Below are positions 1 through 64,000 of a DNA stretch of 64,000 nt, piece by piece (position 1 is the stretch's first letter; each line of letters begins with the position of its first letter). The notes beneath the pieces are model-generated. The model was not told where the DNA came from. It searched no databases and worked only from the letters and a program-made list of their open reading frames with translations. The position numbers were made by a program, and so were the translations under genes. The stretch spans positions 1,865,001-1,929,000 of the forward strand of contig NZ_CP088273.1 of the NCBI RefSeq assembly GCF_020731415.2. The letters run 5' to 3'. The DNA is from Phyllobacterium sp. T1293 (lineage in GTDB: Bacteria; Pseudomonadota; Alphaproteobacteria; Rhizobiales; Rhizobiaceae).

Positions 1-111
1 TCGGTTCTTGATGATCTCTCACCGGACGAACTGGCAGCGGCCCCTTTGCAATATCAGGACGGGTTGCATGACAACTGGGGAGAGGTCCCGACGGAAATCC
101 GGCATTTGTAG
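1..111 (+). CDS. 3' end of an unidentified protein (partial)
   Basis: An open frame runs from the first base of the window to a TAG stop at 109-111, giving 36 residues that end in EVPTEIRHL. The start lies outside the window. The residues look like ordinary coding sequence (acidic, then a neat C-terminus), but I do not recognise the family from this tail. A palindromic repeat follows about 30 bp after the stop. Confidence 0.5.
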   Translation, partial: SVLDDLSPDELAAAPLQYQDGLHDNWGEVPTEIRHL

Positions 112-141
112 GATTGGAGTCAGCTGCACTAGTTCGTGGTG

Positions 142-258
142 CGTGGTTCGACAAGCTCACCATGAGGGAGAGTGAGGATGCAAGGGAGCTATATTCTGCA
201 ACATTGGTGATCAGCGTTACAGCACCCCTCTCCCTCATGGTGAGCTTGTCGAACCACG
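142..258. repeat. Inverted-repeat element, copy 1 (30-bp perfect arms)
   Basis: The left arm 142-171 and right arm 229-258 are perfect reverse complements over 30 bases, separated by 57 bases. The arms carry the core TTCGACAAGCTCACCATGAG. The same arms recur at 8109-8394, 15383-15517 and 44651-44768, and the spacer is related to the spacers of copies 3 and 4. The element lies between an upstream gene end and the convergent end of a glutathione S-transferase gene, so it may act as a bidirectional terminator or mRNA stabiliser. That role is inferred. Confidence 0.85.
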
Positions 259-293
259 AACCACGCCACCACCCACCAAACCCAAACCGCTTG

Positions 294-995
294 TTAAAGC
301 GCCCTTTGGCCAAACAGGATTTTCTGGGCTTCCTTATCCTTTGCCAGATTACGGCGTGCTTCCTTGCCAAGCTCCCGGCCACGCTGAACGGCGGGGCGCG
401 CTCCCACTGTTTCAAACCAGCGCTTCAGATTGGGGAAATCGTTGAGGTCCTGCCCCTGATTTGCGTGGGAAATAACCCAGCCGAACGATGCCATATCAGC
501 GATGGAATATTCATCGGCAAGATAGTCGCGGCCTTCCAGACGCCGGTTCATCACGCCATAAAGCCGGTTCACCTCATTGGTATAGCGATTGATGCCATAC
601 TCGATTTTCTCCGGCGCATATTGGCGGAAATGGTGTGCCTGCCCCGCCATTGGCCCGAGACCGCCCACCTGCCAGAACAGCCATTCCTCAACAGCAACGC
701 GCTTGCGTTCATCCTGCGAATAGAATTTGCCGAACTTGCGGCCAAGATATTGCAGGATCGCACCGGACTCGAAAACCGAAATGGGCTCACCACCGGGGCC
801 TTCCGGATCGATAATCGCTGGCATGCGATTGTTCGGGGCGATTTTGAGGAATGAGGGTTCGAATTGTTCGCCCCGGCCAATATTGACGAGCTTGAGGTCA
901 TAGGGAACACCAAGCTCTTCCAGCATGATGGAAATTTTCCAGCCATTCGGCGTCGGCCAATAATAAAGTTCAATCGGCTTCGTCTGGGTGGTCAT
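294..995 (-). CDS. Glutathione S-transferase family protein (YfcG/YghU-like)
   Basis: This 233-residue protein has an N-terminal thioredoxin-fold half (about residues 1-90, beginning IELYYWPTPNGWK, with the SGAILQYL helix that binds the gamma-glutamyl group) and an all-helical C-terminal half with the SIADMASFGW segment. The pattern is that of bacterial Nu-class disulfide-bond oxidoreductases of the YfcG/YghU type, which reduce small disulfides or peroxides with glutathione in the cytoplasm. I chose the ATG at 995 because GGAG sits 6 bases before it; an upstream in-frame ATG at 1007 has no ribosome-binding site. The gene stands alone, with the amn promoter region behind it. Confidence 0.85.
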   Translation of the reverse strand: MTTQTKPIELYYWPTPNGWKISIMLEELGVPYDLKLVNIGRGEQFEPSFLKIAPNNRMPAIIDPEGPGGEPISVFESGAILQYLGRKFGKFYSQDERKRVAVEEWLFWQVGGLGPMAGQAHHFRQYAPEKIEYGINRYTNEVNRLYGVMNRRLEGRDYLADEYSIADMASFGWVISHANQGQDLNDFPNLKRWFETVGARPAVQRGRELGKEARRNLAKDKEAQKILFGQRAL

Positions 996-1166
996 ATCGG
1001 TCTCCATGAGAATGAATCCATCTTGTCAAACATAGGTTCCTGACGACTGATCGCAATAGGCGGAACCCGATTTCCAACCGTCTTCGGCGCCATGCTGACA
1101 CTGAATTGAAATTTCAGGCTTTTTGCCATCTCCCAACTGACATCTGATTTGACTATATTAGGGAGT

Positions 1167-2675
1167 ATGAACAATCGAATCGGAACAAAAAAACCCGTCG
1201 CCATCAGCATGCCACCCCATGTTGAACCCGAAGAATTCACCGACGCTAAAGCCGCCGTGCAGGCACTGATCGTCCTTTACGAGCGAAACACGCAGTTTCT
1301 GCGAGATGGCTTTGACAAGGTCGCCAAGGGTGAAGTGGAAAACAATACGCATTTTCGCGCCTTCTATCCGGAAGTGCGCCTTTCCACATCAAGCTATGCG
1401 CAGATCGACTCCCGCCTCGCCTTTGGCCACGTCTCGGCACCCGGCCAATATTCGGCAAACATCACCCGGCCCGATCTTTTCGAAAATTACCTCGAAGAAC
1501 AGATCAGACTGCTGATCCGCAATCATGGCGGCCCGGTCACGGTGCAGGAATCGACAACGCCGATCCCCATCCATTTCGCCTTCCTTGAAGGCACCTATGT
1601 GGAATCCTCCGTTGCCGATGCTTTCCAGCGTCCGCTGCGCGATCTCTTCGATGTGCCTGACCTGAATGCCACCGACGACAGGATCGTCAATGGCGAATAT
1701 GAGAGCGACGATATTGATGGCATCATGCCGCTGTCGCCCTTCACGGCACAGCGCGTCGACTATTCGCTGCATCGCCTGTCGCATTATACGGCGACGCGCC
1801 CGATGCATTTCCAGAACTATGTCCTCTTCACCAACTATCAGTTCTACATTGACGAGTTCTGCGCCCTCGCCCGGCAATTGATGGCCGATGGCGGCGGTGG
1901 CTATGAGCGGTTCATCGAGCCGGGCAATCTGATTACAGAAGCGGGCAATGATGCGCCGACATCTGGCGTGCCGATCGGCCGGTTGCCGCAAATGCCCGCC
2001 TATCATCTGGCAAAGAAAGACAATGCCGGCATCACGATGGTCAATATTGGTGTGGGTCCGTCCAATGCCAAGACCATCACCGACCATATCGCCGTGCTGC
2101 GTCCACATGCATGGCTGATGCTCGGCCATTGCGCAGGGCTTCGCAACACACAGGCGCTTGGTGACTATGTGCTTGCCCATGCCTATGTGCGCGAAGACCA
2201 TGTTCTGGATGACGACCTGCCCGTCTGGGTGCCGATCCCGGCACTTGCGGAAGTACAGGTGGCGCTGGAGCAGGCCGTTGCTGAAGTTACCGGTCTTGAG
2301 GGCTACGATCTCAAACGCATCATGCGCACGGGAACAGTCGCTACAATCGACAACCGCAACTGGGAACTGCGCGACCAGCGTGGTCCGGTGAAGCGCCTGT
2401 CGCAATCGCGTGCCATAGCACTGGATATGGAGTCGGCAACTATCGCCGCCAACGGCTTCCGCTTCCGGGTGCCCTATGGAACGCTGCTGTGCGTTTCCGA
2501 CAAGCCTCTGCACGGCGAACTGAAATTGCCAGGTATGGCAACCGAGTTCTACAAGCGTCAGGTCGCCCAGCATTTGCAGATCGGCATTCGCGCGCTGGAG
2601 AAGCTGGCGGAAATGCCACCCGAGAAACTCCACTCGCGCAAGTTGCGTAGCTTCTTCGAAATGGCCTTCCAGTAG
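1167..2675 (+). CDS. amn: AMP nucleosidase
   Basis: The protein (about 502 residues) hydrolyses AMP to adenine and ribose 5-phosphate, a cytoplasmic purine-salvage step that controls AMP levels. It matches bacterial Amn over its whole length: an N-terminal domain with the EGTYVESSV segment, then a nucleoside-phosphorylase-fold C-terminal half with VNIGVGPSNAKTITDH, HAWLMLGHCAG and the DMESATIAANG segment that contacts ribose. The length fits the family (E. coli Amn, about 484). The start is uncertain: ATG 1167 follows GGGAG too closely, and TTG 1149 or ATG 1209 are alternatives. A short stem (2681-2698) follows the stop, then the tandem small-frame repeats. Confidence 0.92.
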   Translation: MNNRIGTKKPVAISMPPHVEPEEFTDAKAAVQALIVLYERNTQFLRDGFDKVAKGEVENNTHFRAFYPEVRLSTSSYAQIDSRLAFGHVSAPGQYSANITRPDLFENYLEEQIRLLIRNHGGPVTVQESTTPIPIHFAFLEGTYVESSVADAFQRPLRDLFDVPDLNATDDRIVNGEYESDDIDGIMPLSPFTAQRVDYSLHRLSHYTATRPMHFQNYVLFTNYQFYIDEFCALARQLMADGGGGYERFIEPGNLITEAGNDAPTSGVPIGRLPQMPAYHLAKKDNAGITMVNIGVGPSNAKTITDHIAVLRPHAWLMLGHCAGLRNTQALGDYVLAHAYVREDHVLDDDLPVWVPIPALAEVQVALEQAVAEVTGLEGYDLKRIMRTGTVATIDNRNWELRDQRGPVKRLSQSRAIALDMESATIAANGFRFRVPYGTLLCVSDKPLHGELKLPGMATEFYKRQVAQHLQIGIRALEKLAEMPPEKLHSRKLRSFFEMAFQ

Positions 2676-2680
2676 TAAAG

Positions 2681-2698
2681 ACGGGGATTTTTTCCCGT
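2681..2698 (+). terminator. Possible weak terminator after amn
   Basis: A five-base stem (ACGGG 2681-2685, CCCGT 2694-2698) with a T-rich loop lies six bases after the amn stop. The stem is short and there is no long T-run after it, so this is a tentative call. Confidence 0.3.
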
Positions 2699-2766
2699 TT
2701 GGTCCTGCAATTCAACCAATTGTTGTTTGGAAATATTGGCAGAAATTGCTATATTATCCTTGGAGT

Positions 2767-2790
2767 GGGAGCGAGCTTTCGCCCGCCCCC
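2767..2790 (-). other. 3' hairpin with GAAA loop, copy A
   Basis: On the minus strand ten base pairs (two of them G-U) close a GAAA tetraloop. On the plus strand the same positions would give A-C mismatches, so the functional RNA strand is probably the minus strand. The other copies have matching hairpins at 3161-3184, 3555-3578, 48498-48523 and 48897-48922. Confidence 0.6.
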
Positions 2791-2818
2791 GTTTCCTCAA
2801 GAGCAAATCGAACCCGGA

Positions 2819-2884
2819 TCACCAGCGTCCAGCCGGTCCGGGTTCTTTTACTTCAAGGGTGATGCTGAGTGGTTTACGCCACAT
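2819..2884 (-). pseudogene. Small frame, copy A (frameshifted relative to copies B-D)
   Basis: The ribosome-binding site GGAGGT (2891-2896) precedes ATG at 2884, and the first 13 codons match copy C (M-W-R-K-P-L-S-I-T-L-E-V-K). One A is missing from the A-run that follows (four instead of five), shifting the frame so that translation ends after 21 residues at TGA. The bases that would encode the rest remain but lack the stop used in copy C. The frame is therefore decayed, or it is a short variant. Copy E carries the same one-base loss at the same place and also ends after 21 residues. Confidence 0.45.
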
Positions 2885-2899
2885 CATGTCACCTCCAGT

Positions 2900-2985
2900 T
2901 TTGAGAGCAAGGCCATTGCCATGGTCGGGAAGGCCCATCTCCCCAATACACCTGATGGCTCGGTGTGTGCTGCTTCGCTCTCAAA
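2900..2985 (-). promoter_or_regulatory. Structured leader of copy A
   Basis: On the minus strand the outer helix pairs TTTGAGAGC (2977-2985) with GCTCTCAAA (2900-2908). Inside lie an ACACC/GGTGT hairpin, a TTGGGGAG/CTTCCCGA hairpin that is fully paired through G-U, and a small GGC/GCC hairpin. The helix ends a few bases before the ribosome-binding site of the small frame, which suggests control of translation (inference). Confidence 0.55.
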
Positions 2986-3160
2986 TGCGAGATGGCCAAG
3001 TCTTGGCAAATTCCGCGCGAACGACAACAAATGCAGGGTTGAAAAGGCGTCAGCGACCGCATTTAGCGGTTGTTTCAGCATGCATTTTTGACAACGAAAG
3101 CGAGTTGTTTGGGGAAATTCGACTTGGAAAAGCGAGTAAAATACCTTACTCTTCTGGAGT

Positions 3161-3184
3161 GGAGGCGGGCTTTTGCCCACCTCC
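3161..3184 (-). other. 3' hairpin (AAAA loop), copy B
   Basis: Ten base pairs close an AAAA loop on the minus strand (GGAGGTGGGC / GCCCGCCTCC, one U-G pair), starting a few bases after the small frame's stop. No T-run follows on this strand, so it may be a stabilising 3' end rather than a classical terminator. Confidence 0.6.
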
Positions 3185-3189
3185 GTTTG

Positions 3190-3279
3190 CTAGGACATGA
3201 ATTGGACCCGGAGCGTAACTTGCCAGCTCGTCCGGGTTCTTTTCATTTCCAGTGTGATGCATAGCGGTAGATACCACAT
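3190..3279 (-). CDS. Conserved 29-residue small protein, copy B
   Basis: GGAGGT (3286-3291) precedes ATG at 3279 with good spacing, and a 29-codon frame ends at TAG. The product begins M-W-Y-L-P-L-C-I-T-L-E-M-K-R-T-R-T-S-W and is basic. It alternates hydrophobic and polar residues on both sides of a KRTRTS turn, suggesting a beta-hairpin and no membrane helix. Compared with copies C and D it has synonymous codons at Leu6 (CTA/CTC/CTT), Thr9, Leu10 (CTG/CTT/TTA), Thr17, Val25 and Phe27, and no indels, which is the pattern of a selected reading frame. I do not recognise the family and assign no function. An antisense RNA could overlap its 3' half. Confidence 0.55.
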   Translation of the reverse strand: MWYLPLCITLEMKRTRTSWQVTLRVQFMS

Positions 3280-3294
3280 TGCTTCACCTCCAGT

Positions 3295-3380
3295 TTTGAG
3301 AGCAAGGCCATTGCCATGGTCGGGGAGGCCCATCTCCCCGATACATCGGCTGGCTCGATGTGTGCTGCTTCGCTCTCAAA
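3295..3380 (-). promoter_or_regulatory. Structured leader of copy B
   Basis: The outer helix is TTTGAGAGC / GCTCTCAAA. Internal hairpins on the minus strand are ACATCG/CGATGT and TCGGGGAG/CTCCCCGA, both perfect Watson-Crick, plus a small GGC/GCC or CCAT/ATGG hairpin. This copy gives the clearest fold. It directly abuts the GGAGGTGA ribosome-binding site. Confidence 0.6.
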
Positions 3381-3516
3381 TTCGAGATGACCAGTCTTGG
3401 CAAATTCCGCGCGAACGACAACAAATGCAGGGTTGAAAAGGCATCAGCGACCGCATTTAGCGGTTGTTTCAGCATATATTTTCAATGCTGAAAGCCTGTC
3501 ATTTGGGGAAATTCGA

Positions 3517-3638
3517 CTTGGAAATGCGGGGGAAATACACTATTATTCTGGAGTGGAGGCGGGCTTTCGCCCACCCCCTTTTCCTAGAAGTTAAATCGAA
3601 CCCGGATCACCAGCTGCCAGCCGGTCCGGGTTCTTTTT
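3517..3638 (+). promoter_or_regulatory. Promoter-like motif and terminator-like hairpin antisense to the copy C small frame
   Basis: CTTGGA (3517-3522), 18 bases, then TATTAT (3541-3546) resembles a sigma-70 promoter pointing into the 3' end of the small frame. About 85 bases on, AACCCGGA/TCCGGGTT (3599-3632) and a CTTTTT tract form a good intrinsic terminator. Copy A has TTTGGA-18-TATATT; copies B, D and E keep CTTGGA with weaker -10 boxes. A short antisense RNA is therefore possible, but expression cannot be judged from sequence. Confidence 0.4.
3555..3578 (-). other. 3' hairpin with GAAA loop, copy C
   Basis: On the minus strand GGGGGTGGGC pairs with GCCCGCCTCC around GAAA, with two G-U pairs and no mismatch. 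The G-U positions become A-C mismatches on the other strand. Confidence 0.6.
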
Positions 3639-3673
3639 ACTTCAAGGGTGATGCTGAGTGGTTTACGCCACAT
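3584..3673 (-). CDS. Conserved 29-residue small protein, copy C
   Basis: A GGAGGT ribosome-binding site lies just upstream, and two ATGs are available (3676 and 3673); I chose the second because it gives the Met-Trp start shared by all copies. The product begins M-W-R-K-P-L-S-I-T-L-E-V-K-R-T-R-T-G-W and ends R-V-R-F-N-F before TAG. It is strongly basic, has no hydrophobic membrane segment and has a predicted strand-turn-strand layout. The five-A run at codons 13-14 is intact here, unlike copies A and E. The reverse complement of that run is the T-tract of a terminator-like hairpin on the plus strand. Function is unknown. Confidence 0.55.
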   Translation of the reverse strand: MWRKPLSITLEVKRTRTGWQLVIRVRFNF

Positions 3674-3688
3674 CATGTCACCTCCAGT

Positions 3689-3773
3689 TTTGAGAGCAAG
3701 GCCATTGCCATGGTCAGGAGGCCCATCTTCCTGATACACCGGCTGGCTCGATGTGTGCTGCTTCGCTCTCAAA
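3689..3773 (-). promoter_or_regulatory. Structured leader of copy C
   Basis: The outer helix TTTGAGAGC / GCTCTCAAA is intact. The ACATCG arm pairs with CGGTGT through one U-G pair, and the second hairpin is TCAGGA/TCCTGA, a compensated change from TCGGGA/TCCCGA in copies D and E. Such changes support a real RNA fold on the minus strand. Confidence 0.55.
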
Positions 3774-3909
3774 TTCGAGATGACCAGTCTTGGCAAATTT
3801 CCGGCGCACAACAACGAATGCAGAGTTGAATATTCAACGGGTTCTACAGTTGAGAGTTGTTTTCTCATCCATCTTGATTGCGTCGCAATTGAACGTTTAA
3901 TGCGTGACC

Positions 3910-4944
3910 ATGGTAACAACGACAAAATCGTCCTGGGTGAAGCTTGCCGCGGTTCTGGTGCCGGTTCTTCTATCGGTGCCTTTGGTTCTCGGTTTTTTTG
4001 GTTCCGTTCATCCGGCTTTTGATGCTGTTGCGCATTTTCGCATGCATCTCGCCGGGTTGATGATCATCACGGCTTTGCCAGCCCTGTTCATGGGTCTTTG
4101 GCGCGAGGGCCTGATGGCCATTGTCCTTGCCGTCATGGCCCTCTCGACCGTCCTTGCGCCTACGCCGTCGCCGGCATCTGCCGGAACATCGCGTGCGGTG
4201 GAACCATCTGGTCAGCCAGAATACAAGCTGTTGCAGTTGAATCTTCGCTTTGACAATGTCGAACAGACTGACGTGATCCGATTGATCGCGCAGCAGGCCC
4301 CTGACGTTATCACCTTGCAAGAGGTCTCGGATAATTGGCGACCGAAGTTTGCGGCAATTGAAGCGCGCTATCCCTATAATATCTATTGCCCCAGCACGAA
4401 GCGCATTGGCGGCGTTGCCATCCTCTCGCGCCGCCCCTTTGCTCTTGGCACCACGCCGCAATGCATTGGCAATGCGCTCGCAGGCATGGCGCGTATCGAT
4501 TTCGGCGGGCGCAGTGCATTGATCGCAGCATTGCATCTTGAGTGGCCGTGGCCGTTCACGCAGGCAGAAAATGTCGAGGAGTTGCGGCCCTACTTCGAGC
4601 GGTTGCAGGGGCCAATGATTGTCGCCGGGGATTTCAATGCCGTGCCATGGAGCCAGACTGTTCGCCAGATTGCAGACGCCAGTAAGACCCGCTCGGTGGA
4701 TGGCTTGCGTCCAAGCTGGCTCGTCAATGGCACTTTGGCCAAGGCGGCGCGCTGGATCGGCATGCCGCTCGATCATATCCTTGTCTCGGATCGCATATCG
4801 GGCATGCATGTCGAAACGCTTCAGCCTGTTGGATCAGATCATTTGCCACTGCTTCTGCGGTTTACCGTCGATGGAGCTGCCGATGATGGCCATGATCTGC
4901 AGACTGTTATGCTGACAGACCAAGCCATCACCTCAAAGCCATAA
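3910..4944 (+). CDS. Membrane-anchored endonuclease/exonuclease/phosphatase (EEP) family protein
   Basis: The N-terminal 90 residues contain about three hydrophobic helices; the rest is an EEP-fold domain. Visible signature elements are the LLQLNLRFDN strand, DVITLQEVS (metal-binding Glu), AGDFNAVPW (Asp-x-Asn), DHILVS and the closing SDHLPLLL (catalytic Asp-His). Family members hydrolyse phosphodiester bonds in nucleic acids or phospholipids; the substrate of this membrane-tethered subgroup, common in rhizobia, is not known to me. GTG 3904 is an alternative start; neither has a clear ribosome-binding site. The 3' end overlaps the convergent LysE gene by 17 bases. Confidence 0.85.
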   Translation: MVTTTKSSWVKLAAVLVPVLLSVPLVLGFFGSVHPAFDAVAHFRMHLAGLMIITALPALFMGLWREGLMAIVLAVMALSTVLAPTPSPASAGTSRAVEPSGQPEYKLLQLNLRFDNVEQTDVIRLIAQQAPDVITLQEVSDNWRPKFAAIEARYPYNIYCPSTKRIGGVAILSRRPFALGTTPQCIGNALAGMARIDFGGRSALIAALHLEWPWPFTQAENVEELRPYFERLQGPMIVAGDFNAVPWSQTVRQIADASKTRSVDGLRPSWLVNGTLAKAARWIGMPLDHILVSDRISGMHVETLQPVGSDHLPLLLRFTVDGAADDGHDLQTVMLTDQAITSKP

Positions 4945-5539
4945 AACCGGCAGCAACGATCAACAGACCGCCCGCTCCACCTTCGACCATTCTCCGGCTG
5001 CGATCACTAAAATTACCCCGCCGACCGGCCCCGCCAATGACCGTGCTCAGGATTGCATAGACGATCCCGCACAGCGCAACGAAGATTGCAGACAGCAAGC
5101 CCGCCTGTAGAGCAATGCTGCCCGTATGGCTCATGAACTGGGGCAGGATGGCGAAGTAGATCATCATGCCCTTGGGGTTGAGAACGGCTGTGAGAAAACC
5201 ACGCTGCAGGATGGCACGGCCCGGTTCCGGTGACAAAGTAAGCTTTCCGGTCATTGTCGCTGACCGGATGAGCTGGAACGCCAGATAGATGAGATAGGCC
5301 ACGCCCAGCCATCGCAATGCTTCGAACAGCACAGGCGAAGCTGCAATAACAGCCGCGACACCCAGCGCCACCAGAATCGAGTGTACCACATAGCCAAGGC
5401 AGATTCCGGCGGTTGCCTGCAGGCCCGCGGCTGGGCCTTCTGACAGCGATTGCGATGCCACGAAAAGCATATCGGGGCCGGGCGTGCAGATTAGCGGCAG
5501 GACTGTCGCGGCGAATAAGATGATTGTCGTGGTTTCCAT
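4928..5539 (-). CDS. LysE/RhtB family amino acid exporter
   Basis: This 203-residue inner-membrane protein has about six hydrophobic helices. It shows the family's N-terminal PGPDMLFV motif (after LICT), the GYVVHSILVALGVAA second segment and the NPKGMMIYFAILPQF segment in the middle. LysE/RhtB proteins export amino acids or related metabolites using the proton gradient. I placed the start at METTT, where similarity begins; the open frame extends 58 codons further upstream without family resemblance. An Lrp/AsnC regulator is divergently transcribed about 110 bases away, the usual pairing for this family, so it probably controls this exporter. Confidence 0.88.
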   Translation of the reverse strand: METTTIILFAATVLPLICTPGPDMLFVASQSLSEGPAAGLQATAGICLGYVVHSILVALGVAAVIAASPVLFEALRWLGVAYLIYLAFQLIRSATMTGKLTLSPEPGRAILQRGFLTAVLNPKGMMIYFAILPQFMSHTGSIALQAGLLSAIFVALCGIVYAILSTVIGGAGRRGNFSDRSRRMVEGGAGGLLIVAAGFMALR

Positions 5540-5650
5540 GATTGAAATCATAGACCAGACCGCCAGCAATTGGATTGCTAAGATGCCATATAGTTCTATA
5601 ATATTAGCATTATCAGCGTAAAAAAATGAATATCTTGATACAGGATGCCA

Positions 5651-6112
5651 ATGCAGCTTGATGATATAGACAGACGCATTCTCCGCGCGTTGCAACGCGA
5701 CGGCCGGATACAAAATACTGAGCTGGCCAAAGAGGTGGGCCTGTCACCTTCCCCCTGCCTGCGGCGGGTGAAGCTGCTTGAAGAGGCTGGTGTCATTGAT
5801 CGTTATGTGGCTGTTCTCAATGCGGTAAAAGTGAACCTCGGCCTGTCGATGTTCGCGCGGGTGTGGCTGACCGCACAGGATGCGGAAACGATCGACCACT
5901 TTATCGAAGCAATGAAGCAGCTGCCGCAAGTGGTGGAGTGTTACATCATGCTTGGTGAAAGCGATGCGTTGCTGCGTGTTGTCGTGGCTGATCTAGATGA
6001 CTACAGGCGCTTTCAATCTGCGCATCTCACCCGTAAAAACGGCATTCAGAACGTGAAGACAGATGTTCCAAGCCAGACGGTCAAGCAGACCTATGCTTTG
6101 CCGCTCCCATGA
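5651..6112 (+). CDS. Lrp/AsnC family transcriptional regulator
   Basis: The roughly 153-residue protein has an N-terminal winged helix-turn-helix (LDDIDRRILRALQRDGR, then NTELAKEVGLSPSPCLRRVKLLEEAGVI) and a C-terminal RAM/AsnC ligand-binding domain (VVECYIMLGESDALLRVVVADLDDY). Such regulators bind amino acids and form octamers. Divergence from the LysE gene suggests it senses the exported amino acid and switches on export (inference). ATG 5645 is an alternative start; AGGA precedes ATG 5651. A stem-loop follows the stop. Confidence 0.9.
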   Translation: MQLDDIDRRILRALQRDGRIQNTELAKEVGLSPSPCLRRVKLLEEAGVIDRYVAVLNAVKVNLGLSMFARVWLTAQDAETIDHFIEAMKQLPQVVECYIMLGESDALLRVVVADLDDYRRFQSAHLTRKNGIQNVKTDVPSQTVKQTYALPLP

Positions 6113-6114
6113 AA

Positions 6115-6143
6115 AAACCGCCCGCAATGGATACAGGCGGTTT
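6115..6143. terminator. Stem-loop terminator between the Lrp gene and the ETF-QO gene
   Basis: AAACCGCC (6115-6122) pairs with GGCGGTTT (6136-6143) around a 13-base loop, directly after the Lrp stop. A-rich and T-rich flanks allow it to work for both convergent genes. Confidence 0.65.
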
Positions 6144-6171
6144 CTGATTTCACGCGGGAACTGAACTCCAA

Positions 6172-7839
6172 TCACATGCTGGTATAGACAGGTCCCTCGC
6201 CGCCCTGCGGTGGCACCCAGTTGATGTTCTGGTTCGGGTCCTTGATATCGCAGGTTTTGCAGTGAACACAGTTCTGCGCATTGATCACGAATTTTGGACC
6301 GGTGCTTTCCTCGACCCATTCATAGACACCTGCCGGGCAATAGCGCGTGGACGGTCCCGCATAAACATCATGCTCGGATGACTTTTGCAGTGCTGCATCC
6401 TTGACGATCAGGTGAACAGGTTCGTTCTCCTCATGGTTCGTGTTGGACAGGAACACGGAGGACAGACGGTCAAAGGTCAGCACGCCATCGGGTTTCGGAT
6501 AGGCAATCGGCTTGTGCTTGGCTGCCGGTTCCAATGCTGCCGCATCGGACTTGCCGTGTTTCCACGTTCCAAAAGGCGACCAGCCACCGAAAATCGTGTT
6601 CAACCACATATCAAGACCGCCGAGCACCACACCGCCGACGGTGCCAAGCTTGGACCACATCGGTTTGACGTTGCGCACGCGCTTCAGATCCTTGCCGATC
6701 TCGCTGGTGCGCCAGGCATTCTCGTAAGAAATAAGCTCGTCATTGGTGCGGCCGGCGGCCAGCGCTTCCGCTGCATGTTCGGCAGCCAGCATGCCGGAGA
6801 GCATGGCATTGTGCGAACCCTTGATGCGCGGGACGTTGACGAAACCAGCAGAGCAGCCAATCAGCACGCCGCCGGGGAATGACAGTTTGGGCACGGACTG
6901 CCAGCCGCCTTCGGTAATCGCGCGCGCACCATAGCCAATCCGCTTGCCCCCTTCGAACGTACCGCGAATGGCCGGATGGGTCTTGAAACGCTGGAATTCC
7001 TCGAATGGCGACAGATAGGGGTTCTTGTAGTTGAGGTGCATGACGAAGCCGACGGCAACCGTATTGTCCTCAAGGTGATAGAGGAACGAGCCGCCACCTG
7101 TCTTCAGGTCAAGCGGCCAACCGAATGAATGCTGTACCAGCCCAAGCTTGTGTTTTGCCGGATCGATCTGCCAAAGCTCTTTCAGGCCGATACCGAATTT
7201 GGCCGGTTCCTTGCCTTCATCGAGCTTGAACTTGGTGATGAGCTGTTTGGCGAGCGACCCACGTGCGCCTTCGGCAATGAGCGTATATTTGCCGAGAAGC
7301 GCCATGCCCCGCGTATAGGCTGGGCCATGCGATCCATCTTTCTCGATGCCCATATCACCGGTAGCAACACCGATCACCGCTCCATTATCATCATAAAGAA
7401 CTTCAGAACCGGCGAATCCCGGATAAATCTCGACGCCCAGTTCTTCCGCCTTGGTGCCAAGCCAGCGGCAGACATTGCCGAGCGACACAATGAAATTGCC
7501 ATGATTGTTCATCAGTGGCGGCATGGCAAAATTCGGCAGGCGAACCGAGCCAGCAGGTCCGAGAACGAGGAAATGATCCGCAGTAACAGGCGTCTTGAAG
7601 GGATGCCCCTCCTCTTCGCGCCAGCCGGGCAGCAGCTTGTCGACACCAACGGGGTCAACCACGGCGCCTGACAGAATATGGGCACCGACCTCGCCGCCCT
7701 TTTCCAGCACAACGACCGAAAGCTCAGGGTTGATCTGCTTGAGCCTGATGGCCGCAGACAGGCCCGATGGACCGCCGCCGACAATCACGACATCAAACTC
7801 CATGCTCTCCCGCTCTGGAAGTTCGGTTGTCTCGCTCAT
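6172..7839 (-). CDS. etfQO: Electron transfer flavoprotein-ubiquinone oxidoreductase
   Basis: ETF-QO (about 555 residues) passes electrons from reduced ETF, fed by fatty-acid and amino-acid dehydrogenases, to membrane ubiquinone. The N-terminus has the FAD-binding VVIVGGGPSGLSAAIRL motif, followed by ILSGAVVDP. The C-terminal ferredoxin-like domain has STRYCPAGVYEW and CVHCKTCDIKDPNQNINW, supplying the four cysteines for one 4Fe-4S cluster. The start is ATG 7839, preceded by AGGAGGG; an upstream in-frame ATG lacks such a site. No ETF subunit genes are in the window, and the gene appears to stand alone. Confidence 0.95.
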   Translation of the reverse strand: MSETTELPERESMEFDVVIVGGGPSGLSAAIRLKQINPELSVVVLEKGGEVGAHILSGAVVDPVGVDKLLPGWREEEGHPFKTPVTADHFLVLGPAGSVRLPNFAMPPLMNNHGNFIVSLGNVCRWLGTKAEELGVEIYPGFAGSEVLYDDNGAVIGVATGDMGIEKDGSHGPAYTRGMALLGKYTLIAEGARGSLAKQLITKFKLDEGKEPAKFGIGLKELWQIDPAKHKLGLVQHSFGWPLDLKTGGGSFLYHLEDNTVAVGFVMHLNYKNPYLSPFEEFQRFKTHPAIRGTFEGGKRIGYGARAITEGGWQSVPKLSFPGGVLIGCSAGFVNVPRIKGSHNAMLSGMLAAEHAAEALAAGRTNDELISYENAWRTSEIGKDLKRVRNVKPMWSKLGTVGGVVLGGLDMWLNTIFGGWSPFGTWKHGKSDAAALEPAAKHKPIAYPKPDGVLTFDRLSSVFLSNTNHEENEPVHLIVKDAALQKSSEHDVYAGPSTRYCPAGVYEWVEESTGPKFVINAQNCVHCKTCDIKDPNQNINWVPPQGGEGPVYTSM

Positions 7840-8108
7840 AAAACCCTCCTGAATGCTCTGCCCCGCAAACACTTCGCCTGTGTTTTTCCCAGTTGTAGCG
7901 CAACAATAGCCGTATGACAGAGGCTAGCATCCATTCAAGATGCGGCCAATTGCCCTCATCCAACGACCATACATTGGTTTTTTAATTTACCTTAACGTAA
8001 ACGTCAATATTCTGAAGCCCAGTGCGACAGATTATCCGAGTGGGAAGAGGGACAAGGTTGGTGGTGAGCGGTGGGTAGTCAGTAGTGAGTGGTTCGTGGT
8101 GAGTGGTT

Positions 8109-8394
8109 CGTGGATCGACATAACAACCAGGAGGGAGATACTGCCATCGCCCTTCCCATCTCCGTCATCCTCGGGCTTGACCCGAGGACCCACAGTCTAA
8201 AAGCGCCAACAGCCAAGTTCGTCTGATTTCCTTAGCCATGGGTCCTCGGGTCAAGCCCGAGGATGACGGAGATGGGAAGGGCAAGTGAGCAAGTTCTGCG
8301 CCCCTGATTATATATTGCAACTCACCCCTCTCCACGCACCTCACCCCCACCTGTAACCCATCTCTCTCCCTCATGGTTGTTATGTCGAACCACG
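8109..8394. repeat. Nested inverted repeats (family copy 2 enclosing a second palindrome)
   Basis: Outer arms 8109-8138 and 8365-8394 match the 30-bp family arms with two mismatches to each other. Inside, 8150-8192 and 8239-8281 form a second, perfect 43-base inverted repeat with the core CCTCGGGCTTGACCCGAGG. The rest of 7840-8588 shows no gene. It lies upstream of a gene for an exported protein. Confidence 0.8.
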
Positions 8395-8588
8395 AACCTC
8401 GCGTGATTGCTGAGGGTTCTGCAAAAACCAGTAGATCTACCGCTATTACACAACCGTCATAGAGAGAACTGCAACCGGCAATCATGCCCAGTTGCGACTT
8501 TACACATTTCGTTCATACTCGCTCCAATTGAAATGTCTCGAATAATAAACTGCTGGTGGACTGGGGATAACCAACAAGCGGAGACGGG

Positions 8589-9188
8589 ATGAGATCGCTT
8601 CGGATGATCTGGATATTGGGCGGCTTTCTGGCCGTCAGTATGATTTTCAGCCATTCATCTGCTCAGGAGCAAAAGATCTGGACTGCCGGGCAGTATAATT
8701 TTTCCGACGAGCTTGGCGGTTTCAGCATCCGCTCGATCAGCGGAACCGGCTCTGCCGACGACCCGATTGTCATTACCGAAGAACTGAATGCTATCGCACC
8801 GGTCACTTTGGTCATTCGGACGGAGAAGCTGGAGCAGCTCAATCCCACCACGGAAGAAGGAGGCATTCTGTTCCATTTGCAGGTCAGAACAATCAATGGC
8901 AGCGGCCATCCATGGGTGGAATTCGTCTTTGAATTGCAGGAAATTCTCGGCAAACCGAGCGACTATGGTGATGGGCTGTCCTTTTATCAGCCTGGCGACA
9001 AGACAGGGATGATCCATTCCAATCTCTTTGCCACCTATGACGATAATTTCGAACCCTATGACCGCATGATCTTCCGGGATGGCAAGGTTGATCCCAACGC
9101 CAATGCCAGTTTCGATTTTCCCGTCGGTGACTTTACCCCCAAGCGGACATTTTATCTGGTGCAGGAGCCGCGCATTCCCTCCACCTGA
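8589..9188 (+). CDS. Exported protein of unknown function
   Basis: This 199-residue protein starts with a classic signal peptide (MRSLRM, then a hydrophobic stretch to SSAQ, probable cleavage after the AQ region near residue 26). The mature part is rich in beta-type alternation (DDPIVITEELNAIAPVTLVIRTEKLE) and has an FELQEILGKPSDYGDGLSF segment. It has no cysteines and no recognisable catalytic motif. It looks like a conserved secreted or periplasmic protein of Brucellaceae, but I cannot name the family. A uracil-DNA glycosylase gene follows about 70 bases downstream on the same strand. Confidence 0.8.
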   Translation: MRSLRMIWILGGFLAVSMIFSHSSAQEQKIWTAGQYNFSDELGGFSIRSISGTGSADDPIVITEELNAIAPVTLVIRTEKLEQLNPTTEEGGILFHLQVRTINGSGHPWVEFVFELQEILGKPSDYGDGLSFYQPGDKTGMIHSNLFATYDDNFEPYDRMIFRDGKVDPNANASFDFPVGDFTPKRTFYLVQEPRIPST

Positions 9189-9259
9189 CCTTGCAATCCA
9201 GCGCGCAATTTGCGACTTGAAAGACAAGCCCACTCAAATCCGGGCTAAAGGATTGTCCA

Positions 9260-10084
9260 TTGCCTGACCTGCGTGAACTCTTGCACTTTTATGCTGAAGC
9301 CGGTGTCGACACACCGCTTGGGGATGAACAGGTCGATCGCTTTGCGGCAGTGGAACCGGTGCGCGCACCTGTTCAGGCACCGCCGACGCGAACAGCACCT
9401 CAGCCAGAACGATCAAGGCCAGAGCCACAGGCCGCGGCTGCCCCTGTGCTGAACAAGACGTCCGTACCCGACGACACCAAGATTGCACTGGCGCGCCAGC
9501 TTGCTTCCAGCGCCACGACACTGGAGCAGTTACGCGAGCAGCTCGCCGCGTTCGATGGTTGCAATCTTAAATTCACCGCCAAGAATCTGGTCTTTGCCGA
9601 TGGCAATCCGAATGCGCCCATCATGTTTATTGGCGAGGCACCCGGACGCGAGGAGGATCTGGAGGGCGTGCCGTTTATCGGGCGTTCCGGGCAGTTGCTG
9701 GATCGGATGTTGGCGGCCATTGGCCTTGATCGCACCGGCGTCTATATCGCCAATACCATTCCATGGCGCCCGCCGGGCAACCGGACCCCGACGCCGCTGG
9801 AAACCGAGATTTGCCGCCCGTTTTTTGAAAGGCAGATCGAGCTTGCCAATCCCAAACTGCTCGTTGCCCTTGGTGGTCCCGCCGCCAAGGCTTTGACCCA
9901 TGCGCCTGAGGGTATTTTGCGGCTGCGCGGCAACTGGAAAACCCACAGGACTGCCGCAGGCATCGACATCCCCGTCATGCCGACCCTGCACCCGGCCTAT
10001 CTCCTGCGCAATGCAGCGCAAAAGCGCTTTGCCTGGCGGGATTTCATCGCCGTCAAAATGCAGTTGCGCACATTGACGCAATAA
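9260..10084 (+). CDS. Uracil-DNA glycosylase, family 4-like (iron-sulfur ligands partly missing)
   Basis: The 274-residue protein removes uracil from DNA in base-excision repair. It has motif 1 FIGEAPGREEDLEGVPFIGRSG and motif 2 PTLHPAYLLR of family 4/5 enzymes, after a poorly conserved 90-residue N-terminal region rich in Pro and Ala. Family 4 enzymes normally hold a 4Fe-4S cluster with Cys-x2-Cys near the domain start and two later Cys. Here only DGCNLK and EICRPF supply Cys, and the expected PPGNR-side Cys is Trp (IPWRPPGNR), so the cluster is probably absent. The start is TTG 9260, 7 bases after AAAGGA. Confidence 0.85.
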   Translation: MPDLRELLHFYAEAGVDTPLGDEQVDRFAAVEPVRAPVQAPPTRTAPQPERSRPEPQAAAAPVLNKTSVPDDTKIALARQLASSATTLEQLREQLAAFDGCNLKFTAKNLVFADGNPNAPIMFIGEAPGREEDLEGVPFIGRSGQLLDRMLAAIGLDRTGVYIANTIPWRPPGNRTPTPLETEICRPFFERQIELANPKLLVALGGPAAKALTHAPEGILRLRGNWKTHRTAAGIDIPVMPTLHPAYLLRNAAQKRFAWRDFIAVKMQLRTLTQ

Positions 10085-10185
10085 TCCATATGCCATGGCG
10101 CAAAACTGGAATGACGGTGTCGTAATTTCCGGCTCTGGAGCCCGGTGAACCCTGTACTTTCGGTATGGAAACGCAGGGTACCCAT

Positions 10186-11433
10186 ATGTTTCGTCAGCTC
10201 TTGCCGATCACGGCGCTATTGACCAGCACCTTCCTGATGCTGACCGCCGGAGGTTTGGCGGGAATTCTCCTGCCCCTGCGCGCGGGAATTGAAGGCTGGT
10301 CGCCAACCACGGTGGGTTGGCTCGGCACCGGCTATGCCCTCGCCTTCACCGGCGGCTGTATTGTCGTCCCCCGCCTCGTGCGCCGGGTCGGACATGTCCG
10401 CGTCTTTGCCGTTCTTCTCACCCTGCTCTCCATGTCGATGCTGATGCATGGGCTCATCATCGATCCTTGGGCGTGGACCCTGTTTCGCGCGCTGGCCGGT
10501 TTCTCACTGGCAGGCAGCTACATGGTCATCGAAAGCTGGCTCAATGAGCGTGTCACCAATGCGACGCGCGGCATGGTGTTTTCGATCTACATGATCGTTT
10601 CGATGATCGGGCTTCTGGTCGGGCAATATATTCTGCCGTTCGGCAATCCGGCGACGCAGGCGCTGTTCATGATCGGCGCGCTGATCTATGCCGCCGCTCT
10701 CATTCCAACCGGGCTTTCCAATGCCCAGTCACCCCGCCCGCTGACACAGGTTTCGCTTGATCTGCCCGGCCTTTACCGCAAATCACCCGCCGCGATGATC
10801 GGCTCGCTGATTGCGGGCATCATTGCAGGCGCATGGAATTTCCTCTCGGCGATCTATGGCCGCGAAATCGGTCTTTCCACTTTTGACATTGCCACGATGA
10901 TCGCCAGCGCCATGATCGGCGGCGCGATCTTCCAGTATCCTATCGGGCGCATTTCGGACTTTGTTGACCGGCGCTATGTGATGGTGGTGGCGGGGATTAT
11001 CGGCGTGTTCCTGTCAGTGACAATGATCATTGTCCAGCCTGTTACGCCGTGGGTCATCTATTCACTGATGTTTGCCTTCGGCACGGTGCTGTTTCCGATC
11101 TATTCTCTGAATGTCGCCCATGCCAATGATTTTGCCGAGCCGAGCGAGTTCGTCAAAGTGTCAAGCGGACTGCTGATCGTCTATGGTATTGGCAGCATGA
11201 TCGGCCCGCAGATTGCCGGACGTTTGATGGATGTGAGCGGCCCGTCCGGGTTCTTCATGACCATGGCAGGCTGTTATGCGGCCTATGCTTCCTATGCCTT
11301 CTGGCGCAGTCTGCGGCGGGCGCGGCAGGTGCCGTCGGAGCGTCCGGATTTCGTCTATCACCCGCATGATCGGCCGCAAACGCCGGAAACACTTCAGCTC
11401 AATCCGGCACTCGGTACAGCGAAAGAGGATTGA
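10186..11433 (+). CDS. MFS transporter (YcaD-like)
   Basis: This is a 415-residue inner-membrane protein with twelve predicted helices. The loop after helix 2 has RLVRRVGHVR, a degenerate MFS motif A, and helix 5 carries the GSYMVIESWLNERVTN sequence typical of the YcaD/UMF2-type subgroup; a second-half copy reads GRISDFVDRR. The substrate is unknown. ATG 10186 is preferred because AGGG lies 7 bases before it; ATG 10165 upstream is less well placed. It ends directly against the convergent EamA-family gene with no gap. Confidence 0.88.
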   Translation: MFRQLLPITALLTSTFLMLTAGGLAGILLPLRAGIEGWSPTTVGWLGTGYALAFTGGCIVVPRLVRRVGHVRVFAVLLTLLSMSMLMHGLIIDPWAWTLFRALAGFSLAGSYMVIESWLNERVTNATRGMVFSIYMIVSMIGLLVGQYILPFGNPATQALFMIGALIYAAALIPTGLSNAQSPRPLTQVSLDLPGLYRKSPAAMIGSLIAGIIAGAWNFLSAIYGREIGLSTFDIATMIASAMIGGAIFQYPIGRISDFVDRRYVMVVAGIIGVFLSVTMIIVQPVTPWVIYSLMFAFGTVLFPIYSLNVAHANDFAEPSEFVKVSSGLLIVYGIGSMIGPQIAGRLMDVSGPSGFFMTMAGCYAAYASYAFWRSLRRARQVPSERPDFVYHPHDRPQTPETLQLNPALGTAKED

Positions 11434-12417
11434 TCAGCCCTGTGGCGTCGAGACTTTGCGCGCCCTCGCTCGGGCAAGACCGAGCCGATGTTCGCGATAG
11501 ATGATGAAAATGCCTGCGCTGATCACAATGACAGCGCCCGTCATCATCTCGTTTGACGGGATATCACCAAACAGCAGATAGCCGATGGCAAGGCCAAGCA
11601 GCATGGATGTATATTCGAATGGCGCGATGGTCGACATATCCGCATGGCGGTAACTTTCCGTCAAAAGGATTTGCGCCACACCGCCGGCAATACCTGCCAT
11701 GACAAGGAACGTCGCCTGCGCCGGGCTTGGCCAGACCCAGCCGAATGGCAGGCTGACCAGCGCGATGATGCTGGATGCAATAGAGAAATAGACAACGATG
11801 GTCGGCGTCCGCTCTGTTTGCACCAGCCGTCGCACCAGCAGCATGGCGATGGCGGCAAGTCCTGCCCCACACAGCGTTGCCAATGCGCCAATAGCCTGAT
11901 CACCGCCAAACTCGCTATCCCCCGTGAAGAATGACATGCGCGGCCATAGGATAATCAGCACGCCGGCCAAACCGATAAAAACCGCAGTCCAGCGATAAAG
12001 CCGTACAGTCTCACGCAGGAACACCGCGCTGCACAGCACAGTCAGCAACGGCGTGGCATAGCTGATGGCAATCGCTTCGGGCAATGGCAGCTTGGTGAGG
12101 CCATAAAAGCTTGCGCTCATGGCGCTGACCCCGACGAACCCGCGCCAGAAATGGCTGAAAGGCTCGCTTGTCTTGAACGCCACGTTGAGCTGGCCTTGCC
12201 AGGCGATAAAGATGATGACCGGAAAAATGGCGAAGAAGGAGCGGAAAAATACCAGCTGTCCCGCCGGTATTCCGTCCGAGGCTTTGAGCAGGCTGGACAT
12301 GCAGACGAACACACAGACCGAAGCGACCTTGAGGCCAATTCCGAGCATGACATTGGTGCTGCGCACGGTATCCACGAGGGGTGGTCCACCATCTTTCTGG
12401 TGAACAATAGGTGCCAC
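11434..12417 (-). CDS. EamA/DMT family transporter
   Basis: The product (about 327 residues) has ten hydrophobic helices in two EamA repeats: the first contains PAGQLVFFRSFFAIFPV and PLPEAIAISYATPLLTVLCSAVFLRE, the second TIAPFEYTSMLLGLAIGYLLFGD. Drug/metabolite transporters of this type export amino acids or other metabolites; the substrate cannot be told. I set the start at GTG 12417 (V-A-P-I-V-H), preceded by AAGGAAT; the open frame continues 116 codons upstream without family resemblance. The pepN gene is divergently transcribed about 220 bases away. Confidence 0.85.
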   Translation of the reverse strand: MAPIVHQKDGGPPLVDTVRSTNVMLGIGLKVASVCVFVCMSSLLKASDGIPAGQLVFFRSFFAIFPVIIFIAWQGQLNVAFKTSEPFSHFWRGFVGVSAMSASFYGLTKLPLPEAIAISYATPLLTVLCSAVFLRETVRLYRWTAVFIGLAGVLIILWPRMSFFTGDSEFGGDQAIGALATLCGAGLAAIAMLLVRRLVQTERTPTIVVYFSIASSIIALVSLPFGWVWPSPAQATFLVMAGIAGGVAQILLTESYRHADMSTIAPFEYTSMLLGLAIGYLLFGDIPSNEMMTGAVIVISAGIFIIYREHRLGLARARARKVSTPQG

Positions 12418-12639
12418 GACTGGTATTCCTTGAGGGAGCGACGGAGAAAACGATAATTGATATATCTGTATAGGCTGCTTTGCCGTTTGGCACCAGATGG
12501 CAGAACGATCACGTTGCATGTATCGAGCACATACGGAAGTGAACAAAAGCAACGGCATACGCCGAAAAACTAAGCGCTTTTGTTGTGCATGGGAGAAAAC
12601 ACGGTTAGGGTCCGGCACCACAAAAAGGACAGTTCCCCG

Positions 12640-15285
12640 ATGCGTACCGATACCGGCCAGGTCTTTCATCTCGAAGATTACAAGCCAACAGATTTTCTTA
12701 TTCCCGAAACCCATCTCGAATTCTCGCTTCATCCCGAGCGCACCATCGTCAAGTCGACATTGCACATTGAACGCCGGCCGGGCGTTTCCGCTGGTGCATC
12801 ACTTGTCCTTGATGGTGACGAACTGAAGCTTGTCGATATCAGCATCGATGGCGTGGCGCTGGGCGACAATGCCTATGTGGCGACGCCTGATCGCCTTGAA
12901 ATCAGCGCCCTGCCCGAGAGCGGCACGTTCAAATTGCAGATCACCACGGAAATCAATCCGACCACCAACCGCCAGTTGACGGGGCTTTACCGCTCCAGTG
13001 GTGTTTACTGCACCCAGTGCGAAGCGGAAGGTTTCCGCCGCATCACCTATTTCTATGATCGCCCTGACCTGTTGTCCGTCTATACGGTGCGGGTTGAAGC
13101 TGGCATCAAGGAAGCGCCGCTGCTTCTGGCCAATGGTAATCCGGGCGAGCAAGGTGCGCTTGCCGATGGCAGGCATTTTGCCGTCTGGCACGATCCGCAT
13201 CCCAAACCCGCCTATCTCTTCGCGCTTGTTGCGGGTGATCTCGGTGTCATCACCGACAGTTTCACCACAGCTTCGGGCCGCCATGTCGATCTCGGCATCT
13301 ATGTTGAGCACGGCAAGGAGCCGCGCGCGCTCTATGCCATGGATGCGCTCAAGCGTTCGATGAAATGGGATGAGGATGTTTTTGGCCGCGAATATGATCT
13401 CGACGTCTTCAACATTGTGGCCGTTTCCGACTTCAACATGGGCGCGATGGAGAACAAGGGCCTCAACGTCTTTAACGACAAATATGTTCTGGCTGACCAC
13501 GAGACCGCGACCGATACGGACTATGCCGGCATCGAAGCCGTTATCGCCCATGAATATTTTCACAATTGGACAGGCAATCGCATCACCTGCCGCGACTGGT
13601 TCCAGCTTTGTCTCAAGGAAGGGCTGACCGTTTACCGCGATCATGAGTTTTCGGCTGACATGCGCTCGCGCGCCGTCAAGCGCATTGCCGAGGTCAAAGG
13701 CCTCAAGGCGCACCAGTTTCCTGAAGATGCGGGACCGCTGGCCCATCCGGTGCGGCCGCGCCAGTTCCGCGAGATCAACAATTTCTACACCGCCACCGTC
13801 TATGAAAAAGGCTCGGAAGTGGTGCGCATGATCCATACCATTCTGGGTGCCGAATTGTTCCGCAAGGGTATGGACCTCTATTTTGAGCGCCATGACGGCG
13901 ATGCAGCCACTATCGAAGACTTCATCAAGGTGTTTGAGGATGCCTCCGGCGAGGATCTGAGCCAGTTTTCGCTCTGGTATGAACAGGCCGGGACGCCGAA
14001 CCTCGCCATTACCTATGATTATGATCAGGCAACGCAGACGTTCGAAATCGAAATTGAGCAGTCACTGAAAGCCACACCGGGACAGTCGTCAAAGAAGCCG
14101 ATGCACATCCCCGTGCAGTTTGCCCTGCTGGGTGCCAAAGGGCGCGAGCTGAAGCCGAAATCGGTCAAGGGCGGCACAGTCAAGGGCGATGTCATCCATC
14201 TGTTCAAGCGCAAGGAACGGCTAAGCTTCTCCGGCATTACCGAGCGCCCGGTGCCCTCGCTGCTGCGTGGCTTTTCCGCACCTGTTACCTTGACCAGCGA
14301 ACTGACCCGTTCTGACCTCGCTTTTCTCGCCCGCCATGATGGCGATGCGGTCAATCGCTGGCAGGCGCTGACACAGCTTCTGGCTGCAAAGCTCACCAGC
14401 AATTCAAAGCGTGTGCGCGGCGGCAAACCGGCGACAATTGAAAGCTCATCGATCAAGCTGCTCGGCGAAATCGCGTTCAATGGCAATCTCGACGAAGCGT
14501 TCCGGGCTCTCTGCCTGAGCCTGCCGTCGGAAAGCGATATAGCGCGGGAACTTGGCAGCAATATCGACCCCGATGCCATTCTGGGCAGCCGCGAGGCATT
14601 TATGCGTGCTGTTGCCGAAGCACATGCGCACAAGTTCGACCAGCTCTATGATGATCTTGACCATAGCGGCCCGTTCAAGCCCGATGCGGCCAGTGCCGGA
14701 CGGCGCGCATTGCGCAATGTGCTGCTTGATTATCTGAGTGTAGCCGAGGGCAATCCAAAGCGCGCTGCGGCCCAATTCACCCACGCTGATAATATGACGG
14801 ACCGCGTGGCGGCCCTTGGTGTCCTCGTCCAGCGTTTTGGTGACAGCGAGGCGACCAAGGCGGCGCTCAAGGCATTTGAAGAGCGTTTCGGCAATGACCC
14901 GCTCGTTATGGACAAGTGGTTTATCGTGCAGGCCACCCAGCCGGGTGCCGATGCCCTGACACGCGTGCGCGCTTTGATGGCACACAAGCTCTTCTCGCTG
15001 GATAATCCAAACCGGACACGCGCTTTGATAGGCGCCTTCTCCAGCGGCAACCAGACTGGTTTCAACCGTGCCGATGGCGAGGGCTATCGCTTTTTTGCCG
15101 AAACGATCCTCATCATCGACAAGAAGAACCCGCAGCTTGCAGCACGGCTGCTGACCGCCATGCGCTCGTGGCGTTCGTTCGAAGCAATCAGGCGCGAGCA
15201 TGCGCGGGAAGCGCTGGCTTCCATTGCGATGGTTGAAGGCTTGTCCGCCGATGTGCGCGATATCGTTGAAAGAACACTCGCCTAG
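12640..15285 (+). CDS. pepN: Aminopeptidase N (M1 family zinc metallopeptidase)
   Basis: PepN (881 residues) removes N-terminal residues from peptides in the cytoplasm during protein turnover. It has the substrate-anchoring NMGAMENKGLN motif, the zinc site HEYFHNWTGNRITCRDWFQL followed by KEGLTVYRDHEF (HExxH plus the third ligand Glu), the TVYEKGSEVVRM segment and a long helical C-terminal domain (about residues 530-881). The length agrees with E. coli PepN (870). ATG 12640 starts the MRTDTGQVFHLEDYKPTDF sequence typical of rhizobial PepN; a 20-codon upstream extension to TTG is unlikely. Confidence 0.95.
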   Translation: MRTDTGQVFHLEDYKPTDFLIPETHLEFSLHPERTIVKSTLHIERRPGVSAGASLVLDGDELKLVDISIDGVALGDNAYVATPDRLEISALPESGTFKLQITTEINPTTNRQLTGLYRSSGVYCTQCEAEGFRRITYFYDRPDLLSVYTVRVEAGIKEAPLLLANGNPGEQGALADGRHFAVWHDPHPKPAYLFALVAGDLGVITDSFTTASGRHVDLGIYVEHGKEPRALYAMDALKRSMKWDEDVFGREYDLDVFNIVAVSDFNMGAMENKGLNVFNDKYVLADHETATDTDYAGIEAVIAHEYFHNWTGNRITCRDWFQLCLKEGLTVYRDHEFSADMRSRAVKRIAEVKGLKAHQFPEDAGPLAHPVRPRQFREINNFYTATVYEKGSEVVRMIHTILGAELFRKGMDLYFERHDGDAATIEDFIKVFEDASGEDLSQFSLWYEQAGTPNLAITYDYDQATQTFEIEIEQSLKATPGQSSKKPMHIPVQFALLGAKGRELKPKSVKGGTVKGDVIHLFKRKERLSFSGITERPVPSLLRGFSAPVTLTSELTRSDLAFLARHDGDAVNRWQALTQLLAAKLTSNSKRVRGGKPATIESSSIKLLGEIAFNGNLDEAFRALCLSLPSESDIARELGSNIDPDAILGSREAFMRAVAEAHAHKFDQLYDDLDHSGPFKPDAASAGRRALRNVLLDYLSVAEGNPKRAAAQFTHADNMTDRVAALGVLVQRFGDSEATKAALKAFEERFGNDPLVMDKWFIVQATQPGADALTRVRALMAHKLFSLDNPNRTRALIGAFSSGNQTGFNRADGEGYRFFAETILIIDKKNPQLAARLLTAMRSWRSFEAIRREHAREALASIAMVEGLSADVRDIVERTLA

Positions 15286-15382
15286 GTTTCTCCCCGGCGC
15301 TTCCCCACCCTCCCCATATCGGGGAGGGTAAGCACGGTGTCTCTTGCATCTCTTCGCTTCAAGTGTCTGCAAAGCCATACCG

Positions 15383-15517
15383 CGTGGTTCGACAGGCTCA
15401 CCATGAGGGAGAGTGTGGGTTGCAACGACAATCACCAGCATTGCAGATCACCAAGGGGAGCAGAACCTGACTGCCCTTCACCACCCCTCTCCCTCATGGT
15501 GAGCCTGTCGAACCACG
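15383..15517. repeat. Inverted-repeat element, copy 3
   Basis: Arms 15383-15412 and 15488-15517 are perfect reverse complements (core TTCGACAGGCTCACCATGAG). The spacer resembles the reverse complement of the spacer of copy 1, so this copy is inserted in the opposite orientation. It lies between the end of pepN and the convergent toxin gene. Confidence 0.85.
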
Positions 15518-15527
15518 AACCACCAAC

Positions 15528-15797
15528 CTAGCGATAAACCTCGCGGCGGTGACCAATGTCGATCACAAGAACGACGAGTTTTTGATCCTGTATTTCGCAG
15601 ATGATGCGATAATCTCCCACACGATATCGCCATAGACTGCCTAACGTTGCACCTCGCAGCGTTTTCCCTGTCTGGCGAGGATCGTCCAGCAAGGCAATCC
15701 GGGTCCCCAAGAATGCCATGATACGCCGTGCCTCGGTTTCCCCCATTTTTGACAGGCGTTTTTCCGCGGTAACGGAAAGCTCAATCCTCCAGGCCAA
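15528..15797 (-). CDS. RelE/ParE family toxin
   Basis: This 89-residue basic protein matches the RelE/StbE fold: N-terminal WRIELSVTAEKRLSKM, central TLRGATLGSLWRYRVGDYRIICEI and C-terminal IDIGHRREVYR. RelE-type toxins cut mRNA in the ribosome; ParE types target gyrase. The RYRVGDYRI segment and the C-terminal HRREVYR point to the RelE side. The gene overlaps the 3' end of the antitoxin by 17 bases, the usual order (antitoxin first). Confidence 0.88.
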   Translation of the reverse strand: MAWRIELSVTAEKRLSKMGETEARRIMAFLGTRIALLDDPRQTGKTLRGATLGSLWRYRVGDYRIICEIQDQKLVVLVIDIGHRREVYR

Positions 15798-16014
15798 GAC
15801 GCTGCTTCACTTCTTCAAGAGAATAGGTTTGTTCCTCACCGCTTCGAATACGCTCAAGTACCTTTTCAGCCAGATACACATCCTCAAGATCATCCAGGTA
15901 TTCATCCAGAGCTTCGCGAATGTAATAGGCTGTTGTCCTGCCCGTGCGCGAGGAAAGGGCTTGCAGACGTTCATATATTTCATCGGGAAGGCGGATAGCC
16001 GTTTGCTTGCTCAT
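15781..16014 (-). CDS. RelB-type ribbon-helix-helix antitoxin
   Basis: The 77-residue protein begins with a ribbon-helix-helix DNA-binding motif (MSKQTAIRLPDEIYERLQALSSRTGRT, then AYYIREALDEYL) and ends with an acidic toxin-binding tail (SLEEVKQRLGLED). It should neutralise the downstream RelE-like toxin and repress its own promoter. The start was placed at MSKQT because the family begins there; AGGTAGGA-like sequence precedes it. An imperfect palindrome at 16036-16050 lies just upstream. Confidence 0.88.
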   Translation of the reverse strand: MSKQTAIRLPDEIYERLQALSSRTGRTTAYYIREALDEYLDDLEDVYLAEKVLERIRSGEEQTYSLEEVKQRLGLED

Positions 16015-16035
16015 ACTTCCTACCTTTTCTCCATT

Positions 16036-16050
16036 GGGATACATATACCC
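16036..16050. promoter_or_regulatory. Possible operator of the RelBE-type pair
   Basis: GGGATACATATACCC is a near-palindrome about 20 bases upstream of the antitoxin start, where ribbon-helix-helix antitoxins normally bind. Position and symmetry are the only evidence. Confidence 0.4.
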
Positions 16051-16132
16051 CATCATAGCAAATCTGGTTTCTGAAATCCATTCGACCTTGGACTAATCGC
16101 AGAGGTCGCGGAACTTGTTGTCCTGAATTCAC

Positions 16133-16202
16133 CCCCTCTGTTCTGTCGGACTACCGGGGCGAGCCACGGGTCTCGCCCCGGCAGTCCGACAGGACAGAGG
16201 GG
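16133..16202. repeat. Long perfect-like hairpin in a gene-free region
   Basis: Arms 16133-16163 and 16172-16202 are reverse complements with about two differences over 31 bases, around an 8-base loop; the core is CTGTCGGACT with CCGGGGCGAG. TAAAAAA follows, so on the minus strand it is preceded by TTTTTTA. It differs from the other palindromes here. The remainder of 16057-16501 shows no gene and presumably contains the pleC promoter. Confidence 0.75.
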
Positions 16203-16501
16203 TAAAAAACTCATCACAACCACAAAGATTCGGCTGCCGTTTCCGCATTTCGATGCTCCAACCAGTTATCCACCGGCTGGGGCATAATTTTACCCCCGCA
16301 GGCGATTTTCCGGTCTTGGAGTCTTTTCAAAGGCTTAGCGGAATCGGCTCGTGAACTGATTCACGGCTGCCACAATGATTGCTAAATATTTAACAAAAGG
16401 ACTGGACACAGCGAATCAGTTTTGATTCACTACAGGTGCTTCGGATGTGCGGCGTGGCGAAGCAAATCACTGATTATAAAGGCAATTGAGGGGGCCATTC
16501 G

Positions 16502-18847
16502 ATGGCAAATGCGGACGCGTATCGCGCGCCGACGGGGAAGACTTATGCCGGAAAGCGGGAGACTGCGCGGGGGCGCACCCGTCTTTCCGGACATATCAAA
16601 CTTCTCGCTGACCCTGCCTATGGCAAGCTGCTCGCTGCCGAACCTTACCTGCGCCGGGCCATTCCGCCGCTGATCATTATTTTCCTCATCATTCTGGCCA
16701 GTGCCCGTGCGATGTCGCTGCTGTCGTGGCGCGACGATACGGAACGCACGGCCCGTGCCACGCTGTCGCTGGCCGCCAGCCACATGGCCAGCATTATCGA
16801 CAACCGCATGAAGGCTGGTCAGAAACTCGACAGCGGCGAGTTGCAGAACATTATTGCCGAGATGCGTTCCAACGATCTCATCCCGCAAGGCATGTGGATC
16901 GCCATTGCATCGGGTGAATCGAAGATCGTCGCCTCTTCGGAGGGTGGCGATCGCTGGCGCGACAAGAACCTCGAAAGCTTCGTTACCAATGGCCAGCCGC
17001 TTTTCCTCTTCGGCGAGCGCGCCGGGGTGATGGAAGTGCGCATGAATGGCACCGCAGGCCTCGCCGCGTTCAGCCGTACCGGCAACGGCGGCTATTCGGT
17101 GTTCGTGATGCATCCGGTTGACGCGATCTTTGCTGAATGGCGACGGATGATCTCGGTCAATGTCACGCTATTTGCCGGAACGGCCGCCATCATGCTGGTT
17201 GTCCTCTACGCCTATTTCAGCCAGTCGGCCCGGGCGCAGGATGCGGACGCGCTCTATCAACACACACAGGCACGGGTCGATACGGCGCTGGCACGCGGGC
17301 GCTGCGGATTGTGGGATTGGGATATGGCGCGCGGCAGGGTCTACTGGTCGCGGTCAATGTACGAAATGCTTGGCTATGAGGCCTATGACGCGATCCTGTC
17401 GCTCGGCGACATCTCCTCCATCATTCACGAGGATGACGACAAGCTTTACAGTCTGGCAGCGCAGGTGGCGGCGGGAGAGATTACCCAGATCGATCGCGTG
17501 TTCCGCATGCGCCACGCCGAGGGCCATTGGGTCTGGATGCGGGTGCGCGCCCAGGTTGCCGATGCAACGGTTGGTGACACGCATCTCGTCGGCGTTGCCG
17601 TGGATGTCAGCGAACAGCACCGCTTTGCCCAGCAGACCGCACAGGCCGACCAGCGCATCCGCGAAGCCATTGAAAGCATTTCCGAGACCTTCGTTCTCTG
17701 GGATGCGGATAATCGCCTCGTCATGTCCAACAGCAAGTTCAACCAATATTCCGGCCTTGCCAATGAATGTCTGCTTCCCGGTATCAGCCGTGAGGAACTG
17801 GAGCCGCGCATCCGCGCCGTCGCCTTTGAAAAGCGCATGGCCAATGAGCATGGCCGCGCTGGCGCCCTCACCTTTGAGCGGCAACTGGCCGATGGTCGTT
17901 GGCTACAGGTCAATGAACGCCGCACCCAGGATGGCGGGCTGGTGTCCGTCGGTACTGACATTACCCAGCTTAAGGTGCATGAGGAACGGCTTGTCGACAG
18001 CGAGCGCCGCCTGATGGCGACCATTCATGACCTCAGCCTTGCCCGTAAATCGGAAGTGGAACGCACGCTTGAACTGACAGAACTCAACAGCAAATATGCG
18101 GTTGAAAAGGAACGCGCTGAAGCGGCAAACCGGGCCAAATCCGAATTTCTCGCCAACATGTCGCACGAGTTGCGCACACCGCTCAACGCCATTATCGGCT
18201 TCTCGGAAATCATGCATTCCGGCACGTTCGGGCCGCTTGGTTCGGATCGCTATGAAGAATATGTGCAGGACATCCACACCAGCGGCAATTACCTGCTCAA
18301 CGTTATCAATGACATTCTCGACATGTCGAAAATCGAAGCCGGGCATTTCTCGCTGGACCGTGAGGAGATCGATCTTTGTCCGCTGATCAATGAGACGGTG
18401 CGCGTTGTCTCGTTGCAGGCATTGAACAAGAATGTGAAGGTGGAGACGAAGATTGCTGACTGCGTCACGCTCAATGCCGACCGGCGCGCCATCAAGCAGA
18501 TCCTGATAAACCTTCTGTCCAATGCGGTGAAGTTCACCGATACGGGCGGGCGCATCTCGGTTCGCGCCCGCAAAGTGTCAGGCGCGCTGGTCTTTACCAT
18601 TGAAGACACCGGCTGCGGCATCCCGAAATCGGCGCTCAAAAAAATCGGCCAACCCTTTGAGCAGGTGGAGAATCAGTTCACCAAGACCCATACGGGCTCA
18701 GGCCTTGGCCTTGCCATTTCCCGCTCGCTGACGGAGCTGCATGGCGGCGCATTGAAAATCCGCTCCACGGAAGGTGTCGGCACCATTGTCTCGGTGCGCA
18801 TTCCCACCCGGACCGTTGGTCCGGTGCGAGAGGAATGGCGGGTTTAA
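16502..18847 (+). CDS. pleC: PAS-domain sensor histidine kinase, PleC-like
   Basis: This 781-residue membrane kinase has a basic cytoplasmic start, a first membrane helix (about residues 55-72), a periplasmic sensing segment, a second helix (about 222-240), a PAS domain (about 262-375, [18 protein letters not shown]), a PAS-like segment (about 385-500), a coiled coil, HisKA with phospho-accepting His555 in [19 protein letters not shown], and an ATPase domain ([28 protein letters not shown]). In alphaproteobacteria PleC controls DivK phosphorylation and so CtrA and cell-cycle asymmetry. The assignment rests on domain layout and the neighbouring glnE, as I recall for rhizobial pleC; another PAS kinase is possible. 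Confidence 0.8.
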
Positions 18848-18853
18848 AGTACT

Positions 18854-21814
18854 CTACTTGCCATTGGACTTACTGCTCTTTGCTCCGCGCAGCACCGCAT
18901 TGAACGTCTTGCGGACGGATTTTGCCGTGTCCTCCAGATGGGTTTCGACGCGGGCAAGGTCTGGCAGATCGCAGGCGCGGCACAAAAGATCCCCAAGACC
19001 CGGCGGAAAATCCTCGCGCCTTGTATCGCTGTTGAGGCAAAGGCGGATGATCTGCGTCAGCTCCGTATAAAGATTGGCAGCGGCTACCAGTTCATCGGTC
19101 ACAACCGGCTCAACGAAACCGGTCTTCAATCTGGTCAAAACTTCCGCCGTGGAATGGGCAATGATTGGCCCGTCGACATTGCCTGTCAGCACTGCGAACT
19201 GGGCAATAAATTCCAGATCAATAATGCCGCCGGGAACCAGCTTCATGTCCCAGCTGTCGCGCGGCGGCTTTTCCGTTTCCAGCAAGGCACGCATCTCCGC
19301 CACGTCCTTGGCGATTTTTGCCGGATCGCGTGGCAGAGCGAGGATTTCAGCGATTTCTGTCTCGATCTCGCCGAAAAAGGCATTGTCGCCAGCCACCGGC
19401 CGGGCACGGGTCAAGGCCATATGCTCCCACGTCCAGGCTTCCGTGCGCTGATATTTGCGAAACGAGTCGATATGGGTTGCAACCGGTCCCTTATTACCGG
19501 AAGGGCGCAGGCGGAAATCCACCTCGTAGAGTACGCCTTCCGCCGTTGGCGCAGAGAGCGCCGCAATCAGCCGCTGTGTCAACCGCATGTAATATTGCGA
19601 GGGTGCCAGCTGCTTTTCGCCATCGGACTCTTCCGCATCCGCGTCATGATCATAAAGGAGGATGAGATCAATGTCAGAACCAGCAGTTAGTTCACGGCTG
19701 CCGAGCTTGCCCATGCCAAGAATGGCAATACGTCCGCCTGATACCACGCCGTGCTTGCTGGCGAATTCATCGACCACCGCCTGCAATGCCCGGTCGATGA
19801 CCAGATCGGCAAGATCGGAAAAAGCCTTGCCTGCCCTGATACCATCGATAGCGCCGGTCAGAAGCCTTATGCCGATGAGGAAGCGATGTTCCGCTGCGAA
19901 AATCCGCAGGCGGTCGAGAATATCCTCATAGACCTTGGCGGGTGCGAGAAAACTTTCCAAGCGCTCCGCCAGATAGGCACGGGTGGGAATATCGGCGAAA
20001 ATTGCCGGGTCCAGCATGCCATCGAAAACATGCGGCTTGCGGGTGATGATATCGGCAAGGCGCGGCGCGGCGCCCATGATCAGTACAAGCAGGTCGAGCA
20101 GGCGCGGATTGGACTGCAACAGGCTGAAAAGCTGGATACCCGCAGGCAGGCCCTTGATCATCTCATCAAAACGCATCAGCGCTTCATCGGCCCGGCTTGT
20201 CGCTCCAAAGGCCTTGAGCAGCACGGGCGTGAGTTCGGTCAGACGTTCACGCGATTCCGCCGATTGCGTTGCGCGATAGCGGCCGAAATGCCAGGTGCGG
20301 ATCACACGGCAAATGTCGCTTGGCCGTTCGAAACCGAATTTTGCCAGAGTCTCCAGCGTATCGGGATCATCCACATCGCCGGTAAAGACAAGATTTCCGG
20401 CCTCACCCGCCAAATCCTGCGCCTGTTCGAACAGCGCAGCATAATGCGTTTCGACTGTTTTCAGCGATTGCCGGAAATCCGCGGCAAAGGCCTCGCCCTC
20501 GCGATAGCCCATCATATGCGCCACACGCAGAAAGTTCTCATCATCCTCAGGCAGCATGTGGGTCTGTTCGTCGGCGATCATCTGGATGCGGTGTTCCACA
20601 TCACGCAGAAAGCCGTATTTTTCGACCAGTGTGTCGCGCGCCTCTTCGCTGATCCAGCCAAGGCCGGTGAGTGCGGCCAGCATATCAACCGTGCGTGAAC
20701 CGCGCAGTTGCGGAAACCGTCCACCGGCGATCAATTGCTGGGTCTGCACGAAGAACTCAATTTCGCGAATGCCACCGCGCCCGAGTTTGACATTATGACC
20801 GCGCACGGCAATTTCGCCGTGGCCCTTATGGGCGTGGATTTGCCGTTTGATCGAATGCACGTCGGCAATCGCCGCATAATCGAGATATTTGCGCCAGACA
20901 TAGGGTGCAAGTTCGGCCAGCACCTGTTTTCCCGCTGCGATATCACCAGCGACTGGGCGTGCCTTGATCATGGCGGCGCGCTCCCAGTTCTGGCCGCGCC
21001 CTTCGTAATAGTTGAGCGCTGCACCGACGGGAATTGCCAGAGGCGTTGAGCCGGGGTCCGGGCGCAGGCGCAGATCGGTGCGGAAGACATAACCATCCGC
21101 CGTGCGATCCTGCAGGATACGCACCAGACGGCGGGTCAGCCGTGAGAAGGTCTCGACACATTCATAGGGGTCAGGAATGGCGGGGCTATGCTCGTCAATA
21201 AAGACGATGAGATCGATATCCGAGGAATAGTTCAACTCGAATGCACCGAACTTCCCCATGGCAAGGATAATCCAGCCGGATTGTTTTTCCGGATGTTCTG
21301 GGTCGGGGAGTTTGAGCTTCCCGGATTCATGCGCATCGCGCAGCAGGAACCGCACCGCAGCGCGGACACTTTCTTCCGCCAGCTGTGACAGCCAGCGGGT
21401 TGTGCCCGCCGTGTCGAACACGCCGGAGAGATCACCAAGAGCAATCAGAACGTGCCCTTCCAGCTTTAACTGGCGCAAAACAGCCATGATGCCGGTTTCA
21501 GTAATATTCTCGCTTTCCGAACTCGCCGCCACATCCCGCATCAGCGCTTCCAGACGCTTGGCCAGCGGCATGGCAAACAGCGGTTCCAGAATAGCGGGAC
21601 GGCGGATCAGCACATTGCGCAGATAGGGAGAGAGATCGAGAACCGCGGAGAGAAAACCGGCGGCTTTCGCATTGTTTTTCACATCAGCGGTCTCAGGACA
21701 TTCTTTCTCGACAGCACTCTCGATGAGTTCGCCGAGAAAGGCCGCTGCTGTTTTCTTGTCGAGTGGCGTCAGCGAGCGCAGATCGCGGGCAAAAAAAGCC
21801 GCATCTTCATTCAT
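18854..21814 (-). CDS. glnE: Bifunctional glutamine synthetase adenylyltransferase/deadenylase
   Basis: GlnE (986 residues) adds AMP to glutamine synthetase and removes it, in response to PII proteins and glutamine. Two nucleotidyltransferase domains are visible, each with a metal-binding motif: SSDIDLIVF near residue 200 (deadenylation half) and GSDIDLILLYD near residue 711 (adenylylation half). They are linked by the regulatory helical region and followed by the MKLVPGGIIDLEFIAQF segment. The length is normal (E. coli 946). The ATG overlaps the stop of the upstream histidine kinase (ATGA), implying translational coupling to a two-component system. It converges on pleC with a 6-base gap. Confidence 0.95.
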   Translation of the reverse strand: MNEDAAFFARDLRSLTPLDKKTAAAFLGELIESAVEKECPETADVKNNAKAAGFLSAVLDLSPYLRNVLIRRPAILEPLFAMPLAKRLEALMRDVAASSESENITETGIMAVLRQLKLEGHVLIALGDLSGVFDTAGTTRWLSQLAEESVRAAVRFLLRDAHESGKLKLPDPEHPEKQSGWIILAMGKFGAFELNYSSDIDLIVFIDEHSPAIPDPYECVETFSRLTRRLVRILQDRTADGYVFRTDLRLRPDPGSTPLAIPVGAALNYYEGRGQNWERAAMIKARPVAGDIAAGKQVLAELAPYVWRKYLDYAAIADVHSIKRQIHAHKGHGEIAVRGHNVKLGRGGIREIEFFVQTQQLIAGGRFPQLRGSRTVDMLAALTGLGWISEEARDTLVEKYGFLRDVEHRIQMIADEQTHMLPEDDENFLRVAHMMGYREGEAFAADFRQSLKTVETHYAALFEQAQDLAGEAGNLVFTGDVDDPDTLETLAKFGFERPSDICRVIRTWHFGRYRATQSAESRERLTELTPVLLKAFGATSRADEALMRFDEMIKGLPAGIQLFSLLQSNPRLLDLLVLIMGAAPRLADIITRKPHVFDGMLDPAIFADIPTRAYLAERLESFLAPAKVYEDILDRLRIFAAEHRFLIGIRLLTGAIDGIRAGKAFSDLADLVIDRALQAVVDEFASKHGVVSGGRIAILGMGKLGSRELTAGSDIDLILLYDHDADAEESDGEKQLAPSQYYMRLTQRLIAALSAPTAEGVLYEVDFRLRPSGNKGPVATHIDSFRKYQRTEAWTWEHMALTRARPVAGDNAFFGEIETEIAEILALPRDPAKIAKDVAEMRALLETEKPPRDSWDMKLVPGGIIDLEFIAQFAVLTGNVDGPIIAHSTAEVLTRLKTGFVEPVVTDELVAAANLYTELTQIIRLCLNSDTRREDFPPGLGDLLCRACDLPDLARVETHLEDTAKSVRKTFNAVLRGAKSSKSNGK

Positions 21815-23211
21815 TTAGTCTCCTCCCCCACCGGGAAAGCGAGCACAGCACGCAACCCCGGAGCATTGTCTTGCAATTCCAGAGTGCCACCGTGCAATTT
21901 CATCACCGCCTTGGCAAGACTGAGACCCAGTCCTGACCCCGGTTGCGAACGGCTTTCCTCAAGACGGACAAAACGCTCCGTTGCCCGATCCACCTGATCG
22001 GGCGGGATGCCCGGGCCATTGTCCGTGACAATGACGCGGACCGTGTGATCCTGCTTTTCCACAGCAAGGGAAACTTCCACCGGCTTTTCACCGCCGCCGG
22101 CATATTTAATGGCGTTGTCGACGAGATTGGAGATGGTTTGGCCCACCAGTTCGCGGTTGATCCGCACTGGCGTTGCGTCCTCGGCTCCAAGCGTGAAGGC
22201 GATACCTGCCTCCTCCGCCGTCGGTTCATATAATTCGTAAACATCCTGCACCACTGTCGACAGCGGCAGAAGTTCCATTGTCTCCGACGAATATCCTGAT
22301 TCAAGCCGTGAGATCATCAAAATGGCGTTGAACGTGCGGATAAGCTGATCGGAGTCGGCAATCATACCGTCCAGCGCTGCGCGGTAGGCTTTCGTGGTCC
22401 TGGCATTGGCAAGGGCGGATTCCGCCCGATTGTGCATACGGGTCAACGGCGTTTTCAGATCATGGGCAATATTGTCAGAGACGTGGCGCACGCCCTCGTT
22501 CAGTTCCTGAATGCGGGCCAGCATGCCGTTCAGATTGGCGGCGAGACGATCAAACTCATCGCCGGACCCGCTGACCGGCAGACGCCCGGCAAGATCACCG
22601 CCCATGATGCGCTGCGAAGCCACGGAAACCTCGTCGATCCGGTGCAAAGCACGGCGGCCAACAAAGAACCAGATGAGAAATGCGCCGATGCCCATAATCC
22701 CGAGCGCCGCACCCAGCGAGCGGCGAACCACAAGCCGTATCTTTTCCGGCTCGCCCAGATCACGGCCAACCATGACGCGAATACCATTGGGCATGACAAT
22801 GATCCGCGCAATGGCCGTATGGACCTGCGGGTCATTGTTCTCGCCGTAGCGCTCATAGGCAATCGGACGCTTTATCCAGCCGTCCGTCTGTAACACGCCC
22901 GGCTCTATGCTCTGCACATTGCCAGCAACGATCCGGCCAGCGGGGTCCGTAACAAGATAGAGATAGGCACCCGGCTGCCGGCTGCGACGGTCGATGGAGC
23001 GGACAAGCCCGGCTATGCCAGCTCGTTGATAGGATTGGCCGACGCTTTCGATTTCCTCGTTAACGGCGGCTTCCGTCTGGGATGTGAGCAGATTGACCGA
23101 AAGGCTGGTCATGTAAAAGACCAGAACAATGGCGCAGACAGTAAAAAGAAGCAGGTAAAGCGCTGACAGCCGGACGGCTGTCATTTTCATCATGGCAAGA
23201 AAGCGGCTCAT
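21811..23211 (-). CDS. Sensor histidine kinase (HAMP)
   Basis: The 466-residue inner-membrane kinase has a first helix (about residues 14-36), a periplasmic domain, a second helix (about 165-185), a HAMP linker, HisKA with His250 in DNIAHDLKTPLTRMHNRAE, and an ATPase domain with NLVDNAIKYAG, DNGPGIP and GSGLGLSLAKAV. It is translationally coupled (ATGA) to the response regulator upstream and to glnE downstream. A kinase-regulator pair beside degP suggests sensing of envelope stress, but this is inference from context. Confidence 0.9.
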   Translation of the reverse strand: MSRFLAMMKMTAVRLSALYLLLFTVCAIVLVFYMTSLSVNLLTSQTEAAVNEEIESVGQSYQRAGIAGLVRSIDRRSRQPGAYLYLVTDPAGRIVAGNVQSIEPGVLQTDGWIKRPIAYERYGENNDPQVHTAIARIIVMPNGIRVMVGRDLGEPEKIRLVVRRSLGAALGIMGIGAFLIWFFVGRRALHRIDEVSVASQRIMGGDLAGRLPVSGSGDEFDRLAANLNGMLARIQELNEGVRHVSDNIAHDLKTPLTRMHNRAESALANARTTKAYRAALDGMIADSDQLIRTFNAILMISRLESGYSSETMELLPLSTVVQDVYELYEPTAEEAGIAFTLGAEDATPVRINRELVGQTISNLVDNAIKYAGGGEKPVEVSLAVEKQDHTVRVIVTDNGPGIPPDQVDRATERFVRLEESRSQPGSGLGLSLAKAVMKLHGGTLELQDNAPGLRAVLAFPVGEETK

Positions 23212-23903
23212 GCATCGATTCCGCCGGCCTTGAGCATATAGCCAGCGCCGCGCACCGTGTGCAGCAGGGGCGTTTCAAAACCCTTTTCGATCTTGCCGCG
23301 CAGGCGCGAGACATGCACGTCGATCACATTGGTCTGGGGGTCGAAGTGATAGTCCCAGACATGCTCTAGCAGCATCGTGCGGGTAACGACCTGTCCGGAA
23401 TGGCGCATCAGATATTCAAGCAAGCGGAATTCGCGTGGTTGCAGGATAATGCCCTGCCCTGCCCGCTTGGCGGTGTGCGACAGGCGGTCAAGTTCCAGAT
23501 CACCGACCCGGTAGACCGTTTCCGCTTCTTTCGGACTGGACCGGCGTTGCAGGACTTCAACCCGCGCCAGCAATTCCGAAAATGCATAGGGTTTGGTGAG
23601 ATAATCATCACCGCCAGCGCGCAGGCCAGTTACCCGGTCATCCACCTGACCCAGTGCAGAAAGGATAAGGGCCGGTGTATCAATGCCCTGAGCGCGCAGC
23701 GCGGCCACGACAGAAAGACCGTCACGGCGCGGCAACATGCGGTCGACGATCAGGGCGTCATAGCTGCCCTGCTCCGCCAGCGTGTAACCGGTTTCGCCAT
23801 CACCGGCGACATCAGCCGAATGGCCAGCCTCGGCAAAAGCCTTCTCCAGATAACGGGCCGCTTCGCGGTCATCTTCAATAACGAGAATCTTCATGGCGTT
23901 CAT
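23208..23903 (-). CDS. OmpR/PhoB family response regulator
   Basis: This 231-residue protein has a receiver domain (acidic EDD at 10-12, phospho-acceptor Asp54 in LIVDRMLP, Lys in YLTKPYAFSEL) and a C-terminal winged-helix DNA-binding domain (REFRLLEYLMRHSGQVVTRTML, then NVIDVHVSRLRGKI and VRGAGYML). The start is uncertain between M1 and M4 (MNAMKILVI). It is the first gene of a regulator-kinase-glnE operon and follows degP on the same strand after about 100 bases, with a stem-loop between. Confidence 0.92.
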   Translation of the reverse strand: MNAMKILVIEDDREAARYLEKAFAEAGHSADVAGDGETGYTLAEQGSYDALIVDRMLPRRDGLSVVAALRAQGIDTPALILSALGQVDDRVTGLRAGGDDYLTKPYAFSELLARVEVLQRRSSPKEAETVYRVGDLELDRLSHTAKRAGQGIILQPREFRLLEYLMRHSGQVVTRTMLLEHVWDYHFDPQTNVIDVHVSRLRGKIEKGFETPLLHTVRGAGYMLKAGGIDA

Positions 23904-23962
23904 ACTAAGCCGGTTTCGAGACAGAGGTAAGCACCATATGAATGATGCTCCGGATGGCGGGC

Positions 23963-23991
23963 GGGCAGCAGATAGGGAATATCCGCTGCCC
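23963..23991. terminator. Stem-loop between degP and the response-regulator gene
   Basis: GGGCAGC (23963-23969) pairs with GCTGCCC (23985-23991) around a 15-base loop. There is no T-run on the minus strand, so it may only attenuate read-through from degP into the two-component operon. Confidence 0.4.
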
Positions 23992-24010
23992 GTTTTCGTT
24001 GGTGCCGGCC

Positions 24011-25549
24011 TTAGCCCTGATTGATGGGCAGAGCCACGAACCGCGACTGGTCGTTGGTCTGAACCTGCAACAGGACTGCCTTGCGGCCACTCTTTGATGC
24101 TTCAACGATAGCCGCATCGATATCAGAGCCGCTCTTAACAGGCTTGTTGTTGACCGAGACAATGATATCGCCGGTTGTGATGCCCTTGTCGGCAGCATCG
24201 CCGGAGCGATCGACATCAGTGACCACAACGCCCTTGCCATCATCGGATGGAACAACGGTCAAGCCATAATCATCCAGCACCGAAGCCTGATCCTGCGTCT
24301 TGCTGTTGTTATCGCTCTTGGATGCCTGCTTTTCATCGCCCGGCATGGAGTTGATCGATACCTTGACTGCCTTGGCCTCGCCCTTGCGCCAGACGCTCAG
24401 TTCGGCACTCTGGCCGGGATTGATCGCAGCGATCTTCTTGGCCAGATCACGCGGATCGGAAACCGTCTCGCCATTAACAGCGGTGATGACGTCGCCAGAC
24501 TGGATACCGGCCTTGGCGGCTGGTCCATCGGACTGCGGTTCGGCAACCAGCGCACCCTTTTCCTCGGAAAGACCGAGCGATTCGGCGATTTCCTTGCTGA
24601 CCGGCTGTATCTGCACGCCAATCCAGCCACGGGATACGGTGCCTGTCTTGATGAGCTGATCAACGACCATCTTGGCCGTCGTTGACGGAATGGCAAAGGC
24701 GATACCCACACTGCCACCGGATGGGGAGTAGATTGCCGTGTTGATGCCGACAACTTCACCGTTCAGATTGAAAGCGGGACCACCGGAATTGCCTTTGTTG
24801 ACGGCCGCATCGATCTGCAGGAAGTCATCATAGGGACCAGCACCGATATCGCGGCCACGCGCCGAGATAATACCAGCTGTCACCGTGCCGCCGAGACCAA
24901 ACGGATTGCCGACTGCAACGACCCACTGGCCAACGCGCATCTTGTTATCATCGCCGAAGGACACATAGGTGAACTTGCGCTTGTCATCGACCTTGAGGAC
25001 GGCGAGATCGGTACGCTTGTCCTTGCCGATCAGCTTGGCATCAAGTTCCGTGCCGTCATTGAGGACAACGGTATAGGCGCTGCCGTCTTCCACGACGTGA
25101 TCATTGGTGACGAGATAGCCATCTTCAGAAATGAAGAAGCCGGAACCCTGCGCTGTCGGACGTACACGGTCCGGACGGTTCTGGTGGTCGCGCTGACCGC
25201 CCCTGCGTTGCTGCATACCGCCCTGACCGTTTGGCCCGCCGAAATCACGGAAGAAGCGCTTGAGTGGATGATCGTCGGGGAGCTGATCAAATCCCGGAAT
25301 GCCCGAACCATCATCGGAGGTCTGCTGAACTGCGCTCTTGACGCGAACGCTGACGACGGCTGGGCTGACCTTTTCAACAACATCGGCAAAGCCGGGCTGC
25401 TGCGCACCATCAACACGCACCGCTTCAGCCTGCGCTGGCGCAATGGCTGCAAGCGGGCCGGTTGCCAGCAGTCCCCCGGCGAGCGCCGAGGCGAGCAGCG
25501 CGGCAGCAATGCCCTTGCGGTAAGTGGAGGACGTACGATTGTTAGACAT
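24011..25549 (-). CDS. degP: Periplasmic serine protease/chaperone, DegP (Do) family
   Basis: The 512-residue protein has a signal peptide (basic start, hydrophobic stretch, cleavage after APAQA near residue 40), a trypsin-like protease domain with catalytic His in LVTNDHVVED, Asp in DKRTDLAVLKV and Ser in KGNSGGPAFN, and two PDZ domains (GWIGVQIQPVSKEIAESLGL onward, and the last 100 residues with DRSGDAADKGITTGDIIVSV). A Gln/Arg/Gly-rich insert (near residue 100, GGMQQRRGGQRDHQN) lies in the LA-loop position. DegP degrades misfolded envelope proteins. The start is ATG 25549, preceded by GGAGAAA; the upstream extension lacks signal features. Confidence 0.94.
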   Translation of the reverse strand: MSNNRTSSTYRKGIAAALLASALAGGLLATGPLAAIAPAQAEAVRVDGAQQPGFADVVEKVSPAVVSVRVKSAVQQTSDDGSGIPGFDQLPDDHPLKRFFRDFGGPNGQGGMQQRRGGQRDHQNRPDRVRPTAQGSGFFISEDGYLVTNDHVVEDGSAYTVVLNDGTELDAKLIGKDKRTDLAVLKVDDKRKFTYVSFGDDNKMRVGQWVVAVGNPFGLGGTVTAGIISARGRDIGAGPYDDFLQIDAAVNKGNSGGPAFNLNGEVVGINTAIYSPSGGSVGIAFAIPSTTAKMVVDQLIKTGTVSRGWIGVQIQPVSKEIAESLGLSEEKGALVAEPQSDGPAAKAGIQSGDVITAVNGETVSDPRDLAKKIAAINPGQSAELSVWRKGEAKAVKVSINSMPGDEKQASKSDNNSKTQDQASVLDDYGLTVVPSDDGKGVVVTDVDRSGDAADKGITTGDIIVSVNNKPVKSGSDIDAAIVEASKSGRKAVLLQVQTNDQSRFVALPINQG

Positions 25550-25703
25550 AAAACTTTCTCCTTGGACGCCCGATCGGAAATCCGACCGCTTAATAACCAA
25601 CAGTGATACAGATAAGAACGTTACGCCGCCATTTCCGCAACATGACAAATTTGTAAGATAACTCTTTGGCGCCACGATTCGTTGATCACTGGAGATAGTT
25701 CAA

Positions 25704-26600
25704 ATGGCATCCATGCCGCCGCTCGGTTCCACAATGCGGGTTCACCAGCCCTATGAAGGTGTCTACGCATTTTATGATGGCAGATTAGATGGAGTTCGCG
25801 CCTATTCCGCCGAACCAAACTGGCTTGACGATGGCGCCTATGCACTTGGCGTCTGCTCCTATGCCATCGTTTCCGGTGAGGAAGCACTTGTTTACGACAC
25901 CAGTATTTCCAACGCGCATGCCGCGCTCATCCGCGACACGCTTGTTCAGGCTGGTGCCCGGCACATCCGCGTTGTGCTCAGCCACTGGCATGTGGATCAC
26001 GTGGCAGGGAACGCGGTTTTTGCCGATTGCGAGATCATTGCCAATGACCTGACGGCAAAGGCACTCAGCGACAACAAGAACACATTGGAGAATCGCACAC
26101 CGCCTGTCCGCCCGCTCGTCATGCCAAACAGTATCTTCAAAGATCAGCGCGATCTGAAGATTGGAGAGATCGAGGTGCAATTGCGCCATGTGGATATTCA
26201 CAGCCATGACGGCACCGTGATGATCATACCGCAGCTCAAGCTGCTGTTTGCAGGTGATACACTGGAAGAACCAATCACCTATGTGGCCGAACCCGAGCGG
26301 CTGGAAAACCATTTGCTCGATCTGAAGCGCATGTCGACCTGGGGTATCGAAAAAATTCTACCCAATCATGGTGCCGAGGATGTGATTATTGCCGGTGGCT
26401 ACGGGCCGAAACTGATCGCCGCAACGGAACGCTATGTAAGCAAGCTTATGCGCCTGCGCCACGAGCCGGAGCTGGCAGATGAGGATTTGCTCACCTTCAT
26501 CGCGGAAGATTTTCGTTCGGATGTACTGACCTATTACGCGCCTTATGAACCTGTCCACACGCAGAATGTGGAATCGATACTCAAGGCATCCGGCAAATAA
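25704..26600 (+). CDS. MBL-fold metallo-hydrolase
   Basis: This 298-residue cytoplasmic protein has the metallo-beta-lactamase metal site HWHVDHVAGN (HxHxDH), a later His in DIHSHDGTV, Asp in FAGDTLEEP and a last His in LPNHGAED. Such enzymes hydrolyse thioesters, lactones or phosphoesters; the substrate here is unknown. It is alone on the plus strand, divergent from degP with a 150-base gap and convergent with ccmH, whose end is 2 bases away. Confidence 0.85.
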   Translation: MASMPPLGSTMRVHQPYEGVYAFYDGRLDGVRAYSAEPNWLDDGAYALGVCSYAIVSGEEALVYDTSISNAHAALIRDTLVQAGARHIRVVLSHWHVDHVAGNAVFADCEIIANDLTAKALSDNKNTLENRTPPVRPLVMPNSIFKDQRDLKIGEIEVQLRHVDIHSHDGTVMIIPQLKLLFAGDTLEEPITYVAEPERLENHLLDLKRMSTWGIEKILPNHGAEDVIIAGGYGPKLIAATERYVSKLMRLRHEPELADEDLLTFIAEDFRSDVLTYYAPYEPVHTQNVESILKASGK

Positions 26601-26602
26601 TT

Positions 26603-27082
26603 CTAGTCGCTGGAAGCAGCCAGAAGTTTCTTCAGCTGCTTCTTTTCGCTATCCGATAGCGGGGTGGTTTCGATTGGCGCGCGCCGACGGCGTAGAATTG
26701 AAACGCCAATCGCGATGGCACCTGCCAGCAGAGCGGCGATGGGAAATCCCCAGAGCAGGATTGTGCTCAGCATCAGCCGTGGTTTTAAAAGAACGAATTC
26801 GCCATAACGGGCAACGACGAAATCCAGCACCTGCTCGTCCGTATCACCCGCCGTCAGCCGCTCGCGCACCAGAACCCGTAAATCCCTGGCAAGATCAGCA
26901 TTGGAATCGTCAATCGACTGGTTCTGGCACACCATGCAGCGCAGTTCGGTGGAAATGGTGCGCGCGCGCGTCTCCAGCGCCGGATTGGGCAGTACTTCAT
27001 CGGGCGAAACCGCCTGTGCAGCCGTTGCGCCGAGATAAAGGGCGGTTAGCAGCACAAAAAAGACTGCAGATACCAGCCTCAT
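26603..27082 (-). CDS. ccmH: Cytochrome c maturation protein CcmH (CycL)
   Basis: CcmH (159 residues) is a periplasm-facing thiol protein that reduces apocytochrome c before heme attachment. It has a signal-like start ([17 protein letters not shown]), the redox motif [16 protein letters not shown], the conserved [12 protein letters not shown] helix, the [10 protein letters not shown] sequence and a C-terminal membrane helix. Its ATG overlaps the ccmF stop as ATGA, fixing the start at 27082. It is the last gene of the ccmIEFH operon. Confidence 0.93.
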
Positions 27083-29070
27083 GCCATGGCACCTTTCGCC
27101 CGGCCCGTCTTTGCGGCTTTGGCCTTGCCCGGCGCACCAACCCGCAACCGCCGGTCTGCCAGTGACATGGCACCGCCCGCCATCATGACCAGCGCACCGA
27201 GCCAGATCAGTGTCACATAGGGTTTCCACCAGACGCGCACGACAATGCCACCATCCTTGGTGGCATCACCAAGCGAAACATAAAGCTGGCTGAACAGGAA
27301 TGTCCTGATACCCGCTTCCGTCGTCTGCATCTTGCGCACGGGATAGAAACGCTTTGACGACATCAGCGTATCAACGTCGCGCGCTGCACTGTCGAGAATG
27401 GTGAACTTGCCCTGATCTTCGGTGAAATTCGAATCTTTCACCGGGTCGATGCGATCAAAGCGCAGCGTATAGCTGGCAACCCGCAGTGTTTCGCCCGGCT
27501 TCATCACCGTCACGTCTTCCGTGGCAAAGGTTGAGACAGAGACAATACCCAGCAGGGTTACACCAAGGCCGAAATGCGCGAATGCCGTACCGAATACGGA
27601 TTTGGGCAACCCGGTCAAACGGCGCAGCATGACGGCGAAGGGAGCCTTGCCAATACCGGCCTTCAAGGAAAGATCGGTCAATGCGCCAAGCATCAGCCAG
27701 AAAGCGAGCCCAATACCGAACGCGGAGAAGATTGCCGTGCCTGATGTCTTGTAGAGAACCACGGCCACGACAAGCAGCGCGACGAAGAACGCCATCATCA
27801 GGCGCTGGGCAACACCGAGAATATCGCCGCGCTTCCAGGCCAAAAGCGGGCCAAATGGCACAGCGGCAAGCAGCGGGATCATCAGCGGGCCGAAGGTCAT
27901 ATTGAAGAAGGGCGGGCCAACGGAAATCTTTTCGCCTGTTAATGTTTCCAGGAGCAGCGGATAGAGCGTGCCGATCAGCACGGTCGCAGCCGCTGTCGTG
28001 AGGAAGAGATTGTTGAACACCAGCGCCCCTTCGCGTGAGATCGGCTGGAACAGGCCGCCGGGTGCAAGTGTCTGCGCGCGGCGGGCAAACAGCGTCAGCG
28101 AACCGCCGATGAAGAACACGAGAATGGCGAGAATGAAGAGGCCGCGCCCCGGATCGGTCGCGAATGTATGGACCGAGGTGAGCACGCCCGAACGCACCAG
28201 AAATGTGCCGAGCAGCGACAGGGAGAAGGTGAGAATGGCCAGCAGCACTGTCCAGATTTTCAGCGCCGAGCGCTTTTCCATGACCAGAGCCGAGTGCAGC
28301 AGCGCCGTTCCGGCGAGCCATGGCATGAAAGAGGCGTTTTCAACCGGGTCCCAGAACCACCAGCCTCCCCAGCCAAGTTCATAATAAGCCCAGTAGGAGC
28401 CCATCGCGATGCCACCGGTCAGAAACATCCATGCAGTCAGCGTCCACGGACGTACCCAGCGCGCCCAAGCCGCATCGATACGCCCATCGATGAGCGCTGC
28501 AACGGCAAACGAAAAGCATACGGAAAAACCGACATAGCCGAGATAAAGCAGCGGCGGATGGATCGCGAGGCCGATGTCCTGCAGGATCGGGTTGAGATCC
28601 TGTCCCTCAATCGGTGCAGGTGTGATGCGGGTGAACGGATTAGAGGTGGCAACGATGAACAGCAGGAAGGCAGAGCCGATCCATGCCTGCACACCGAGCA
28701 CATTGGCTTTGAGAGACGGCGGCAGATTGTTACCGAAGAAAGCAACCAGCGCGCTGAAGAATGCGAGTATCAGCACCCACAGCAGCATTGAGCCTTCGTG
28801 GTTGCCCCAGACACCGGTGATTTTATAAAGCAGCGGCTTTTGCGAATGGGAGTTTTCCCAGACATTCTGCAGCGAGAAGTCCGAAGCGACATAGGCTGAG
28901 GTCAACGCCACAAAGGCCAGCGCAATCAATGCAAAGACGGTGAAGGCAGCCGGAACGGCAACGGCCATCATGCGGTTGTCATTGCGCCGTGCGCCCCAGA
29001 CCGGCACGACAGCCTGTATAATGGACAGGGCAAGCGCCAGAACCAAAGCGAAATGTCCGAGTTCCGTCAT
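27079..29070 (-). CDS. ccmF: Heme lyase subunit CcmF (CycK)
   Basis: CcmF (663 residues) is a large inner-membrane protein that, with CcmH and CcmI, attaches heme to apocytochrome c. It has many membrane helices and the tryptophan-rich WWD domain ([20 protein letters not shown]), with flanking His residues expected to bind heme, and the [13 protein letters not shown] segment. The start ATG 29070 overlaps the ccmE stop (ATGA). Confidence 0.95.
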
Positions 29071-29513
29071 TGCTGCTTGTTCTCCCCTTGCCACACACCC
29101 TTGGCCTTCAGACTGTCGGCAACTTCCTTCGGCATATAGTTTTCATCGTGCTTGGCAAGAACGCTATCAGCCGTAAAAGCCCCACCGGGTGCAAACTTGC
29201 CTTCGATCACCACACCCTGATCTTCGCGGAAAAGATCGGGCAGAATTCCATCATAGGTTACGGGAACGCTTTTGATATGGTCAGTGACCGCAAAGGTGAT
29301 TTTTGTTCCCTCGCCGCGCACCACGCTGCCTTTTTCCACCAGTCCGCCGAGCCGAAAGCGCGATTCCGATTGCAGGTCGGCAGCGGCAATGTCGGATGGC
29401 ATACGGAAAAACGCGATGCGCTGTTGAAGTGCAAACAGCACCAGTCCGGCAGCGCAGGCCAGCACCACCAGGGCGCCGCCAATCACTGAAAGCCGTTTCT
29501 GCTTGCGTGTCAT
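29067..29513 (-). CDS. ccmE: Heme chaperone CcmE (CycJ)
   Basis: CcmE (148 residues) carries heme in the periplasm for cytochrome c assembly. It has an N-terminal membrane anchor, the [12 protein letters not shown] beta-barrel start, and the covalent heme-binding His in [14 protein letters not shown]. The start overlaps the ccmI stop by one base (TGATG); a GTG one codon earlier is also possible. Confidence 0.94.
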
Positions 29514-30703
29514 CACTTCTTCTCCGGCCTGGTATCACCAGGCTGCTCCGCCAGACCGAGATCATCTGCGACCGCATCAAGACGCGCAAGCTTGTCGCCG
29601 CTCAACACTTTGCGAGCACTGGCCAAGGCTTCCAGCGCATCATTGGGCCGGTTGAGAACCACATAGGAGCGGACGAGCTTTTCCCAGCCTTCCACATCAT
29701 CTGGCGATTGCTTGAGCTTTTCGGCAAGACTGGCAACCATGCCTTCGATCATGGCAGCACGATCCTGCACATTCATGGACGCGGCAGCATCCACCTGCGC
29801 GGCATCGGGACCTGTTGCCCGGTCGATATCGCTGACATCGGGTGCGTCGCCGGCGATTTCCTTGTCGAGACGTGTCAGCGCTGCCTGCGCTTCGTCACGC
29901 CACGGCACGTCACTCGGTGCGTCGGCAAGCAATTTGCGGATCAAATCACGGGATTCAATGAGTTTGCCCTGCTGCATCCAGCCATTGATAATGAAGAATT
30001 GCGGGCGCATATCACCGGGATTGAGAGCCAGCGCACGGTTAAAACTAGCTTCGGCTTCCGGCGTCATCGTGCCCCCGGCAACCGCAGACAAGGCTTCGCC
30101 AAGACCAATCTGCCGGGGACCACTGTCGCCGTTCAACCGTATGGCGTTGCGATAGGCAGTTACCGCATCAGCCGGACGGCCGGTGCGCAGATAGATGGGC
30201 GCCAGCACTTCCCAGCCCTGACCATCATCAGGATTGAGCGTGAGATGCGCTTCAGCGCGGGCGATCAGTTCGGCAGGGGTTGCCTGATCGGCCGGGCGTG
30301 CAAGACGTTCCGCCAGAGGCTGCGCAGGCAGATCAGGTGAACCAGTCTTGGCATAAATACTCCAGGAAATCAGCGGAATGGCCAATACAGTTGCGAGCGT
30401 TGCCCACTCGCGGGTCGCGCTCTTTTGCGGACGGAAAACTGATTTGTCAGCTTCCGCTGCAGCGGCGGATTTCAGCAAACGCCGGCTTATTTCTGCACGT
30501 GCCTGTTCGGCGCTTAGCGCATCAATGAGGCCGCGCTTTTCGTCCGCCTCCAGTTCCCGCAACTGATCGCGGTACACTTCGACATCATATGTATCGTCCG
30601 AGACGCTTGTCTTGACGCGTCGCGTGAGGGGTAAGAGCACGACAAGCGTTGCGACAACTGTCAAGAGTGCAGCGGAAATCCAGAAAATCATGAGCTGAGA
30701 CAT
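29513..30703 (-). CDS. ccmI: Cytochrome c maturation protein CcmI (CycH)
   Basis: CcmI (396 residues) is an inner-membrane chaperone that binds the C-terminus of apocytochrome c. It has two N-terminal membrane helices flanking a cytoplasmic loop with a leucine-zipper-like segment ([17 protein letters not shown]) and a periplasmic TPR region ([27 protein letters not shown] and later repeats). GGAGACT precedes ATG 30703. It is the first gene of the operon, so the promoter should lie just upstream. Confidence 0.93.
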
Positions 30704-30769
30704 AGTCTCCAAGCGCTGCAAAATCCAAATGGATTTCGCAGATAGGGCAATTCGCCGCAAAGCGATTGA

Positions 30770-31243
30770 ATGATTAGAGTGGCGGGCTAAGCCAAAGCCC
30801 GATGGAATTGGGCCAAATTCACCCGCCCCTTGGCGTTTCCGCCTGAATGCAACAGAATAAGCTCAAATACTTCAGAGACATAGCCACCGATACGGCTTAA
30901 TCCGCTAAACTCCCTAGTAGTCTAACTCGCCTCAGTTCATGTCTGGCTGCGTTCTCATGAGTCTGCGATCTAATACTAATTGCTATGAACGTATGGGCGG
31001 AAAATTGTGCCACTATAGTCGAATTCAACGGGAAAACTGCCATGACTGATCGATCAGAGGCCTTGTGATAAACACATTGGATCCGCCAACGAGACAATTA
31101 TCTACAATCTCAAACATATTTTGAAAGTTTAAACTAAAATTTAATATCGCAAGACTCGATTATCTCAAGTAACCATCAAAGTAAATATCGAATATTAGCG
31201 ATTTCTACATAGTAATTATTATATTTTATATTTTACGGAATAA
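30770..31243. other. Gene-free AT-rich stretch between the ccm operon and the acyltransferase
   Basis: No convincing gene is seen. Composition shifts from GC-rich to strongly AT-rich towards 31.1-31.24 kb, which marks the edge of the atypical acyltransferase segment. A short CGGGCT/AGCCCG stem lies near 30783. Confidence 0.5.
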
Positions 31244-31255
31244 TTGGAGTGGACT

Positions 31256-32398
31256 TTGGAAAAGAATACTGATATCGAAGCATTGAGGGCCATTGCTCTA
31301 TTCACCGTTATATCCTTTCATGTTCAAGAATATTTCAGTTGGCGCGTAGAAGGAATATACAGTTTTCGCTCGCTCTTTTCTTACTGGGGCGGCGTTGACC
31401 TGTTCTTTTGTGTTTCGGGATTCATAATAGCCAAGTCTGTAGCGCATAGTGAAAGACGCAAAAGTCACCGTTATTTCCCCGCTTTTTCAATACCTTTTTG
31501 GATCAAGCGCGCGTTTAGATTATGGCCAGCGGCGTGGTTTTGGTTATTTTTTGTGCTTTTTTGCTCCGCATTCCTTAATAGAGGTGGTTATTTTGGATCT
31601 CCCCTACAAAACTTTGTAAGCCAAATATATGCAATGACGCACGTTGCGAATTTATATTTTTACTATTGCAGGCTTGGCAATTCATGCGGGGTCAACAGTG
31701 TATATTGGAGTCTTTCACTTGAAGAGCAGTTCTATTTTTTCTTCCCGTTTGTTTTTTTCTTTATACCGAGAAAGTATTTTATAGCGCTCGCTTTAGTGTT
31801 CCTGGCACTGATGATCCCTGTTGATAGAGGCCAAGGTATTTATGGCTCTGTGCGCATTGATGCTATTCTAATAGGTGTACTCATTGCCTTTTGGAGCGAA
31901 CATAAATCATATGAAAATTTCGAACCGACCTTTTTGGCCAATAAATATGCTGCATGGATAACAGCCGTTTTCCTGACAATCGTCATTGGAATTTTTGGTT
32001 CAGCATTGTTCGCCGTTGTTCCACCTAGCGCGTCCTTCATTGCCTTCGCATCCGGTGTGCTCGTGCTCATCGCGTCCTATAACAAAATGTACATTTGTGG
32101 AAACGCGGCGATCTCCGGTATTTGTCGGTTCGTTGGCGCAAGAACATATTCGCTGTATTTATCCCACATACCAGCAGCGATGTCGTCCAAAGAGCTGCTT
32201 TTTCGCTTAGAAGCCCCCCAGAATTTGTATGTTTACTCAGCGCTCGGCTTAATTATGACTCTTGTTTTCAGCGAGTTTAGCTATCGCCTCATAGAAGAGC
32301 CAATCAGGCGCCTTGGTCGCAAAATAGCGGAAGATAAAGAGGCTGAATTACAGAACAATAATGATTGCAGTGAAAATCAACCTTTCGCGCCTCGGTAG
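31256..32398 (+). CDS. Acyltransferase 3 family membrane protein
   Basis: The protein (about 380 residues) has ten or so membrane helices and the family marks: DIEALRAIALFTVISFHV (with the catalytic His), WGGVDLFFCVSGFIIAKS, SVYWSLSLEEQFYFFFPF and SLYLSHIP. Such enzymes O-acylate sugars of lipopolysaccharide, exopolysaccharide or Nod factors at the inner membrane. TTG 31256 is preferred because GGAG lies 6 bases before it; TTG 31244 is the alternative, and no ATG is available near the start. The gene is visibly AT-rich with many TTT and ATA codons, unlike its neighbours, which suggests recent acquisition. Confidence 0.85.
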   Translation: MEKNTDIEALRAIALFTVISFHVQEYFSWRVEGIYSFRSLFSYWGGVDLFFCVSGFIIAKSVAHSERRKSHRYFPAFSIPFWIKRAFRLWPAAWFWLFFVLFCSAFLNRGGYFGSPLQNFVSQIYAMTHVANLYFYYCRLGNSCGVNSVYWSLSLEEQFYFFFPFVFFFIPRKYFIALALVFLALMIPVDRGQGIYGSVRIDAILIGVLIAFWSEHKSYENFEPTFLANKYAAWITAVFLTIVIGIFGSALFAVVPPSASFIAFASGVLVLIASYNKMYICGNAAISGICRFVGARTYSLYLSHIPAAMSSKELLFRLEAPQNLYVYSALGLIMTLVFSEFSYRLIEEPIRRLGRKIAEDKEAELQNNNDCSENQPFAPR

Positions 32399-32412
32399 TT
32401 GAGTTTAGCCAA

Positions 32413-32450
32413 GCGGGCTTGAGGCTTCCTGCACAGAAGTCTCAAGCCGC
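32413..32450. terminator. Stem-loop after the acyltransferase
   Basis: GCGGGCTTGAGGCTTC (32413-32428) pairs with GAAGTCTCAAGCCGC (32436-32450) apart from one unpaired base and one G-T position, around a 7-base loop, 14 bases after the acyltransferase stop and before the convergent lipoprotein gene. No T-run follows, so factor-independent termination is uncertain. Confidence 0.45.
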
Positions 32451-32513
32451 TCATGCGGAATATTTTCTTCACCCGATTCTATCAGTTCTACGGTCAAAGC
32501 GCGGATTGAACAA

Positions 32514-32948
32514 TTAGTTCAAAGGCGTCCAGCTGCCGTCCTCATTGCGGCAGGCTGTTCCGCGCGCTGTCTGCGGCGTTCCATCGATGCGGATCGTATG
32601 GGTGTACTGCCGGCAGTTCTGCGAACCGACCTGATAGGGCTGCGCTGCAACCACTTCACCGCTGCGGCTCCCCGCGCTGTTTTTCCACTCGATAGCCTTG
32701 CCCGCAGGGGAATATTCCAGCGCCTGATATTCCGCCTGTAATGCGCGTTTACGATCAGCAGGTTCAAGTGACGCATTGCCGATCAGTCCTCGGCCCAGAG
32801 CGGCCAGCACATCCGATGTGGCGGGCTCAGATGATTTGCCGGTCAGGCGGGCGAATGTGCCTCCGCCAGCCTTGGGACCTGACGTGGTCGAACAGGCAGA
32901 CAGAAGAAGGACGGCAACAAGCGAAAGAGCAATCTGGGATTTCATCAT
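32514..32948 (-). CDS. Outer-membrane lipoprotein of the 17-kDa surface antigen type
   Basis: This protein (about 143 residues) has a lipoprotein signal peptide with lipobox LLSAC and hence a lipid-modified Cys. The mature protein has a helical middle (AALGRGLIGNASLEPADRKR) and a C-terminal domain with paired cysteines in GSQNCRQYTHTI and ARGTACRNEDGSW, the pattern of RT0821/Lpp0805 surface proteins. It probably anchors in the outer membrane; the specific role is unknown. ATG at 32948 or 32945 (MMKSQ) can start it. Confidence 0.82.
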   Translation of the reverse strand: MMKSQIALSLVAVLLLSACSTTSGPKAGGGTFARLTGKSSEPATSDVLAALGRGLIGNASLEPADRKRALQAEYQALEYSPAGKAIEWKNSAGSRSGEVVAAQPYQVGSQNCRQYTHTIRIDGTPQTARGTACRNEDGSWTPLN

Positions 32949-33033
32949 GGGTCCGTTTTTACGGGGCCTTGTCATATAGGCAATAGCTAGCAATTACTTA
33001 TGACCTGATTGGATGCATAGTTGCAAGCGCGAT

Positions 33034-34434
33034 TCAGTCGCCGGCAACCGGAAGCACAATGCGAGCGCACAGGCCGCCAAGTGCTTCGCTTCGCTCGAGA
33101 CGCAAGGAGCCGCCATATTCGCGCACCGTGTCGTGGACAATGGAAAGGCCGAGCCCTGTTCCCGGTTTGCTTTCATCAAGCCGCTTGCCGCGCGTCAAGG
33201 CATCCTTGATCTGCCCCGGCGCCAGACCCGGACCATCGTCCTCAACGCTGATGTCGAAGGCGTTTTCCATCGTCTCCGGATTGGCCACGGACAGGGTAAG
33301 CCGAATTGCGCTGCGGCCCCATTTACCGGCATTTTCCAGGAGATTGCCGACAATTTCCTCAAGATCTTCCTGTTCGCCGGCAAAAACAGCTTCGGGCATC
33401 TCGTTGACAAAACTCAGGTCCATGCCCGGATTGAGCTTGGCGGTAACGCGCACCAAACGGGCGAGAATGGGCGTCACAGGCGCGCGGAAAACCACGCTGT
33501 CGCGTTGTGCCGCCACTCGCGCCCGTTGCAGATAGTGCTGGATCTGCACCTGCATGGCGGCACTTTGTTCGGCAACAATCTTGCCTTTTGCCCCACCAAT
33601 CGTGCGGCTTTCATTGGCAAGAACCGACAGAGGTGTTTTCAGGGAATGAGCGAGATTACCGACCTGCGTGCGCGAACGGTCCATAATGCGGCGGTTATTT
33701 TCGATGAGCGCATTCATTTCCCGCGCCAACGGTGCGATCTCGATAGGCAGATCCTCGTCGAGGCGAGACACCTTGCCCTCCCGGATATCGGCAAGCGACT
33801 GACGCACACGATCCAGCGGTCGCAGACCGAACAGAATCACGGCCGCATTGATGAGTGTTCCGCCTACACCGAAAAAGCCGAGATAGAAGTAAAGCGTATT
33901 GCGGAAATCAGCGATCTCCCCTTCCAGTTCGCTCAAATTGCCCATGACGCGAAACCGTGCGACGCGGTTTTCCGCATCCAGCACAACTTCCGTCTCGACA
34001 ATGGAAAGTTCTTCGCCCTTGAGACCCGGCTCCGTATAGGAACGCTGGAACGATGTATCGAATGGAACCATCAGGGTGGAAGGCGAATCGACGGTTTTGC
34101 CGCCGAGCGAGATCGAGCGCAGCGACCCCTTCAGATTGTCCGCAACGGGGTCAACAGACCAGTACCAGCCGGAAAATGGGCTTGAATAGCGCACTTCGCC
34201 CGGATCGGGCCGCCCGACAAGCGTACCATCATTAACACTGACCGAGGCGATAACACTGAACAGATGCGCGGAAAGCAGCTGCTGAAAGCTGTGCTGGCGT
34301 GCTTCGCCATAGAGTGCCGAGATGATCGTGGCGATGGCAACGAAGGAAACAATGGTCCAGAGCGTCGAAAAGAGAATAACGCGCAGGGAAAGCGAACGGA
34401 AATTGGGAAGATAACGGGTAAATCGTATATTCAC
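33034..34434 (-). CDS. feuQ: Sensor histidine kinase FeuQ
   Basis: The 466-residue kinase has two membrane helices (about 20-45 and 190-215) around a periplasmic domain of about 140 residues, a HAMP-like linker (RPLDRVRQSLADIREGK), HisKA with His263 in GNLAHSLKTPLSVL and an ATPase domain (NLLENAGKWG, DDGPGL, GTGLGLSIVHDTV). HSLKTPLSVL is typical of the PhoQ-like FeuQ group. In Sinorhizobium FeuPQ activates export of cyclic glucans at low osmolarity and is needed for symbiosis; Brucella has a homologue. It follows feuP by 22 bases. Confidence 0.85.
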   Translation of the reverse strand: MNIRFTRYLPNFRSLSLRVILFSTLWTIVSFVAIATIISALYGEARQHSFQQLLSAHLFSVIASVSVNDGTLVGRPDPGEVRYSSPFSGWYWSVDPVADNLKGSLRSISLGGKTVDSPSTLMVPFDTSFQRSYTEPGLKGEELSIVETEVVLDAENRVARFRVMGNLSELEGEIADFRNTLYFYLGFFGVGGTLINAAVILFGLRPLDRVRQSLADIREGKVSRLDEDLPIEIAPLAREMNALIENNRRIMDRSRTQVGNLAHSLKTPLSVLANESRTIGGAKGKIVAEQSAAMQVQIQHYLQRARVAAQRDSVVFRAPVTPILARLVRVTAKLNPGMDLSFVNEMPEAVFAGEQEDLEEIVGNLLENAGKWGRSAIRLTLSVANPETMENAFDISVEDDGPGLAPGQIKDALTRGKRLDESKPGTGLGLSIVHDTVREYGGSLRLERSEALGGLCARIVLPVAGD

Positions 34435-34456
34435 GCGTTTGCCCTGCTCCCGCCAC

Positions 34457-35134
34457 TCAGGCTTTGCTGTCCTGCGATTTGATGCGGTAGCCCATGCCGC
34501 GGATCGTTTCGATCAGATCGATACCCATTTTCTTGCGCAAACGTCCGACGAAGACTTCGATCGTGTTCGAATCACGGTCGAAATCCTGATCATAAAGATG
34601 CTCCACCAGTTCCGTGCGTGAAACGACCTCGTCCATATGGTGCATGAGGTAGGATAGCAGACGAAATTCGTGTGAGGTGAGCTTCAGCGTTGTGCCGCTG
34701 ACAGTGGCTTTCGACGTCTTGGTATCGAGCCGTAGCGGTCCACAGCTGATTTCTGACGACGCATGACCCGCCGCGCGGCGAATCAAGGCACGCAGGCGCG
34801 CCAGCACCTCCTCAATATGGAAAGGCTTGGCCACATAATCATCGGCACCGGCATCAATCCCGGCAACCTTATCGCTCCAGCGGTCACGCGCAGTCAGCAG
34901 CAGTACCGGCATGATGCGACCATCACGGCGCCATTTTTCCAGCACCGTCAACCCGTCCATCTGCGGCAGGCCAATATCGAGAATCACCGCGTCATAGGGT
35001 TCCGTATCGCCGAGGAAATGCCCCTCTTCGCCATCAAACGCGTGATCGACCACATAGCCCGCCTCGGTCGTCGCTTCGACAAGCTGACGATTCAGATCAC
35101 GATCATCTTCAACGATGAGTATTCTCATGCGCAC
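34457..35134 (-). CDS. feuP: Response regulator FeuP
   Basis: FeuP (225 residues) is an OmpR-family regulator: receiver domain with EDD (9-11), Asp53 in VILDIGLPQ and Lys in YVAKPFHIEE, and a winged-helix domain (TSHEFRLLSYLMHHMDEVVSR, then NTIEVFVGRLRKKMG and IRGMGYRI). It is the upstream partner of FeuQ. The alternative start M3 (MRILIVED) is equally possible. Confidence 0.87.
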   Translation of the reverse strand: MRMRILIVEDDRDLNRQLVEATTEAGYVVDHAFDGEEGHFLGDTEPYDAVILDIGLPQMDGLTVLEKWRRDGRIMPVLLLTARDRWSDKVAGIDAGADDYVAKPFHIEEVLARLRALIRRAAGHASSEISCGPLRLDTKTSKATVSGTTLKLTSHEFRLLSYLMHHMDEVVSRTELVEHLYDQDFDRDSNTIEVFVGRLRKKMGIDLIETIRGMGYRIKSQDSKA

Positions 35135-35180
35135 TTTCCCCCGCCGGATAAGCTGAAAAACGGATCAGGCAACATCCGGT

Positions 35181-35477
35181 TCAGTTTGCTGGCACCGCAA
35201 CCTCGACACGGCGCGGACGTTCACCGTCCTTGCCGGGAATGAGGACCACGATCACGCAAACCTCGCGACCATTCTGCGTCTGGGACGTGGCGCGGGCAAG
35301 GGTTCCACCCTGTGACTCCGCCACCTGCTGGCCGACTGCAGAACAGTCAGCCGCCGCCAGCTGAAGCAACGCACTGTTCTGCGACGCATCAGGCGCAATC
35401 GGAACCGCCCCGGCATGAAACACGCCGGATGCTGAAATCAGGGCCGCTAGGGGCAAAGAGAAACGTGTGTTTTTCAT
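35181..35477 (-). CDS. feuN: Small periplasmic protein, candidate FeuN
   Basis: This product (about 98 residues) has a signal peptide (MKNTRFSLPLAALISASG, then FHAGA) and a short mature domain with two cysteines (AADCSAVGQQVAES and GREVCVIVVLIPGKDG), and ends RVEVAVPAN. In Sinorhizobium FeuN is a small periplasmic protein encoded just upstream of feuPQ that restrains the FeuQ kinase. Position, size, export signal and C-terminal domain all agree, but identity is inferred. MM gives alternative starts at 35480 and 35477. Confidence 0.7.
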   Translation of the reverse strand: MKNTRFSLPLAALISASGVFHAGAVPIAPDASQNSALLQLAAADCSAVGQQVAESQGGTLARATSQTQNGREVCVIVVLIPGKDGERPRRVEVAVPAN

Positions 35478-35570
35478 CATGGCGTCATTATTATCAATTG
35501 CTGTCTGAACGATGCATGAACAGTTGGACGTGGCACGAACCATTGGTGCCACAGGTCACGTCTTTTAACA

Positions 35571-35789
35571 TCATATTTCTTTACGTGAAATGAGCGTCGT
35601 TGCACTCAATCGACCAAAAAATGCGGCGATTCCGCTGAGCGCGGTCAGAAACTGCATAATCGTATCGGCAAGATGAGCCTCGACGTCATGGTCGAGCGAG
35701 ACATTGAAGAAGCTCGAACAGGACAAAACAACAGTGACAATCGAGGCCCAGATGGTCTTCGACAAATACCAGGGCTTTTCATTGGTCAT
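35571..35789 (-). CDS. Holin-like small membrane protein at the end of the GTA cluster
   Basis: This 72-residue protein has a first hydrophobic segment (SKTIWASIVTVVLSCSSFF) and a second (TIMQFLTALSGIAAFFGRL) between charged ends, the layout of phage holins with a KPWYLSKTIW start. AGGA precedes ATG 35789. It lies 47 bases after the last GTA tail gene on the same strand. A holin would help release particles, but in Rhodobacter the GTA lysis genes lie elsewhere, so the link is inferred. Confidence 0.6.
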   Translation of the reverse strand: MTNEKPWYLSKTIWASIVTVVLSCSSFFNVSLDHDVEAHLADTIMQFLTALSGIAAFFGRLSATTLISRKEI

Positions 35790-35836
35790 AATCAATTCCT
35801 TTCTGAAACAGTTTGATTCTAAAGGGTTTTTATCTA

Positions 35837-38800
35837 TCAACTCAAAATCATCCGGGCGAATCTGCCCGTACCAATGGTGCCGGAAATCATGGCCACACGA
35901 AAATCGACAGGCGCCGAAAGACTGGCGAAATCAGGCAAACGTTCTGCCACCGGATAAGTCCACTCCGGCTGCGCGACCTCGACAGACCGGATCAATTTGC
36001 CGCTGTTGCGTATTTCAATCCGATAAATTTCGCGGTCTTCGCCCAAGGGGATATCCACCGCCAGCCAGCTATCCGCATCAATTCGGCCACGGCGAATCCA
36101 TGAAACATGCAAGTCACCATTATCGTGCAGCCTGCTCCTGATATGGACTGGTTCGAGCGGTTCAAGTGCCCTGACGCCGCCTGTTGCTGTTACGGTGCTG
36201 AAATAACGGTCTGACAAATCCTGACCCGATGCACCGACACGCCAATGCAAAGCCAATCCGGTTTCGCGCGCCTTCAATCCGGCTGGCAATACCGCTCCAT
36301 CCAGCAGAATGAACACCGCACCTTTTTCTCTTGATTGAAGAGCCTCCCGCTCTGTTCCGCATTGCCCGCGCAATAGCCCCGTCAACCGCCAGTGATCGGG
36401 CGCAATTTCCTGCGCATTGAGGAATTGCAGGATTTCCCAGTGGCCATCCGGCGCTGCGAGGAGTGCCGAATTTGCTCCGTTGAACAGTTGCGCCAATGTG
36501 GTGGATCGCAATTCGCCAAAGTGGAGTTCGACCTCAAGGCTGGCGCTGTTCAGTAAGCGGCCACTAACACCGCCGGGCAGAATGTCCACCAGCCTGCCAA
36601 TCGCTGCACGATCTGCCACCACCGTCCGTGGCTCAAAGCCGGTGTCCTCCGGAGAAGCGTAGATACTGGCGCCTGTCCATGGCCGGGCAAAGGCGGCAAC
36701 ACGCAACTGAGCGACGGGCGTTTCAGCGCCCGGCCACATTGGCAGGTCGCACAGATGGAAGCTGGGGCGCCCGAACACCGCCGATGCTCCCGCTTCGGTC
36801 GAAGCTGGCAATGGCGCATTGTTCGGATAGCTGACATGCCGGGGCAACCCCTTCGCCTCGATCCGCCGTGTCGCCCCATCTTCGATTGACGTAATGATGT
36901 AGTCCTTTACCGGCGCAGTGGTATCAAGCCGGATACGGTCACCCGCTTTGAGCGCTGCATATTTCCACGGCAGTTCGAAATTTGCGGTACGCCGCGCCGC
37001 ACGGCGGCCCTGCATCCAGTTTTCCGCAAGAGATTTTGCCTGCCCCGCATCGAGCATGCCGGGAAGAGCCATGTTTTCCGTTCCCTTGCCGTCCAGCCGC
37101 TCCGCCGATACCATTGCTGCCTGATAGTCCAGCATCGGATCGCGATAGCTGATTTCGACCCGCGCGGGCTGCTCCATTATTTCGTGCAGTTTCCGGCTGA
37201 CCGGTCCCGCGTCCTCAGGTTCGACAAATCCATCAATCAACGGCTTTTGCTTATGCATCCGCGATGCGCTCTGGAAAACCAGCGTCGCTCCCTCTTCGAA
37301 GGCATTGACACCGAAAACCGCCAGCAGTGGTTCAAGAACGGCTCGTGCGCTGGTCGGTTCTTCGACGATGAAACCGCTGACAAAACCATCGGCCCCTTCA
37401 GCATCCACCCGTGTGACGCCGAAATCGGCAAGAACCGCACCGATCAGTTCATCGAGTGCGACACCTGACAGCCTGCCGTTCAACCAATGCCCTGTCATCC
37501 AGTGATCGCCGTCAGACCAGAGTTTACGGTTGAGCGGAAAGGCGGGAAATGGTCTGGTATCCCAAGCCCAGACGTAAATACGGCTTGTATCCAGCATTGC
37601 GCCGCCATGGCTGCGCCAATATTCGAGATGCGCGCGCAAAAAGCGGTTCTGTGCAATATCACTGCGCCCGCGATCGGAGAAATAGGGAAACGCACCCTCT
37701 GACGACTTGGCATCGGGAAAGACATTGGGCTGGTTTGGCCCTTTGTCGACTGCGGGACAGCCAATCTCGGTGAACCATAATGGTTTTCCCATTGGACGCC
37801 ATTCGGTTGGCTTGGCGCTCTCGATTCCAGCCTTGCGGTTGAAATGAGCGTTCTTCCACCAGCTCGCTATATCCTTATAGCGATAGACCCATGGCTTGCC
37901 GGAACCATCCGTGATGGGTGTGCGGCGGCGCGACGTTCGATCCGCATCCGACGCGTAGTACCAGTTAAAACCCTCGCCGCCCGCAATCTGGCCCTGCAAT
38001 GCATCGAGATCACAGGGAGCGGCAAAACCGTCCGGCCCCGAAATACTGTAATCCTCGTCGCGCCAGTCGCTGAGTGGCATGTAATTGTCGATGCCAACAG
38101 CCCCGATGGCCGGATGTGCCCAGAGCGGATCAAGATGGAAATAGACATCTCCGGAACGATCCTGCGGATGGTGGCCGAAATACTCGGTCCAGTCAGCGCC
38201 ATAGGTTAGGGTGCAGCTGCTGCCGAGTACCGCGCGTACATCACCAGCCAAAGCGCAAAGCCCCGCGACAAAGGGAAAGCGGTTATCCTCGTCCCTGATA
38301 ATCGTCAGACTGCACAGCTCCGAACCAAGCAAAAACGCGTCGACACCACCGGCGCAAACGGCAAGATGAGCCAGATGCAGGATGAAGCGGCGATAGCCCC
38401 AGTCATCAGCCTTGCCGTGATAGCCGACATTCTCGCCCTTCACCCGGAACGCGCCGGCGTCGACTGTACCCAAAAATGCGGCCACTTCCCGCGCAGCAGC
38501 AGCCGTACCGTTTACACTACCCTGATGATAGGGTGCGGGATGACAGGTGATGCGACCGCGCCACGGATAGGCCGCCTGCCTTACCCCGCCATAGGGATCT
38601 GGCAGGCTATTGTCAGCCTTTATGTCAAGCATGACAAAGGGATAGAGCGTGACTTTCAGCCCCCTCGCCTTGGCCGAACGGATCGCCTCGACGACGCTGC
38701 GGTCCGACGGCGTACCGCCATAGGCGGCGCAATCATTAACACGTGAAAGCAGATGCGCCTCATGGCGCTTGATATCGCCAGCCCGCCACTCCTCGCTCTC

Positions 38801-39643
38801 GCCATAGCCTTTTCTGTCCATCACACCCGGCCGGACGGCGCAGTGCGCCGCGCGCAGGTCCGTGCCGAACCACGGCACAACAATGGCCACATGCTCAAGA
38901 CGAGGGCAAAGCGATTGGAGTTCATCCAATGAAGCCTGCCAGTCAGTCGCACTCTGCAGGCAATTGCGGTTCAGACCGCGCGTTTCACCATGTGACGGTT
39001 CGCAGGTGACGAGTGAAGGCGACAGACCGAACTCGGTCGCTCCCGGAATGAGCGCGACTGCTTTGAGGTTCTGCGCCAGCGCTCCGACGGCGCGCACCAC
39101 TTCAAACTGAAACTGCGGAACACGATTGCCATGGACTTCAAGCGGAAAGCGCTCAAAAACCACATAGGCTGTGTTGCGATAGGCGGGCGCATTGCCCGTT
39201 CCCTGCTTGGCTTCGATGAGCGGATCGGGCAGTTGCGATGCTGTACCCTTGTAGACACGCATATTAATCGCGCTCTGGTCCACTTCCTTTCCATCGGCCC
39301 AGATACGCCTGACAAAGCTGATTTCCCCTTCCGCAAGGGCAATCGCAAAATTGGCTACATAGGAATAGTTCGTCACCTTCGGCCCGCCCTTGGCGCCGCT
39401 TCTATGGCTGGATTTCACCTCTTCAAACCGCGTCGCCCAGATGAGAGTGCCTGCCAGCCGCACAGCGCCATAGACTTTCGGCAGCGCAGCGCCTTCCTCG
39501 GCGGTCATAGGCCGCATTGATGATAATCGTGCGCCCTCGATATGCTTGGTGCTGGAAAGGGCACGGTCGATCAGATAGCCGCCCGCCGAAAGCAGCGCCC
39601 CGCCAATATATGCACCGATCCCCTGAAGAATAAGCGTTGCCAT
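35837..39643 (-). CDS. GTA baseplate/host-attachment protein (RcGTA g15-like megatron)
   Basis: This 1268-residue protein matches the large GTA tail-tip protein. It has an N-terminal membrane-like glycine segment (ILQGIGAYIGGALLSAGG), the PKVYGAVRLAGTLIWATRFEE stretch, the central TIM-barrel-like glycosidase domain (TYGADWTEYFGH, NYMPLSDW, GKPLWFTEIGCPAVDKGPN), and a C-terminal tail-tip region. In Rhodobacter GTA it forms the baseplate hub and tail tip for attachment. It is the last tail gene, following the peptidase gene after 11 bases. Confidence 0.93.
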   Translation of the reverse strand: MATLILQGIGAYIGGALLSAGGYLIDRALSSTKHIEGARLSSMRPMTAEEGAALPKVYGAVRLAGTLIWATRFEEVKSSHRSGAKGGPKVTNYSYVANFAIALAEGEISFVRRIWADGKEVDQSAINMRVYKGTASQLPDPLIEAKQGTGNAPAYRNTAYVVFERFPLEVHGNRVPQFQFEVVRAVGALAQNLKAVALIPGATEFGLSPSLVTCEPSHGETRGLNRNCLQSATDWQASLDELQSLCPRLEHVAIVVPWFGTDLRAAHCAVRPGVMDRKGYGESEEWRAGDIKRHEAHLLSRVNDCAAYGGTPSDRSVVEAIRSAKARGLKVTLYPFVMLDIKADNSLPDPYGGVRQAAYPWRGRITCHPAPYHQGSVNGTAAAAREVAAFLGTVDAGAFRVKGENVGYHGKADDWGYRRFILHLAHLAVCAGGVDAFLLGSELCSLTIIRDEDNRFPFVAGLCALAGDVRAVLGSSCTLTYGADWTEYFGHHPQDRSGDVYFHLDPLWAHPAIGAVGIDNYMPLSDWRDEDYSISGPDGFAAPCDLDALQGQIAGGEGFNWYYASDADRTSRRRTPITDGSGKPWVYRYKDIASWWKNAHFNRKAGIESAKPTEWRPMGKPLWFTEIGCPAVDKGPNQPNVFPDAKSSEGAFPYFSDRGRSDIAQNRFLRAHLEYWRSHGGAMLDTSRIYVWAWDTRPFPAFPLNRKLWSDGDHWMTGHWLNGRLSGVALDELIGAVLADFGVTRVDAEGADGFVSGFIVEEPTSARAVLEPLLAVFGVNAFEEGATLVFQSASRMHKQKPLIDGFVEPEDAGPVSRKLHEIMEQPARVEISYRDPMLDYQAAMVSAERLDGKGTENMALPGMLDAGQAKSLAENWMQGRRAARRTANFELPWKYAALKAGDRIRLDTTAPVKDYIITSIEDGATRRIEAKGLPRHVSYPNNAPLPASTEAGASAVFGRPSFHLCDLPMWPGAETPVAQLRVAAFARPWTGASIYASPEDTGFEPRTVVADRAAIGRLVDILPGGVSGRLLNSASLEVELHFGELRSTTLAQLFNGANSALLAAPDGHWEILQFLNAQEIAPDHWRLTGLLRGQCGTEREALQSREKGAVFILLDGAVLPAGLKARETGLALHWRVGASGQDLSDRYFSTVTATGGVRALEPLEPVHIRSRLHDNGDLHVSWIRRGRIDADSWLAVDIPLGEDREIYRIEIRNSGKLIRSVEVAQPEWTYPVAERLPDFASLSAPVDFRVAMISGTIGTGRFARMILS

Positions 39644-39654
39644 TCGGATGAATC

Positions 39655-40086
39655 CTATTGGTGATCGGGAAAGGCGAATACTGCCGCAATGCGGTTGCGC
39701 CATTGCGGTACGAGAGCGGATTCCATGACCCGGTGGCTCTCATAAGCATGGATGAAACGATCCGCACCGGTGACAATGCCAAGATGTTTGGCGGCCATCC
39801 CATCGCGCCAGCGGAAGATGATAAGGTCGCCCTCCGCCATCTCGCCAATAGTCTTGGCGGGCATATGCCGGCTGGCCGCCTCAATGAGCGGATCACCCTG
39901 CCCGGCCTCCGCCCAGTCGGCGGAATAAACAGGAACGCATTCCGGCTCGCAGCTATAGAGCGTGCGCCAGATGCCACGCACCAACCCCAGACAATCGCAG
40001 CCCACCTGCCATGTGGAGCCACCATGCCGGTATGGCGTGCCTATCCAGCGCCGTGCCTCGGCGACCACTTCATCAGCAATGGTCAT
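39655..40086 (-). CDS. NlpC/P60 peptidase of the GTA tail (RcGTA g14-like)
   Basis: This 143-residue cell-wall peptidase has catalytic Cys in VGCDCLGLVRG and His in AAKHLGIV, and begins WIGTPYRHGG, as in phage tail NlpC/P60 enzymes that open peptidoglycan during DNA delivery. Its start overlaps the previous gene by four bases. Confidence 0.92.
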   Translation of the reverse strand: MTIADEVVAEARRWIGTPYRHGGSTWQVGCDCLGLVRGIWRTLYSCEPECVPVYSADWAEAGQGDPLIEAASRHMPAKTIGEMAEGDLIIFRWRDGMAAKHLGIVTGADRFIHAYESHRVMESALVPQWRNRIAAVFAFPDHQ

Positions 40087-40949
40087 GACACCAGTGCCCC
40101 ACCGTCAAAATTGCCTGTGCCGTCAGCATAGTTGTAGGCGGCGTCATTGCCGGGAAGATGCGGGAAGCCGCGGAAATTGGTTGCATTGGCAAACTTGGCC
40201 TTGCAGGTGGCAAAGCTCTTGTCGCAGCCCGGCAGAAGCGAGAATACGTCACCAACTTGCATATCAGGAATGGGACCGTCGCGCAGGTCGAGGCGCATGC
40301 CTTCCGCTGACTGTTTCTGGCCGATCACCACCGTGGAACGGCCAGATTGCCAGGTCAGCAAGCCGTTGCGAAACCAGTTCGCATCATGCGCCTGCAACCC
40401 GCTGACAACCAATGCTCTATCCGATATCACGCGAACAATGGTTCCTTTCTGCGCACCGCCCCGATAGGTGCAGCGTGCGTCCCCAAGCTGCGCATCGCAG
40501 AGCCGCGTTATCCGCCGCCCCTTCACCTTGTCCAGATCGACAGCGCTGCTTTTCAGTTCCGCAACAAAACGGCTGCCTGACCGGGTGACTGTGCCTATCC
40601 TTGATCGCCGCAACAATATGCGCTGATCCGGAGCAGTCCAATTGACCAGAAATGTTTCAACGCTGGCATTGTCGAAGGCGCCAGCCTCCACATCTCGTTC
40701 GGTGATACTGAGCGACGACAGGGCGCCTTCAACCTCGGCGCTGTCCACAGCCAATCCCAGAGCACTTGTTGCTTCGCTGGCGGTCAGGCCAGTTTGCGGC
40801 TCACATGCCACGCCATCTATCGTGAGCACCTGATCATGATCGGTGAAACCATGGATAATGCCGTCCGCCCGGCGAATGACCCAGCAAAAACAATGGGTTG
40901 TTACATCTGCCGAAAGATGTGATTCAAGCGCGGCAGGAAGGCGGTTCAT
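40083..40949 (-). CDS. GTA tail hub protein, DUF2163 (RcGTA g13-like)
   Basis: This 288-residue protein begins with the DUF2163 pattern (CFCWVIRRADGIIHGFTDHDQVLTI) and ends with a Cys-rich region (LLPGCDKSFATCKAKFANATNFRGFPHLPGNDAAY) typical of GTA g13. In the GTA structure it is a hub component that binds an iron-sulfur cluster through such cysteines. The ATGA overlap with g12 indicates coupled translation. Confidence 0.93.
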   Translation of the reverse strand: MNRLPAALESHLSADVTTHCFCWVIRRADGIIHGFTDHDQVLTIDGVACEPQTGLTASEATSALGLAVDSAEVEGALSSLSITERDVEAGAFDNASVETFLVNWTAPDQRILLRRSRIGTVTRSGSRFVAELKSSAVDLDKVKGRRITRLCDAQLGDARCTYRGGAQKGTIVRVISDRALVVSGLQAHDANWFRNGLLTWQSGRSTVVIGQKQSAEGMRLDLRDGPIPDMQVGDVFSLLPGCDKSFATCKAKFANATNFRGFPHLPGNDAAYNYADGTGNFDGGALVS

Positions 40950-41575
40950 GCCTTTACCTCGATGATGGGAATGGTCGGGATTTCACCCGCCTGAAAGGAT
41001 TTGATACTGAGGGTCAGCCTGTCCACATCGAAGCGAACGGGAACATCAAAGGCGAAGCCTGCGGTCACAACAGACCCGGCAGGCGGTAATCGTCCCGGCT
41101 GAAACACGATCCTTCCCGTCAAGACATCAACAACAAAGTCGGTGGGCTCCCGCTTCTCCGCGCCTGCGACCGCAACCCGTACCGAGCCGACCTGCGGCTT
41201 GGTGATCGGGCGGATATGATCGCCATAATGCTTGCGCAGCTGGAAGATCGCCTGTTTTCCATCGCCTTGTCCCAGCGCCTGATCTGTAGCGGCAATCGGC
41301 TTTCCTGCCGTAGAGGATTGATGATCAAACGGATCGCGAAACCGGAACGCATGCAGCGAACCGCGCCGCGCTTCAAAGAATGTGAGTACCGTTTCCAGAT
41401 CGGCCAGCGACCGCACGCCCGTTCCCGCATCGTAGTGGTGGCGCGAGGCGGCCCAGCGCGCATTGCGCTGTTCGTGCCCTGAGGTCAGTGACACGATTTC
41501 GTTCTTCCATTCCGGACCACCCGTTGCGCCAAAGGATACGCCGAGCGGAAACCGGATATCATGAAAAGCCTGCAT
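40946..41575 (-). CDS. GTA distal tail protein, DUF2460 (RcGTA g12-like)
   Basis: The 209-residue protein has the DUF2460 start (MQAFHDIRFPLGVSFGATGGPEW) and the GSLHAFRFRDPFDHQS and VTAGFAFDVPVRFDVDRL blocks. It forms the distal end of the tail tube. The start was placed at MQAFHD, where family similarity begins. Confidence 0.92.
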   Translation of the reverse strand: MQAFHDIRFPLGVSFGATGGPEWKNEIVSLTSGHEQRNARWAASRHHYDAGTGVRSLADLETVLTFFEARRGSLHAFRFRDPFDHQSSTAGKPIAATDQALGQGDGKQAIFQLRKHYGDHIRPITKPQVGSVRVAVAGAEKREPTDFVVDVLTGRIVFQPGRLPPAGSVVTAGFAFDVPVRFDVDRLTLSIKSFQAGEIPTIPIIEVKA

Positions 41576-41585
41576 CTCATTGTTC

Positions 41586-42125
41586 CTACAAAGTGCGCGC
41601 GCCGCGACGCACGGCACGCGCCAGCGTGCCGGTCAATTGCGCTTCGGATTTGCGGAAGGAATTGGCATCCGGTGTGTTCACATGCATGACCACCTGCATG
41701 GGCGAGGCACCGCCTTGTGCGGCAACGCCCAGCCTGCCATCGGCACCGCGAGTCAATGGCATGACAGCCTCTGCACCGGCCCCGCCCATCAGTCCGAGCG
41801 ATCCGCCTCCACCGAAATAGGTTGGTCCGGAAACCACGCCGCCCTTGGCAAAGGGCTTTGCGCCGCCCAGCGCCCCGATGAGGTCTGAGAACATGGATGA
41901 ACCCAACCCCTGAAGAGGTTTCATGCCTTCCGTCAAAGCCATGTCCAGCATGCTCTTGCCCAGCTGACGCAGTACATCCCCGAGATCCTTGCCGCTGAGG
42001 GCAGCGCTTTTCAGAGATCCGGATAGAGCGCGGCCGAACTGATCGGAATGGGCCTGCAAGTCCGACAAGGCCTTTTCGAAGCCTGATGTATCGGCATCAA
42101 TCTGCACCATCGTTTTCTCGGTCAT
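41586..42125 (-). CDS. GTA tail tape measure protein (RcGTA g11-like)
   Basis: At 179 residues this is a very short tape measure protein, as in GTAs, matching the short tail. It has a helical N-terminal half (SGFEKALSDLQAHSDQFGRAL, GKSMLDMALTEGM), a glycine-rich hydrophobic centre (AKGGVVSGPTYFGGGGSLGLM) and a C-terminal MHVNTPDANSFRKSE segment. It overlaps the preceding gene by ATGA. Confidence 0.9.
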   Translation of the reverse strand: MTEKTMVQIDADTSGFEKALSDLQAHSDQFGRALSGSLKSAALSGKDLGDVLRQLGKSMLDMALTEGMKPLQGLGSSMFSDLIGALGGAKPFAKGGVVSGPTYFGGGGSLGLMGGAGAEAVMPLTRGADGRLGVAAQGGASPMQVVMHVNTPDANSFRKSEAQLTGTLARAVRRGARTL

Positions 42126-42349
42126 TCCTGTTCCTTATTCATAGTTGGCCCATCGGGAAATTGCTGCATCATCAGCTCGAGAACGGGCCGCGAGGGTCCG
42201 GCGTCCCTTGGCGGCGGCCCGAACGCCGAACAGATTTCCCGTGGTGTCATTGCCCAGAAATCGCGTGTGGAAAGCCGCAGCAGCCCGAATCCTGCTGCCA
42301 TGATGGTCGCCCATGGAAAAGCAGCGGTGGAATCTGCTACGGCATTCAA
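42122..42349 (-). CDS. Phage tail assembly chaperone (RcGTA g10.1-like)
   Basis: This 75-residue protein contains the TAC signature MAAGFGLLRLSTRDFWAMTPREI. It helps tail assembly around the tape measure. The frame starts at TTG 42349, overlapping the previous gene; ATG 42301 is an alternative but would lose the conserved FPW segment. Confidence 0.88.
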   Translation of the reverse strand: MNAVADSTAAFPWATIMAAGFGLLRLSTRDFWAMTPREICSAFGPPPRDAGPSRPVLELMMQQFPDGPTMNKEQE

Positions 42350-42684
42350 GGGTTTGCGGTGGATTGCTCCGGTTTTGATTCACCGAATGTCGCTGCCAGC
42401 AACTGACTGACGATACGCGCAAAACCTGCCGCACCACCCTCGGCTCGCATCTGCGCGACCTCTTCCAGCGATAGGTTATTGCCGCCACCTTTCAGCCCTG
42501 CCGCAATGATCTTGGCTGCATCCCGTGCGGAAATCGGACTAGTTGAAAAACGCTTGAGCAAAGCGCCCATATCACTTGCGGCAAAAGCGTCTTCCAGTTC
42601 CGCCAGTGCGCCAAGCGTCAGACACAGTGTCCATTCGCTTCCATCCAAGGTCGCATTGATTTCACCGCGATGCCGGTTCGCCAT
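42346..42684 (-). CDS. GTA gp10 family tail protein (RcGTA g10-like)
   Basis: This 112-residue protein starts MANRHRGEINATLDG and contains LTLGALAELEDAF, the pattern of the GTA-gp10 family encoded between the tail tube and tape measure genes. It probably acts as an assembly chaperone. Its start overlaps the tail tube stop by one base (TGATG). Confidence 0.9.
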   Translation of the reverse strand: MANRHRGEINATLDGSEWTLCLTLGALAELEDAFAASDMGALLKRFSTSPISARDAAKIIAAGLKGGGNNLSLEEVAQMRAEGGAAGFARIVSQLLAATFGESKPEQSTANP

Positions 42685-43097
42685 CAGACAATCTCCGTGA
42701 AACTGATCAGACCGGCTGACTCCAGCGCGATGTCAAAGGTGACTTCGGAATCGTGTTTGCCTGAATATTCAAGCGCCGTGATCTGGAACGGCCCCTGCAG
42801 GGAACCGAAATCCGGCAGGACGATCTGCCATGTCAGGATATTGCCCGCGAAGAATGTTCGCCGGATCACCGCATCGGACTGCGCATCCTTGAACAGCCCC
42901 GAACCGCTGATCGAAGCGCGTTGCACACCGCTGCCACCCAGCAACTGACGCCAGCGTCCCACTGCATCGGCGTCAGTAACGTCAACCGTTTCCGTGTTAA
43001 AAGCGATACGGTTGGACCGTAGCCCCGCGCAGGTGACGAATTTACCGCCCGAATCCTGCACTTTGAGCAAGATATCCTTGCCTCTCTGAGCGCCCAT
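42684..43097 (-). CDS. GTA major tail tube protein, TP901-1 type (RcGTA g9-like)
   Basis: The 137-residue protein begins MGAQRGKDILLKVQDSGG and has the TVDVTDADAVGRWRQLL block of TP901-1 major tail proteins. It polymerises into the tail tube. GGAGG precedes ATG 43097. It is separated from g8 by 66 bases, the largest gap in the tail part, which may allow extra expression. Confidence 0.93.
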   Translation of the reverse strand: MGAQRGKDILLKVQDSGGKFVTCAGLRSNRIAFNTETVDVTDADAVGRWRQLLGGSGVQRASISGSGLFKDAQSDAVIRRTFFAGNILTWQIVLPDFGSLQGPFQITALEYSGKHDSEVTFDIALESAGLISFTEIV

Positions 43098-43163
43098 TTT
43101 TGAACCTCCTTCAATGCAAAAAGGCACCTCAATGGGTGCCTTGTTTCACTCTATTTATATTGG

Positions 43164-43568
43164 TTAAAGCTCTTCGGTCATCGCGCGGTACCGCATGATA
43201 CCCGCATAACCGCCGCGGCTTTCGGCGGAAAAAGTCTGCGATTGTTCGAGGGTGAAACTGACAAGTCTGTGCCCTTCCAGCTTTAAGGCGAGCAATAGGG
43301 CCAAGCTGTCCAGCCTGCCCATGATCTCAAACACTGTTTTCCTGCCGGTGCCACGATTCCAGATATGCAGCGTCAGAAAATGCTCGCTGCCGCGCTCGGT
43401 AAACGTGCTCCAGTCATAGGTGCTCGTCGTCCCGAAGGTGATATAGGGAAACACAGCCTGCTCCGGCACATGGTCATAGATGCGTCTATGTACCCATTCA
43501 TTCAGAGCAATATCGGTTGTCAGCACCTTGAGCAGCGCTTTTTGCAATTGAAGCCCGGCGCTGGTCAT
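43164..43568 (-). CDS. GTA tail terminator, DUF3168 (RcGTA g8-like)
   Basis: This 134-residue protein has the DUF3168 marks (IYDHVPEQAVFPYITFG and HIWNRGTGRKTVFEIMGRL). It caps the tail and joins it to the head. Its ATG overlaps the stop of a 48-residue gene. Confidence 0.9.
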   Translation of the reverse strand: MTSAGLQLQKALLKVLTTDIALNEWVHRRIYDHVPEQAVFPYITFGTTSTYDWSTFTERGSEHFLTLHIWNRGTGRKTVFEIMGRLDSLALLLALKLEGHRLVSFTLEQSQTFSAESRGGYAGIMRYRAMTEEL

Positions 43569-43711
43569 CGTTCTGGCTTTCGCTTGCCGCCGGCTTTCGG
43601 CTCGTCCCGGATCGGTCGCGACGCGTCTGCTACCTCTTCACACAGCTCAATTTTGCGCCAGCGCAATGTCCGGATGAGATCCGTGATCGTCATCTGCATG
43701 CTGAGTTTCAT
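43565..43711 (-). CDS. 48-residue protein between GTA g7- and g8-like genes
   Basis: The frame runs from ATG 43711, preceded by GGAGG, to TGA at 43565-43567. It overlaps its neighbours by four bases at both ends (ATGA), exactly like the other genes of this operon. The product (MKLSMQMTITDLIRTLRWRK then IELCEEVADA and a basic tail) is a helix followed by a charged, proline-containing end. I do not recognise it. Its tight fit into the operon argues for a real gene. It may be a small head-tail accessory factor. Confidence 0.7.
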   Translation of the reverse strand: MKLSMQMTITDLIRTLRWRKIELCEEVADASRPIRDEPKAGGKRKPER

Positions 43712-44043
43712 AGTCCCTCCTCCCGTGCGCGGCAGATGAGATAACGGCCGGTTTCATCGGGATCATGAATGGTGATGAGCTGGAAGAAGCGGCTACCCCT
43801 GCGCAAGCGCATGCCGCTTTGCAGGTCATCGCGTGACCGCATGGTGATGCGATGGGTAACTTCTGGTAGGCTTTGTTCGCCAAAGAGAACCGTTGCCGCC
43901 CCTACCGGTTCGATATGGGCCCAAAGGGTTGCGATTTCACGCCACTCTTCGACGATCCCATTCACATCGTCATCGACGAGAACGGCGCGTTCCAGCTGCA
44001 GCTCATGCGCCAGTTTACCCGGATCGATAAACAGCGTCGGCAT
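43708..44043 (-). CDS. GTA head-tail adaptor/stopper (RcGTA g7-like)
   Basis: This 111-residue SPP1 gp16-type adaptor contains WREIATLWAHIEP and DETGRYLICRAREE, typical of phage head closure proteins. The start overlaps the connector gene's stop by one base (TGATG), which fixes it against a longer open frame. Confidence 0.9.
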   Translation of the reverse strand: MPTLFIDPGKLAHELQLERAVLVDDDVNGIVEEWREIATLWAHIEPVGAATVLFGEQSLPEVTHRITMRSRDDLQSGMRLRRGSRFFQLITIHDPDETGRYLICRAREEGL

Positions 44044-44603
44044 CACAGGGATATCCTTCGCCACAGGCTTATAGCGCGCTCGAATGCCGGTGTCAGAGAG
44101 ACAGGATGATCGGCGGGGCCAACGGCACCACGAAACTCGTACCAATGGGCAACCAGCGTCATGAGCGCGTGCTTGAGCGCATCCGGCACGTCAAGCCCCG
44201 TTTCCCCGAACCCTGCGATGAAATCAATCTCCAGTCCGCCCAACCCGTCAGCCTCATGGTGCATATGAAGCCGGGCCGGACGCGTAGCTGTTTCCAGATG
44301 CATCTGAGCGATGGGGAGAATGACTGGCACGCCATCAGGCTCGTACGCCGTGACGCAAACAATTGACCGCACCGGATGGCGGTCAATTTTGACCAGATCA
44401 TCTTTTGGCCATTGATCGACATAAAGCCTCTGGGTCTGCTTGATCAAAGCAAGTCCCGTCTGGGCTTCCAGCGTTTCCCGTGCCGCCTTTAGCAGACCGG
44501 AGAGCAACATATCTTCGCCTGTCCCGCTCAATCGCAAAAACTGGCGCAGATCCGCCAGCGCCACCGGCTCCACAGCCGTTGGCTTCACTACAGTTATGGT
44601 CAT
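44043..44603 (-). CDS. GTA head-tail connector (RcGTA g6-like)
   Basis: The 186-residue protein has the gp6-type N-terminal helical pair (ALADLRQFLRLSGTGEDMLLSGLLKAARETLEAQTG) and the IDFIAGFGETGLDVPDALKHALMTLVAHWYE block. It attaches beneath the portal. AGGA precedes ATG 44603. Confidence 0.9.
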   Translation of the reverse strand: MTITVVKPTAVEPVALADLRQFLRLSGTGEDMLLSGLLKAARETLEAQTGLALIKQTQRLYVDQWPKDDLVKIDRHPVRSIVCVTAYEPDGVPVILPIAQMHLETATRPARLHMHHEADGLGGLEIDFIAGFGETGLDVPDALKHALMTLVAHWYEFRGAVGPADHPVSLTPAFERAISLWRRISL

Positions 44604-44650
44604 GGAATTTCCTGAATTAATGAGGCGATTGCATAATCAACGTGCGCCCT

Positions 44651-44768
44651 CGTGGTTCGACAGGCTCACCATGAGGGAGATGGGTGATGAAAGGGAGCCA
44701 AGTTCTGCAACCTTTGCAATTGGCTTTACAGCCACCCATTTCCCTCATCCTGAGCTTGTCGAAGGGCG
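44651..44768. repeat. Inverted-repeat element, copy 4, inside the GTA cluster
   Basis: Arms 44651-44680 and about 44739-44768 match the 30-bp family, the right arm having diverged at the centre and end. The spacer shares with copy 1 the words AAGGGAGC, TTCTGCAAC and TTACAGC. It occupies the 190-base gap between the capsid gene and the connector gene and would form a hairpin in the GTA transcript. Confidence 0.8.
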
Positions 44769-44793
44769 CACAATGTTCATGCAGCGCTAAGGA

Positions 44794-46056
44794 TCAAGCA
44801 GCGAATTTCAGCAGCTTGATCGCATCGAAGTCCTGCACACCGCCACCCACGCGCTTGGTTGTGTAGAACAGCACATAGGGTTTGGCTGAATAGGGATCGC
44901 GCAGGACCCGAACACCTGTGCGATCGACTACCAGATAGCCACGGGCAAAATCTCCAAAAGCAATGGCTGCCGTGCCTGTCGTCATGGCGGGCATGCCTTC
45001 GGCCTCGCTCAGCCGGAAACCGAGCAGTGATGCCTGTTGGCCCGGAGCGGCAGGTGGGGACCAGAGATAGTGCCCGTCATTGTCCTTGAGTTTGCGCACA
45101 GCTGCCTGGGTCTTGCGGTTCATCACCCAACTGGCATTCTGCCGATAGCCGGCCTTCAGCGTATAGACCGTATCAAACAGAATGTCCGATGCGCCCAAAG
45201 CAGAAAAGCCACCGGCAATGCCGGTTGACGGATTGCCAAGCTTGCCCCAGCTCCAGTTTGCGTCGGCGACGCTTTCATAAGTCAGGAAACCTTTGGGCTG
45301 GGTGGTGCCGTTGCCATTGATGAAAGCCTGTCCCTCCTGCTCGGCGAACGCGGTCTCTACCTCGGCGGAAATCCACTGTTCCACGTCAACTGCCGCATCA
45401 TCCAGCAATGATGACGAGGCAGCCGGCATGGCGTAAAGCTCCATGGTGGGAAACTGAAGTTCAGCCAGTTTTGAAGCCTCTGTCTGTGGCCGGGCATCGG
45501 TTTCGCCAACCCAGCCAACCACCGGGCCTTTGACTGCAAACGGCTTCTTCAGCACGGAGCCCGATACCTGCCGTACGGTTGCCAGTGCGCGGATGGGCGA
45601 CAGTACCGCCAGTCGCGTTCCGATATCGCGTTCCAGCTCCGGCGGGACAAGGTAGCCGCCATCGGGCGAAGAGCCGATGGATAGGGCCTTGGCTTCAATC
45701 GAGCGGACGCCCTGCTCGTCGCCGCGCCTGATATAACCCTCGAAGGCGTTTTTGTGTTCCAGTGAAAGCAAGGGACTAAACCCCGTTTCCAGAGCCGGGC
45801 GTGCTTTCTTCAGCAGCATATGATCGATGACACGTTTCTGCTCATCAAGTGCGTGATTGATACGCTCGACCTTGTCATGCGTCAGAACATCGGCGCTGGC
45901 GCTTTTTTCGATCTGTTTGATGCGCTCGTCATTGCTGTGGCGGAACTCTTCAAAGGCATGCATGAAGTCGTCGAATGCCTCGGCGACGTTTTGTGTACCT
46001 GCGCTCTTGGTTTCGGGTGCCAGTGTTGATGTTGGTGTCGAAAATTGTTCGGTCAT
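44794..46056 (-). CDS. GTA major capsid protein, HK97 fold (RcGTA g5-like)
   Basis: The 420-residue precursor has an N-terminal helical scaffold region (about 1-110, FDDFMHAFEEFRHSNDERIKQIEK) that the prohead protease should remove, and an HK97-fold body (SSPDGGYLVPPELERDIGTR, SWVMNRKTQAAVRKLKD, AIAFGDFARGYLVVDR). It forms the GTA head. AGGA precedes ATG 46056, and the N-terminal extension of the open frame is discarded. Confidence 0.95.
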   Translation of the reverse strand: MTEQFSTPTSTLAPETKSAGTQNVAEAFDDFMHAFEEFRHSNDERIKQIEKSASADVLTHDKVERINHALDEQKRVIDHMLLKKARPALETGFSPLLSLEHKNAFEGYIRRGDEQGVRSIEAKALSIGSSPDGGYLVPPELERDIGTRLAVLSPIRALATVRQVSGSVLKKPFAVKGPVVGWVGETDARPQTEASKLAELQFPTMELYAMPAASSSLLDDAAVDVEQWISAEVETAFAEQEGQAFINGNGTTQPKGFLTYESVADANWSWGKLGNPSTGIAGGFSALGASDILFDTVYTLKAGYRQNASWVMNRKTQAAVRKLKDNDGHYLWSPPAAPGQQASLLGFRLSEAEGMPAMTTGTAAIAFGDFARGYLVVDRTGVRVLRDPYSAKPYVLFYTTKRVGGGVQDFDAIKLLKFAA

Positions 46057-46091
46057 TTCAAATCCTTTGTGTGTGAAGTGAATAGAATGAT

Positions 46092-46628
46092 TCAAGCGCG
46101 GATACGCCGGGCGGCGGCCCGCAGGCTTACCGCCAGCACCGCATCAATCGGATGCAATGCCTTGACCTGCCCCACCCGCGCGGAAGGCAGCATCGGAAAT
46201 GTCACGACAGAGATCTCCCACAGATCGGCCTCGAGAATACGCCTGACGCCAGCGCCGTCAGCCCTCGCCTTTACGGTGCGAAAGCCAATGGAGAGCCCAT
46301 CAATTGCCCCTGCCCGCATCAGTTCCAGCACCTCGCGGCCACGCGTAACACCTGTTGTCAGACGCCCCTCGACATAAAGGCCGTGTCTGTCCTCATTGAT
46401 ACGTGTCCAGATGCCGATGGGTTCATTGGCATCGTGCTGCCAAAGCATCCGGATGCCGGAGACGCCTCGCTTGCGAATGGACGCTGCAAAAGCACCCGGA
46501 GCAATCACATCCTTCCCAAGATCGACTTCGCCAAACAGGCTGGCATAGCCGGAGAAACTTCCGTCCAGTTCGACCCGTTCTATTGCCAGTCCAGCAAACT
46601 TCTTCTCAATTCGCTCATTTTCCAGCAT
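46092..46628 (-). CDS. GTA prohead protease, HK97 family (RcGTA g4-like)
   Basis: This 178-residue protease has FSGYASLFGEVDLGKDVIAPGAFAASI, the catalytic His in MLWQHDANEPIG, and the Ser region GLSIGFRTVKA of HK97 prohead proteases. It processes the capsid during assembly. The start ATG 46628 has AAGGGA upstream and overlaps the previous gene by 14 bases. Confidence 0.93.
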   Translation of the reverse strand: MLENERIEKKFAGLAIERVELDGSFSGYASLFGEVDLGKDVIAPGAFAASIRKRGVSGIRMLWQHDANEPIGIWTRINEDRHGLYVEGRLTTGVTRGREVLELMRAGAIDGLSIGFRTVKARADGAGVRRILEADLWEISVVTFPMLPSARVGQVKALHPIDAVLAVSLRAAARRIRA

Positions 46629-46986
46629 TGGCGATATCCCTTTTTGTTGAAGAGCTTGGGCCATCCAGCGGAGATTTTGATTCACCCATGCGCGCTGTGA
46701 TACGGGCAAAAATGCCAAGTGCCGTCCACGCCGCCAGACTGGCAGCGGCAGCGCCCATCAGCATCAATTCGCCATCGCCAAGCTGGCCGCCAATATCAAG
46801 TTCGGATGCAATCTTCACGCCGGCCAGCCCGCCAAAGGCGAGCCCGCAGACAATACCAACGATAAAGCGGATGGCTGCCTCGCTCTTGTCCTTCGGCAGC
46901 ATATAGGCAAGTGAGACGGCGGAACCTGCAATGGCACCAGCCGCCTTTGCCGCCAGAATCCAGGCGGCATCGGACCAGTTTGTCAT
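46615..46986 (-). CDS. Small membrane protein of GTA clusters (DUF6107-like)
   Basis: This 123-residue protein has two or three hydrophobic segments (ILAAKAAGAIAGSAVSLAYML, FIVGIVCGLAFGGLAGV, LMLMGAAAASLAAWTALGIF) and a charged tail. Its position between portal and protease corresponds to g3.5 of RcGTA, although RcGTA g3.5 is smaller. I recall similar proteins in rhizobial GTA clusters; function is unknown. Confidence 0.75.
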   Translation of the reverse strand: MTNWSDAAWILAAKAAGAIAGSAVSLAYMLPKDKSEAAIRFIVGIVCGLAFGGLAGVKIASELDIGGQLGDGELMLMGAAAASLAAWTALGIFARITARMGESKSPLDGPSSSTKRDIANAGK

Positions 46987-47004
46987 ATTCTTTCTCCCGA
47001 AAAT

Positions 47005-48168
47005 TCAGTCAGGCTTACGGGCGTATCCCACAGCCTCTCTCTTCTCGTCATCGCTCAGGAATGGCGCTGCAGATATACGCTGCCACAGCGCATCCCGCTC
47101 CATGGACAGCCCATCAATGCGATCGAAATCCGGTTCCAGCCGCAACCGTTCGCCATAAACAGGGCCGAGCCAGTTTCCGATTGCCTTGGCCGTTCGAGTG
47201 ATCAGCGGAATCACCGCCAGACGATAGAATGCGCGATTGGCTTCGGCATAATTGGCATAGGTATTGTCACCGGGAATGCCGAGCAGCATAGGCGGAATAC
47301 CGAAGGCCAAAGCGATGTCGCGGCTGGCAGCATTTTTAGCAGCAATGAAGTCCATATCGCGCGGCGACAGGCCCATGGATTTCCAGTCAAGCCCACCTTC
47401 GAGCAGTAAAGGGCGTCCCGCCTTGGCTGCGCCGGTATACCCCTCTTCCAGTTCTGTCTTCAGCCTGTCGAACTGAGCTTCGGTCAAACGTGCCGTATCC
47501 GCAGGCGCATAAACCAGCGCGCCTGATGGACGCGCGGAATTATCGAGCAGCGCCTTGTTCCAGACGCCAGACGCATTGTGAATGTCGAGCGCCATCAGGG
47601 CTGCTTCAAGCGGCGCAAAGCCATAATGATCATCAAGCGGATGAAACAGTTTGAGATGCAGCGCCTGCCCGTCATCAAGTGCAATGGTGCGCTTATTGGC
47701 ACCAACGCCGTAGCCCAAAGCCACCGGCCATCCATTATCCCCGGTAATGACGCGCACGCGATCCGGGCGCAGCAGATGCAATTCGGCTGCACCATTCCCG
47801 GCGCTAACCCGCTCTATGTAGGCGTTGCCGGAAAGCAGAAGATGACCGTACAGCGTTTCCAACAGGCTTGCTCCGTCGGCGCCGCGATGCGGATTTGACA
47901 GCATGTCAAGCAATGGATGCTGCGTATGTTCCGTCCGCCCTTCGTAGAGTAGCCAAGGTGTGGCGGCGGCGGCTTCCGCCAGAAGACGCACACACCGGTA
48001 GACAATCGGGTTGCGCATAAATCCTTGCCGCGACAGACCCGTATAGCCGCTCTGCGACCAGCGTGCCTCCCGGTCAAATTGCAGCGCTACAAATCCTTGC
48101 GCTGCCTTGGTGTTAAGACGCGGATGTTCATTCGCGGCGCGCCAGCGCCACGGCCAATGAAGTGCCAT
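47005..48168 (-). CDS. GTA portal protein (RcGTA g3-like, HK97 family)
   Basis: The 387-residue portal protein has the HK97 pattern (RNPIVYRCVRLLAEAAAATPW, ETLYGHLLLSGNAYIE, AFGIPPMLLGIPGDNTYANY). It forms the dodecameric DNA entry ring of the head. About 800 bases separate it from the terminase gene, filled by two copies of the small-frame repeat, whereas in other GTA clusters these genes are nearly adjacent. Confidence 0.94.
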   Translation of the reverse strand: MALHWPWRWRAANEHPRLNTKAAQGFVALQFDREARWSQSGYTGLSRQGFMRNPIVYRCVRLLAEAAAATPWLLYEGRTEHTQHPLLDMLSNPHRGADGASLLETLYGHLLLSGNAYIERVSAGNGAAELHLLRPDRVRVITGDNGWPVALGYGVGANKRTIALDDGQALHLKLFHPLDDHYGFAPLEAALMALDIHNASGVWNKALLDNSARPSGALVYAPADTARLTEAQFDRLKTELEEGYTGAAKAGRPLLLEGGLDWKSMGLSPRDMDFIAAKNAASRDIALAFGIPPMLLGIPGDNTYANYAEANRAFYRLAVIPLITRTAKAIGNWLGPVYGERLRLEPDFDRIDGLSMERDALWQRISAAPFLSDDEKREAVGYARKPD

Positions 48169-48303
48169 GGAAAATATTCTCTCTGATTGTTGAGATAGGT
48201 CAGATCACGAGGACAACCGCGCGAGGAAAATCGCGCTGTCGTTTCAACCCTGCATTCGTGGAATTTCGCGCAAAACCCGGCAATGTGTTGAACCGGAACA
48301 AGT

Positions 48304-48388
48304 TTTGAGGGCGAAGCAGTACACACCGAACCAGCCGGTGTATCGGGACGATGGGCCTCCCGACCATGGCAATGGCCTTGCTTTCAAA
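48304..48388 (+). promoter_or_regulatory. Structured leader of copy D
   Basis: The outer helix TTTGAGGGC / GCTTTCAAA pairs throughout with two G-U pairs. Internal hairpins are ACACCG/CGGTGT and TCGGGA/TCCCGA, plus a small GGC/GCC hairpin. It stands directly before GGAGGTGA. Confidence 0.55.
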
Positions 48389-48402
48389 CTTGGAGGTGAA
48401 TG

Positions 48403-48495
48403 ATGTGGTATCCGCCACTTAGCATCACCTTAGAAATGAAAAAGACCCGGACGAGCTGGACCCTCGTAATCCGGGTCAATTTCAAGTTCTAAGAA
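48403..48495 (+). CDS. Conserved 29-residue small protein, copy D
   Basis: GGAGGTGA (48392-48399) precedes two ATGs; 48403 gives the shared Met-Trp start (48400 is too close to the ribosome-binding site). The frame M-W-Y-P-P-L-S-I-T-L-E-M-K-K-T-R-T-S-W continues to R-V-N-F-K-F and stops at TAA (the stop lies at 48490-48492). Compared with copy C, Leu10 changes from CTT to TTA, and Leu6, Thr17, Val and Phe codons change only synonymously. The product is basic with a predicted strand-turn-strand shape; function is unknown. It is transcribed against the GTA genes. Confidence 0.55.
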
Positions 48496-48497
48496 AA

Positions 48498-48523
48498 GGG
48501 GCGCGGGCGAAAGCTCGCGTCCC
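48498..48523 (+). other. 3' hairpin with GAAA loop, copy D
   Basis: Eleven pairs (two G-U) close a GAAA loop: GGGGCGCGGGC / GCTCGCGTCCC. It begins 5 bases after the small frame's stop. Confidence 0.6.
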
Positions 48524-48701
48524 ACTCCAAGACCTTACAATAATCTCCCGGTCTTTCCAAGCAACCCAGAGTGGACGCTCCATTCAACGGTTGAATTCCC
48601 CGATCTCGAGACAACCCAGTTCCGCCAGAACGAACGCAATTACAACTCTGCATTCGTGGACCTGTTCGAAAAACCCGGCAAAATGTTGAACCAGAACGAG
48701 T

Positions 48702-48787
48702 TTTGAGAGCGAAAGCAGTACACGTCGAGCCAGCCGGTGTATCGGGACGATAGGCCTCCCGACCACAGCAATGGCCTTGCTCTCACA
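48702..48787 (+). promoter_or_regulatory. Structured leader of copy E
   Basis: The outer helix has one mismatch (TTTGAGAGC / GCTCTCACA). The hairpin ACGTCG/CGGTGT pairs through tandem G-U, and TCGGGA/TCCCGA is intact. An extra A after the outer helix shows that the region is not protein coding. Confidence 0.5.
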
Positions 48788-48802
48788 CTTGGAGGTGAAT
48801 TA

Positions 48803-48868
48803 TGTGGTATCTACCACTTAGTATCACCCTGGAAATGAAAAAGACCCGGACGAGCTGGTACCTCGTAA
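48803..48868 (+). pseudogene. Small frame, copy E (frameshifted relative to copies B-D)
   Basis: GGAGGTGA and ATG 48803 are intact, and the first 13 codons match copies B and D (M-W-Y-L-P-L-S-I-T-L-E-M-K). The following A-run is one base shorter than in copy D (four A), so the frame ends after 21 residues. Restoring one base would give a 29-residue product ending in F-I-H at a TAG, so the loss looks recent. Copy A shows the same loss. Confidence 0.45.
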
Positions 48869-48896
48869 TCCGGGTCAATTTCATACACTAGGAAAA

Positions 48897-48922
48897 GGGG
48901 TGCGGGCGAAAGCTCGCATCCC
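48897..48922 (+). other. 3' hairpin with GAAA loop, copy E
   Basis: GGGGTGCGGGC pairs with GCTCGCATCCC around GAAA. The T-A pair here replaces the C-G pair of copy D, a compensated change. Confidence 0.6.
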
Positions 48923-48971
48923 ACTCCAAGACCATACAATAATCTCTCCACTTTTCCAAGCAACCCGAGGT

Positions 48972-50312
48972 TTAGTCCATCACGCGAATACGCGGACTGA
49001 TGTCTTTTTTCAGCATCAGTTCGCTCAGAGCCCAGACCAATGCATCCACACGATCCGGCGAACGCCCGTTTGATAACCCTGCATGGGTGAAATCGCACAT
49101 CTCATCCTCCAGTGCCGGAAAGCGGCCAGCGTGCCTGATCCTACCCTGTTCATACAATGCGGCGATGGGTTCAGCCCGCAGCGCTTTGCCGCGATTAGCA
49201 CGCACGCCGCGAACTGGCACAGTGTTATCCTCAGCAGCGATTACAGCGGCAACCATATCGCCGCCCTGGTTTATCTCAGCCACGATCAGATCGGCCTCCA
49301 GCCTGTAGAACAGCTGGATGGAACGTTTGGCCCATTGAATAGGTTTGGCGGGAGCGAAACTCTCATCGGCGAGTATCCAGCCTATACCTTCCGCATCAAC
49401 CCCTGCAGCAACGATCCCGCAAGCGTCGGACTTTCGCGTTGCGCTGGCTGGCGGATCGATAGTGACGACAATCCTCTGCATTTCCGGGACGTCGGCACGA
49501 TAAATCTCTTCCATCATTGACCGCGACCACAGGGCATCACGGCGCTCCTCAATCAGTTCGCCATCAAGCTCCTGTCGTCCCAGCCGCGTTCCACCATAGA
49601 GCTTGCCCATATGTGCAAGAAAGCTCTGGGCCAGATTGGCATTATTCTCGACGGTGCGCATCCGGCGTACCAAAACAGCACTGTCGTTCATCAAAGCCTT
49701 TAGCAAAGCGATCGGCTTTGGTGTTGTTGTTACAATCTGCTTCGGATTTTCGCCCAGCCGCAAACCAAATTGCAGCATGTCCCAGGTTTCCTGCGCATGT
49801 TTCCACTTGCCCAACTCATCACACCAAGCCGCACCAAATTGCGGTCCGCGCAAACTATCCGGATCTTCGGATGAAAACATTGCCGCCGTTGCGCCATTGG
49901 CCCAGACAAGCCGTCGGCGCGTTGCCTCAAAGCGCGGGCGGTCAGTCCGAGACACCGCCATGATGCCGGACGGTCCGTCAATCATGACTTCGCGCACATC
50001 CGCAAGGGTTTCACCAACCAGTGCGATGTTGAGAGCGGCTGGCTGTTTGAACGGCGGAAATCCATGCACAATGCTGTTCACCCACTCGGCTCCGGCGCGG
50101 GTCTTGCCGGAACCGCGCCCGCCAAGGATCAGCCAGGTACGCCAGTCATGATATGGTGGCTGTTGGCTCGCCCGCCCCTGAAATATCCATTCATTGGTCA
50201 AGGCCTGTATCTGCACGGGGCTGAGATTGTTGGCACACCAGTTCATCCGCTCGGCATAGGGCAAGTTCATGGATTCTTCCATCAATGCGAACCAGCGCTT
50301 CCCGCAGTTCAT
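48972..50312 (-). CDS. GTA terminase large subunit (RcGTA g2-like)
   Basis: This protein (about 446 residues) packages DNA into GTA heads. It has Walker A GGRGSGKTRAGAEW near residue 70, a Walker B-like FGAAWCDELGKW, and a C-terminal nuclease domain (VVTIDPPASATRKSDACGIV, SPDRVDALVWAL). The start is uncertain: ATG 50312 or ATG 50282 (MEESMNLPYAER), both inside the upstream gene's 3' end. Confidence 0.95.
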   Translation of the reverse strand: MNCGKRWFALMEESMNLPYAERMNWCANNLSPVQIQALTNEWIFQGRASQQPPYHDWRTWLILGGRGSGKTRAGAEWVNSIVHGFPPFKQPAALNIALVGETLADVREVMIDGPSGIMAVSRTDRPRFEATRRRLVWANGATAAMFSSEDPDSLRGPQFGAAWCDELGKWKHAQETWDMLQFGLRLGENPKQIVTTTPKPIALLKALMNDSAVLVRRMRTVENNANLAQSFLAHMGKLYGGTRLGRQELDGELIEERRDALWSRSMMEEIYRADVPEMQRIVVTIDPPASATRKSDACGIVAAGVDAEGIGWILADESFAPAKPIQWAKRSIQLFYRLEADLIVAEINQGGDMVAAVIAAEDNTVPVRGVRANRGKALRAEPIAALYEQGRIRHAGRFPALEDEMCDFTHAGLSNGRSPDRVDALVWALSELMLKKDISPRIRVMD

Positions 50313-50685
50313 CCGGACCCAACATTACGATAGAGCGTTGCTGTTCGGTCCGCTTCTGCTGCATTTCACTGAGCCGGTCCATGGTCCGTGCGAGTTGCGC
50401 CAAGGCATCCAGTCGCGTTTTGACTGAGGCCGTTTCATCCCCCAGTTGCAACTGGTCCAACTCCTTGCGCAAAAGCTCCATGAGATCGCGAATAAGGGTA
50501 AATTCACTATTTTGACTTTCGAGATATTGCAGCGTCAGCCCATCGTCGACGACCAGTTGCTCAAGCGCCGTTTTACTAACCCCAAAGACCGGTGCCATTT
50601 CATCAGCTGATATTCCGTAATGCCGGCAGAGATCATAGGCATGCCGTCGACAGAGCGATTGCTCGCCGCGCGTCATCATTGTCAT
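50191..50685 (-). CDS. GTA small terminase-like protein (RcGTA g1-like)
   Basis: The 164-residue protein has an N-terminal helix-turn-helix-like segment (CRHYGISADEMAPVFGVSKTALEQLV), a charged helical oligomerisation region (LIRDLMELLRKELDQLQLG, ARTMDRLSEMQQKRTEQQR) and an MLGPDELREALVRIDGRI segment. Position and layout match g1 of RcGTA, shown to act as a small terminase that binds DNA weakly. AGGA precedes ATG 50685. It overlaps the large terminase gene by more than 90 bases. Confidence 0.8.
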   Translation of the reverse strand: MTMMTRGEQSLCRRHAYDLCRHYGISADEMAPVFGVSKTALEQLVVDDGLTLQYLESQNSEFTLIRDLMELLRKELDQLQLGDETASVKTRLDALAQLARTMDRLSEMQQKRTEQQRSIVMLGPDELREALVRIDGRIHELALCRADELVCQQSQPRADTGLDQ

Positions 50686-50754
50686 GGATAATCCTTGGGG
50701 ATGTCAGTTCGTTCGCCGGTTGAATTTTCCGGGCACATTTCTGACGATAACCAG

Positions 50755-50783
50755 AACCTACAGGAGTCCCGTTACGCAGTCAA
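50755..50783 (-). promoter_or_regulatory. Possible promoter of the GTA cluster
   Basis: On the minus strand TTGACT (50778-50783), 17 bases, then TAGGTT (50755-50760) resembles a sigma-70 promoter about 70 bases before the first GTA gene. No TTAA-N7-TTAA CtrA site was seen here. Confidence 0.4.
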
Positions 50784-50829
50784 GGACTATTTTCCTAAAT
50801 ATGATTATTTTCTTTTGGACTTTGAATGG

Positions 50830-51459
50830 TCAGGCGGCTTTCTTCCAGCCCAGTGCCAGCAGACCCGCCCCAATCATCAGTGAACCGCCGGTGCGATTCA
50901 CGATGCGCTGGACCTTTGGCTTGCGGATCGTCTGGCGCGCCATGGATGCCATCAGCGCGTAGGTACCAGCATTGAGTGTAGCGAGCACAAGGAATGTCGT
51001 TTCAAAGATCGCCATCTGGGTAAAAACCGGACGTGTCGTGTCGAGAAACTGCGGCAGGAAGGCCACGAAGAAGATGATGCTTTTCGGGTTCAGCGCCGTC
51101 ACCACATAGGTATGCAGAAAAATACGCAGCGCACTTTCGTTCCTCTCCGGAGTATCACTCGTGGCGGTATCGGCAACTGGAGCGCGCCAGAGTTTGATAC
51201 CGAGATAAATCAAATAGGCTGCACCGATCCATTTGAGTACAGTGAAGATGGCCGCAGAGGCAGCAAGCAGCGCACCAAGGCCGAGCATCGAGGCGGTCAT
51301 AGCAGTAAAATCACCCAGCGCCACACCCGCAACGGTTGCAGCGGCAAAGCGACGGCCATGGCCAAGCGCATAGGAAATAACAAGCAGAATGGTTGGTCCG
51401 GGAATCGCCAGAAGGATTGCCGATGCCGCGACGAATGCCAGCCAATGTTCAATAGACAT
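50830..51459 (-). CDS. LysE/RhtB family exporter
   Basis: This 209-residue inner-membrane protein has about six helices and the family marks AIPGPTILLVISYALGHGRR near the start and TALNPKSIIFFVAFLPQF in the middle. It is a second paralogue of the gene at 4.9-5.5 kb and closer to the RhtB type. The start was set at MSIEHW; the longer upstream frame lacks similarity. It follows no operon partner. Confidence 0.88.
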   Translation of the reverse strand: MSIEHWLAFVAASAILLAIPGPTILLVISYALGHGRRFAAATVAGVALGDFTAMTASMLGLGALLAASAAIFTVLKWIGAAYLIYLGIKLWRAPVADTATSDTPERNESALRIFLHTYVVTALNPKSIIFFVAFLPQFLDTTRPVFTQMAIFETTFLVLATLNAGTYALMASMARQTIRKPKVQRIVNRTGGSLMIGAGLLALGWKKAA

Positions 51460-51748
51460 GCTTGTTTTCTCCCAACCTAAAAACACAGCAATCCATCGCC
51501 GCGAAACAATTGCAAGTGGAATTTTCGGCGGAATTTTCGAAAGCCCGAAACCCATCAAATCTTGGTGCGAATCCCCCTACCCCTTGTGGCATGCCAATAA
51601 AAAGAGTTAGATTTTTCCTGATGATGGGAAGGAATGAAACGGACTGCCCTGCGTTATAACGGTCATCATAAGAAGCTGTTAAGCGTAATCGGCTACACCA
51701 TATCTTCGCGGGAAGACGTGGCTGACGACAGGCAGACAAGAGATTGGC

Positions 51749-53917
51749 ATGATGAACGAGCCTCAGGCCAAAGACACTCTGGCCAAGAACAAACGCAAGC
51801 GATTCAAGGTCTCGCCACTGCTTGGACTTGATGCGTGGATTGATTCGTCGCTCTACGAGTTGCGTTTCCGCCTTGCCGAATTCTGGGAAGATACAACCAT
51901 CTTCTTCCGCCGCTTCCACGTCTCAGGCTGGCGGCGCGCGGTCGTGGAGGTTCTCAGCGAAGGTTTTACCTGGGGCACCGCCGGTTCCGTGGTGATGCTG
52001 ACGCTTGCCATTCCTGCCTTCCACGACACCGAAAAGAACTGGCGTACGCGCGACGATTTTGCCATTACCTTTCTTGATCGCTACGGCAACGAAATCGGCC
52101 AGCGCGGCATCCTGCATCGCAGCGCCGTGCCCATTGATGAATTGCCTGATCATGTCATCAAGGCTGTTCTTGCGACGGAAGACCGCCGCTTCTTTGACCA
52201 TTTTGGCATTGATTTTCTTGGCCTTTCCCGCGCTATGACAGAAAATCTGCGTGCCAATTCCGTGGTTCAGGGTGGTTCCACCATCACACAGCAGCTGGCG
52301 AAAAACCTGTTCCTGACCAATGAGCGCAGCATTGATCGCAAGATCAAGGAAGCTTTTCTGGCGCTGTGGCTGGAATCCAACCTTTCCAAAAAGGAAATCC
52401 TGCAGACCTATCTCGATCGCGCCTATATGGGCGGCGGAACGTTCGGCATTGCGGCGGCCTCGGAATTCTATTTCGGCAAGAGCATCAAGGATGTGAATCT
52501 GGCTGAAGCCGCCATGCTCGCAGGCCTGTTCAAGGCGCCGGCGAAATATGCACCGCACGTCAACCTGCCTGCTGCCCGCGCGCGCGCCAATGTGGTGCTG
52601 AGCAATCTTGTGCAGGGCGGACTGATGACCGAAGGACAGGTTGTCGGTGCCCGGCGAAATCCCGCAACGGTTGTGGATCGCGGCCGGTCCGAAAGCCCCG
52701 ATTATTTCCTCGACTGGGCGTTTGATGAAGTGCGCCGCGTTGGCCAGAAACTGCCCTCCCATACTCTGGTGGTGCGCACGACGCTTGATACGGGCATCCA
52801 GAAAGCCGCCGAGGAATCGGCTGAATATCATCTGCGCCAGTTCGGCAAGGAATATAAAGTCACGCAGGCGGCCGTCGTGGTGCTGGAGAACAACGGCGCG
52901 GTGCGGGCAATCGTTGGTGGCCGCGACTATGGCGAAAGCCAGTTCAACCGCGCCACGGCAGCGTTGCGTCAGGCGGGTTCCTCATTCAAGCCCTACGTCT
53001 ATGCTGCGGCCATGGAAAAGGGCATGACGCCCAAGACCATGATTTCAGGCGGTGCTGTTTCGTGGGGCAACTGGTCGCCACAAAACTATTCCCGTCAATA
53101 TCTCGGGCAGATCGATCTGACGACCGCACTGGTCAAATCGATCAACACGGTTCCAGTACGTCTCGCCAAAGATTATCTGACAACCGCGCCGATCGTAGCG
53201 CTGGCCAAAGCCATGGGCGTGGAATCGGTGATCAGTTCGCACAAGACCATGGTGCTCGGAACATCAGGCATGACCGTCATGGATCAGGCAACGGGCTATA
53301 ATGTGTTTGCCACCGGCGGCATTGCCGGTATGCGCCATGCCTTCACCCAGATGAGCGACCAGAACGGCAAGGTTCTCTGGGACTGGAAGACTGATGGTGA
53401 TGCGCCGCATCGCGCCCTTACGGAAAAGGCTGCATTCAATATGAACATCATGCTGTCGCAGGTGCCCGAATGGGGTACCGGACGGCGCGCGGCCCTGCCA
53501 ATGACGCGCGTGGCGGGCAAGACCGGCACCACGCAGAGCTATCGCGATGCCTGGTTCGTCGGCTTTACCGGCAACTACACCGCCGCCGTCTGGTTCGGCA
53601 ATGATAATTTCACGCCGACCAAGGAATTGACCGGCGGCATCCTGCCCGCCATGACATGGCAGCGCTTCATGAATTATGCGCATCAGAATATTGATCTGAA
53701 GGCGATTCCGGGTATCGATCCCACCATGCCGAAACAGGAGAAGGTGGCCGCAGCCAAACCGGCAACGGGTGACGATGTTGATGCCCTCAAAGCGCAGGAG
53801 CGTCCGCGCGTTTTGTCCAATGCGACCGTTACCTCCTTACGTGAAATCGGTCAGGCCCTGAAGGAAGCACCCGAACTGAAACTGCCCGTCCTGCCAGCGA
53901 AAGTCTCTGCGCTTTGA
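51749..53917 (+). CDS. Class A penicillin-binding protein (PBP1A type)
   Basis: This 722-residue bifunctional peptidoglycan synthase has a cytoplasmic N-terminus, one membrane helix (about 75-92), a glycosyltransferase 51 domain with catalytic Glu144 (LATEDRRFFDHFG) and VVQGGSTITQQLAKNLFL, and a transpeptidase domain with nucleophile Ser411 (RQAGSSFKPYVY), SIN (TALVKSINTVP) and KTGTT (VAGKTGTTQSYRDAWFVG). It builds and crosslinks glycan strands at the inner membrane. The C-terminal tail is shorter than in typical PBP1a. The two following small genes are co-oriented. Confidence 0.93.
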   Translation: MMNEPQAKDTLAKNKRKRFKVSPLLGLDAWIDSSLYELRFRLAEFWEDTTIFFRRFHVSGWRRAVVEVLSEGFTWGTAGSVVMLTLAIPAFHDTEKNWRTRDDFAITFLDRYGNEIGQRGILHRSAVPIDELPDHVIKAVLATEDRRFFDHFGIDFLGLSRAMTENLRANSVVQGGSTITQQLAKNLFLTNERSIDRKIKEAFLALWLESNLSKKEILQTYLDRAYMGGGTFGIAAASEFYFGKSIKDVNLAEAAMLAGLFKAPAKYAPHVNLPAARARANVVLSNLVQGGLMTEGQVVGARRNPATVVDRGRSESPDYFLDWAFDEVRRVGQKLPSHTLVVRTTLDTGIQKAAEESAEYHLRQFGKEYKVTQAAVVVLENNGAVRAIVGGRDYGESQFNRATAALRQAGSSFKPYVYAAAMEKGMTPKTMISGGAVSWGNWSPQNYSRQYLGQIDLTTALVKSINTVPVRLAKDYLTTAPIVALAKAMGVESVISSHKTMVLGTSGMTVMDQATGYNVFATGGIAGMRHAFTQMSDQNGKVLWDWKTDGDAPHRALTEKAAFNMNIMLSQVPEWGTGRRAALPMTRVAGKTGTTQSYRDAWFVGFTGNYTAAVWFGNDNFTPTKELTGGILPAMTWQRFMNYAHQNIDLKAIPGIDPTMPKQEKVAAAKPATGDDVDALKAQERPRVLSNATVTSLREIGQALKEAPELKLPVLPAKVSAL

Positions 53918-53965
53918 TCGCGCAGTGCTTGCTTATGACCAGCGCTCCCGTGTAGTCCTGACTCC

Positions 53966-54550
53966 ATGCTTCGAAATGTGCTCCTCGTCCTCATTGCCCT
54001 TGTGATTGCCGTTGGCGGCGGAACGCTGAGCGCGTGGTATGCCGTCAACCGCTTCGACGGCTTCGGCACGCTGACCGTTGGCCAATGGACCGGCTATCCC
54101 GATGCGGGTACACCGCAGTCTGACCCCTACGCCAAGGCACGGGCAGCGCGCGAGGGGGCATTTCCGCTGGGCAGTGCGGAAGGGCTTGCCTTTTATGCCT
54201 ATCGTGATGATCAGGGTCAGGCTCTCAACCGCCGATGCACCTACATTATTGACGGCAACAGCCCCAATTCCCGTTTCTGGACGCTCTATACTGCCGATCT
54301 GGCGCTTATCCCGCTTGATCCGGGTGCGGACCGGTTGCCAGCCCTGCATTCACGCCAGATTTTCCGCAGTGAAAGCGGCAAGTTCGTCGTCAATGTCTCG
54401 CCGAAGGCACAAACAGGCAATTGGCTTGCCACCACAGGCGACGGCCGCATGGTGCTGGTTATGACGCTTTACGATACCCCCGTCGGCAGCAATTCCGGTC
54501 TGGTCGATATGACCTTCCCAATGGTCAAGAAGGTAGGCTGTGATGGGTAA
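53966..54550 (+). CDS. DUF1214 family envelope protein
   Basis: The 194-residue protein has an N-terminal membrane anchor (LLVLIALVIAVGGGTLSAWYAV) and a DUF1214-like beta domain (GLAFYAYRDDQGQALNRRCTYIIDG, SPKAQTGNWLATTGDGRMVLVMTLYDTPVGS). Function is unknown. It overlaps the following DUF1254 gene by 8 bases, suggesting a complex of the two. Confidence 0.8.
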   Translation: MLRNVLLVLIALVIAVGGGTLSAWYAVNRFDGFGTLTVGQWTGYPDAGTPQSDPYAKARAAREGAFPLGSAEGLAFYAYRDDQGQALNRRCTYIIDGNSPNSRFWTLYTADLALIPLDPGADRLPALHSRQIFRSESGKFVVNVSPKAQTGNWLATTGDGRMVLVMTLYDTPVGSNSGLVDMTFPMVKKVGCDG

Positions 54551-55088
54551 ATTCCTCCGCGCCCTGCTGTTTGGCCTCGTTGGCGCCGGTCTTGTCCATG
54601 TCGCCGTGGTGCTGCTCGTGCCCTATTATTCCGATCGGAATGCGTGGTCACGCATCTCTGATTATGGCGAGGACTGGGCGTTTCACCCGGTGGTGCGGCA
54701 AGCCACGCAGGAAACAGTGCCACTCGCGCTCGATCCGCTGTTTGAGGCGGTGGCCTGCCGCTTCGACATCACCGATCTTCCCGCCCATATCACCGGTGTT
54801 GGCACGGCGCCTTACTGGTCGATTTCGGTCTATAACCGGCAGGGCGAGAATATTTATTCAATCAACGACCGCACCGCCATTGCCGATCAACTCGATCTAG
54901 TGGTCGCCCGCCCGCTGCAGATGATCGAGCTTAACAAGACCAAGCCCGTTTCAGCAGCCAATTCGGTGCTGATCGAAGCGGATATGGATGAGGGTTTTGT
55001 CGTGGTGCGCGGCTTTGTGCCTGATCAGTCGTGGAAAGCGCAGGTTGACGCTTTCCTGAAAAGCGCCAACTGTTCGCCGCTGCTCTGA
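54543..55088 (+). CDS. DUF1254 family envelope protein
   Basis: The 181-residue protein has an N-terminal membrane anchor (LLFGLVGAGLVHVAVVLLVPYY) and a DUF1254-like domain (FDITDLPAHITGVGTAPYWSISVYNRQGENIYSINDR, then VVVRGFVPDQSW). In many bacteria DUF1254 and DUF1214 occur in one longer protein; here they are two coupled genes. ATG 54543 is preferred to the GTG just before it. Confidence 0.8.
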   Translation: MGKFLRALLFGLVGAGLVHVAVVLLVPYYSDRNAWSRISDYGEDWAFHPVVRQATQETVPLALDPLFEAVACRFDITDLPAHITGVGTAPYWSISVYNRQGENIYSINDRTAIADQLDLVVARPLQMIELNKTKPVSAANSVLIEADMDEGFVVVRGFVPDQSWKAQVDAFLKSANCSPLL

Positions 55089-55376
55089 TCAGTCGAGCAG
55101 ACCTTCCAGCCCCTTCTGCGCTTTGGTCGCCACGAATTGCTGGATATCATAGGTCGCCAGTTTCTTCTGCCAGAACGGATCTTCGGCAAGAATCGCGCGT
55201 AAGGCTTCTTCGCTCTCGCTTCTGGCGAGGATGACGCCGCCGGTGCGCGGCACTTTGCGGCCCGATGCCAGAAATGTCCCTGATGCATAGTGACGGTCGA
55301 GAAAGGCGATATGCCCATCGATAACCGCATCAAGCTCTTCAAGCGGGGCGACGTAATTCAGCGAGACAACGTACAT
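55089..55376 (-). CDS. YciI-like protein
   Basis: The 95-residue protein matches the YciI fold (MYVVSLNYVAPLEELDAVIDGHIAFLDRHYASGTFLASGRK, GVILARSESEEALRAILAEDPF), a ferredoxin-like domain with conserved His/Asp residues that may be enzymatic. It ends 1 base after the DUF1254 stop on the other strand. The start ATG 55376 fits family similarity. Confidence 0.85.
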   Translation of the reverse strand: MYVVSLNYVAPLEELDAVIDGHIAFLDRHYASGTFLASGRKVPRTGGVILARSESEEALRAILAEDPFWQKKLATYDIQQFVATKAQKGLEGLLD

Positions 55377-55540
55377 GGGGAGGACTCCGGGGATTGTAGT
55401 ACGGATTTCATATAGGGGTGCTAGAGGATGAACAGAACAGCACAATTTCAAAAAACATCCGATTTTCGCCGATTGCAAAAACCATTTCGCCGGTTAACCT
55501 ATCCGTAGAAAAAACATCCAACGCTGCAAAGAAAGCTCCC

Positions 55541-56593
55541 ATGAAACGTCTGATCATTGCCGGAACTGCCGTCCTTCTCGCCCTTACGGTCGCACTGCCT
55601 GCCCTCGCCTTTGATCCGCAAAATGCCGAGCGTATCAAGACTTTGGTCGATACTGGCATGCAATATTACTGGAGTGGCGGCGACGTCAAAAAGGCGGAAG
55701 CGGAGATTTTCAAGGGTATCACCCTGCATGGCCGCTATGATGTGGTGGAGCAATCCTTTGCTGAGGCCTCGAAACTTGCGCCCGCACAGATGAATTTCCG
55801 TTTTGCCGTGGCCTCCTCGCAAATCCTGCAAAAGAAAGTCACCGAAGCCCGCGCCACCTACGAGGACATTCTGGCAAAGGACCCAACCTCATTCGATGCG
55901 CAGGCGTGGATCGAAGCACTCGCCCGTATTGGCAATGACGAGACGGGAGCGGCCCTCGCCCATCAGGCGCTTTCAGGGCTCGACCGTGACAAGGCGGAAG
56001 CCTACCGCCAGCGTTTTGTGCGCGCCGAACAGATCATTGCGGAAAAACCCAATGCGGATATTCCCGCGCTCAAGGGCAAGGTTATGATCGTGGCGCTTGG
56101 CTATGCACTGGCCAAGGACGGCACAATGGAAAAGCCGTTGCTTGACCGTTTGGATGTAACGCTGAAAGCCGCGCAGGCGAACCCGACGGCCCGCATCATG
56201 GTCACAGGCGGCCAGCCGCAGGCCGGTGTCACCGAGGGCGATCTCATGACCAAATGGCTGGTGGAAAAGGGTGTTGACCGCGATCGCATTCTCATTGAGG
56301 ACAAATCCAAGGATACGGTCGGTAATGTGCTCAATGTCGCCAATCTCCTGAAGCGGCATACGGCTGACAGCGTTATTCTGGTGACGAGTTCCAGCCATAT
56401 GCGCCGCGCCCGCACGCTGCTGGAAGATGCGCTGAAGCAATATGATATCGGCGCCAATGTTACGCCTGTCGTGGCGCTTGATGCACCGACACTGGAGGAA
56501 GCGGCAAAGGTTTCAGCGGATGAACGGCTGGTGATCTATCGCGATCTGATGCGCGTCTCGGGCCTGTGGGCCTATCCCGGTTTGCAGCAATAA
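55541..56593 (+). CDS. Exported YdcF-like (DUF218) protein with TPR-like region
   Basis: The 350-residue protein has a signal peptide (MKRLIIAGTAVLLALTVALPALA), a helical TPR-like middle (VVEQSFAEASKLAPAQMNFRF onward) and a C-terminal DUF218 domain (KVMIVALGYALAKDG, ARIMVTGGQPQAGVTEGDLMTKWLVEKGV, VILVTSSSHMRRARTLLEDAL). DUF218 proteins such as SanA/YdcF act in envelope metabolism, though the reaction is unknown. A strong terminator follows. Confidence 0.87.
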   Translation: MKRLIIAGTAVLLALTVALPALAFDPQNAERIKTLVDTGMQYYWSGGDVKKAEAEIFKGITLHGRYDVVEQSFAEASKLAPAQMNFRFAVASSQILQKKVTEARATYEDILAKDPTSFDAQAWIEALARIGNDETGAALAHQALSGLDRDKAEAYRQRFVRAEQIIAEKPNADIPALKGKVMIVALGYALAKDGTMEKPLLDRLDVTLKAAQANPTARIMVTGGQPQAGVTEGDLMTKWLVEKGVDRDRILIEDKSKDTVGNVLNVANLLKRHTADSVILVTSSSHMRRARTLLEDALKQYDIGANVTPVVALDAPTLEEAAKVSADERLVIYRDLMRVSGLWAYPGLQQ

Positions 56594-56632
56594 ATTCCGC
56601 AAACACGGAAAAATGCCTGACTGTTTGAAGCA

Positions 56633-56669
56633 TACCCGCCGGAGAAAACTCCGGCGGGTACATTCTTTT
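56633..56669 (+). terminator. Intrinsic terminator after the DUF218 gene
   Basis: TACCCGCCGGAG (56633-56644) pairs with CTCCGGCGGGTA (56649-56660) around AAAA, followed by CATTCTTTT. It separates the plus-strand gene from the convergent autotransporter. Confidence 0.8.
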
Positions 56670-56679
56670 GTGCCTGTCC

Positions 56680-59600
56680 TTAAAACCGGACTGTCAGATC
56701 AGCCTTGACGGCATTGTCATGAGCTTGTTGCGAGAACTGACCCGTATAGGTGACACCGATGGTTGTGGCTTTGCCGATATCAAAGGAAAGGCCAGCTTCG
56801 GCAAGCGCTGTGTCCTGTGCCAATGGCAGACCCGCAACCAACATGCCATCAGCACCGGCAAGTGCCACCGAAACATCGGGAGCCCGATCACCATAGGCGT
56901 GGCGCCAACCCGCCATGCCCCGGGCGGTGAGCACAGTCGTCCCGCTCAAGACGAAGCTGTGCGAGGCCCTGACACCCAAGGTCGTTGTTGTGAGGTCCGT
57001 TGTGCCGGATAGGCCAGACAGAGCCGTGATACCGCCAAGTTCAGCAAAATCATTGGCTTTGAGATGGGTATAGGCGGCAGCGGCAAAGGGTTCGAGTGCC
57101 GCATAGGGTGTATCAATGCGATAGGCAGCCTCGCCAAAGACCTGCACCGTGTTGGCGGCGTACTCGGCTTTGTCCGTCTCGGCGATGGAACCGAAAGCAA
57201 CCTTGCGGCGCGTGCTGATCTCATGATGGGCAAAGCTGGTGCCGAGGCTCAAGGTCAACGCATCCACTTTCGTGCCGCCATAGACACCGACCTGATAGGT
57301 ATCGACAGAAGCGTGACTGCGATCTGCATTCAGCGATGTATTGCCATAGCCCGCAAGCAGACCAAAGCGCCATGTTTCGGCAAGAACGCCATCAAGACCG
57401 GTGATGAGCCCGCCAGTGTTGCGGCTGAAACCAGCGGCATTGCCGTCAGTGCCCGCATGGTTGCGCGAACCATAGGCTGTGCCCCAGAGCGCAGTGGTTG
57501 ACGCGGCAGGTTCAACGGCGGCAAAGGCTTCACCTGCGACCGCATTGCCCCGTTTTGTTTCAGGACCATATGCCAGCACCGGCGCCGCCTTGCTGCCTGT
57601 GGCATCACCAAAGGCGGCACGGATACGGTCGCTTGCCGCATCACGCACAAACTGGCTGTCCTTGGCCAAAGCCCCTCTGAGCGAGGCATGAATATCGCCG
57701 CCCAGAGCGTCATAATCGAGCTTTTCGCCAACTTTTGAGAAGAGAACCGTGTTCAGAAGCGGGTTGCCGAGATCAAACGTCTTGATTGCAGCCCCCACAC
57801 TCTTCTGGTTATTCGTCACGGTATCGACGAGAGCGAGATTTTTCACCCGTTCTTTCAAAAGTGCTGTTTTCAGGCGGTCGGCCTCTTCCTCGGCTTTGCG
57901 CTGATCTACTGGCTGCACCGCGGTTGCGACCGGTGCCACAACCTTCGGCTGTTCGACCGGTGCTTGTACTGGCTGAGCAGGTACGTTTGCCACGGGTGGC
58001 TTTGCTTCATCAACTGGTTTTGACACTGGCTGAACCGACGCAACCACTACCGGTGGCTTTGGCTGCTCGGCAGGTGCTTGTACTGGCTGAGCAGGTACGT
58101 TGGCCACGGGTGGCTTTGGTGCATCAACTGGCTTTGGCGCTGGCTGAACCGACGCAACCACCACCGGTGGCTTTGGCTGCTCGGCAGGTGCCGGTACTGG
58201 CTGAGCAGGTACGTTTGCCACGGGTGGCTTTGGTGCATCAACTGGCTTTGGCGCAACCACGACCGGTGGCTTTGGTGGCTCGGCAAATGCCGGTACTGGC
58301 TGAACAGGTACGTTTGCCACGGGTGGCTTTGGTGCATCAACTGGCTTTGGCGTAACCACGACCGTTGGCTTTGGTGGCTCGGCAAATGCCGGTACTGGCT
58401 GAACAGGTACGTTTGCCACGGGTGGCTTTGCTTCATCAACTGGTTTTGACACTGGCGGCACCAGATCAAAGCCCAGAACCACTGTCTTATCCGTATAGGC
58501 AAGCGACGGGCTGATATAGTTATAGTGAGGAAAAACGTCGTCGAATTTCCCGGTCATCTTGCCTGCTGTCAGAATGACATAGTTCTTCTTGAACAGGCTC
58601 TCGACCGTTTCCTTTGTCAGGAGTGCCTTGTCGCCTTCCAGACGGACATTCACGATACCGCCCAAAAGATGCGCCTCTCCGTCCACGGCGATTTGGTCCG
58701 TACGGGATTTATCTTTCGTGATTTCCACGTCAAAGATACTGCCCTGTTTAAAAGTTGCATCACCTGCTTGCAGCGTACCAACGGAATTGCCCGGCGCTGC
58801 TGTACCGCCCTTCTCGACGATCAGAGTGCCAACCCTGCCGGAGCCGCCGAGTTTTGCTTTGTCCTGAACGGTTACAACACCACCCAGCTGACCATTGACC
58901 GCCAATGTTCCGGCCGCCACTTTTGTCTGTCCTTTATAATCACCGCTTTGCGCATCAAGGATCAGTTTTCCGTCTCCTGTTTTGGTCAGCCCGCCAGCGC
59001 CTGAGAGTTTTGTCGAGAGAAGGACATCAAGATTTTGGGTGTCGATGGTGGCACCGCGCTCCTTGAGGTCAAGCGGCTTGGTTGTCTGCAATGCCGAGGC
59101 CGCCTCATATCGCAGCGTTCCGCCATCCAAGGTGAGTGACGTCAGGTTGGAATTGCCTGTTATGTTCCACACCGCATTGTTTTGCAGAGTGAGATTGGCG
59201 AAGGATTTGGCATCCACCACCGCTGTGCCTGTTAGCTTGGAGGCAGCGTCGGCCGTCAGATTGAGAGTGCCGCCATCTTCAACACTCAACAGCCCGCTCG
59301 CGCCGCTGACCGTTGATCCGGTGAGATGTGCCGTCAGGGTTGTACCAATGTCCTTTACATCAATACCGACGCCTTTGTCCGACCGCAGCTTTGCATTGGT
59401 GATGGTGGCAATATTGGGGTCGATCATGTCGGCAAAAGATTGCGAAAACAATGCCGCAGACCGGTCGCCTGATACAGTGATTGAGCCGCCGATTATTGTT
59501 AGCTCGCCGCATTCACTCACTGCCACACCATATGTATCAACACCGCTGGTTGAAGTCTCGACACCATTGGCGGTTAACCGGCTGCCTTTACGAGAGGAAA

Positions 59601-62600
59601 GCAGACCGTGAGCATAAAGGCCTGTTGTCGTGACCTTTCCGCCAGTCAGCTCAACTACCCCCCCCTCTTGCGCCTCAGCGCCGATTGCTAGGTCTCCTTT
59701 GGTTGAAAGGCTGAGATTCTTCCCCGAAATGTGCGATTGGGAACCAAATGAGGAAAGCGCTCCTGCGTAAGGTCCCGATGCTTCCACCGTGGTGCCTTCG
59801 AGTAAATTGATCGTTCCACCGTCCAGAGCCAGCACCCCGTCAGCCTGCTTGCCTGACGTCACGACCTTTCCGCCTGTCAGTGTAATCGAGCCACCCTTCT
59901 CCGCCATAACCCCGACTGCTTCGTCTCCCTTGGTGAAAATCTCGGCACCCTCGGCCGTTATTTGGCTGCCTTTCTCATAGGAAACAAGACCGTCAGCTTT
60001 CCTGCCTGTTGTCGTTACAGTTCCTCCGGTCAGCTTAACCAACCCTTCACCAAGGGCCTTAGCGCCATCTGCGGTCTCTCCCTTGGTTAAAATTGTAAGA
60101 TTTTCCCCCGAAATGCTCGACCGGGGATCCCATGAAAGAAGCGCTCTTGCATTGTTTCCCGATGTATTGACCGTGGTGCCTTCGGATAATGTGATCTTTC
60201 CACCCTTCGCAGCCACCACCCCGCTGGCATCGTTGCCGCCAGTGTTGATCACCAGCGGTGTACTACTGGTGATGACACCTTCCTTGTTGCGGGCGATCAG
60301 CGCACTTCCCGCTCCCCCATCGGTTTTGCCAGTGTCGTAGGTTCCGCTTGCGATTTGCGTCTTGCCGTCGGCAATCACGTTGACTGACGGGAGTTGGACC
60401 TTATCCACGACCGGTTTCGGCTGCTTATCGCTAGCCGGTTTCGGCTGCTGATCCTTATCCACGACCGGTTTCGGCTGCTTATCGTTAGCCGGTTGCGGCT
60501 GCTGACCGTTAGCCACAACCGACGGCGGCTGCTTATCGCTAGCCGGTTTCGGCTGCTGATCCTTATCCACGACCGACGGCGGCTGCTTATCGCTAGCCGG
60601 TTTCGGCTGCTGATCCTTATCCACGACCGGTTTCGGCTGCTTATCGCTAGCCGGTTGCGGCTGCTGATCCTTATCCACGACCGGTTTCGGCTGCTTATCG
60701 CTAGCCGGTTGCGGCTGCTGACCGTTAGCCACAACCGACGGCGGCTGCTTATCGCTAGCCGGCTTCGGCTGCTGATCCTTATCCACGACCGGTTTCGGCT
60801 GCTGATCCTTATCCACGACCGATGGTGGCTGCTTATCGCTAGCCGGTTGCGGCTGCTGACCGTTAGCCACGACCGATGGCGGCTGCTTATCGCTAGCCGG
60901 TTTCGGCTGCTGATCCTTATCCACGACCGACGGCGGCTGCTTATCGCTAGCCGGTTGCGGCTGCTGACCGTTAGCCACGACCGATGGCGGCTGCTTATCG
61001 CTAGCCGGCTTCGGCTGCTGATCCTTATCCACGACCGGTTTCGGCTGCTTATCGCTAGCCGGTTTCGGCTGCTGATCCTTATCCACGACCGGTTTCGGCT
61101 GCTTATCGTTAGCCGGTTGCGGCTGCTGGCCCTTATCCACGACCGACGGCGGCTGCTTATCGTTAGTCGGTTTCGGCTGCTGATCCTTATCCACGACCGG
61201 TTTCGGCTGCTGGCCTTCGCCCGTCTTCACCGAATTCTCACTGGTTTTGATCGGGTTCTCACCGGTCTTGACAGGGTTGTCACTAGCCTTGATTTTGTCG
61301 CTGTCCAGCTTTTGCTTAGCAGCCAATTCTTGCTGCTCTTTGACCAATTTTTGTTCTGCTTCGGTCTTGGCAGCAGGTGTCAGATCAAAGCCCAGAACCA
61401 CTGCCTTATCCGTATAGGCAAGCGACGGGCTGATATAGTTATAGTGAGGAAAAACGTCGTCGAATTTCCCGGTCATCTTGCCTGCTGTCAGAATGACATA
61501 GTTCTTCTTGAACAGGCTCTCGACCGTTTCCTTTGTCAGGAGTGCCTTGTCGCCTTCCAGACGGACATTCACGATACCGCCCAAAAGATGCGCTTCTCCG
61601 TCCACGACGAGTTGGTCCGTACGGGATTTATCTTTCGTGATTTCCACGTCAAAGATACTGCCCTGTTTAAAAGTTGCATCGCCTGCTTGCAGCGTAGTAC
61701 CAACGGAATTGCCCGGCGCTGCTGTACCGCCCTTCTCGACGATCAGACTGCCAACCCTGCCGGAGCCGCCGAGTTTTGCTTTGTCCTGAACGGTTACGAC
61801 ACCGCCCAGCTGACCAATGACCTCCAGTGTTCCGGCCGCCACTTTTGTCTGTCCTTTATAATAATCGCTTTGCACATAAAGGATCAGTTTTCCGTCTCCT
61901 GTTTTGGTCAGCCCGCCAGCGCCTGAGAGTTTTGTCCAGAGACCGACATCAAGATTTTGGGTGTCGATGGTGGCACCGCGCGCATCGAGGTTAAGCGGCT
62001 GGTTTATCTGCAATGCCGAGGCCGCCTCATATCGCAGCGTTCCGCCATCCAAGGTGAGTGACGTCAGGTTGGAATTGCCTGTTATGTTCCACACCGCATT
62101 GTTTTGCAGAGTGAGATTGGCGAAGGATTTGGCATCCACCACCGCTGTGCCTGTTAGCTTGGAGGCAGCGTCGGCCGTCAGATTGAGAGCGCCGCCATCT
62201 TTAACACTCAACAGCCCGCTCGCCCCACTGATCGTTGATCCGGTGAGATCCGCCTTCAAGATTACACTAGGGCCCGTTACAGTAATGCCGACGCCTTTGT
62301 CCGATCGCAGCGTCGCATTGGTGATGGTGGCAGTGCTGGTGTTCATCGCCTTGCTAGAAGATAGCGCATGCAACGCCGCAGCCTTGTCGCCTAACGCAGT
62401 GACTGAACCGCCGGTGATCGTTAGCTTGCTGCCATCCGATACTATTGCACCATGTGCTTCGGCACCGCTTGTTGACAGCTCGACATTATTAGCCGTCACC
62501 GTGCTGTCTTTACCCAAGGACATCAGACCGAAAGCACCCTTGCCTTTTGTGGTCAGCTTTCCGCCGGTCAGCTCAACCGAGCCTCCATCTTGCGCCGTAG

Positions 62601-63237
62601 CCCCGGCTGCTTCGTCTCCCTTGGTTAAAATGGTGAGTTTCTTCCCCGAAATGTGCGACAGGGCGCCCGATGAGAGAAGCGCTCTTGCACCCTTTCCCGA
62701 TGTATTGACCGTGGTGCCTTCGAACAATGTGATCTTTCCACCCTTCTCAGCCCACACCGCGGTGGCGTCGTCACCGCCAGTGATGATTGTCAGCGGCGCG
62801 GCACTGGTGATGACGCCCTTCTTGTTGCGGGCGATTAACGCGCTTCCGGCACCCCCCTTAACTTTGCCAGTGTCGTGGGTTCCGTTTGCGGTTTTTGCTG
62901 TGTCGTCGGCAATCACGTTGACCGACGGGAGTTGGACCTTGCCATCGCCAGCCGCGACAATGTTGCCACCACCATTGTTTTCAAGCTGCGGACTATTTGT
63001 ATTCGTATTTGTAGTTGTAGTTGTATTTGTCTTTTTAAGCTGCGGATTTACATTCAAGAATGGATTCCCTTGATAGTTCGACGTCTTGCCCTTCGCCGGT
63101 TCTCCCCCCTCACTGGAATAGGCAGCCGTGAGCAGCAGCGCTACACAGACGCCGCGCAGGAGATGGTTGCGAAATCTGGAATGGCAACGGGAATTTGGGC
63201 GCACAGGGGCAGCCGCAGCTTTGGCGTGAAAAGACAT
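56680..63237 (-). CDS. Giant autotransporter (type V secretion) with duplicated passenger
   Basis: This protein (about 2185 residues) should cross the inner membrane by Sec and the outer membrane through its own barrel. In order it has a long signal peptide (MSFHAKAAAAPVRPNSR to CVALLLTAAYS), passenger module 1 (about 80-640), a Gln/Pro/Lys repeat linker (about 640-945; roughly 15 units of about 18 residues such as KQPKPVVDKDQQPKPASD), passenger module 2 (about 945-1590) nearly copying module 1, a second Pro/Val/Ala-rich linker with KPVDAPKPPVANVP-type repeats (about 1590-1780) and a C-terminal beta-barrel ending ADLTVRF. Each module ends with autotransporter beta-strand repeats (LSGAGGLTKTGDGKLIL, GGSGRVG). 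It is likely an adhesin; start ATG 63237 fits the signal. Confidence 0.9.
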   Translation of the reverse strand: MSFHAKAAAAPVRPNSRCHSRFRNHLLRGVCVALLLTAAYSSEGGEPAKGKTSNYQGNPFLNVNPQLKKTNTTTTTNTNTNSPQLENNGGGNIVAAGDGKVQLPSVNVIADDTAKTANGTHDTGKVKGGAGSALIARNKKGVITSAAPLTIITGGDDATAVWAEKGGKITLFEGTTVNTSGKGARALLSSGALSHISGKKLTILTKGDEAAGATAQDGGSVELTGGKLTTKGKGAFGLMSLGKDSTVTANNVELSTSGAEAHGAIVSDGSKLTITGGSVTALGDKAAALHALSSSKAMNTSTATITNATLRSDKGVGITVTGPSVILKADLTGSTISGASGLLSVKDGGALNLTADAASKLTGTAVVDAKSFANLTLQNNAVWNITGNSNLTSLTLDGGTLRYEAASALQINQPLNLDARGATIDTQNLDVGLWTKLSGAGGLTKTGDGKLILYVQSDYYKGQTKVAAGTLEVIGQLGGVVTVQDKAKLGGSGRVGSLIVEKGGTAAPGNSVGTTLQAGDATFKQGSIFDVEITKDKSRTDQLVVDGEAHLLGGIVNVRLEGDKALLTKETVESLFKKNYVILTAGKMTGKFDDVFPHYNYISPSLAYTDKAVVLGFDLTPAAKTEAEQKLVKEQQELAAKQKLDSDKIKASDNPVKTGENPIKTSENSVKTGEGQQPKPVVDKDQQPKPTNDKQPPSVVDKGQQPQPANDKQPKPVVDKDQQPKPASDKQPKPVVDKDQQPKPASDKQPPSVVANGQQPQPASDKQPPSVVDKDQQPKPASDKQPPSVVANGQQPQPASDKQPPSVVDKDQQPKPVVDKDQQPKPASDKQPPSVVANGQQPQPASDKQPKPVVDKDQQPQPASDKQPKPVVDKDQQPKPASDKQPPSVVDKDQQPKPASDKQPPSVVANGQQPQPANDKQPKPVVDKDQQPKPASDKQPKPVVDKVQLPSVNVIADGKTQIASGTYDTGKTDGGAGSALIARNKEGVITSSTPLVINTGGNDASGVVAAKGGKITLSEGTTVNTSGNNARALLSWDPRSSISGENLTILTKGETADGAKALGEGLVKLTGGTVTTTGRKADGLVSYEKGSQITAEGAEIFTKGDEAVGVMAEKGGSITLTGGKVVTSGKQADGVLALDGGTINLLEGTTVEASGPYAGALSSFGSQSHISGKNLSLSTKGDLAIGAEAQEGGVVELTGGKVTTTGLYAHGLLSSRKGSRLTANGVETSTSGVDTYGVAVSECGELTIIGGSITVSGDRSAALFSQSFADMIDPNIATITNAKLRSDKGVGIDVKDIGTTLTAHLTGSTVSGASGLLSVEDGGTLNLTADAASKLTGTAVVDAKSFANLTLQNNAVWNITGNSNLTSLTLDGGTLRYEAASALQTTKPLDLKERGATIDTQNLDVLLSTKLSGAGGLTKTGDGKLILDAQSGDYKGQTKVAAGTLAVNGQLGGVVTVQDKAKLGGSGRVGTLIVEKGGTAAPGNSVGTLQAGDATFKQGSIFDVEITKDKSRTDQIAVDGEAHLLGGIVNVRLEGDKALLTKETVESLFKKNYVILTAGKMTGKFDDVFPHYNYISPSLAYTDKTVVLGFDLVPPVSKPVDEAKPPVANVPVQPVPAFAEPPKPTVVVTPKPVDAPKPPVANVPVQPVPAFAEPPKPPVVVAPKPVDAPKPPVANVPAQPVPAPAEQPKPPVVVASVQPAPKPVDAPKPPVANVPAQPVQAPAEQPKPPVVVASVQPVSKPVDEAKPPVANVPAQPVQAPVEQPKVVAPVATAVQPVDQRKAEEEADRLKTALLKERVKNLALVDTVTNNQKSVGAAIKTFDLGNPLLNTVLFSKVGEKLDYDALGGDIHASLRGALAKDSQFVRDAASDRIRAAFGDATGSKAAPVLAYGPETKRGNAVAGEAFAAVEPAASTTALWGTAYGSRNHAGTDGNAAGFSRNTGGLITGLDGVLAETWRFGLLAGYGNTSLNADRSHASVDTYQVGVYGGTKVDALTLSLGTSFAHHEISTRRKVAFGSIAETDKAEYAANTVQVFGEAAYRIDTPYAALEPFAAAAYTHLKANDFAELGGITALSGLSGTTDLTTTTLGVRASHSFVLSGTTVLTARGMAGWRHAYGDRAPDVSVALAGADGMLVAGLPLAQDTALAEAGLSFDIGKATTIGVTYTGQFSQQAHDNAVKADLTVRF
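58470..59340 (-). repeat. Near-identical copy of 61380-62260 (module end duplication)
   Basis: Long runs are identical between the two segments (end of module 2 and of module 1), including third codon positions, so they duplicated or were homogenised recently. Upstream parts of the modules have diverged more. Confidence 0.8.
60400..61250 (-). repeat. Short tandem repeats encoding the Gln/Pro/Lys-rich linker of the autotransporter
   Basis: Units of about 54 bases repeat about 15 times, varying at Pro-Lys versus Pro-Ser, Asp-Lys versus Ala-Asn and Lys-Pro versus Gln-Pro positions. Copy number is likely to vary between strains by slippage. The repeat also makes a long unreal frame on the other strand. 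Confidence 0.85.
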
Positions 63238-63470
63238 AAAATATGGTTCCCAACATAGGTGACAGATGAAAAACAAAGGACGTTGAAATACGAATCAATA
63301 TGATTTTTAATACCACCGTTAGAATCGAATATATTGTGCTGCGTCAATGACTTATTGAATATCCGCATAGGATTTTAGTCGTACAAGACATAAGGCTAAC
63401 GCCTCTTGACCCTGAATATCCGGCTGAGGACACTGCCCGGTAAACTGGTGGTAAAACCTGTTTCACGCAT

Positions 63471-63500
63471 AAAAAACCCGCCGGAGTTTCCCCGGCGGGC
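63471..63500 (-). terminator. Intrinsic terminator of the second autotransporter
   Basis: On the minus strand CCCGCCGG and CCGGCGGG form a stem around a 7-base loop, followed by six T. It lies 20 bases after the stop of the partial autotransporter, and shares the CCGCCGG stem with the terminator at 56633. Confidence 0.85.
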
Positions 63501-63519
63501 GGCATTTCAGCATGGGTCC

Positions 63520-64000
63520 TTAGAACCGGATCGTCAGATCAGCCTTGAGGGCATTGTCGTGGTTCCGGTCGGAAAACTGGCCAGCATAGCTGACACCGAT
63601 GCTGGTGGCGTTGCCGATGTCAAAGTCGAGGCCAGCTTCGATAAGCGCTGCATCCCGGGCCGTGCCCAGACCCTTGATCGAGAAGGCGCGGCCGCTTGCA
63701 AAGGCCATGGATGCATCGGGCGCCGTATCGCCAAAAGCATGTTTCCAGCCCGCCATGCCACGGGCAGTGACCATGGTCTTTTCGCTTAAAGCGAAGCTGT
63801 AGGAGGTGCGCAGCCCAAGGGTGGTCGTGGTCAGATCTGTCGTGGCCGACGCGCCTGACAGGGCAGCAACCCCGCCGGTTTCCCTGAAATCATCGGCTTT
63901 CAGGTGGGTATAGGCCACGCCAGCAAAAGGCTCGAACATCACAAAAGGTGTATCAATGCGATAAGCGGCCTCGCCAAAGACCTGCAACGCATTGGCGGCG
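63520..64000 (-). CDS. C-terminal beta-barrel of a second autotransporter (partial)
   Basis: The frame enters from beyond the window's end and stops at TAA (63520-63522). About 160 residues are visible and closely resemble the barrel end of the giant autotransporter (VFGEAAYRIDTPF, AYTHLKADDF, TTDLTTTTLGLRTSYSF, ARGMAGWKHAFGD, and the final ALKADLTIRF). The passenger lies outside the window. It forms a tandem paralogous pair with the giant autotransporter, which begins about 280 bases downstream on the same strand. Confidence 0.88.
   Translation of the reverse strand, partial: AANALQVFGEAAYRIDTPFVMFEPFAGVAYTHLKADDFRETGGVAALSGASATTDLTTTTLGLRTSYSFALSEKTMVTARGMAGWKHAFGDTAPDASMAFASGRAFSIKGLGTARDAALIEAGLDFDIGNATSIGVSYAGQFSDRNHDNALKADLTIRF

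Follow-up and report, generated by a model that had tools for sequence, protein, structure and literature searches.

The window, a stretch of 64,000 nucleotides of the Phyllobacterium sp. T1293 genome (NZ_CP088273.1, positions 1,865,001 to 1,929,000), carries two arrays of a repeated unit, with three tandem copies at about 2.69-3.83 kb whose frames lie on the minus strand (A1 to A3) and two at about 48.24-48.97 kb whose frames lie on the plus strand (B1 and B2). The host is a plant- and soil-associated bacterium, and the units are repeated along its chromosome. Both arrays were found as the initial annotation had placed them, but the exact 394-base period claimed there holds only approximately, with unit starts 393-395 bases apart in the first array and 398-399 bases apart in the second, and the five-copy family grows to 11 units in the genome with a covariance model (arrays of three, two and two plus four singles). 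Each unit encodes a predicted sense RNA, in which a closed multi-hairpin leader is followed by a strong Shine-Dalgarno sequence (SD) and a frame of 28-30 residues, and has a short predicted antisense RNA gene. The features of the window units are as follows.

3811..3828, minus strand: upstream element of unit A1 (CAACCCTGCRTTYNTTGC-like), genome 1868811-1868828
3678..3773, minus strand: closed multi-hairpin leader of A1, ending in the SD GGAGGTGA (3678-3685)
3584..3676, minus strand: 30-codon frame of A1 (Met-Met-Trp...) with stop
3550..3638, plus strand: antisense RNA gene of A1, terminator T-run ending at about 3638
3518-3523 and 3541-3546, plus strand: antisense promoter of A1, -35 TTGGAA and -10 TATTAT, respectively, by eye
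3547..3553, minus strand: anti-SD site of A1 (complementary to NNNGGAG), whose pairing with the SD in the sense RNA is predicted from covariation across the family
3418..3435, minus strand: upstream element of A2, genome 1868418-1868435
3284..3380, minus strand: leader of A2, SD 3284-3291
3190..3279, minus strand: 29-codon frame of A2 with stop
3156..3243, plus strand: antisense RNA gene of A2, -35 3124-3129 and -10 3147-3152 by eye
3024..3041, minus strand: upstream element of A3, genome 1868024-1868041
2889..2985, minus strand: leader of A3, SD 2889-2896
2819..2887, minus strand: frame of A3, indel-broken, 22 codons
2762..2849, plus strand: antisense RNA gene of A3, -35 2727-2732 and -10 2750-2755 by eye
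48245..48262, plus strand: upstream element of B1, genome 1913245-1913262
48304..48399, plus strand: leader of B1, SD 48392-48399
48400..48492, plus strand: 30-codon frame of B1 with stop
48439..48528, minus strand: antisense RNA gene of B1, covariance-model match genome 1913436-1913554
48555-48560 and 48532-48537, minus strand: weaker antisense promoter of B1, -35 and -10-like, respectively, by eye
48643..48660, plus strand: upstream element of B2, by eye
48702..48798, plus strand: leader of B2, SD 48791-48798
48802..48891, plus strand: 29-codon frame of B2 with stop
48838..48927, minus strand: antisense RNA gene of B2, -35 48954-48959 and -10 48931-48936 by eye
47005..50312, minus strand: setting of array B, gene-transfer-agent (GTA)-type portal (47005-48168) and large terminase (48972-50312)

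The GGAGGTGA motif described as common to the units is present in all five as their SD (at 2896, 3291 and 3685 on the minus strand, and at 48392 and 48791 on the plus strand). A 29-codon frame opening with Met-Trp had been assigned to every unit; the frame is intact in four of the five, with 29 or 30 codons and in some cases a Met-Met-Trp start, but is broken in the unit with the SD at 2896, where an indel after codon 14 leads to a reading of 22 aa and the peptide search sees two pieces. Similarly, the five units do share their sense parts, but the placement of all parts on one strand missed an opposite-strand gene in which a sigma70-like promoter precedes a hairpin and an intrinsic terminator that falls within the frame. 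The 3' hairpin of unit A1 is the minus strand reading of the same DNA as this antisense RNA gene. For unit B1 the antisense start was misplaced in the promoter listing, and the coordinates given above rest on reading of the sequence.

Judged from sequence, the frame is under coding selection. Among 83 disjoint pairs the synonymous share was 133/252 = 0.53 compared to 0.296 expected in codons 2-12, outside the terminator (z 8.1), and 122/250 compared to 0.279 expected inside the terminator (z 7.4). The units had been pre-selected for an undisrupted frame and for R at both codon 16 and codon 24 (214 of 256, 173 distinct), a choice that can slightly favour frame 0. No synonymous excess was seen in the other two sense frames of these 83 pairs, and the antisense frame sharing the wobble positions gave a weaker mirror signal (0.40 vs 0.246). 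A non-coding reading of the frame was ruled out by the codon test both inside and outside the terminator. Frames of 26-31 aa bearing the motif are present in 118 of 135 genus units and, at the 28-30 codons read as coding here, lie well within the size of under about 60 aa expected of a type I toxin-antitoxin system. The toxins of such systems usually are hydrophobic membrane helices. In this usual but not universal property the encoded peptide differs, with a mean GRAVY of 0.10, a median net charge of +5 (167 peptides) and a predicted beta-hairpin fold (mean pLDDT 83). It would most likely be membrane-active and growth-inhibiting.

The hairpins of the units are backed by covariation and, together with the wobble counts below, support across relatives the closed leader and 3' hairpin proposed earlier. 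The closing stem of the leader reached -13.8 kcal/mol in native compared to -9.8 +- 0.34 kcal/mol in permuted sequences (54/61; kinship ignored). In addition, a long-range helix pairs the SD with a site just beyond the 3' hairpin (NNNGGAG with CUCCNNN). Positions -1, -2 and -3 of this SD lock pair in 51, 39 and 28 of 61 units compared to 39.2, 26.3 and 18.4 after shuffling (kinship ignored), while no signal was present at -5, -4, +4 and +5 in the same 61 units. A repeat on 100 of 215 non-redundant frames gave z values of 7.7, 5.3 and 3.8 at the three positions and an absolute z of at most 1.7 at other varying positions. In single-sequence folds of four window units the pairing probability between SD and distal site was 0.84, 0.35-0.39, 0.02-0.03 and 0, respectively, with other pairings covering the SD in the last of these; the fold of unit A1 did not form the SD/anti-SD helix. 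The covariation of SD and anti-SD and the closing stem suggest a message structure that restrains translation, as expected of a type I system. An excess of G-U wobble on one strand, with 52 rows sense and none antisense for the 3' hairpin and 37 rows sense and one antisense for the leader (relatedness among units uncorrected, as in the shuffled comparisons), indicates that both elements act in the sense RNA. No terminator of the sense RNA was identified.

The antisense RNA gene is convergent on the frame and would yield a transcript of about 88-90 nt that matches the 3' half of the message in complementary sequence. Counted without a shuffled control, a -10/start was found in 105 of 107 distinct genus units, 83 of which also have a -35 matching TTGACA at four or more of six positions (best of spacings 15-19), and 66 distinct named units include 48 with a -10/start and 37 with a -35. 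Hairpins of the antisense strand had a covariation score of 0.391 compared to 0.148 +- 0.009 for shuffled and at most 0.098 for slid alignments (61 units; kinship ignored). Since the wobble excess of the terminator is found on the opposite strand (34 rows antisense vs three sense; kinship ignored), it indicates that the terminator acts in the antisense RNA. Promoter, covarying hairpins and antisense-wobble terminator are, at the level of sequence, what an antisense RNA of a type I system would display, and the sequence evidence for two functional opposing RNAs is strong. Repression of the message by this RNA is assumed; its 5' start is the same GGAG as the SD, and it could also free the SD by binding the anti-SD site of the message. 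Its own promoter and terminator, multiple copies and conserved structure would also suit a two-hairpin RNA that targets other messages in trans, with the frame as a by-product, but this is scarcely probable given the coding selection outside the overlap and an SD lock and sense-strand wobble of leader and 3' hairpin that need a sense RNA.

An upstream element is located about 158 nt before the start codon of unit A1, and its TTG end would fit a -35. With a motif derived from the same units on which it was scored, the element was present at 14 or more of 18 matches in 116 of 133 genus units and in all 11 units of the own genome, and in none of 44 units of other genera. Nine of the 12 genome sites with up to two mismatches are at units (a control gave one site) and no unit was found at the remaining three. 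No clear wider regulon was apparent from these sites.

The units are not a product of chance, since DNA matches were obtained in all 20 sampled Phyllobacterium genomes, own genome included, compared to none of 19 genomes of other genera at the same sensitivity. Profiles find units in other genera too. The initial annotation had regarded a lack of homologous units with the same fold and frame as telling against the family, but homologues with the same parts do occur in other genera, as well as on plasmids and phages. The peptide profile gave matches in 87 of the 394 genomes searched from Rhizobiaceae, the family of the window, and an order-wide covariance search (18 candidates scored per genome) recovered units in at least six of 199 genomes including its own. 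Searches with the peptide profile in 289 genomes of the class and 299 of the phylum, with up to 28 candidates per genome scored, gave the own genome alone, which is not proof of absence because Alkalicaulis, a member of another order, carries a unit. Plasmid records with units number 41 (20 conjugative, 11 mobilizable), and units are also present in phages B1VFA and V1VFA-S, both described as phage-plasmid-like. In the family-wide sample, the majority of units lie on chromosomes or on contigs of unclassified type. Among the plasmid places listed, no gene is annotated at 37 of 40 (the plasmid gene table being incomplete), and the same applies to four of five phage places; the record of the fifth has no annotation.

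The frames of array B run opposite to the flanking portal and terminase genes. In the viral collection (IMG/VR), 49 of 55 unit contigs place the unit in a GTA cluster, a proportion that is no genome-wide share as this collection over-represents such clusters. All GTA-located units oppose the operon (49/49 in the viral and 16/16 in the genome collection); in part of the family, namely Rhizobium, Neorhizobium and their kin, they mostly lie between the NlpC-like gene and GTA_TIM, and in Phyllobacterium between terminase and portal. This arrangement would be expected of a regulatory device that opposes GTA transcription from within the cluster, but GTA genes were found within 3 kb at only two of 80 fetched family-wide loci, and none of 18 other-genus genomes with both peptide and GTA_TIM has listed places of the two within 20 kb of each other (by eye), rendering such a device highly improbable.

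At the terminase/portal site, the one site compared, the unit is present, decayed or absent across 17 genus loci, and eight genus GTA loci with both genes lack a unit there. The junctions of these 17 loci, compared by eye, revealed no clear target duplication, and one empty site still contains the far-upstream portion of a unit, an indication of deletion. The suggestion of a non-autonomous mobile unit carrying a small protein, attractive for a multi-copy, tandemly arrayed and patchy element at varied loci, is very unlikely in view of these junctions and of a near-constant array period that fits tandem duplication. A dual-function sense RNA, whose small protein would be harmless and serve the cell, for instance by binding to membranes, nucleic acid or a partner, at a dose tuned by the antisense RNA, is somewhat easier to reconcile with the data and yet rather unlikely. 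The peptide is under coding selection, conserved over many genera, atypical as a hydrophobic toxin and long retained, as in the 36 GTA-located units that are less than 90% identical to one another, but its patchy presence within the family, the many paralogues per genome, the presence, decay and loss at one site and the carriage by conjugative plasmids and by phage-plasmid-like phages would be more readily expected of a selfish or addictive module than of a housekeeping protein.

LDR (ldr/rdl) and QUAD (ibs/sib) are type I systems of E. coli that occur both in tandem and scattered, in copies a few hundred bases long that combine a short frame with an antisense RNA gene encoded opposite to it. 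The Phyllobacterium units share this layout but not the sequence (no match to Rfam 15 at gathering level in the whole window), and they differ in a cationic predicted beta-hairpin peptide instead of a hydrophobic helix and in the antisense terminator inside the frame. In hok/sok of plasmid R1, a distal 3' element locks the SD of a message with a structured leader, and fold-back release frees it. The units resemble hok/sok in this lock, leader, antisense RNA and plasmid carriage, and a processing step is plausible here too, but their antisense RNA overlaps the frame in its 3' half and not a leader reading frame, and they have a single frame with an unrelated peptide. In bsrG/SR4 and txpA/RatA of Bacillus the antisense RNA overlaps the 3' end of the toxin message and mobile elements are the carriers, as in the units; the same holds for yonT/SR6. 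All three differ from the units in phylum, peptide class and RNA folds.

A lax Rfam search over array B gave seven sub-threshold matches, including OrzO-P (18.1 bits compared to a cut-off of 60) and no alpha-r family. SmelA075 is presumably alpha-r14, a family included in Rfam. According to the relevant passages of the S. meliloti RNA surveys (PMC3927594, PMC2873474), which relate to the units by description only, SmelA075 RNAs are like the units multi-copy in Rhizobiales genomes but have three hairpins with CCUCCUCCC loops (PMC3927594). SmelC775/SmelC776 of Sinorhizobium are two mutually antisense small RNAs with complete microsynteny, predominantly in the Sinorhizobium/Ensifer group (PMC3927594), and resemble the units as a rhizobial antisense pair, with neither a frame nor tandem repeats mentioned in those passages. 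The part of PMC10194956 considered describes a rhizobial plasmid with type II and ctRNA features, not this family. Open-licence literature contained neither a description of the family nor a rhizobial type I toxin-antitoxin system among the matches listed. Peptide queries (sets of 2, 37, 67 and 3 peptides and one profile) gave no significant match in Pfam, NCBIfam, PHROGs, PADLOC or PDB sequences, the best protein-family match being YrzI (E 0.021, in two of 67 peptides), and a PDB fold search with the predicted peptide returned 150 matches at E <=10 and none at 0.001.

We consider it likely that the units represent a new family of type I toxin-antitoxin-like modules, a reading to which sequence evolution lends support in the coding frame, in the RNA structures of either strand, in the SD lock and in the distribution, and for which we infer toxicity, neutralisation, trimming and addiction. 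Among the three suggestions of the initial annotation this one fits best because of coding selection, the antisense gene, the locked SD and the occurrence on plasmids and phage-plasmids and in multi-copy arrays. Counting against it are the lack of a hydrophobic membrane helix, the antisense GGAG that could free the SD, the missing sense terminator, the uneven SD-distal pairing, and the mostly chromosomal or unclassified units together with the eight GTA loci without one.

In such a type I module, a putative sense promoter about 120 nt upstream of the frame would give a message with a closed multi-hairpin leader, encoding the 28-30-residue cationic peptide, with its SD locked through the NNNGGAG/CUCCNNN helix to a site just beyond the 3' hairpin and, in a number of folds, by codons 8-9 as well. 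The full-length message would be inert until its 3' end is trimmed as far as the 3' hairpin, which would take away the anti-SD and free the SD, a step parallel to the release of hok. The antisense RNA, started at the convergent sigma70-like promoter and ended inside the frame, would capture trimmed messages for decay. Upon loss of the replicon the message would remain without fresh antisense RNA, which would account for the presence on plasmids and phage-plasmids.

More tentatively, the units may form a new class of addiction module, RNA-controlled, with a cationic membrane-active beta-hairpin and a co-evolving SD/anti-SD fold-back, recruited to GTA clusters at least twice and there penalising cluster loss or coupling GTA expression to silencing of the peptide, a proposal that we hold possible but doubtful. 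If true, a GTA-recruited addiction module would be a testable answer to the persistence of costly GTA clusters. The strand-specific wobble test also illustrates how, from sequence alone, a case for functional RNA can be made for each strand of an overlapping locus. Should the peptide prove toxic, it would add a beta-hairpin class to the RNA-controlled toxins, and the units would be a retention device for the plasmids and phage-plasmids of plant-associated bacteria and for some of their GTA clusters.

The five units previously proposed for the window were confirmed at their positions, three in array A and two in array B, together with the elements listed here.

Features of the units in the window
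3685, 3291 and 2896, minus strand: Shine-Dalgarno (SD) sites of array A, each followed by a frame on this strand
48392 and 48791, plus strand: SD sites of array B, with frames on this strand; the array lies between a large terminase gene (PF03237, PF17289) and a portal gene (PF04860), in a cluster that also has GTA_TIM (PF13547)
3024-3041, 3418-3435, 3811-3828 and 48245-48262: 18-bp upstream element before the inferred sense promoter, conserved in Phyllobacterium units

The period of array A, initially annotated as exactly 394 bases, was near-constant but measured 393-395, and the units of array B were spaced by 398-399. The 29-codon frame was intact in four of the five units (29 or 30 codons) but broken in the unit at 2896 (22 codons), and what had been described as a five-copy family holds five units in the window but 11 genome-wide according to a covariance model built on the antisense side, organized as arrays of three, two and two plus four lone units, every one of them on the largest contig. 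The peptide profile matched ten of these 11 over positions 1-28 and the eleventh partially. The DNA of one unit matched all 20 sampled genomes of the genus (own included, 1-13 matches each) and none of 19 sampled genomes of other genera. After removal of overlaps, edge cases and matches below 30 bits, 148 profile matches in 80 stretches yielded a genus set of 135 units, 118 of which had a motif-bearing frame of 26-31 aa. The window also encodes a 2198-aa autotransporter (PF03797; 56680-63276, minus strand) with internal repeats of 54 bases and longer, and contains dispersed palindromic repeats (135-265, 8149-8282, 15452-15527 and 44650-44774), one with perfectly complementary 44-base arms 46 nt apart.

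On the frame strand, the layout runs from the 18-bp element through a leader that a long stem closes, GGAGGTGA and the frame to the 3' hairpin and a CUCC site. The 18-bp element precedes the start codon by about 158 nt and, with a motif derived from the genus units themselves, was matched at 14 or more of 18 positions in 116 of 133 genus units (0.45% in base shuffles) and in none of 44 units from other genera. The TTGC end of the element would be compatible with a -35 box. The antisense strand carries TTGGAA or TTGAAA, a gap of mostly 16-17 nt, a TATATT-like -10 box, a few nucleotides, GGAG, a hairpin and, with its stem within the frame, an intrinsic terminator. These promoter boxes are sequence matches counted without a shuffled control, and those of array B have poorer -10 boxes as read by eye; the distance from -10 to GGAG was most often 6-7 nt in the genus set and 3 or 7 nt in the named set. 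Three units, at L006:1454-1494 (a locus of the own genome near 2186950) and in the fetched loci L029 and L059, had an extra palindrome in a leader hairpin loop, and the exact pattern of the L006 unit recurred only in loci from that same place.

Structure was analyzed in 61 units of less than 80% identity drawn from 173. The 17 pairs of the antisense side exhibited a covariation score of 0.391 compared with 0.148 ± 0.009 when shuffled and at most 0.098 when slid, with 139 double changes against 30.2. The closed leader that had been claimed was borne out by a closing stem of -13.8 kcal/mol within units versus -9.8 ± 0.34 kcal/mol when permuted (54 of 61 rows stronger), and RNAalifold returned 11 leader pairs, nine with double changes. 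Covariation in DNA alone is strand-blind; the strand of a structure can be told by wobble, because a G-U pair reads as an A-C mismatch on the opposite strand. Wobble favored the sense strand in the 3' hairpin (90 cells versus 7, including in-between columns added by hand, and 37 to 6 without them) as well as in two leader hairpins (18 versus 5 and 29 versus 0), and the antisense strand in the terminator (42 versus 5, or 21 to 3 without the last pair); two further predicted pairs stayed outside this count, one on the loop side of the 3' hairpin (46/51, with 5 to 4) and one in the leader (202/212, with 3 to 3). By rows, the excess was 52 sense to 0 for the 3' hairpin, 34 antisense to 3 for the terminator and 37 sense to 1 for the leader; all of these wobble counts ignore kinship. 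The simplest reading would be that both strands act as RNA.

GGAG was near-invariant both within the SD and where the antisense RNA begins, and the three bases preceding each GGAG covaried, pairing in 51, 39 and 28 of 61 units compared with 39.2, 26.3 and 18.4 in shuffles, which ignore kinship, the flanking positions serving as internal control. No pairing signal was observed in the 61 units at -4, -5, +4, +5, +7 or +8 (+6 was marginal, P 0.03), and zero offset was the best register (118 of 183; next -1, 88). The initial test used 57 of the 61 rows. A repeat on 100 of 215 non-redundant frames (345 before thinning), obtained by motif scan of all fetched loci as frames rather than confirmed whole units and excluding 115 for which the rules located no antisense -10 or no SD, gave z 7.7, 5.3 and 3.8 at the three positions and |z| no higher than 1.7 at other varying positions. 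Since promoter spacing places the covarying bases at the antisense start or ahead of it, the selective pressure would be on the sense RNA, in which the SD appears to pair with the CUCC site immediately beyond the hairpin on its 3' side. When four window units were folded singly, this helix was dominant in one (0.84), partial in another (0.35-0.39), minor in a third (0.02-0.03) and absent from the fourth, whose SD was covered by other pairings.

The pattern scan of named genomes detected at least 118 stretches, 80 of them listed by name, and among the matches listed the frame was present in Rhizobium, Neorhizobium, Agrobacterium, Pararhizobium, Aureimonas, Tianweitania, Microvirga, Methylobacterium, Chelatococcus, Mesorhizobium, Pseudaminobacter and Alkalicaulis. 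The peptide profile matched 25 of 121 genomes (E 0.001) and, at E 1e-6, 87 of 394 in the GTDB family of the window, Rhizobiaceae; the 87 cover 29 of 109 genera, the own one among them, and are profile matches not each confirmed as a whole unit. NCBI places Phyllobacterium in Phyllobacteriaceae. Among the 289 genomes of the class sample and the 299 of the phylum sample, with up to 28 candidates scored in each genome, the profile matched the own genome alone. Arrays also occurred elsewhere: one other genus has four copies at intervals of about 367 nt, and another has two triplets in which one copy contains an internal stop. Plasmid matches comprised 41 records (18 from Sinorhizobium, 20 conjugative), and an identical 29-residue peptide was encoded on plasmids of Sinorhizobium meliloti, S. 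chiapasense, S. fredii and Ensifer adhaerens. Among the five matching phage records were V1VFA-S, B1VFA and RHph_X66; according to PMC12509600, B1VFA and V1VFA-S carry parA, parB and repC, and its title terms them phage-plasmid-like. The Sinorhizobium plasmid pLM21S1 (locus L305) and Rhizobium phages (L240, L307), of about 120 kb, share unit neighbors, namely NAD salvage and prohibitin/SPFH genes.

The terminase/portal site of gene-transfer agent (GTA) clusters was compared in 17 loci of the genus. Two units each were present in genomes G000 and G015, one each in G012, G008 and G002, and a decayed unit in G016; the remaining 11 had none, with terminase and portal both seen in eight of these. 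Because the empty site of G010 retains the outermost upstream portion of a unit, as judged by eye, a unit was probably lost there. In the viral collection, which catalogues GTA clusters as viral contigs, the pattern was found in 55 contigs (L309-L363), 49 with GTA genes (e.g. L314:628-14366). The unit lay between the NlpC-like and GTA_TIM genes in 43 of the 49, next to the NlpC-like gene in four, on pieces that gave no GTA_TIM match, and between portal and terminase in two; all 49 were oriented opposite to the GTA operon, and 36 were less than 90% identical to each other. GTA genes accompanied 16 of 120 unit loci from the genome collection and annotated records, again with all 16 units opposite. 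Set against only two of 80 non-Phyllobacterium family loci among the matches listed, both from one genus, these counts point to a placement that appears old and stable in some lineages but does not hold throughout. The common orientation within each site may go back to a single ancestral insertion.

Codon differences between 83 disjoint unit pairs indicated selection on the frame. Of the single-base codon differences, 133 of 252 were synonymous in codons 2-12, outside the terminator (expected 0.296, z 8.1), as were 122 of 250 in codons 13-26 (expected 0.279, z 7.4), with a mild bias from choosing units beforehand for an intact frame; the same pairs displayed no such excess in the two other sense frames. 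The peptide (consensus MWxxPxSITLxxKRTRTSWxLxIRVxF) has a median net charge of +5 and had no significant match to known families or PDB. It was predicted to be two-stranded (30-residue peptide, mean pLDDT 83, pTM 0.32), with a moment larger at 170 than at 100 degrees in both strands, and its charge and amphipathic strands suggest that it may be membrane-active. The main rival explanation is a non-toxic small protein under antisense control. Both the parts and the distribution of the unit are in keeping with a type I toxin-antitoxin-like module built on a new class of peptide, in which the peptide would be toxic, the antisense RNA would neutralize its expression and the sense RNA would be trimmed at its 3' end.
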